This document shows positions 1-25,992 of a stretch of DNA of 25,992 nt, piece after piece. Location of the stretch: IMG/VR virus record IMGVR_UViG_3300041964_000173, positions 1-25,992 of that record. One strand, 5' to 3'. A program made the position numbers and the translations under genes. The stretch comes from a virus. Position 1 is the stretch's first letter. Every line of letters begins with the position of its first letter. Under the pieces are notes generated by a model. The model saw only the letters and a program-made list of their open reading frames with translations, was not told where the DNA came from and searched no databases.

Positions 1-714
1 CAAACCTTCGCACCTGCCCGCCAGCTTCGCGGATCCTGCGCGAGCATGTGCGATCGATAATCTGCACCTGCGGCGCGAAGAGCGAGAGAAGCACCGATCC
101 ATGCCGGTGTCGTGTCACCCGCTGCCCGCTCGAGCGTGCGAGCGCGCGCCGGCCTTGTCATGTGCGCTGCGACGGCGCGAGGCGGGCAGTTGCTGACGCA
201 ACACGACTCGCTGCTTCCTGCCCATGCCCGATACGGAAACGACGCCGCAATTGTGCCTTCGGACCCTACTCGCGCGCGTTGCCTTACGCATCAGCGCACC
301 CTCGCTGTGGCCGAGCACCCAAATACACTGGCCGCCGCTCGACTGCGAGCGTCCGCACCCAGAGCGGATGTCGTCCCACATAGCCCCGCACGCTCGCTGC
401 ATTGGGATCGCCCGCCGCAGCGCTGCCGAACATGCCGCGCTTGTCGACCCGCGCAGTGGAGACGCCGCGCGCCGCCAGCGCCTCCGCCAGCATCCGGTAG
501 GGCGCGGCCGTGATCCCGGCCGGGCTGTTGCCGTCGCGGTCGGTCGGCCGGACCCCGGGATGATCAGCATCACCGGCGCGTCGGTCTGCGCCGCCTGCAG
601 CCAGTGCCTTTCAGCGGCCCCGACGGCCCCGCCGCTGTTATCTCCACCCCCCTGCGCCATCGCCGGACCTGCCCACATTGCCGCAGCCGCTGCCAATCTC
701 CAAAATCCCCGCAT
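1..714 (-). CDS. Secreted alpha/beta hydrolase, 3' end beyond the window, frame-broken
   Basis: The product starts MRGFWRLAAAAAMWAGPAMA, a Sec signal peptide, so it probably acts in the periplasm. A segment reading VMLIIPGSG follows (oxyanion-hole strand of the alpha/beta hydrolase fold). Next come a stretch with MLAEALAARGVSTARVDKRG in another frame (284-493) and GHSEGAL, the nucleophile elbow with Ser as nucleophile. Near the left edge two frames give SLFAPQVQ and then HMLAQDPRSW, as expected for the region before the catalytic Asp, which lies outside the window. I chose ATG 714 because AAGGAGG lies just upstream; an in-frame GTG at 720 is less likely. Family membership is clear; the substrate cannot be read. 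At least three frame changes are needed, probably indel errors. The gene has its own promoter and operator. Confidence 0.75.
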
Positions 715-726
715 CGCCACCTCCTT

Positions 727-761
727 GTTCGTTGATTAGCTAAATAACGAACAAAGGTCAA
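727..761 (-). promoter_or_regulatory. Sigma70-type promoter overlapped by a TetR-like palindromic operator
   Basis: On the minus strand, TTGACC (761-756), a 17-bp spacer and TAATCA (738-733) form a good promoter for the hydrolase gene. A 26-bp dyad spans 727-752: outer half-sites GTTCGTT and AACGAAC match perfectly and the centre is the palindrome TTAGCTAA. It covers the spacer and the -10, so a dimer bound there should block transcription. Size and form suit a TetR/AcrR-family repressor; that assignment is inference, and no regulator gene is in the window. Confidence 0.7.
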
Positions 762-765
762 ATCG

Positions 766-1568
766 TCAAGCCCCGGCCTCGCTCAGCAAGCGCTCGAGCA
801 AGCTGCCGTAGGCGTCGCCGAACAGGCGGCATGTGCACGATCGCGGGAAACAGCTGGTAGATCGGCCGGCGCTCCGCCCAGCGGGGTTAAGCGGTCCATA
901 GCCTCCCAGAGGCCGGGTCGGGATCGTCGAACAGGCACAGCATGGCGAGGTCGACCTCCGCATCGCCATGATAGCAGGCCGGGTCGATGAAGGCAGCGAG
1001 CCTCCCCTCCCGCACCAGCAGATTGCCGCCCCAGAGATCGCCGTGCAGCAAAGCAGCCGGCGGCGCGCGGGCAGCAAATCCGGCACCCGGCGTGCCAGCG
1101 CATCGATCCGCTTGCGCCAGGGGCAGATCGAGCAGCTGCGCGGGCTCGGAGGCGTTGCTCGCTCCAGAAGGCGGGCCAGTCGGCGGTCTGCTGATTGTCG
1201 AGCAACACCGAACCCAGCGCGTAATCCACCGGCCAGCCGTACAGCTCATCCTCATTCGCGTGCATGGCCCGCACGTGCCGCCGATGTCCGCCCACGTGCG
1301 CGGGGTGAACGCACGGTCGTTGGCGACATGCTCCAGCAGCAGCGCCTCGGCAAACTCCGCCTCGACCGCCGGCACCGGAACGCCCGCCGCCGCCAGCGCG
1401 CGCAGCATCTGTGCTTCGGTCACGAGGCTAGCCCCGCCCTTGGCGACAAGATCCCGCCCGTCGCGCGCGGCACCAGCAGCACTTCCGACAGGTCGCCCCC
1501 GCAAGCCGCTCCAGCCGCTCCTCCGCCGCCCCGGTCAACTCGGCGACCCGGCGGCGGAAGCTGCTCAG
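766..1568 (-). CDS. Fructosamine kinase / ketosamine-3-kinase family protein, frame-broken
   Basis: Pieces from three minus frames give one protein of about 267 aa, the normal family length. They are GGDLSEVLLV near the start, then VAKGGASLVTEAQMLRAL (ATP-binding lysine region), ALHANEDELYGWPVDYALGS, HGDLWGGNLL (catalytic aminoglycoside-phosphotransferase-like HGD motif), FIDPACYHGDAEVDLAML (metal-binding Asp region) and MRLFGDAYGSLLERLL at the end. The family phosphorylates ketosamines on glycated proteins or small molecules so that the sugar is released, in the cytoplasm. The reading frame appears to begin at a CTGA overlapping the stop of the phosphatase gene at 1565. I suspect an original ATGA overlap, which would make the two an operon. 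The start is therefore uncertain. Three or more frame changes look like sequence errors. Confidence 0.8.
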
Positions 1569-2033
1569 CGCCCCTGCTCCTCGAGCTTACGGGCGAGCGC
1601 TGTGCCCCCTCCGTCACATCGCGCCAGGTCTCGTCGAAGTGCTCGCATCTCCGTAATAGGGGTCGGCGACCGGCTTGGCCTGATCGCCCCGGCACGTGAT
1701 CCAGCAGCAGCGACAGCTCGGCTTTCGCCCCGTCCGGCCGCATCGCCTTCAAATTGGTGAGGTTCTGCTCGTCCAGCGCGACGACATGGTCGAAGCGGTG
1801 AAAATCCTCCCGCGTCACCTGTCCGGGCGCGCAGAGCGAGATGTCGATCCCGTTGCGCTGCGCCACCGCGGCAGCGCGCGGATCGGGCGGATAGCCGAGG
1901 TGCCAATCGCCCGTCCCGCCGAGTCCACCTCGACCTCAGAGCCCGATCCGCTCGACTTCAGCCCGCAGCGCCGCCTCGGCCAGCGGCGACGGCAGATATT
2001 GCCCAAACACACGAACAGAACCGACTGCGACAC
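1565..2033 (-). CDS. Low-molecular-weight protein tyrosine phosphatase, frame-broken
   Basis: The N-terminus reads SVLFVCLGNICR, which contains the CX5R P-loop of this family (catalytic Cys in CLGNICR). Further pieces are VEVDSAG, then AQRNGIDISLCAPGQVTRED and FHRFDHVVALDEQNLTNL in the next frame, and LLLDHVPG. The C-terminal general-acid DP(Y) loop is distorted by a frame change (ADPYYGD can be recovered across frames). The gene ends LARKLEEQGR. Length across frames is about 155 aa, normal for the family. It hydrolyses phosphotyrosine in the cytoplasm. It is divergent from the MFS gene 69 bp away and overlaps the fructosamine kinase gene downstream. Confidence 0.85.
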
Positions 2034-2102
2034 TGCGCTCTCTCCCGCGGCTCAACTTGCTAAAGCCGCCGCCTCTGCTAGCCATGCCTCATACCGAGAA
2101 CA

Positions 2103-3719
2103 ATGGAGAGCAAGCTGATGGCCGGAGCGCCGATCCCCGAGACGGCCGCAACGGCCGGTGCAGCGAGGGAAGTCCCGGCCGCCATCGACCAGCCCAGCGC
2201 CGGCTATGCGCGCTACGTCCTGACGCTGCTGGTCATCGTCTACGTCCTGAACTTCATCGACCGTCAGATCATCTCGATCCTTGCCGAGGACATCAAGCGC
2301 GACCTAGGTCTCACAGACGCCGATCTCGGCTTCCTCTACGGCACTGCGTTCGGCGTCTTCTACGCATTGTTCGGCATCCCGCTCGGCCGCCTCGCCGACA
2401 ATTGGAACCGCGTGAAGCTGATGTCGATCGGCCTAGCCGTCTGGTCGGCCGCGACCGCGGTGTCCGCCTTTGCCAGGACCGGGGGCATGCTCGCCGGTGC
2501 CCGCATCGGCGTGGGCGTTGGCGAGGCCACCGCCAGCCCCTGCGCTTACTCGCTCATTTCGGATTACTTCCCGAAGGAGAAGCGCGCGACCGCGCTCGCG
2601 ATCTACTCGTCCGGTCTGTACATCGGCGGCGGGCTGTCGCTCTTCATCGGCGGCCTCATCGTGCAGCAGTGGAACGCGGCCTATCCCGGCGGCGGTCCGC
2701 TGGGGCTGGTCGGCTGGCAGGCCGCTTTCCTGGCGGTCGGCATTGCCGGCCTGCTGCTTGCCTCTGGTCGCCACACTTTGCGCGAGCCGCTCCGCGGCCA
2801 AGCCGACGGCCTATCACCCCGCCGTCGCGCCCGTTCCGCGGCTTCTTCGAGAACTGCTGACCGTCATTCCGCCGCTGACCTGATCGGGCCGCCCGCGGGG
2901 TGGCGGGCCTGGCGATCAACTGCCCGCCGCGCCATTGCCGTGGTCCATATCCTGGTCACCAACACTGGCGGGCTGGTCGAGCACGACGGCCCGCAATCAG
3001 TGGGTGGCCGTTGGTATCGGCGTCTACGCTGTTTTCTCTTGGGCGACGGCGTTGCGGCGCCGTGATCCGGCGGCCTTCACTCTGATCTGGGGAACGCCTG
3101 CCTTCGTTTGCGCGGTGGTCGGCTACGGCCTGATCGCCTTCCTCGCCTACCCAACCAGCTTCTTCTCGGTGCCCTATGCCGAGCGCCTGCTGGGCGTTGG
3201 CAAGGCCGAGGCGGGCTGATCCTGGGGCGATCGGCGCAGGCGGCGGCTTCCTCGGCGTCGTGCTCGGCGGTCGACTGGCTGACTCACTCCGCCGGGCCAA
3301 TCCGTCCGGCCGGGTGCTGGTGATGCTCGCCGGCCTGCTGCTCCCGATCGTACCGATGCTGATCGGCTTCACGACCCGCAACGAAATCCTGTTCTACACG
3401 ATGTCGCTGATCGCGCAGGTGACGTCCAGCATGGCCTTGGGTGCTGCCGCGGCGACAACCCAGGACCTGGTCATGCCCCGCATGCGCGGCGCGGCCACGG
3501 CCACCTTCTTCATCGGGACCACCCTGATCGGCCTGGCCCTTGGCCCCTACCTCGCCGGCTATCTTAGCCAGGTATTCGGCGATCTCGGCTATGGCATCAT
3601 CGCGCCTGCTCGCCGTCGTGCCGATCTCGCTGGCGGCGTTGCTCTACCTGTACCGCGCGCTGCCTGCAGCGGAAGCGAGCCGCATCGAGCGCGCCCGCGC
3701 CGCCGGCGAGGCGATCTAG
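2103..3719 (+). CDS. Spinster-family MFS transporter, frame-broken
   Basis: The first 230 codons are clean: a cytoplasmic N-tail, then YARYVLTLLVIVYVLNFIDR (TM1 with the NFIDR motif of spinster-type MFS proteins), LGRLADNWNRVKLM (MFS motif A loop) and several further hydrophobic helices. After about 2790 the frame changes several times. The helices remain readable, for example RNQWVAVGIGVYAVFSW, FVCAVVGYGLIAFLAYP, LILGAIGAGGGFLGVVLGG and ATFFIGTTLIGLALGPYLAG, to the end at ARAAGEAI. Total length of about 538 codons is reasonable for 12 helices plus extensions. It is an inner-membrane secondary transporter; the substrate is unknown. The start is ATG 2103; the in-frame ATG at 2118 is an alternative. 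Its stop overlaps the convergent superoxide dismutase stop at a CTAG. Confidence 0.85.
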
Positions 3720-4260
3720 CCGGGCCGATTGCCCAGCGGCGGATAGCGCAGCACCGCGCAGGCGATCCGGTCCCCGCTATTGCCGCTGGGATCGGTGCGG
3801 TGATCGTCGGCCTTGGCGTGGATAACGAAAGCCGCGCCGTCCGCGTCCAGCATCGGGGTCTCGCCGCGCCTGGCCCAGGCCCCGCGGACCTCGTAACGGA
3901 GGGTTCCGCGTCCGTCCGGCCCAATCGTGATGTTCGGCATGTCGCCCATATGCGCTCCGGCCGGATTCTCCCGGCCATGCTGGCGGCCCGTCGGGTTCCA
4001 ATGCGGCCCGGCGCTCGTGAAGGCAGGCGGTCGCAGCGGCCACGGCGTGGACGTGGCGCCATGCACGCCCGGCGGCAGGTTCTTCGCTCCACGTTACACG
4101 ACACGGCCGCCATGGACCTGGAAGATCTCACGGTGCCGCGGGAGCGGCCGTCGGCCCGATCCGTTCGCACGATGGCACTCACCCCGCGCCCGAGGCCCGT
4201 CACGCCCGACACGCAGCAGCCGCTACCACGCCAGGCGGCCGCACCAGACTTCAGCTTCAT
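3716..4260 (-). CDS. sodC: Cu/Zn superoxide dismutase, frame-broken
   Basis: Three minus frames assemble into a protein of about 180 aa, the size of exported bacterial SodC. Readable pieces are IFQVHGG, LPPGVHGA, HVHAV (copper-binding histidines, in a second frame), GRCDR (third frame), PAFTSAGPHWNPTGRQHG, MGDMPNITIGPDGRGTL, GAAFVIHAKADDHRTDPSGN and SGDRIACAVL. The last matches the Cu/Zn-SOD C-terminal signature GNxGxRxxC. The enzyme dismutates superoxide to O2 and H2O2, normally in the periplasm; the N-terminus after MKLKSGAAAW is too damaged to judge the signal peptide. GGAGGCGAAG directly precedes ATG 4260, which fixes the start. The gene converges on the MFS gene, and the two stops overlap by two bases within CTAG. 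Confidence 0.85.
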
Positions 4261-4316
4261 CTTCGCCTCCCTCGTTCCACGCTTGAACGTGAAGCAAGCG
4301 AAACGGTTGCGGCCGT

Positions 4317-5646
4317 TCAGGCGGCCTCGGGCGCGTGCGCCTTCGCAAGGCCGGGCTTGCCGATACCCTGCCACTCGAAGCCGGCGCGATCACCTCGTCC
4401 GGGGTGTAGACGTTGCGCAGGTCCACCAGTGCGCCGCCCGCCATCTTGGCGCGCAGCCGCTTGAGGTCGAGCGCGCGCAGCACGTCCCATTCCGGTCACC
4501 AGCACCACCGCATCGGCCCCTTCCGCGGCGGCATAGGGGCTTTCGCAAAACTCCATGCCCGGCATCATCGGCCGCGCCTGCTCGATCCCCTCGGGTCGTA
4601 GCCGCGCACCTTCACCCCCACATCCTCCAGCGCCTGGAAGATGGACACGGAGGGCGCGTCGCGCATGTCGTCGGTATTCGGCTTGAAGGTGAGGCCCAGC
4701 AAGGCCACTGTCTTGCCGCGCGGCTCGTCGCCCAGGCGACCGGATGACCTTGCGGCCCATCGCGCGCTTGCGGGCTTCGTTCACCTTGGCCACCGCTTCG
4801 ACGATGCGCAGCGGCGACTGGTGGTCCTCGGCGGTCTTCAGCAGCGCCAGCGTGTCCTTGGGGAAGCACGAGCCGCCATAGCCGGGCCCGCGTGCAGGAA
4901 TTTCGGGCCGATCCGGTTGTCGAGCCCGATCCGCGCGACACGTCCTGCACGTCCGCGCCCACGATCTCGCACAGGTCGGCGATCTCGTTGATGAAGGTGA
5001 TCTTGGTCGCGAGGAACGCATTGGCCGCATATTTGATCAGCTCGGCCGTGCGGCGCGAGGTGAACAGGATCGGCGCGCGGTTGAGGTAGAGCGGCGGTAG
5101 ATGTCGCGCATCACCTCTTCGGCCTGCGGATCCTCCGTGCCGATGACGATCCGGTCGGGCCGCTTGAAATCCTCGATCGCCGCGCCTTCGCGCAGGAATT
5201 CGGGTTGGAGCAGACCGACACTTCAAGGTCGCCCGCTCCTCGCGCAGGATCGCTCGACCTCGTCACCGGTCCCGACCGGCACAGTCGACTTGGTGACCAC
5301 GACCGCGGGCCGGTCAGCGCCCCGGCGATCTCACGCGCGGCGCCGTAGACGTAGGACAGGTCGGCATGCCCGTCGCCGCGCCGCGACGGCGTGCCGACCG
5401 CGATGAACACGGCGTCGCGCCCTCGACGCCTTCGGCGAGATCCGTCGTGAACGAGAGGCGGCCCTGGCGCACGTTGCGGGCGACGAGGTCGTCGAGCCCG
5501 GGCTCGAAGATCGGCATCACGTTGCGCTCGAGCGCGTCGATCTTGGACTTGTCCTTGTCGACGCAGATCACGTCGTGGCCAAAATCCGAGAAGCAGGCGC
5601 CGGAGACAAGGCCGACATAGCCCGTGCCGATAATCGCAATCCGCAT
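4317..5646 (-). CDS. ugd: UDP-glucose 6-dehydrogenase, frame-broken
   Basis: The protein starts [20 protein letters not shown], the NAD-binding GxGxxG Rossmann motif. [19 protein letters not shown], the central [19 protein letters not shown] helix with [10 protein letters not shown], and [13 protein letters not shown] follow. The last holds the catalytic Cys of UDP-glucose/GDP-mannose dehydrogenases. The C-terminal UDP-binding domain includes NVYTPDEVI across frames and the product ends [14 protein letters not shown]. About 443 codons match the family. It oxidises UDP-glucose to UDP-glucuronate for exopolysaccharide or lipid precursors in the cytoplasm. At least five frame changes are needed; every conserved block survives, so sequence error is more likely than decay. 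GGAG lies about 10 nt upstream of ATG 5646. Confidence 0.92.
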
Positions 5647-5822
5647 GATGTGCTCCGCTGAAGGTAGTGCTGAAGGCGTCAGGAAGCGCGCCCGTTAGCA
5701 GAGCCTAATGCGGAGGAATAGGGCCAGGGAAAGGCAGGAGAGCGGATAGCCCATGTTGGAACAGCCGCGCCGCCAAAAGTAACCGCCGTCGGCAGCGCTG
5801 CAGTTGGTTCGGCGGCAGATGC

Positions 5823-5856
5823 CAAAAGAAAAGGGAGCCGGCGCAGGCCGACTCCC
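5823..5856 (-). terminator. Rho-independent terminator of the OmpA-family gene
   Basis: On the minus strand a 10-bp stem (GGGAGTCGGC with GCCGGCTCCC, one G-T pair) closes a 4-nt CTGC loop and runs straight into TTTTCTTTT. It lies 44 bp after the stop at 5900, the expected place. Confidence 0.88.
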
Positions 5857-5869
5857 CAATCTTTGCACG

Positions 5870-5887
5870 CCTGCCCGATCGGGCAGG
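5870..5887. repeat. 18-bp perfect palindrome after the OmpA-family gene
   Basis: CCTGCCCGATCGGGCAGG reads the same on both strands. It lies between the OmpA-family stop codon and the terminator. It may be an mRNA 3' hairpin or a protein-binding site; nothing decides between these. Confidence 0.55.
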
Positions 5888-5899
5888 GGGGTTGCCTTC

Positions 5900-7102
5900 T
5901 TACCAGCCGGAGCCGGGGCCGAAGGTGATCTCCACGCGGCGGTTGTCCGGCTCGCGAACACCGTCGGCCGTCTCGACCCGCGGACGTTCTTCGCCGAACG
6001 CCTGAGTGGTCAAGGAACCACCCGGGATGCCCTGAGTGATCAGGTAATCGCGGACGCGGTTCGCGCGGCGCTGCGACAGGCCCTGGTTGTAGGCATCCGA
6101 ACCCGAACGGTCGGCGTGACCGGCGAGCACGACCTGGGTCTGGCCACCGCGGCGATAATTCTCCGCGACGCCGTTCAGGGTGTTGCGCGCTTCGTTGGTC
6201 AGATCGTCACGATCCCAATCGAAGAACACGATCGCCGGCGGGATGGCGATAACCGGGCAGGGCGTGCCCTGCACAACGCGGGTGCCATCCGGGCAGTTGG
6301 TATAGACCACCTCCGGAACCGGCGGCGGCGTGTAGACCGGCTCCGGCTGCGGCGCAACGCAGACGCCGTTCGCGTCGAGGTAGTTCGGAGCAACGCACTC
6401 TTCGACCCGCGGCGCACCGAAGTTGAAGGTGATGCCGCCGACCAGCGAGTGGGTGCGCAGGTCGACGTTTGCAGTGCGACCGCCGAAGCCGACCATCTCG
6501 AGATCATCGACGTTGAAGAAGCGGTACTTCAGGTGGATGTCCACGTTCGGCGAGAGCGCTTGGCGCACGCCGGCGAGGACCTGCCACGCAAAGCGGGTGT
6601 CCGAGTCGTCCAGGATCGCAGCGGTGTTGGAGAAGCCGCTGACACCGTTCACGTCGACGCGAGCGATACCGACGCCGCCGCCGACGAAGCCGCTCAGCCC
6701 GTCTTCGTCGCCGAAGTCGAGCAGGCCGTTGACCATGCCGCTGAGAACGTTGACGTCCCCACCGCCACCGGTGAACAGGCCGGTCGTGCCGGTCGTGCCG
6801 GGAATGACGAGGTTGGAGGAGATAACCTCTTCAACGTCGGCCTGCTTGTAGCTGACTTCCGCCTCGAGCCGGAACGCGCCGAAGTCGTAGCCAACGAAGC
6901 CCGAACCGTCGAAGCCCTCGTCAAAACCAATCTGAGCGATGCCCGTGGAGCCGGCGGTGGTGCCGGGCGTGAATTCGGCGTCAGAATCTTCGACAATCAT
7001 GGGACCAAAGTCGCCGCCGACATACCAAGCGCCATCACGCGCGAGAGCCGGGCCAGCGAGGACGGTGGTCGAGAGCGCCGCTGCAATGGCGAGCTTCCGC
7101 AT
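5900..7102 (-). CDS. OmpA-family outer membrane protein (N-terminal beta-barrel, C-terminal peptidoglycan-binding domain)
   Basis: This is a clean 400-aa frame. A signal peptide MRKLAIAAALSTTVLAGPALA is followed by an N-terminal barrel of alternating beta segments (WYVGGDFGP, VGYDFGAFRLEAEVSYKQ, LSGFVGGGVGIARVDVNGVS, VDIHLKYRFFNVDDLEMVGF, LVGGITFNFG). A proline-rich linker with paired cysteines follows (VYTPPPVPEVVYTNCPDGT). The C-terminal OmpA domain has VVLAGHADRSGSDAYNQGLS and LSQRRANRVRDYL, with the Asp/Arg pattern that binds diaminopimelate of peptidoglycan, and ends RRVEITFGPGSGW. It links outer membrane to cell wall. The start ATG 7102 has GAAAGGGGAAG upstream and gives a perfect signal peptide. 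It stands alone with its own promoter and terminator. Its intact frame contrasts with neighbouring genes. Confidence 0.93.
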   Translation of the reverse strand: MRKLAIAAALSTTVLAGPALARDGAWYVGGDFGPMIVEDSDAEFTPGTTAGSTGIAQIGFDEGFDGSGFVGYDFGAFRLEAEVSYKQADVEEVISSNLVIPGTTGTTGLFTGGGGDVNVLSGMVNGLLDFGDEDGLSGFVGGGVGIARVDVNGVSGFSNTAAILDDSDTRFAWQVLAGVRQALSPNVDIHLKYRFFNVDDLEMVGFGGRTANVDLRTHSLVGGITFNFGAPRVEECVAPNYLDANGVCVAPQPEPVYTPPPVPEVVYTNCPDGTRVVQGTPCPVIAIPPAIVFFDWDRDDLTNEARNTLNGVAENYRRGGQTQVVLAGHADRSGSDAYNQGLSQRRANRVRDYLITQGIPGGSLTTQAFGEERPRVETADGVREPDNRRVEITFGPGSGW

Positions 7103-7143
7103 AAACTTCCCCTTTCTTCTGCGTCTGTAACGACGACTATGAC

Positions 7144-7172
7144 TCATTACGGTACCGCAGGTTTCCACGCAA
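7144..7172 (-). promoter_or_regulatory. Probable sigma70 promoter of the OmpA-family gene
   Basis: On the minus strand TTGCGT (7172-7167), a 17-bp spacer and TAATGA (7149-7144) lie about 40 bp upstream of the start codon. The spacing is ideal and the boxes are fair matches. Confidence 0.5.
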
Positions 7173-7293
7173 GCGCGCTTGTCCCTGCACCTGTTGCTCA
7201 GGAGCATCAGCTCGGAAAGATGATCCTCCCGATACCAAGCGGACCCTTAACCCGATCACGAGTGTGCAGTTGCACTCAAAAGGGCGGCTTCAC

Positions 7294-7770
7294 TCACTCC
7301 GTCAGACCATGTGTCTTCAACGCCACAGTCAGTGCTGCGATAGCGGCTCGGGCTTCCGCGTCGATTGTCGTTCCACCTGAAGGACTTGGCACTGCGGGCA
7401 GCCGGTTCCCGACCACCTGCTTGCCGCCGACCATGATCCCCGCAACCGGCAATCTTCCATCGCTCCAGGCGGAACCCGTCCAGTAGCGGGAGTGGCCCCG
7501 GCTCATCCCACACGCTCATGCCGACACGGCGTGGCGAAATCGCCACCCGCCGCGCGCACGCCACCCGCCCGCCCTGCCCGCTCAGTCCCGCTCGCGCCGG
7601 CCGCGACGATCCAGCTCTCGCCTTCCACGCGCGACCGGGCGCAGCGGCCGCAACACGGCCGGCGGGTGACCAGCCCGTCCAGCGCGCCAGCGCCTCGTTG
7701 TGAAGGCCTCCTTCTGCGCCTGCCCCGGCAGGATGAAGGGCAGGCCGAAGCGCGCGCTCGTCTCGGTCAT
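7294..7770 (-). CDS. DUF2793 domain phage tail protein, frame-broken
   Basis: The N-terminal piece MTETSARFGLPFILPGQAQK and the C-terminal piece GSAWSDGRLPVAGIMVGGKQ, VVGNRLPAVPSPSGGTTIDA lie in different minus frames, with MSVWDEPG between them. Together they make about 158 aa, the usual size of the DUF2793 proteins found at the end of sphingomonad GTA and prophage tail modules. The role is probably a fibre or fibre-attachment protein at the tail tip; this is inferred from position. It is the last gene of the cluster, 10 bp after the large tail protein, with AGAGGAC as ribosome site before ATG 7770. Two or more frame changes. Confidence 0.8.
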
Positions 7771-7780
7771 TCGTCCTCTG

Positions 7781-9918
7781 TCAGTCGATGTGATGCTGCG
7801 GTGCGCGACCGCCCGCTCGTGCCGAGCTGCACACGCTGTGACCGTGGACGGGCCCGTCCGCGGCCCGCAGAGCCGCTATACACGAAGCGGCTCGCGACCT
7901 CGACCGCCGCCGCCACCAGCCCCGCAGCTCGAGCTCGTAACGCTCGCTTTCCTCGCCCAGCGGCGTGTCGCTTCCGCTCGCCCAGCCCCACCCGAACCGG
8001 CTGCGCCTCACCCAGCTGATCAGCACCGCCCCACCGCTCGTCGGCTCCACGCGCAGATGCACCGGCGCGGGCGGCCGCAGCGCCTCGCCCGTCGCGACCA
8101 GCTCCGCCGTCGCCGGCTCTACATCCGCCACCCCGCTGGCCAGCAGCATCACGGAAGTGCCCGCGGCCGCGCCCGCCGGCAGCTCGATCGCACGGATGCT
8201 CCCCGGCTCGATCAGCGCGAACTCCTCGCCCACGCGGTGCGCACCCGCCGCCCATTCGGTGCCGCGCCGCCCGCGCAGCAGCCGCGACAGCCGGAACCGC
8301 CGCGGCCCCAGCCGCTCCACATCCCCGAACTGCACCAGCTCGGCGCCGAGCAGCGCGAGATTGGCGCCCCCGACCAGCGCATCATCGGACCGCGCCTCCA
8401 GCTCCATACCCTCATGAAGCAGCTCGACGTCCACGGACGACATCCGGTCGAACAAGGCCGACCCGCCGGCCGGCAGCATCGTTACCGCCCGGCCCAGCAC
8501 CGCCGGCCCCGCCGCCGGGCCGATGTCGCGCCAGCTGGCCCCGCCGTCGAAGCTCACCGACAGCTCGGCCGTCCGCCACCCCGCTTCGCTCCCGGCCGCC
8601 AGCGCCGCCAGCGGCGGCCCGCCGCCGCCAATCTCCTGGATCGGCAGGTCGTAAAGACGCACCATTGTGGGCCCATGCACCAAGTCCGGCTGGCTCGTCG
8701 GCCGCCCCGGGCTCGCCCCGCTCCCGCCCGCCGCCAGCGCCGCCTCGCGCACCAGCTCGAGCTTCACCCGCATGTCGCCGAGCGTCCAGCGCCGCACCTG
8801 CCAGCGCCCGCTCTCGCTCTCCAGCGTCAGCAGCCTTCGCGGCCGCAGCCCCGCCGCCGCCCCAGCCGCAATCCACCGTCGCGCTCAGCCGCTGCGCCCA
8901 CACGGCATCCAGCCGCCGCTCCGCCAGCGCCTTCGCGCCGTCCGCGCTCAGCACCGCCGCCAGCGCTCTTCGCTCCGCCTGCGCACCCGCCGCGCCAGGC
9001 GCCACCGCCCGCTGCAGCCCCGCCTGATAGTCGCGGCCGGCATCATGATAGGACAAGGTAACTTCGCCCGGCACCGCTCCGGCCGGCCGCCGCATCAGTT
9101 CGCGCCGCTTGCTCTCCCGCGCCCGCGGCAACGCCACCGCCGCCCCGCCCGGCGCCCGCACTTCCAGCGCGGCCCCGTCGTCGATCAGCATCACCCCCGT
9201 CAGTTCGGCCGCATCCTCCATCGCCCCGCGCACGCTGCCGCCGCTCGCCACAAAGCCGCCAAAGGCCGGCGTGGCGCCGCCCGCCCGCAGCCCCGGCGCC
9301 AGCTCCGCCGCGATCGCGCCGATCTCCACCGGCCCGGCTTCGGCCACCACTTCGAACGTCAGCGAGGGGATGCGATTGCCGAACTCCGCCAGCTCCAGCT
9401 CCTCGAACATCGCATAAGCCGTGCCGCGAAAGGCCGGCGCGCTTGCTCCCTCCGCAGCCGCGATCAGCGGATCGACCGCCTGGTCCTCGTCACCATCGTG
9501 CAGCCGGAACCGCGTCTGGACCTTGAAGTCCCCGCCCGCCCCGCGCAGCAGCTTGCCGTCCGCCCAGATCCGCCGCACCTCGCTCACTCTCCGCGCCGAC
9601 AGCGCCACCGCAAAGCTCGCCGAATAGCTATAGTCGACCTGCTTCGGCCTCCCCTTGCCGCCGCCGCTGGTGGAGCGCCGCTCGATCAGGTCGGTCGACC
9701 AGATCACCGTCCCCGCCACCCGCATCGTCCCGAACAGCTTCGGGATGGGCGTGCCGTAGGACGAAGTCTGGACCGCCAGCTCCCCAAGCCGCGGCCCCTC
9801 GCGCGGCTTGGGCGCGAACAGCATCCCGTCGACAGCCTGCCCGAGCACCGCCCCGACCGCAACCGCCGATCGGCCCGCGCACCGCGGTGCCGACCGCCGT
9901 CAGAACCAAGGTCGCCAT
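7781..9918 (-). CDS. Large phage/GTA tail protein (g15-like host-specificity protein), frame-broken
   Basis: The N-terminus reads MATLVLTAVGTAVRGPIG in one frame and continues MLFAPKPREGPRLGELAVQT and SYGTPIPKLFGTMRVAGTV in the next. This is the start typical of the short sphingomonad form of the GTA g15 tail protein. Middle segments are DYSYSASFAVALSARRVSEV, RIWADGKLL and RGTAYAMFEELELAEFGNRI. The C-terminal third has GRPTSQPDLVHGPTMVRLYD, a WRTAELSVSFDGGASWRDIG beta motif and RFRLSRLLRGRRGTEWA. Length of about 712 codons is far below the roughly 1,300 aa of the Rhodobacter protein, and I see no room for its TIM-barrel segment. It should form the tail tip and contact the host. Frame changes occur near 9840, 8840 and 7920. 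Confidence 0.85.
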
Positions 9919-9942
9919 ATAAAGAGCCCCCGCTTCTCTGTT

Positions 9943-9960
9943 CTCCGGCGCAGGCCGGAG
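9943..9960. repeat. Short palindromic repeat between tail genes
   Basis: CTCCGGC-GCAG-GCCGGAG forms a 7-bp hairpin in the 90-bp gap between the NlpC/P60 and large tail genes. The core CCGGCGCAGGCCG, including the GCAG loop, also occurs in the OmpA terminator, which suggests one dispersed repeat family. Confidence 0.5.
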
Positions 9961-10008
9961 CCCAGCTCATCAAGAGGCGCAGCTGAGCCCCGGCACCGGA
10001 GACCAGCT

Positions 10009-10389
10009 TCAGCCTTCCCGCCACACCCCCACCACCGGCCAGGGCGCCTCCCCCGGCCGCTCCACCACCCGCCGCAGACCCGCATCCGCATGGACCAGCC
10101 CCGCGCCCGTCCACACGCCGAGGTGCAGCTGCCCCGGCCCCGCCCGCATCACCAGCACATCCCCCGCTGCGCGACCGGCCGCCGGCACCAGCTTCGCCGC
10201 CAGCAGCTCCGCCTCGAGCGCGATCAAGCACCCGCCGCGCAGCGCATAATCCCGCCGCACATCGCCCCGCCCCAAAGCAGCCGCCACCACCCCAACACAG
10301 TCGAGCCCGTCCGCGCCGCGCCCCTGCGCCCGAAACCGGGTCCCAACCAGCGCCCGCGCCCGCGCCGCGATCGCCTCACCGCGGCTCAT
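10009..10389 (-). CDS. NlpC/P60-family peptidase of the GTA tail (g14-like)
   Basis: A clean 126-aa frame. GADGLDCVGVVAAAL carries the catalytic Cys, QLHLGVWTGAGLVHADAG carries the catalytic His and the third polar residue, and AAGDVLVMRAGPG is the typical strand between them. In RcGTA this protein (g14) sits in the tail tip and is thought to cut peptidoglycan during DNA entry. ATG 10389 lies inside the 3' end of the lipoprotein gene (14-nt overlap), so translation is probably coupled. Order before the large tail protein is as in other GTA clusters. Confidence 0.9.
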   Translation of the reverse strand: MSRGEAIAARARALVGTRFRAQGRGADGLDCVGVVAAALGRGDVRRDYALRGGCLIALEAELLAAKLVPAAGRAAGDVLVMRAGPGQLHLGVWTGAGLVHADAGLRRVVERPGEAPWPVVGVWREG

Positions 10390-10606
10390 TCGCAGGCGGC
10401 TCAGCCGCCGGCTCGGCGGCCGGTTCAGCGATCGGCGCCACCTCGGCCGGCTTCGCCTTGTCCGGCAACCGGCACCGGCACGGCCCGACCTCCACCACCC
10501 GGTTCTGGAGGTCCACCTTCACTCCCTCCGGCAAATGCTGGCACCCCGCCAGTCCCGCGCACGCCAAAGCAACGCACAGATATTTCAAGCCAGCCCGCAG
10601 CCGCAT
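10376..10606 (-). CDS. Small proline/alanine-rich lipoprotein in the tail module
   Basis: The 76-aa product starts MRLRAGLKYLCVALACAGLA and then GC: a signal peptide with lipobox LAGC, so it should be a lipoprotein. The mature part has a paired-cysteine motif CRCRLP and a C-tail of PAEVAPIAEPAAEPAAEPP repeats. AAGGAG is well placed before ATG 10606; longer in-frame starts would translate a palindromic repeat and are rejected. It overlaps the NlpC/P60 gene by 14 nt. Standard GTA clusters have no gene here. Its small size and proline-rich tail resemble outer-membrane spanins (Rz1), but no inner-membrane partner is seen, so function is unknown. Confidence 0.75.
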   Translation of the reverse strand: MRLRAGLKYLCVALACAGLAGCQHLPEGVKVDLQNRVVEVGPCRCRLPDKAKPAEVAPIAEPAAEPAAEPPANEPR

Positions 10607-10631
10607 CGTCTCTCTCCTTTTCAGTTGTGAT

Positions 10632-10690
10632 CCTCCCTTGCATTCGCAGGGGAGGGGGACCGTCCGCCGTAGCTTTAGCGAAGGCGGATG
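10632..10690. repeat. GGGGAGG-type palindromic repeat
   Basis: CCTCCC...GGGGAGG and TCCGCC...GGCGGA form two imperfect hairpins. The family is common between sphingomonad genes. It fills the gap before the lipoprotein gene. Confidence 0.6.
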
Positions 10691-10702
10691 GTGGAGGGGC
10701 AC

Positions 10703-10727
10703 CTCGTCAAAGTACCACTTTGACGAG
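10703..10727. repeat. Perfect 11-bp hairpin
   Basis: CTCGTCAAAGT and ACTTTGACGAG are exact inverted copies around a 3-base loop (ACC). It sits just after the DUF2163 stop codon. No T-run follows, so it is not a classical terminator; it could be a repeat or an mRNA-stabilising hairpin. Confidence 0.6.
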
Positions 10728-10735
10728 AGCGCAGC

Positions 10736-11533
10736 TCAGTAACGCGTCAGCAAATCCATGCCCGGCAGATGCGGCTCGCCCCTGAAGTTCACCCCATTGC
10801 CGAACCGCGCCACGCACGTCTCGAACCGCCGGTCGCACCCTTCCGACAGCTCCACCAGATCCCCGGCTGCCGGCGCGAACACCGGCGCCTCGCGCAGAAC
10901 CAGCTCCTGCCCCGTTGAGGCCCGCACATCGCTCGCCAGCCCGCTATTGCGCCCGCCGATCCACCGCAGCCGCCCATGCCCATAAGCGTTCGTCGAAGGC
11001 TCGACCGCGTCCACCGCCACCCCCGTCTCGCCGACCAGCCCCGTCACCCGCGCCATTCGCACCCGGCCGCCCAGGTCGACCCGGCACCTCTTGTCGCCCA
11101 GCATCGCCCGGCATTCGGGCGAGGTCTGCTCCACCACCGGCGCGTCCAGCGCCGCCGTCGGCCCCTTCAGCTCGGCGGTGAACCCCTCCCCCACCATGCT
11201 CACCTCGCCCAACGTCCCCCGCGCGACATGCAACCGCCGCTCGGCCCCGGGCGCGGTCCAATCGTTCATGAAGATCGCCACCGCCGCCCCGTCCCAGCGC
11301 CCGGCCTTCAGGCCCGCGGCCGTGATCGCCCCGCTGCTCAGCGCGCCGCGCACGTCCACATTGTCGGCATCGAACCCGCCCGACACGCTCACCGCCGACG
11401 GCAGCATCCCCGGCGCCGCCCGGTAGATCAGCCCGTCGATGAACAGGTCTCGATCTTCGCAGGCAGCTCCTGCGCTCAGCCTGGACGCCCCCCGCAACTT
11501 GGGGAGGCATGGGTCGCTTACCTCAAAAGGCAT
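10736..11533 (-). CDS. DUF2163 tail protein (g13-like) with replaced N-terminus
   Basis: From DRDLFIDGLIYRAAPGMLPS onward the frame is a clean match to the DUF2163 family. It carries LSSGAITAAGLKAGRWDGAA, AIFMNDWTAPGAERRLHVAR, SPECRAMLGDKRCRVDLGG and a C-terminus with conserved cysteines (CDRRFETCVARFGNGVNFRG, EPHLPGMDLL). In RcGTA this protein (g13) is part of the baseplate hub. The usual first 30-40 residues before the HDRDL-like motif are absent. The frame instead runs upstream through unrelated sequence to MPFEVSDPCLP at 11533, which I do not regard as native. The gene is therefore either N-terminally truncated or misassembled. See the adjoining junction. Confidence 0.8.
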   Translation of the reverse strand: MPFEVSDPCLPKLRGASRLSAGAACEDRDLFIDGLIYRAAPGMLPSAVSVSGGFDADNVDVRGALSSGAITAAGLKAGRWDGAAVAIFMNDWTAPGAERRLHVARGTLGEVSMVGEGFTAELKGPTAALDAPVVEQTSPECRAMLGDKRCRVDLGGRVRMARVTGLVGETGVAVDAVEPSTNAYGHGRLRWIGGRNSGLASDVRASTGQELVLREAPVFAPAAGDLVELSEGCDRRFETCVARFGNGVNFRGEPHLPGMDLLTRY

Positions 11534-11621
11534 CAGGGTCGGACTTGGGTGGCAGCCGCTTACCCGCTTTCAACCATGCAGGAGCTTGACCCGCGCGTGG
11601 CTCGCTTCGTGAGCGGGAAGA
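11457..11621. other. Non-coding junction where g12 (DUF2460) and the start of g13 are missing
   Basis: These 165 bp lie between the DUF2163 domain and the tape-measure stop. All three minus frames were read and none resembles DUF2460 or the DUF2163 N-terminus. The segment holds a 9-bp inverted pair, AGCTCCTGC (11465-11473) and GCAGGAGCT (11578-11586). In RcGTA-type clusters a DUF2460 gene of roughly 600 bp belongs here. Confidence 0.55.
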
Positions 11622-12182
11622 TCAATCCACCCGCATTAGCGCCGCCTTCACCGCCCTCGCCACCTGCCGCCCGGACGCCTGCAGCGCCCGCGCCTCGCCG
11701 CCTGCCGGGGCGTTGATCGTCACGTTGACCCGCACCTCGCGCGCGCGCCCCGGACCCAAGGTCTCCACCCGCCCGCTCGCCGTCGGCACGAACAGCTCCG
11801 GCCCGCGCTCGCCGACCAGGAAGGCGCGCCCCGGCACCACCGGGCCTCCCGTGGCCCGCCCCGGCGCCCCCAGCAGGCCGCCGAGCAGCCCGGTCAGCAG
11901 CCCGCCGATCCCGCCCCCGCCGCCGATCGATCCCAGGCCGGAGCGGATCGCCGAGGCTGCAATGTCCCCCATCATCGCCAGCACCGTGGCCTTGAGCTCC
12001 TCGAACCCGAACTTGCCCGTCCGGACCGCGCGGATCAGCGCATTTTCCAGCCGCGTCCCCGCCCGCTCCAGCCCCTGCGCAAACGGCCCGTCCAACTCGC
12101 TCCGCATCATCGCCACGTCCCGCGCGAACGCACCCGTGTCGGCCCGCACGCTGACCACCAGCCGCTCGATTTCCTCATCCAT
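11622..12182 (-). CDS. GTA tail tape measure protein (g11-like)
   Basis: A clean 186-aa frame. An N-terminal helical part, MDEEIERLVVSVRADTGAFA, precedes FEELKATVLAMMGDIAASAI. A glycine-rich hydrophobic segment (GGGGGIGGLLTGLLGGLLG) follows. The conserved tail is RATGGPVVPGRAFLVGERGP, ELFVPTASGRV and VRVNVTINAPAGGEA. The TGGPV..GR..LVGE.GPELFVP block is the hallmark of GTA and small phage tape measures. It is short (RcGTA g11 is about 219 aa), consistent with a short tail. It overlaps the chaperone gene by 8 nt. Confidence 0.88.
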   Translation of the reverse strand: MDEEIERLVVSVRADTGAFARDVAMMRSELDGPFAQGLERAGTRLENALIRAVRTGKFGFEELKATVLAMMGDIAASAIRSGLGSIGGGGGIGGLLTGLLGGLLGAPGRATGGPVVPGRAFLVGERGPELFVPTASGRVETLGPGRAREVRVNVTINAPAGGEARALQASGRQVARAVKAALMRVD

Positions 12183-12369
12183 CCGGAAACATCTCCTTCA
12201 GCCGCGCCAGGTCCGCCGACCCCGCGGCCTGATCCTCATCGCCGCCGATCATCGCCCGCACCACGCTGGCCAGCTCCGCCGGCGTCGCCGCCCAGAAATC
12301 CGCCGGCCGCCACCCGAGCAGCACGCCTGCCAGCCCGGCCAGCCGCGCCGCGCTCTCGCTAAACCGCAC
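12175..12369 (-). CDS. Phage tail assembly chaperone (g10.1-like)
   Basis: The 64-aa product reads MRFSESAARLAGLAGVLLGW and then RPADFWAATPAELASVV. The GWRPxxFWxATPxEL motif defines the small tail assembly chaperones of GTA clusters. It helps assemble the tail tube around the tape measure. It overlaps both neighbours by about 10 nt, as part of a tightly coupled tail operon. Confidence 0.88.
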   Translation of the reverse strand: MRFSESAARLAGLAGVLLGWRPADFWAATPAELASVVRAMIGGDEDQAAGSADLARLKEMFPDG

Positions 12370-12670
12370 CCTGCAAGATCTGCCGCAGCAGCCCCTTGAG
12401 GATGGGCGCCGTCCGAGCCAACCCCAGCTCCGCCACCGTCTCGCCGACCCGCTCCCGCGTCAGCCCGTCAGGCCGCTCCGCAACGCAATGCCAGAACAAG
12501 GCCGCCACCTCGCCCAGCAGCAACCGCCCCTCCGCCGCCCGCTCCACCAGCGCGAAGAGCGATCCCAACTCCCCCTCCGCCGCCACCAGCGCCTGAAAGC
12601 TCGGCCGCAACACCAGCTCAGTTCCACCGCAACTCAGCGAAGCCTCGCCCCGCATTTGATTAGCGCTCAT
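12359..12670 (-). CDS. Gene transfer agent family tail chaperone (g10-like)
   Basis: A clean 103-aa frame: MSANQMRGEASLSCGGTELV, LRPSFQALVAAEGELGSLFA and ALFWHCVAERPDGLTRERV. The LRPSFxAL..AE.ELG pattern is typical of the GTA g10 tail assembly chaperone. AAGGTGAG precedes ATG 12670. Upstream, a dispersed repeat separates it from the major tail protein gene, so it may depend on its own ribosome site. Confidence 0.85.
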   Translation of the reverse strand: MSANQMRGEASLSCGGTELVLRPSFQALVAAEGELGSLFALVERAAEGRLLLGEVAALFWHCVAERPDGLTRERVGETVAELGLARTAPILKGLLRQILQGAV

Positions 12671-12698
12671 GGCTCACCTTCTTAAGAAGAAGTCTTGG

Positions 12699-12877
12699 TT
12701 CACGCGAAGGCGCGGAGGCGCGGAGGGATCGCGCCCCGACGGAACGCGCCTCGTCCTCAACGCTATGTCAGATTGCGAGCAAAGCTCGCCTTCATCGCCC
12801 CTCGTCAGTGGGCGAAGGCAATGCGCTCCACCCGACGCACCCCTCCGCGCCTCCGCGCCTCCGCGCCTCCGCGTGAA
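12699..12877. repeat. TTCACGCGGAG-ended repeat element, copy 1
   Basis: The left end is TTCACGCGAAGGCGCGGAGG and the right end is tandem CTCCGCGC units closing with CTCCGCGTGAA, so the ends are inverted copies. A core hairpin GCGAGC-AAA-GCTCGC lies at 12775-12789, with flanks in the opposite orientation to copies 2 and 3. It fills the gap between the g9 and g10 genes. Confidence 0.8.
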
Positions 12878-12917
12878 CACTTTTTGTCTTCAGACCGCGC
12901 TCACCACACCGCTGCTC

Positions 12918-13298
12918 TCAAGCGACAAAGGTGTAGGTCCGCTCCCCGTTATAATCCCCGGCATAATCCAGCCGCGTCACCAGGAACCGCCCGCGCATCC
13001 GCTCGCCCGCTTCGAAGCTCAGCTCATAATCGTCGATCACCCCGGCCAGCGCATTGCCCTTCAGTCGCACCTCCGCCGCCGATCCGGTGAAGATCCCACT
13101 CCCCGCCACCGATACCGACCGCACGCCGGCGCCCGACAACAGCTCGCGCCACCCGCCGCTATCCTTGGACGTGACGTTCACCGCCTCGCCGTTCACCGAC
13201 ATCTGCGTCGTGCGCAGCCCGGCCACGGTGGCGTAAGCAAGGGGCGTGCCGCCGTCCCCCACCTTCAACAGAAAAGCGCTTCCTTTTTGTGCACTCAC
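12918..13298 (-). CDS. Phage/GTA major tail tube protein (g9-like, TP901-1 family)
   Basis: A clean 126-aa frame: SAQKGSAFLLKVGDGG, YATVAGLRTTQMSVNGEAVN, VTSKDSGGWRELLSGAGVRS, then VDYELSFE-type strands ending GERTYTFVA. The order TVAGLRTT...VNVTSKDSGGWRELL is diagnostic for GTA g9 and related tail tube proteins, which stack as hexamers to make the tube. The start is GTG 13298, with GGAGG 8 nt upstream. Its 3' end abuts repeat copy 1. Confidence 0.9.
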   Translation of the reverse strand: MSAQKGSAFLLKVGDGGTPLAYATVAGLRTTQMSVNGEAVNVTSKDSGGWRELLSGAGVRSVSVAGSGIFTGSAAEVRLKGNALAGVIDDYELSFEAGERMRGRFLVTRLDYAGDYNGERTYTFVA

Positions 13299-13344
13299 GG
13301 CGCATCCTCCTCAGTCTTGATCAGAGTCGTTTTGGGGAACGAAA

Positions 13345-13669
13345 ATGATTGTATCGTCGATACTTGGCGCCGCGGCTTTCCTGGCGCTCCAGGCCGATCC
13401 GACCCGTGGTCCGCGCGACGCCTACACACGCTGCCTGCGCGCCTTCATGGAGAAGAGCGTCAAGGACAAGGTCACGCTCGAGCATTCACTGCCGCCTTCC
13501 CGCAGCAATGCCTGGAGCAGGAGAACGCCTATCGCGCTTCCGTTCGCAGCTTCCAGGCGGCCTGCGGGTTCCAGCGGCCGAGATCGACCAGATCATCAAG
13601 GACGAGATCGAGACCGCCCGCGACAACACCAAGCAGCATTTCGAGATGCACACGGTCCCCCGCGCCTGA
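13345..13669 (+). CDS. Small secreted protein of unknown function, opposite strand, frame-broken
   Basis: The start MIVSSILGAAAFLALQADPT is a short signal peptide. It continues RDAYTRCLRAFMEKSVKDKV, then in another frame AAFPQQCLEQENAYRASVRS and FQAACGF, and in a third IDQIIKDEIETARDNTKQHF to the stop. Joined, this is about 107 aa with three cysteines (CLRAF, QQCLEQ, AACGF), helical and probably periplasmic. GGGGAACGAAA precedes the ATG. It is the only plus-strand gene in the structural cluster and is divergent from g9. I cannot name it. Similar short secreted proteins occur in sphingomonads, from memory only. Confidence 0.65.
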
Positions 13670-13673
13670 CGCC

Positions 13674-14080
13674 TCACGGGTCCAGCAGCATCCGCGCTCG
13701 GTAATCCATCACGCCGGTCCATCCCGGCCGCTCTTCCCTGCGGGCCGCGGGCACCACCCGCGCCCGCATCAGCACCAGGCTCACCAGCCGCCAGCGTGCG
13801 AGCTCGGGCCCGATCGCGGCCACCGCCGCCCGCGCTGCCTCGCTCAGCGCCCGCGCGCGGTCCGGCCGCTCGCCGCCGCAGCCTATCACCACCGCAAATC
13901 GCAATTCCGCCCCCGCGCCGCTTTGTGGCCCCAGTCCGTCTCCGGCCCGATCTCCACCCGCGCATGCGCGTCCCCGGCGCGGATCGGCGCGCCGTCGAAC
14001 ACGCCGCTCAGTCCCGCCACGCCGCCCAGCGCCGCCGTCACCGCCCCGGCCAAAACCGCCGCCGCCCCATGCTCACTCAT
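13674..14080 (-). CDS. DUF3168 tail terminator protein (g8-like), frame-broken
   Basis: The N-terminal piece reads MSEHGAAAVLAGAVTAALGG and then VFDGAPIRAGDAHARVEIGP. After one frame change near 13900 it continues RFAVVIGCGGERPDRARALS, AVAAIGPELARWRLVSLVLM and DYRARMLLDP. The arrangement (LSGVFDGxP, VEIGPET, then the LVSLxLMRARVV strand and final YRARML) is that of DUF3168 proteins, which cap the tail tube and join it to the head. About 135 aa across frames matches RcGTA g8. It overlaps the upstream 75-aa gene by 8 nt. Confidence 0.85.
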
Positions 14081-14300
14081 CCCGCGCCCCCAGATCTCCC
14101 GACGCCAACAGCCACCGCAGCTCCAGATCCTCGTCCATCCGCCGCGCCAGCCCGCGCCCGCTCAGCACCACCGCCTCGCCGTCCACGGCGACAGCCACAC
14201 CCTCGGCCGCACCCGCGAGCCGCGCCGCCAGCCGCTCCCGCCGCCGCGCGGCTCGCGCCTCGGCCAGCCGCAACCCGCGTTCCTTCAGCCTGCTGAACAT
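14073..14300 (-). CDS. 75-aa basic protein of unknown function in the head-tail module
   Basis: The product reads MFSRLKERGLRLAEARAARR and RERLAARLAG, an arginine/alanine-rich helix. A small beta part follows (VAVAVDGEAVVLSGRGLARR) and then MDEDLELRWLLASGDLG. GAGGAG lies 8 nt before ATG 14300; the longer open frame upstream is repeat DNA. It overlaps the DUF3168 gene, so the two are coupled. It occupies the place of the RcGTA stopper (g7) but does not look like it. No function can be given. Confidence 0.7.
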   Translation of the reverse strand: MFSRLKERGLRLAEARAARRRERLAARLAGAAEGVAVAVDGEAVVLSGRGLARRMDEDLELRWLLASGDLGARDE

Positions 14301-14354
14301 CCACAAGCTCCTCACTCTCGAGGTGGGTGCCGGAGTCCTGCCGCGCAGAAGAAT

Positions 14355-14586
14355 TTCACGCGGAGGCGCGGAGAAGAAAGTGGAGACGCGGAGAAGAAAT
14401 GAAGGCGAGCAAAGCTCGCAATTCAATTTCCCGGCGCAGTTACAGCTCTCCGCCGCGGTCACCGCCCCCTCCGCGCCTCCCTTTCTTCTCCGCGCCTCCG
14501 CGTGAAATTCTTATTCTCCGCGCCTCCGCGCCTCCGCGTGAACCCCTTCCTCTTCGCGCCTTCGCGCCTCCGCGCCTCCGCGTGAA
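14355..14586. repeat. TTCACGCGGAG-ended repeat element, copy 2
   Basis: The left end is TTCACGCGGAGGCGCGGAG. Three right-type ends follow in series, each CTCCGCGCCTCCGCGTGAA-like, finishing at 14506, 14542 and 14586 with pyrimidine-rich spacers. The core hairpin GCGAGC-AAA-GCTCGC is at 14405-14419. It lies between the head-tail connector gene and the 75-aa gene. Confidence 0.82.
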
Positions 14587-14602
14587 CCTCTGGCTTCCCG
14601 CA

Positions 14603-15136
14603 CTACCCCAATCGCACCCGCCGCCACGGCCGCCATAGCGCCGCCACCGCCGCCGGCGGCACCGCCTCCACCTCGCCGCGCGCCGCATACAAATGCGCCG
14701 CCAGCCGCACGATCCCCTGCCGCAGCGGCTCCGGCACACCGTTCCAGTCCGCCGCCAGGCCAGCCGCGAACCGAACCGCCGCCCGCTTCCCCCCCGGCCC
14801 CGGCCGACACTCGCACCCAGCCCTCGCCGGCCGCATCCACGTCCACCGCATAAGCCCCGGCGGCGAGCGCACTCTCCGTCCCGTCTGGACCGACCGCCGC
14901 CAACGCCTCGATCGCCCGCACCGGTCCGGTGGCCAGCCGCACCCAAATCCCGTTCGCCGCCACCAGCTCCCGCTCGTCGCGCGCGATCAGCACCCGCCCG
15001 TAAACGCCTCGCACGATGCCGCCGCGCTGCGCACGAAGCCGGCGATCAGCGCATCCTCCGCGCTCCCGTCGATCCGCAGCAGCGCCTTCACTTCCTGCAG
15101 CGCGACCGGCGCCGGCGCTTCCGCCAGGCTCGCCAT
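14603..15136 (-). CDS. Head-tail connector protein (g6-like), frame-broken
   Basis: Read across frames the protein starts MASLAEAPAPVALQEVKALL, RIDGSAEDALIAGFVRSAAA, SCEAFTG, then VLIARDERELVAANGIWVRL and ESALAAGAYAVDVDAAGEGW. It ends RFAAGLAADWNGVPEPLRQG, IVRLAAHLYAARGE. The pattern (EVKALLRID...ED.LI..FV.SAA..CE.FTG, then a C-terminal helix PLRQGIVRLAAHLY) is that of phage gp6-like head-tail connectors. These attach below the portal. About 177 codons. ATG 15136 overlaps the preceding stop as TGATG, so translation is coupled. Two frame changes. Confidence 0.82.
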
Positions 15137-15417
15137 CACCTCTCCTCCACGCGCAGCAGCACCGATCGCACGTCGCTGCTGCCGTCGTTCAGCGTCACCC
15201 GGTTGGCCAGCCGATAGACATGGCCCGCCAGGCCCCCGGTCACCGAAGCCCGCGCCGTCCGCCCGTCATGGCCAGACGATTGCAGCATCAGCCCGCCCGC
15301 CTCGCTCGGGCTCACCTCCCACGCGCTCCCCGATATGCCGCGCGGGCCCAGATAGGCCTCGCCCCAGTCGATCGTGTAGCTCGCGGCCGCGGCCGGATCC
15401 TTCAGATAATAGTCCAT
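15136..15417 (-). CDS. Phage fibre-tail adaptor-like protein
   Basis: A clean 93-aa beta-rich frame: MDYYLKDPAAAASYTIDWGE, AYLGPRGISGSAWEVSPSE, then ASVTGGLAGHVYRLANRVTL and SSDVRSVLLRVEER. The DPxxxxxYTIDW...I..S.W.V pattern matches small phage proteins annotated as fibre-tail adaptors, which join fibres to the virion; this name rests on pattern memory. It follows the 56-aa ORF and tail fibre and is coupled (TGATG) to the connector gene. RcGTA has no equivalent at this place. Confidence 0.65.
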   Translation of the reverse strand: MDYYLKDPAAAASYTIDWGEAYLGPRGISGSAWEVSPSEAGGLMLQSSGHDGRTARASVTGGLAGHVYRLANRVTLNDGSSDVRSVLLRVEER

Positions 15418-15436
15418 GCCCGTTCCTTTCCGCTCG

Positions 15437-15607
15437 TCAGGGCCAGCGCGCCCGCGTCCGCCCGTCCCGCTTGGCCGTCACCGCCGCGTCGCCGCCCGGC
15501 CGCAGCACCGGCGCTTCCGCCGCCGCCACGCTCCGTTCGTTCGCGGGCATGGCCGGCGCCGCCCGCCCGGCGATCGCCTCGCCGGCCAGCGCTCCCGTCC
15601 CGATCAT
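15437..15607 (-). CDS. 56-aa ORF between tail fibre and adaptor
   Basis: The frame is open from ATG 15607, with GAGGAGC about 6 nt upstream, to TGA at 15437. It reads MIGTGALAGEAIAGRAAPAM and ends AAVTAKRDGRTRARWP. It is short and Ala/Arg-rich, but the good ribosome site, the lack of frame breaks and the tight fit between neighbours (10 bp after the fibre gene, 20 bp before the adaptor) argue that it is real. No function recognised. Confidence 0.5.
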   Translation of the reverse strand: MIGTGALAGEAIAGRAAPAMPANERSVAAAEAPVLRPGGDAAVTAKRDGRTRARWP

Positions 15608-15616
15608 GATTGCTCC

Positions 15617-16836
15617 TCAGCCGCTGCTCAGCAGCAGGAAATAGGTGGTGCCATTGAGGTTCACCGCCAGCCGGTGGGTTGCCCCTGCCGCCCCCGCGAC
15701 CGGCGTGGCGTCGATCCGCAGCGCGGCGCCGCGCAGCTCCCCCGTCACCTGGAATTGACCGGTGGTGGAGAGCCGCCCGACGCTCGTTCCGCCCGCGTCG
15801 CGCCACACGAACTCGCCCGCCCCGGTTCCCAAATTCTGCCACACCATGCCGAACGCGCCGCCATAAGTGCTCACACCCACCCCGCTGGGCAGGTGAAAGG
15901 CCGTGAGCGGACCCCGCCCGATCCCGGCGCCGCCGCGCACCTCCAGCCGAGAGATGACATAGGCACCGCTCGGCCCGCCATTCTCCACCAGGGTGAGCCG
16001 CGGCGCGGTGGTGCCCGACCGCGACACCGTCACGTCGCCCGCGAAATTGGCCCCATTCGCCCAACTCACCGCCGCGCCGCTGCACACCGGCACCGCATCG
16101 CCGGTCTGGCCCACCGCCCTGGTCGCCGCCGTTCCGAGCCCCAGCGTCGCCCGCGCCGCCGCCGCGTCCGCATCGTCGATCAGCGACCGCCCGAACGCAC
16201 CCAGGTCCGCGAGCGCCGCCGCCCCCGGCCCTGTAAAGTAAGGCAGCTTATCCCCAGCGCTCGAGAGGCCCGCGAGCGCGCCGAGCTCAGCATCCCACGG
16301 CTGATAGGCTGCATCATGGTTGTGCCCCGCCGTCGCATAGACGCCCGCATGGTCATGTCCCGCCTCCGCATAGGCCGCATCGTGATCGTGCCCCGCCGCT
16401 GCGTAGGCCGCGTCATGGTCATGTTCCGCCGCCGCATAATCCTCATCGTGATCGTGACCGGCCGCCGCCCTGGCATCGAGCGCCGCCTGCAGACCCGCCA
16501 CGCTGGCGACATCCGGCGGTCGGTCGTGCTCGGCATACCAGGAAGCCGCGACCGTCAGTGTCACCGTCTTTACCCCCGGCGCGAAGTTCACCAGCCCGCC
16601 GCCGGCCGAAGAGGCCAAAGGCGCCCGCACCAACGCGCCGCCGCCGCCAATCTCCCCCTCTCCCGTCTCCCACTCCTCGGGCCGGTCGACGCCCGCGATG
16701 CAATAGTGAAGCGGCACCCGGCGCGCACCAGGCCCCCAAAGCCGCGATGCCCCCGCACCGCCCGCCCAGCACGAAATCCCCCGCCCCGGCCGAGGAGGAG
16801 AAACTCCCGCACCAGGTCGGCAAAGAACAAAGGCAT
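15617..16836 (-). CDS. Tail-fibre-like protein with GHDHDAAY repeats
   Basis: The N-terminus [12 protein letters not shown] (start 16836, GGAGG upstream) continues in another frame as [13 protein letters not shown]. From 16717 it is clean: [60 protein letters not shown]. Five 11-residue repeats of the form [11 protein letters not shown] follow (about 16310-16475). Then come a linker [40 protein letters not shown] and a beta-rich C-terminus. HxH-rich repeats and [19 protein letters not shown] are typical of phage tail fibres, where paired His can bind metal in a trimeric shaft. It would recognise the host surface. It is unusual in lying between capsid and connector genes rather than with the tail genes. 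Confidence 0.82.
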
Positions 16837-16850
16837 GTCACCTCCTTCCT

Positions 16851-16928
16851 CTCCCCGCGGGAGAGGTGAGCGATGCTTGCGGCTGCGCTAGCGAGCTTGG
16901 TGAGGGGGCGCGCTGCCGTCGGCAGCGC
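16851..16928. repeat. Palindromic repeat upstream of the tail fibre
   Basis: CTCCCCGCGGGAG, then a GCTAGCGAGC segment, then GCGCTGCC-GTC-GGCAGCGC (8-bp stem, 16910-16928). Together these form a composite of common sphingomonad palindromes directly before the fibre ribosome site. Confidence 0.55.
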
Positions 16929-16940
16929 AGAAGAAGTCGT

Positions 16941-17089
16941 TTCACGCGGAGGGCGGAGAAGAAGGAGAGCGCGGAGAAGAAAGTGAAAGCGAGCAAGCTC
17001 GCAATCGACAGCCCCGATAGGGTGACTCACCCCTCGACCACTCACCCCGTCCTCCGCGCCTCCCTTCTTCCTCCGCGCCTCCGCGTGAA
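16941..17089. repeat. TTCACGCGGAG-ended repeat element, copy 3
   Basis: The left end TTCACGCGGAGGGCGGAG and right end CTCCGCGCCTCCGCGTGAA are inverted copies. The core hairpin GCGAGC-AA-GCTCGC is at 16989-17002, followed by AAT as in copy 2. It abuts the 3' end of the capsid gene. Confidence 0.8.
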
Positions 17090-17092
17090 AAC

Positions 17093-18205
17093 CTATAGCG
17101 CTGAACTTCAGCAGCTTGATCGCCTCGCTGTTCATCACCTGCCCGCCCACGCGCCGCGTCGCGTAGAAGTGCACGAACGGCTTGTTGGTGAACGGATCGC
17201 GCAGGATCTGCGTCTCCGTGCGCTCGGCGATCAGATAGCCCGCCTTGAAGTTGCCGAAGGCGATCGAAAGCGAATCCGCCGCCACGTCCGGCATGTCCTC
17301 GGCCTCGACTACCGGATAACCGAGCAAGGTGTCAGGCTGGTTCGCCACCAGCCCCGGCTGCCACAGGAACGCCCCGTCCTGCGTCTTGAACTTGCGGATC
17401 AGCGCCGCCGTCGCCGAGTTCATCACGAACACCGCGCCCTGGCGGTAGGGCGAGCGCAGCGCCTGGACCAGGTCGATCAGCCTGTCCTGCGGATTGCTCG
17501 CCGGGAATGCTCCCGCCGCTCCCGTCTTCAGGAACTGCAGCGTTCCGAACGCCCGCACCCCGTCCGGCTGGTCCGTCGCGGTCGCCGCCAGGAAGCCCCG
17601 CGGCTTGTTGGTGCCGTTGCCCGACACGAACGCCGCCCCCTCGGCCCGCGCGAACTCCCGCGCGATCTCGTCGGCCAGCCACGCCTCCACGTCGAACGCG
17701 GCATCATCGAGCATCGCCTGGCTCGCCGCCGGATTGGCGTAGAGATCGCCCGACGGCGGCGCGATCTCGTGGAAGGTCGGCGTGCTGGTCTCGTTCCGCG
17801 CGCCAGTCTCGCTCGCCCAGCCCGACGGCGTGCCGCCGCTCGTCACCAGCTTGCGGTAACCAGCCGACCCCACCTTCACCACCGTCGCGATCGCCCGGAT
17901 CGGCGACACGGCCGACAGCGTCCGCTCGATCGCCGCGTCGATCTCCTCCGGCACCGCATAGCCGCCGGCGGCATCGGTCGCCCCCGACATCGCCTTCAGC
18001 TCGACGCCATGCTCCAGCCCCCGCCGCAGATACCGCTCGACGAAAGGCGAGCTCTCGCTCTTCGCACCCGACAGCACCGGCCGCTCCGCCGTGGCCAGCC
18101 GCGAGCGCAGCTGCGCCACCTCCGCCCGAAGCGCCTCGGCCTCGACATGCTCCTGCTCCAGCGCCTCGAACGACGCCTCCAGCCCTCCGTCACCACATCC
18201 GTCAT
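17093..18205 (-). CDS. HK97-family major capsid protein (g5-like)
   Basis: The start MTDVVTEG (ATG 18205, GGAGAGAAGG upstream) enters a coiled-coil delta domain, and after one frame change reads VAQLRSRLATAERPVLSG. The mature capsid follows: AMSGATDAAGGYAVPEEIDA, ERTLSAVSPIRAIATVVKVG, YRKLVTSGGTPSGWASETGA, FHEIAPPSGDLYANPAASQA, FDVEAWLADEIAREFARAEG, AAFVSGNGTNKPRGFL and the C-terminal GYPVVEAEDMPDVAADSLSI, FGNFKAGYLIAERTETQILR. These are classic HK97-fold blocks. Length of about 370 aa is normal. The frame does not stop after KLLKFSA but runs on into repeat copy 3. A TAG lies at 17095-17093 in the next frame, so either an indel or a repeat insertion removed the stop. Confidence 0.9.
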
Positions 18206-18230
18206 GCCACCTTCTCTCCGCTCAAAGAAA

Positions 18231-18275
18231 AAGCCCCGAAGGCGGCCCAGAAAAAGGGGGCGCCGAAGCACCCCC
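18231..18275 (-). terminator. Two tandem hairpins with TTCG loops and T-runs upstream of the capsid gene
   Basis: On the minus strand a stem GGGGGTGC/GCGCCCCC with a TTCG loop is followed by CTTTTT-type sequence (18275-18251). It is followed by a second hairpin with GCC-TTCG-GGGC and a TTTTTCTTT tract (18246-18225). They end the M28 peptidase transcript or attenuate capsid expression. The second stem has a bulge. Confidence 0.65.
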
Positions 18276-18324
18276 TCACGTTCACCCAAGCCTAGTCGTG
18301 GCAGGCCCGCCTGCTCAGGCGGCC

Positions 18325-19246
18325 CTACTTCCCGACCGCTTTCGCCTCCCGCCGCGCCCGGTCCAGCACCGCGCCTCGCGCGTCCAGCCGCGTAAGGCCG
18401 AGCTGATGGTCGCCACCGATCGCCGGTAGAAGCCGGCATCGATCCGCTCCGCATCGTCGCCCCGGCTTGTGGTAATCGGGATGATCGTCGACCCCGAAAT
18501 AGACGAATGGAATTCCCGCCTGGTGGAACGGCCCGTGATCGGACAGCAAGGTCCAATCCTCCGGCCCCGTCCCCTCCTGGTCGTGGCCCAGGCGCAGCGT
18601 CACCTTCGCGCCCCGCGCCGCCGCCTCCAGCACCGAGCGCAGCGCCGGATGGCGCCCCGTTCCCACCGCCCACAGCACGTCGTTCTTGCCGCGCGACACC
18701 ATGTCCATGTTGAAGTTGAGCAGGATCCTGTCGCCGGCACCGGCGGCGCCGCCACGAAGCCTTCGCGCCGTAAAGGCCGATTTCCTCCGCATCGAGCGCG
18801 GCAGGATCACGGTGTGCGCCGCGGCTTGGCCTTCAACTCGCGGCAATCGCCAGCAGCGCCGCCACGCCGGAGGCATTGTCGTCCGCCCCGTTGTGGATCG
18901 CCCCGTCCTTGATGCCGACATGGTCGTAATGCGCCGTCACGACGATCACCCGGTCCGGCCGCTTCCGTCCCGCACCATCGTCCACAGATTGATGCCTGCC
19001 GCGCATCGTTCTTGTGCCGATAGTCGAACGGCTGCGCACGCACCGCCAGCCCGGTCTCCCGCAGCCTTTTCTCGACATAAGCCCGCGCGCGCTCCGCCCC
19101 GGCCGTGCCGGTCCCGCGCCCTTCCATGGCATCGGCGGACAGCACGGCGACGTCCGCAGCAGCGGCCCCGCGTCCGTCCGCGGCGCGGGCTGCCCGGCCG
19201 CCAGCGCGAGCGCCGCCGCTATCGTCATCACCGCCCCGGCCATCAC
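18325..19246 (-). CDS. M28-family zinc aminopeptidase, exported, frame-broken
   Basis: Pieces in several minus frames give a signal peptide MAGAVMTIAAALALAAGQ and LSADAMEGRGTGTAGAERAR. They continue RVIVVTAHYDHVGIKDGAIH (first zinc His) and NGADDNASGVAALLAIA (bridging Asp), the M28 metal-site blocks. Then come ILLNFNMDMVSRGKNDVLWA, SDHGPFHQAGIPFVYFGVDD, HPDYHKPGD (last zinc His) and a C-terminus ending AVGK. Size of about 307 codons is usual. It removes N-terminal residues from peptides in the periplasm. The start is GTG 19246 or ATG 19243, with AAGGAGAGG upstream. Prohead protease and capsid genes normally adjoin, so this is a foreign gene within the head module. Confidence 0.82.
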
Positions 19247-19715
19247 CTATCCTCTCCTTGTTCGCTGCATCATGTGCCAATGCGTGGACCCGCGCCAGCG
19301 TCTGCATCGGATAGGCGACCAGGCTGACCTCGACTAGGTCGAGCGCAAGCAGCTCCCGCGGCCCCGCCCCCGCTCCGCCCGCACCCGGTAGCCGAAGCTC
19401 AGCCCACTCACCGCCCGCTCCGCCAGCAGCCGCGCCGCCCGCCGTCCGTCACCCGCCCGATCACCCGCAGCCCGCGCGCGTCCTCGCGCAGATACTCCAC
19501 CCGGGCCCACCGCCGCGCCCTTATGCTCCCACAGCAACGGGCACCGCCCGCTTGGCACCCGGCCCAAACGCCCCCGCGCCGCACCACGTCCCCGCCCCCG
19601 TCCACCCGGTCGAACACCGCCGCATAGCCCGCGAATCTGACAGCCCCTCTCCCGCCGCGGGAGAGGGAGGGGCCCAAGCCGGAGGCTTGGGAGGGTGAGG
19701 GTCCGTGCCGCTCAC
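19247..19715 (-). CDS. HK97-family prohead protease (g4-like), N-terminus made from a repeat, frame-broken
   Basis: The core reads AVRFAGYAAVFDRVDGGGDV, then in other frames FGPGAKRAVP, LLWEHKGAAVG, RVEYLREDARGLRVIGRVTD, AERAVSGLSFGYRVRAERG and VSLVAYPMQTLARVHALA. WEH holds the catalytic His and GLSFGY the catalytic Ser of the U35 protease family, which processes the capsid scaffold. The start GTG 19715 overlaps the DUF6127 stop as GTGA. The first 25 or so codons (PHPPKPPAWAPPSPAAGEG) are translated from a palindromic repeat. The stop is uncertain: TAG 19247-19249 in one frame or TGA 19243-19245 in another. Five frame changes. Confidence 0.82.
19644..19702. repeat. Double-hairpin palindromic repeat inside the prohead protease frame
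   Basis: CCCTCTCCCGC and GCGGGAGAGGG (19645-19667) form one near-continuous palindrome. CCCAAGCC-GGA-GGCTTGGG (19673-19691) forms a second hairpin. The unit is of the widely dispersed alphaproteobacterial intergenic type, here translated. Confidence 0.75.
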
Positions 19716-20024
19716 CCCACCACCCGCTCGAAAAGCCCCATCTTCACCGCCATCCCCGCCACCAGCACCGCGAGCAGGATCCGCACAGCCAGGTCACCAC
19801 CGCCCGCCGCGCGCTCTTCTTCGCGTCGCGCCACGCCTGCAGCAGCTCGCGCAGCTCATCCATGTCACGCCGCGCCTGCTGCGTCCGGCCAGCCCCAGCG
19901 ACTTCAACGCCCGCTCCGCCCCCAGCTCGCTCGCTTCCTCCGCCAGCGCCCGCATCGTCACCAGCGCCGCGCCTTCCTGCCCCGCCTGCCGCATCAGCTG
20001 CGCCAGCATCGCCTCATCGCTCAT
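19712..20024 (-). CDS. DUF6127 family protein (g3.5 position), frame-broken
   Basis: The N-terminus MSDEAMLAQLMRQAGQEGAA, LVTMRALAEEASELGAERAL, KSLGLAG is helical. After frame changes it reads MDELRELLQAW and ends VAGMAVKMGLFERVVG, a probable C-terminal membrane helix. This layout is that of DUF6127, the small protein after the portal gene in sphingomonad GTA clusters. Its role is unknown. ATG 20024 overlaps the portal stop (11 nt) and its stop overlaps the protease GTG, so portal, DUF6127 and protease are translationally coupled. Confidence 0.75.
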
Positions 20025-21164
20025 CGTGTACCTCCCTGGAGAAACCGAGCATCTCGCGTTTCTCCTCATTGGTCAGGAAATCCGCCGCGCTCACCTGCGC
20101 CCACAATTCCGACCGGTCCGCATGCAGCGCGCTCACCTGGTCGACATCCACCGCCAGCCTGCAGCCCCGGCCACCAGGCCTGCAGCGCCCCGCCAACGCC
20201 ATCCAAGATCCGCCCCGCCATCGGCAGCACCGGTCAGCCGCCACAGCGACCGCACCGCCTCCCGATAATTGGCATAGGCATTGTCGCCCGGCAGCCCGAC
20301 CAGCATCGGCGGCACCCCGAAGGCCAATGCGATCTCCCGCGCCGCCGCCGCCTTCACTTCCACGAAGTCCATGTCCGCCGGCGACAGGCTCATCGCCTGC
20401 CACTTGAGCCCGCCTCGAGCAGCATCGGCCGCCCGGCATTGCCCGCGCCCTGGAACTGCGCCTCCATCTCCTCGCGCAGCCGCTCGAACTGCGCGGGCGC
20501 CAGCACCGCCCCGTCGCCGGGATCGTAGACCAGCGCCCCCGACGGCCGCGCCGCATTGTCGAGCAAGGCGCGGTTCCACCGGCTCGCCGCATTGTGCAGC
20601 GCCACCGCGCCCGCCGCCGCTCCCAGGCAGCCCAGCCCATAATGATCGTCGATCGGATGCGTCAGCCGCAGGTGCACGATGCCCGGCCGCCCCAGCGCAT
20701 CCGCCGCCGCATAAAGCCGCTCCGCCTGCCCGGCCTTGTAGCGGTAAGCCGCCGGCCACCCGCCCGCATCCGCCTCCACCTTCACCCGCTCGGGCCGCAG
20801 CGCGAACAGCCGCCCGGCCGCCCCTCCCCATCCTGCGCCACCTGCAGAAACGCATTCCCATGCAACAGCAAATGCGTCGCTACCGTCTCCAGCAACCCGG
20901 AGCCAACAAGGAAACCGCCTTGCCTGAGCTTGTCGAAGGCCTGTCCTTCTTCTCTCCCGGCGCTTCAAACAAAGTTACCGAACCCACCGCCTCCGCCACC
21001 AGCCGCACGCATCTCTGCGCCACCGCATTGGTGACATAGGCCTCCCGCACCTGCGCCTCATAGGATCGCGGCACGCTTTCGGCCCCCGCCACGCCCCACC
21101 CGCTCCGCAACAAAAAAGGCCGCTGGGGCACCTGCCCAGCGGCCTTCCGGCCAAACCATTTCAT
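20014..21164 (-). CDS. Phage portal protein (g3-like), frame-broken
   Basis: The start MKWFGRKAAGQ (ATG 21164, GGGAG upstream) runs into SYEAQVREAYVTNAVAQRCV, RLVAEAVGSVTLFEAPGE. Other frames then give GLFALRPERVKVEADAGGWP, IVHLRLTHPIDDHYGLGCLG, AASRWNRALLDNAARPSGAL, GLKWQAMSLSPADMDFVEVK, EIALAFGVPPMLVGLPGDNA, YANYREAVRSLW and finally TNEEKREMLGF. These are standard blocks of HK97-like portals, the 12-mer ring through which DNA enters the head. About 383 codons is normal. Residues around RPSTSSGKA come from a palindromic repeat. The gene is separated from the terminase gene by repeat copy 4. Confidence 0.9.
20923..20939. repeat. CCTTCGACAAGCTCAGG-type repeat inside the portal gene
   Basis: The minus strand reads CCTTCGACAAGCTCAGG, a sequence dispersed in sphingomonad genomes. 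It is translated here as RPSTSSG in an otherwise family-like portal region. Confidence 0.55.
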
Positions 21165-21198
21165 CTCGAACTCCCGTATCTGTGGCGGGTAGAAGAAT

Positions 21199-21450
21199 TT
21201 CACGCGGAGGCGCGGAGGAAGAAAATGAGGCGCGGAGAAATCGTGATGCTAGAGCCCGGCCGACTACGCTGTCACCGGGCTCAGAAGAGGCGCTATGCGC
21301 CGAAGGCGCAATCACTCCTTCTTCTCCTCCGCGTCTCCCCTTCTTCTCCGCGCCTCCGCGTGAAGCACTCTTCCTTCTTCTCCGCGCCTCCGCGCCTCCG
21401 CGCCTCCGCGTGAACCATTCTTCCTTCGCGCCTTTGCGCCTTCGCGTGAG
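21199..21450. repeat. TTCACGCGGAG-ended repeat element, copy 4
   Basis: The left end is TTCACGCGGAGGCGCGGAG. Right-type ends occur at 21364 and 21414 (GCGCCTCCGCGTGAA). A third variant end, TTCGCGTGAG, follows a CGCGCCTTTGCGCC unit and ends 4 bp before the terminase stop. The core hairpin differs (GGCGC-TAT-GCGCC) but is again followed by GCGCAATCA. It lies between terminase and portal genes. Confidence 0.8.
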
Positions 21451-21453
21451 ACC

Positions 21454-22860
21454 CTAAAGCGCCCGTACCGCCGGCATCCCGCCTCGCCGCCCCAGCATCA
21501 GCTCGGTGAACGCCCACACCATTGCGTCCGCCCGGTCGGGCGATCGTCCCGGCCCCGCATAGGCGCCGCCGATCGCCAGCCCGCACAATTCATCCTCCAG
21601 CTCCGGAAACGCGCCGGCAAACTTCGCCCGCCCCTTCTCGAACAAAGCCGCCACCGGCTCCGCCCGCGCCGACTTGCCCCGCCGCGCATGGACCAGCTTC
21701 ACCGGCAGCGCGCAGTCCGCCGCCCGCAGCACGCTCTCCACCATCGCACCTCCTTGGTTGGCCTCCGCCACCACCCGGTCTGCGCCGTGCGCCTCCGCCG
21801 CCGCCGCCACTGCCCGCGCCCAGCCTTCCGGGCTCAGGCCCGCCACGCTGTGATCGCCCAGCACGTAACCCACGCCGTCCGCGCCCAGACCCACCGCCAC
21901 GATTCCGCAAGCATCGCCCCCGGCCGAGACCGGCGGATCCACCCCGATTACGACCCTCACAAGCCCCTCCCCTTCAGGGGAGGGGTTGGGGTGGGGGCTG
22001 TCCATGGGAGCACTCCCGGCGCGACACGCCCCACCCCCGGCCCCTCCCCTGAAGGGGAGGGGAGTGACCCGACACTTCTCCACCAGCTCCCGCGTCCACA
22101 ACGCACCCTCCACATCCTCGATCAGCTCGCCCTCCAGCTCCTGCCGCCCCAGCCGCGTGCCGCCATATCGCGCCTCCATCCCCGCCACGAAGGCGTCCGG
22201 CAGATGCGGATTGTGCCGCGTCGCGCCGCGTGTCGTCACCGTCTCCTTGTCGGTCATGATCGCCGTCAGGATCGGGATCGACTGCGGCGTCGTCGTCACC
22301 AGCACCCGCGGCGCATCGCCCAGCCGCATGGTCAGCAGCAAATTGGTCCAGGTATCTTCCGGCCGCTGCCATTTGGCGAGCTCGTCGCACCAGGCATAAT
22401 GATGCTCCGGCCCGCGCAACTTGGCCGGCGCCGCGCCCGTATAGACGAATGCCAATGCCCCCGACGAAAAGGTGACGGTGCGGGTCGAAGGCACCCAGAT
22501 CACATCCTCCTCGCTGCGCGCCACCGCCATCAGGCCGCTTTGTCCACGCACCATCACGTTGGCGACTTCATCGATGGTCGCGCCGACCAGCGCGAAGCGC
22601 AGCTTCCCGTTCGCGCGCGCCAGCTCGCTGATCCATTCCGCGCCCGCTCTCGTCTTGCCGAAGCCGCGCCCGGCCAGGATCAGCCACACCCGCCAATCCT
22701 TGCGCCCGGGCAGCTGCCCCTCATGCGCATGAGCGGGCCAGTGGCCGGCCAGCCGCCGCATCTGCGGCACGGTGAGCCGCCCCATCACCCACGCCTGGTC
22801 CTCGTCCTCCAGCGCGAACAGCGCCAGGATCAGGCCGGTCAGCACCTCATCCTCGCTCAT
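21454..22860 (-). CDS. Terminase large subunit (g2-like) with an in-frame repeat insertion
   Basis: A clean 468-aa frame. The ATPase domain has WLILAGRGFGKTRAGAEW (Walker A), YAWCDELAKWQRPEDTW (Walker B with the DE pair) and APRVLVTTTPQS (coupling motif III region). The nuclease domain has VIGVDPPVSAGGDACGIVAV (first catalytic Asp), VVAEANQGGAMVESVL and a late acidic cluster DRADAMVWAFTEL. It packages DNA into the prohead. Residues about 264-299, from PLPFRGGAGG to HPNPSPEGEG, lie between the two domains. They are encoded by inverted repeats and are not part of the family. ATG 22860 overlaps the g1 stop by 14 nt. Confidence 0.95.
   Translation of the reverse strand: MSEDEVLTGLILALFALEDEDQAWVMGRLTVPQMRRLAGHWPAHAHEGQLPGRKDWRVWLILAGRGFGKTRAGAEWISELARANGKLRFALVGATIDEVANVMVRGQSGLMAVARSEEDVIWVPSTRTVTFSSGALAFVYTGAAPAKLRGPEHHYAWCDELAKWQRPEDTWTNLLLTMRLGDAPRVLVTTTPQSIPILTAIMTDKETVTTRGATRHNPHLPDAFVAGMEARYGGTRLGRQELEGELIEDVEGALWTRELVEKCRVTPLPFRGGAGGGACRAGSAPMDSPHPNPSPEGEGLVRVVIGVDPPVSAGGDACGIVAVGLGADGVGYVLGDHSVAGLSPEGWARAVAAAAEAHGADRVVAEANQGGAMVESVLRAADCALPVKLVHARRGKSARAEPVAALFEKGRAKFAGAFPELEDELCGLAIGGAYAGPGRSPDRADAMVWAFTELMLGRRGGMPAVRAL
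21964..22062. repeat. Inverted pair of CCCCTCCCC hairpins inside the terminase gene
   Basis: One hairpin, CCCCTCCCC-TTCA-GGGGAGGGG, lies at 21964-21985. A near-identical one, CCCCTCCCC-TGAA-GGGGAGGGG, lies at 22041-22062. About 55 bp between them are also partly inverted (GTTGGGGTGGGGG against CCCCACCCCC). The unit keeps the terminase frame open. Confidence 0.85.
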
Positions 22861-23353
22861 CGCGCTTCCTCCCCTGCCGCCTTTTGACCGCGTCCAGCTG
22901 CGTGCGCAGCGCCGCGATCAGTTCGGCCTTCGACGCCGTGCGCGGCCGCGGGCCGCCTCTGCGCGGACCGTTGGCCAGCGCCGATCGGTGCTGCCGCAGC
23001 AGCGCCAGCGCCAATTGGACATCGACATCCTCCAGCTCCGGCACGGCCTCGCCGCGCGCCTTGCGCAGCAGCATGGCTTCCAGGCCGTCGAAATGGATCC
23101 GCATCGCCTCGATCCATACGGCGTCGAATTCCGGGTCGCGGGCGCGCAGGCCGTAAGCCGATCGCTCGCCCATCCCCACTTCCTCGGCGGCGCTGCGCGC
23201 GCAGCCGTGCATGGCGACATGCGCCAGGAATGCCTCGCGCTTGGTCTGCGTCCACTCACGCGCCCGCGCCGGCCGCTGCCGCTCGCGCCCGCGAAAGTCC
23301 GTCCACACCCGAGCCCCCGCTCCCTCCTGCTTCATCCCCTCCTGCTTCGACAC
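22847..23353 (-). CDS. GTA g1-like HTH protein (terminase small-subunit role)
   Basis: From GTG 23353 (GGAGGGGAC upstream) the 168-aa product reads VSKQEGMKQEGAGARVW and AREWTQTKREAFLAHVAMHG. It continues CARSAAEEVGMGERSAYGLR, ARDPEFDAVWIEAMRIHFDG and ends KRRQGRKRDERG. The middle is a helix-turn-helix (T..KR..FL.H.A..G....AA..VGM...SAY.LR) like small terminases and RcGTA g1. It should bind DNA and work with the large terminase, which overlaps it by 14 nt. ATG 23335 is an alternative start; the longer in-frame upstream codons look non-coding. Confidence 0.8.
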   Translation of the reverse strand: MSKQEGMKQEGAGARVWTDFRGRERQRPARAREWTQTKREAFLAHVAMHGCARSAAEEVGMGERSAYGLRARDPEFDAVWIEAMRIHFDGLEAMLLRKARGEAVPELEDVDVQLALALLRQHRSALANGPRRGGPRPRTASKAELIAALRTQLDAVKRRQGRKRDERG

Positions 23354-23393
23354 GTCCCCTCCTCCACCCGGCCGCCGCCGGGCCACGCCCGCC

Positions 23394-23416
23394 AAAGAAA
23401 AAGGCCGGCCACGACC
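23394..23416 (-). terminator. Weak possible terminator upstream of the GTA cluster
   Basis: On the minus strand GGTCG-TGGC-CGGCC is followed by TTTTTCTTT. The stem is only 5 bp with a wobble pair. It resembles the T-tract hairpin in the capsid leader. Confidence 0.35.
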
Positions 23417-23587
23417 CCCGCCGCGCCGACCCATTTCCCGCCACTCGTTCCAAACCCCGCGCCACCCGCAGCGCAGCCGCCGCACCGCCCTGCGACAGCC
23501 CCGTAAAGCAGCAGGGCCGAACCCTTCCGGGCCGACCCTGCGAATCAGCTACACTTCCTCAGCCTGTTCAACTTGTGCCATATCAGC

Positions 23588-23596
23588 GTTGCGCTG
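23588..23596. repeat. Target-site duplication, left copy
   Basis: GTTGCGCTG directly precedes the left end of the transposon and recurs at 25577-25585 directly after its right end. IS1595-family elements usually duplicate 8 bp; the ninth base may be chance. Confidence 0.85.
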
Positions 23597-23630
23597 GGCG
23601 TTGTTATACTTCCCGTACCCATCGGGGGCG
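23597..23630 (+). repeat. Terminal inverted repeat, left
   Basis: It reads inward GGCGTTG, TTATACTT, CC, CGTACCCA, TCGGGGGC. It matches the right end at roughly three quarters of positions, with two 8-base blocks identical. Confidence 0.8.
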
Positions 23631-23651
23631 TGACTGATGGCGGGTGAGGCC

Positions 23652-24422
23652 TTAGCCGGTGCCCTTGGCGCATGCCGCCTTGAAGCCATCAAGGACAATC
23701 TGCGCGCGGTCCACAAACTGCTTGGCAGCAAAGACAGCGGACACTTCTCCTATCTTTCCAGCTCTCTTGAAAAATACGTCCGTGGACACAGCGCAATTCT
23801 CATAACTGAAAGAGGAGCCCGGGTCGGTGCGAGCAAGTACCATCTCCTCCTTCACCGGGTCCCAATTGGAGAAAACGGAACCACCACCGATCATGACGCT
23901 AGTCATCGTCACGCTCTCAATACTAGCAGCGGCCCTGAAGCCGATGGTATGCTTGTTGTTCACCATATGGGCGATTTCTCGGATAAGGTCATGGCCGCTG
24001 GAAAGCGCTTCTCCAGTCGCGTATGGCTGCTGCCGAAATATTTCATCCACGATGATTTGGGGCAGAGCAGCTTTCCTGTCCCGCTGCCGCTTTTCCATTA
24101 TGGTTTTCAGACCCTTGATGGATTGGGACCAAGGATAGTTTTTATCAAACCGGACGCAGCCAACGGTCTGTGCGGCAGCAAAGAGCGATTGATCAAAAGA
24201 ATGTTTGGTGTCGACCAGAGCATTGCGGAGAAAGCCAGCCACATCGATCGGCAAAGGGCTGACGAGTTTTATTTTAGTCAGCTGCTGTCCAGTCTCAGGA
24301 TCGAGCTCAACCACCGAGGCAAAGGCTTGCTTCTGCAGGTAGGACTTCACCCCCTCTTCCGCGAGACAAATGCACGTCTTTGCCCAATTGACAGCCTCTT
24401 GAGGCACATCGAAGTGGCTCAT
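23652..24422 (-). CDS. 256-aa transposon passenger protein of unknown function
   Basis: The frame is clean from ATG 24422. It reads MSHFDVPQEAVNWAKTCICL, AEEGVKSYLQKQAFASVVEL and DPETGQQLTKIKLVSPLPID. VAGFLRNALVDTKHSFDQSL, FAAAQTVGCVRFDKNYPWSQ and GHDLIREIAHMVNNKHTIGF follow further on. It has no signal peptide or membrane helix, so it is probably cytoplasmic. I know similar proteins only as hypothetical. The segment with LR.ALVDTKHSFDQSL and a later IREIAHM..NKH looks like a mostly helical body; an HEPN-like fold is possible but unproven. It starts 2 bp after the 56-aa ORF stop. Its frame is intact while the transposase frame is broken. The long plus-strand frame over the same DNA is rejected. 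Confidence 0.8.
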   Translation of the reverse strand: MSHFDVPQEAVNWAKTCICLAEEGVKSYLQKQAFASVVELDPETGQQLTKIKLVSPLPIDVAGFLRNALVDTKHSFDQSLFAAAQTVGCVRFDKNYPWSQSIKGLKTIMEKRQRDRKAALPQIIVDEIFRQQPYATGEALSSGHDLIREIAHMVNNKHTIGFRAAASIESVTMTSVMIGGGSVFSNWDPVKEEMVLARTDPGSSFSYENCAVSTDVFFKRAGKIGEVSAVFAAKQFVDRAQIVLDGFKAACAKGTG

Positions 24423-24424
24423 GC

Positions 24425-24595
24425 CTAATCAAGGGCCTTCCGGTTTGCGCCACGTTTTACGAGGTCATTTAGCGCGACCTCGGCCTCGGTGGGGCTTAGT
24501 TCGCCAGCGTCGATCATCCGCTGCGCGTCTTCCACGAAGCGCTTGCTCTGCTTGTCGGGCGGCTCGGTCTGCTTTTTCTTTGGCACGGGCTTCAC
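24425..24595 (-). CDS. 56-aa hydrophilic transposon passenger ORF
   Basis: GTG 24595 overlaps the transposase stop as GTGA, and the stop at 24425 lies 2 bp before the next gene. The product reads MKPVPKKKQTEPPDKQSKRF, VEDAQRMIDAGELSPTEAEV, ALNDLVKRGANRKALD: a basic N-tail and two predicted amphipathic helices. It is too short for most gene finders. The 4-nt overlap supports this GTG over the one at 24586. I recall similar short lysine-rich proteins beside IS1595-type transposases but cannot name a function. Confidence 0.7.
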   Translation of the reverse strand: MKPVPKKKQTEPPDKQSKRFVEDAQRMIDAGELSPTEAEVALNDLVKRGANRKALD

Positions 24596-25512
24596 AGTCC
24601 CCGATAAGTCGTTTGATAGGTCAGGCGCTTGCCGACGATGCCCTGCAACATGGCGTCGCTGCGATCGGCGTCGTTATAGCCGAGCGCGACGCGGTTGCTG
24701 TACCGGAAATCGAACTCTGCCAAATACCGGTGCAGGTGCTTCTCGTGGCAGTGCTGGTAGATGCCCCGCATCCCGCGTTTGAAGATGGAGAAGAAGCCCT
24801 CGACGGTGTTGGTGGACACGTCCCCGCGAACGTACTCACGGCGACCGTGGGTAACCTTATCGTGCGAGGCGAACTCACGGCCAACCGCTGAATAGAGGCG
24901 GCTTTCGTCGGTGGTGAGCTTGGCTTCCTTGGCGATGTTGGCGCGCACGATCTGGGCGACTTCATCGCGGACCAGCGAGTTAGCGGGGAAGGAGCGGGGC
25001 CACGCCGGTGTCACGGTCGATTAGCGAAACCACGCGCATCTTATGTTGGAGCCGACCTCATAGGAGAGCTTCACGTAGCGTCCTTGCGGCCGATGTAGGT
25101 CTCGTCAGCCTCCACCCGGCCACCGCTGGTGCCAAGTAGATCAGGCCCCCGTCGCGCATGGCTTCGCGGATGCGGTGAGACATGAACCACGCGGTCTTGA
25201 GGGTCACGCCAGGGTGCGGTGGAGCTGGTTGCTGCTGATGCCCTTCTTGATCCGGCGATGAGGTAAATCGCCTGGAGCCAGATGTGCATGGCTTAACATG
25301 GCTGCTCTCGAAGATGGTGCCGACCTTGACGGTGAAGGGGCTTGCGGCACTGGTAGCACTTGTGGACGCCGATCGGGTGGACGTGCCGCCCAGCTTACCA
25401 CTGCGGTCAACGCCACCGCAATGCGGGCACACCGGACCCTGCGGCCAAACCCGCGCTTCACGTAGCGTAGGCCGCTTCTCGTTGTGGAGGTGAGGGCGGA
25501 AAGTGCGGACAT
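24592..25512 (-). CDS. IS1595-family (ISXO2-like) transposase, frame-broken
   Basis: Across frames: MSALSA, then PHLHNEK, ARVWPQGPVCPHCGG and HKCYQCRKPFTVKVG (a CxxC...CxxC zinc ribbon). KGISSNQLHRTLG, VTLKTAWFMSHRIREAMRDG, then VEADETYIGRKD (first catalytic Asp) and VVSLIDRDTG (second Asp) follow. The last part is VSTNTVEGFFSIFKRGMRGI, HRYLAEFDFRYSNRVALGY. This is the full domain order of ISXO2-like transposases, about 307 codons, the family length. I chose ATG 25512 because AGGAG lies 9 nt upstream and its MSALSA start fits the family; TTG 25519 is the alternative. At least four frame changes mean the element is inactive if the sequence is correct. Confidence 0.88.
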
Positions 25513-25542
25513 GGTTCAAGGCTCCTGTTGAGCCAGAACTAT

Positions 25543-25576
25543 GTCACCGGGTGGGTACGTCAAGTATAATATCGCC
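25543..25576 (-). repeat. Terminal inverted repeat, right
   Basis: It reads inward on the minus strand GGCGATA, TTATACTT, GA, CGTACCCA, CCCGGTGAC. It pairs with the left end at 23597. Confidence 0.8.
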
Positions 25577-25585
25577 GTTGCGCTG
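25577..25585. repeat. Target-site duplication, right copy
   Basis: GTTGCGCTG is identical to 23588-23596, directly outside the right inverted repeat. Confidence 0.85.
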
Positions 25586-25992
25586 TCAACAATAAATAAC
25601 CTCTTTGGCACAACGAAACACGCAGGTTTCCCGCCTACCGTCCCCGCTTGAACCGATGTATGATCGTATTGTGTCTCAAAGAACATCAAGAGATATGCCG
25701 TGATTAAAGGCCAGCAGATCGACCCGCCGGAGCCAAAGCAGGAGTGGTGAAGCCCGAGTGAAGCGCATAGAGGCCGTTCGGCTGAAGGCACCAGGGGCAC
25801 TGTTCCCGACGGAGCTGATGGCTCTGAAGGCCTAAGTCCCCGTCTGGACCGGCTTGTGCTTTACGGCCGCCTCAGCCGCTCCCTGAACCCATGCGGATGA
25901 TCTCGCGACCTTCGCTCGCGGACTGCCAGAGACCTTGCCGCAGCTACGGCGGTCCACCGCGCTCGCACCGCCCGCAGCGCGCCGCCATCATC
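25586..25992. other. No supported gene
   Basis: The first 120 bp are AT-rich. Short frames exist on both strands (for example minus from 25800 into the transposon, and a plus frame ending ALFPTELMALKA near 25835). None has a recognisable domain, and several have unusual composition. The IS1595 element inserted at the edge of this segment. Confidence 0.5.

Follow-up and report, generated by a model that had tools for sequence, protein, structure and literature searches.

Recurrent palindromic repeats in frame at the interdomain linker of a GTA-type terminase in Sphingomonadales

The terminase gene and its insert

The window, that is, the whole stretch of DNA analysed here, is a 25,992-base record from a viral collection. 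On its minus strand, a single open reading frame at 21454–22860 encodes an intact terminase large subunit of 468 amino acids. Both the ATPase domain (Pfam Terminase_6N, residues 60–260; 22081–22683, minus strand) and the RNase H-like nuclease domain (Terminase_6C, residues 305–452; 21505–21948, minus strand) score above the Pfam cut-offs in this one protein, and PHROG terminase families also match. The protein shares its two domains and their Pfam families with the RcGTA-like TerL, which has homologues throughout Sphingomonadales, and it is presumably of the GTA type, a label taken from the setting of the homologues. All positions that are invariant in 42 aligned terminases are kept, including D159/E160 and the stretch GRGFGKT, which is assumed to be Walker-like. 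The claim in the original prediction that the flanks of the insert are fully conserved is nevertheless too strong, since the nearest homologues are about 70–77% identical to the window protein.

Between the two domains, the gene contains a 99-nt pair of inverted palindromes (21964–22062). The two arms of 35 nt each (21964–21998 and, inverted, 22028–22062) are 89% complementary and are separated by a loop of 29 nt (21999–22027) that differs among genomic copies. Each arm contains one near-perfect 22-nt palindrome of the form CCCCTCCCCT-TC/GA-AGGGGAGGGG, located at 21964–21985 and 22041–22062. The inserted codons (21961–22068, minus strand) are read as residues 265–300, and these 36 residues are flanked by 'CR' and 'VR'; the opposed palindromes, the approximate length of the encoded peptide and the uninterrupted 468-residue frame are all as originally proposed. 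The span from W255 to D308 amounts to 52 residues in the window and 23 in the modal homologue, a net gain of 29.

Is the insert more than a chance arrangement? The minus-strand RNA of 21958–22072 is calculated to fold with −90.7 kcal/mol (z = −6.27), and none of 200 dinucleotide shuffles is equally stable. Together, the inverted arms, the near-perfect palindromes and a fold that no shuffle matches indicate that the insert is real and beyond chance. A role as a terminator or promoter was rejected, because no terminator-like site is found in the terminase gene and the sole promoter-like match (22373–22400, plus strand) is distant from the insert. An Rfam search of the window gave no match.

The structure of the window terminase was modelled with AlphaFold2 from an alignment of the protein with 41 relatives. 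The mean pLDDT is 85.3, and residues 270–298 of the insert fall below 50. This segment follows a helix (257–262) and precedes the strand with which the nuclease domain opens (301–307). The insert is predicted to be a disordered loop that joins two well-folded domains.

Several other features of the window deserve mention. Portal homology at 19966–21176 (minus strand) is spread over at least three frames (−2, −3 and −1), while the terminase is intact; the portal gene is thus frameshifted by sequencing error or decay. A further repeat, CTCCGCGCCTCCGCGTGAA, is present in nine copies, of which two are inverted relative to the other seven; there is a cluster between terminase and portal (21199–21414), and other copies lie at 12859, 14355, 14488, 14524, 14568 and 17071. 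A major-facilitator transporter at 2103–4747 is apparently split over two frames, and a Peptidase_M28 match is found on the minus strand at 18325–18921, within the presumed GTA region.

A dispersed palindromic dimer

Judged by its sequence, the terminase insert represents a full-length F1, the name given here to a REP-like palindromic dimer that is dispersed in Sphingomonadales and has the layout AAG-CCCCTCCCCTTCAGGGGAGGGG-TTGGGGTGGGG, a variable loop, and then the inverse. The exact F1 22-mer occurs in 26 of 196 Sphingomonadales genomes (a set chosen around the L112 genome), and a single genome may have as many as 46 copies; the reversed-pattern control gave 0. Twenty genomic F1 places were fetched, and 13 of the 20 have inverted pairs, a proportion that reflects a choice in which pairs were favoured. 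Oppositely oriented pairs of this kind are common, and in those fetched the palindromes are 61–113 bases apart, compared with 77 in the window. The 13 genomic dimers share their arms with the window, with small differences, and vary in loop and length; one dimer (L191) diverges outside the palindrome. Only 5 of 14 dimers, the window included, have a length that is a multiple of three; thus, the length is not constrained to the reading frame. The dimers are GC-rich and are open in three to four of six frames. Random DNA at 69% GC averages 3.1 open frames, so this openness is due to composition, and the idea that open frames are an adaptation of F1 was rejected.

F1 is also read in frame outside the terminase. 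Frames open across the 20 genomic places were screened, ten were searched against Pfam and three were read; these three in-frame loci among the 20 are MurD in two cases (L183 and L170) and a glycine dehydrogenase subunit in one (L192), as judged from downstream Pfam hits and flanks read by eye. In L183 (1501–1595) and L170 (about 1501–1522), F1 lies at a similar place in the N-terminal region of MurD and in different frames. In L192 (1501–1583, minus strand), it is in frame close to the N-terminus of the protein. From these cases, F1 seems to behave elsewhere in the genomes as it does in the terminase.

How does F1 relate to known repeats? CGTC-tagged REPs are short dispersed palindromes, mostly arranged as inverted dimers, that are abundant in Alphaproteobacteria (Di Nocera, De Gregorio and Rocco 2013, PMC3733652). 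According to the main text of that paper, some of them lie in frame within ORFs, including cases in S. alaskensis and E. 'lithoralis', and the recB genes of two Xanthomonas species contain a REP at about the same site (PMC3733652). F1 resembles these REPs, as described there, in being dispersed and in forming inverted dimers. However, F1 does not have the unpaired CGTC (TGTC/CCTC) tag; its genomic dimers are bordered by AAG at one end of the hairpin and by TTGGGGTGGGG at the other. The stem of the tagged REPs is described as 8–9 bp, with A-T as the first two pairs and a loop of 4–5, whereas the F1 stem (CCCCTCCCCT/AGGGGAGGGG) is 10 bp and starts with C-G pairs. A GTAG tag was not found beside the F1 hairpins in the genomic dimers either. 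Lacking both tags, F1 is filed with neither REP group. The two species named above are presumably Sphingopyxis alaskensis and Erythrobacter litoralis. By contrast with F1, a repeat found in another terminase (F4, in the linker of L147) matches, on inspection by eye, the CGTC layout, CGTC-ATGCTGAA-CTTGT-TTCAGCAT-CCA, with the tag, an 8-bp stem that starts A-T, T-A, a loop of 5 and a CCA tail.

With BIME-type REP pairs, which are moved by RAYT/Y1 transposases, F1 shares the arrangement of two inverted palindromes around a variable spacer. RAYT/Y1 transposases were nevertheless rejected as movers of F1, because Y1_Tnp, scored as presence at the genome level, is equally common with and without F1 (6/26 F1-bearing and 32/170 other genomes, p = 0.60). 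Rickettsia palindromic elements, reportedly the work of Ogata, Claverie and colleagues, are the classic case of in-frame palindromic insertion, and PMC3733652 cites them too. The likeness to these elements suggested by the original prediction holds for behaviour, in that palindromes are found in frame in conserved working genes and the protein is otherwise kept; the host order is another, and the sequence is presumably different too.

In-frame REPs in ORFs, including those of Sphingomonadales, were therefore already known (PMC3733652). The main text of that paper, as distinct from its Additional file 3, which lists intragenic REPs, names no terminase or phage genes. In the part of the literature covered, no report was found of the F1 sequence or of palindromic repeats in a GTA terminase. 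What is new is the untagged F1 family and the scale of recurrence at one linker.

One linker and many repeats

Do related terminases contain similar inserts? The comparison covered 160 homologous loci, the best 80 from each of two scans, a choice that favours intact genes. Linker length was counted between the positions aligned with residues W255 and D308 of the window terminase. In this set of the best 80 + 80 loci and the window, linkers of at most 28 residues are found in 133 of 161 (the mode, 23 residues, accounts for 83 rows) and linkers of at least 29 residues in 28; most RcGTA-like terminases, unlike that of the window, thus have no insert there. Palindromic repeats of about seven families could be assigned by eye to 26 of the 28 long linkers. 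The two in which no repeat was recognised by eye, L158 and L161, have only 29 and 31 residues. This is the outcome of the check set out with the original prediction, which concerned homologues with non-repeat sequence of equal length at this site. A hairpin z below −2 is seen in 17/28 long and 9/133 short linkers (Fisher p = 9e-10). One short linker (L150) contains a perfect palindrome-like stretch, GGCAAAGTAGTACTTTGCC.

In all 160 homologues, the two anchors lie in one frame, as seen in best continuous tblastn alignments, which favour intact genes; splicing or bypassing of the insert is for this reason disfavoured. The alignments with related terminases, in which the palindromes form a clean in-frame insertion, and the structural model, in which the insert becomes a disordered loop, support the original placement at the interdomain linker, where it was thought that an insertion might be tolerated. 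What that prediction did not contain is that unlike repeats have entered this linker many times over.

The families were labelled F1–F7 by eye. In addition to the window, F1 (core CCCCTCCCCT) is found in the linkers of L023, L030, L040, L135 and L119, and it is read in three different frames, giving PLPFRGG in the window, PSLSREG in L023 and PPLQGRG in L030. F2 (core GTGTCGAGCGAAGTCGAGAC) is present in L037, L096, L111, L112 and L129, with shorter pieces in L003, L110, L121 and L157. The linkers of L083, L085, L114 and L123 contain F3 (core CTTCGACAAGCTCAGG), that of L147 contains F4 (core ATGCTGAACTTGTTTCAGCAT), and those of L005, L017, L035 and L144 contain F5 (core GGTCCCCCTCCCC). F6 (core CTCTCCCGCTTGCGGGAGAG), a loose assignment, was recognised in L008 and L136, and F7 (core GGGGACAGTTACTTTCA) in L019.

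Dispersal was checked for the cores of F1–F5. Among 15 insert-bearing host genomes, the F3 core is present in all 15 (4–51 copies), that of F4 in 14, that of F5 in 12 and that of F2 in 10, while reversed controls for F2–F5 gave 0 to 1; two short virus records have no F3 core. The F4 21-mer is single in the L147 host, and this copy, judged by its place, is probably that of the terminase itself. Is the supply of repeats what matters? Median copy numbers of the F3 core are 34 for 15 hosts with an insertion and 2 for 38 hosts without (p = 6e-6), in a comparison that is hand-chosen and confounded by kinship. It includes 38 hand-picked loci out of 64 insertion-free genome_contigs loci, and 15 of the 16 insertion-bearing ones (L157 omitted). 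There are counter-examples: the genome of L086 (G173) contains 11 copies of F1, yet its linker is short and without an insert, and the L136 host has only four F3 copies. Repeat supply in the host does not account for everything.

On a maximum-likelihood tree of 152 terminases, from which the linker was left out, the linker switches state 20 times or more, or 14 times if presence and absence alone are scored; the tree is a quick build with 42 of 149 inner branches open, and the states were labelled by hand. Four of the five nearest relatives of the window on this tree (L008, L005, L003 and L083) carry different families, and the fifth, L004, has a short linker of 28 residues. In the alignment of the same 152 terminases, 27 of 30 insertion blocks of at least eight residues fall at core columns 273–275 of 444. 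Sequence comparison thus shows that one linker has received repeats of about seven unlike families, in many separate events.

A second, lesser site of in-frame insertion was seen in the portal protein, at core columns 76–90 of an alignment of 141 rows. Seven rows have insertions there (L003, L004, L005, L008, L019, L058 and L084); nine of the 20 insertion blocks of this survey came from one apparently frameshifted row, L137, and were set aside. In the window, the F3 core CCTGAGCTTGTCGAA (20923–20937, minus strand) is in frame in the portal gene, with RPSTSSGKAV as the peptide read there, and it falls in the region of this lesser site. The portal protein of L084 ends at its C-terminus in a repeat-like peptide, IRHAELGSAS.

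How the inserts may have come to stay

The explanation put forward here, to which a probability of about 0.85 is given, is that a REP-like F1 dimer entered the terminase gene in frame, as one of many widely inserting elements that survive where the linker tolerates them. Elements of this kind would insert regardless of the reading frame, and most insertions in coding DNA would then be lost. Copies that keep the frame and lie in loops such as the terminase linker might persist almost neutrally. The terminase would thereby carry a floppy spacer whose amino acids are not themselves selected, since one family is read in three frames in different hosts.

A different possibility is that the palindrome is retained because it functions as DNA or RNA: a hairpin between the halves of the gene that encode the two domains could slow ribosomes, alter mRNA decay or mark the locus. 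The very stable fold of the insert and the numerous separate acquisitions at a single point are consistent with such a function, and the most direct evidence comes from F2. Five related terminases (L037, L096, L111, L112 and L129) have an F2 insert at an almost identical codon. In these related rows, variation affects one of only nine four-fold sites of the insert but 124 of the 194 flanking ones (p = 0.002); of 384 overlapping windows in the flanks, not one has so low a value. The amino acids, by contrast, change as much as those of the flanks or more: 12 of 26 insert residues vary, against a flank mean of 6.0 per 26, and a value of 12 is attained by 53 of the 384 flank windows. This constancy of the F2 arms at silent sites is not what neutral drift would lead one to expect, and it is a point against neutral tolerance. 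However, F2 copies elsewhere, in the same and in other genomes, also mostly keep their arms and vary in the loop, as do intergenic F1 copies. Arm constancy is thus probably a feature of the family, through recent spread, gene conversion or selection for pairing, more than of the terminase. The 133 of 161 terminases with linkers of at most 28 residues and the lack of a terminator-like site in the gene also argue against a function of this kind, which is considered unlikely. There is the same slim chance that in some clades a linker palindrome is actively kept as DNA or RNA, either by selection on the hairpin or by rewriting from genomic copies, while the peptide drifts. If so, the successive unlike families would be interchangeable hairpins at one coding site that take part in the expression or packaging of GTAs.

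Slightly less likely again is a target-site preference, in which the repeats would favour a sequence or structure in the terminase gene and tolerance alone would be insufficient to account for the hotspot. The concentration of 27 of the 30 insertion blocks at one point fits this proposal, as does the fact that several families lie only a few codons away from the CR(V) codons. On the other hand, the edges of the inserts vary by several codons from event to event, no common target is recognisable by eye, and other sites exist in the portal (the lesser one), in MurD and in the glycine dehydrogenase subunit.

It is very unlikely that the inserted peptide has a function in the protein, for example by lengthening the flexible linker or by providing a binding motif. 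Although the insertions are concentrated in the one joint that connects the motor to the nuclease, the peptides encoded by unlike families, or by one family in its different frames, are unrelated, the insert is predicted to be disordered, and the F2 amino acids are as variable as described above. That the insert is an artefact, introduced when a metagenomic contig was sequenced or assembled, is scarcely credible: the frames of the portal homology do point to indels or decay in the contig, but the terminase is a single open frame across the insert, and comparable inserts are found in many separate genomes, including those of isolates.

Tolerated insertion at the linker, the favoured reading, gives the terminase a particular interest. 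In-frame palindromic insertions are usually seen singly, gene by gene, whereas here they affect the linker of one conserved enzyme across an order, with insert-free relatives alongside. The linker also offers a practical hint as to where a terminase accepts tags. It also provides a ready-made series in which to study how proteins gain sequence from mobile DNA and whether such additions are neutral, and the same series bears on how arms can be constant at silent sites despite a changing peptide.
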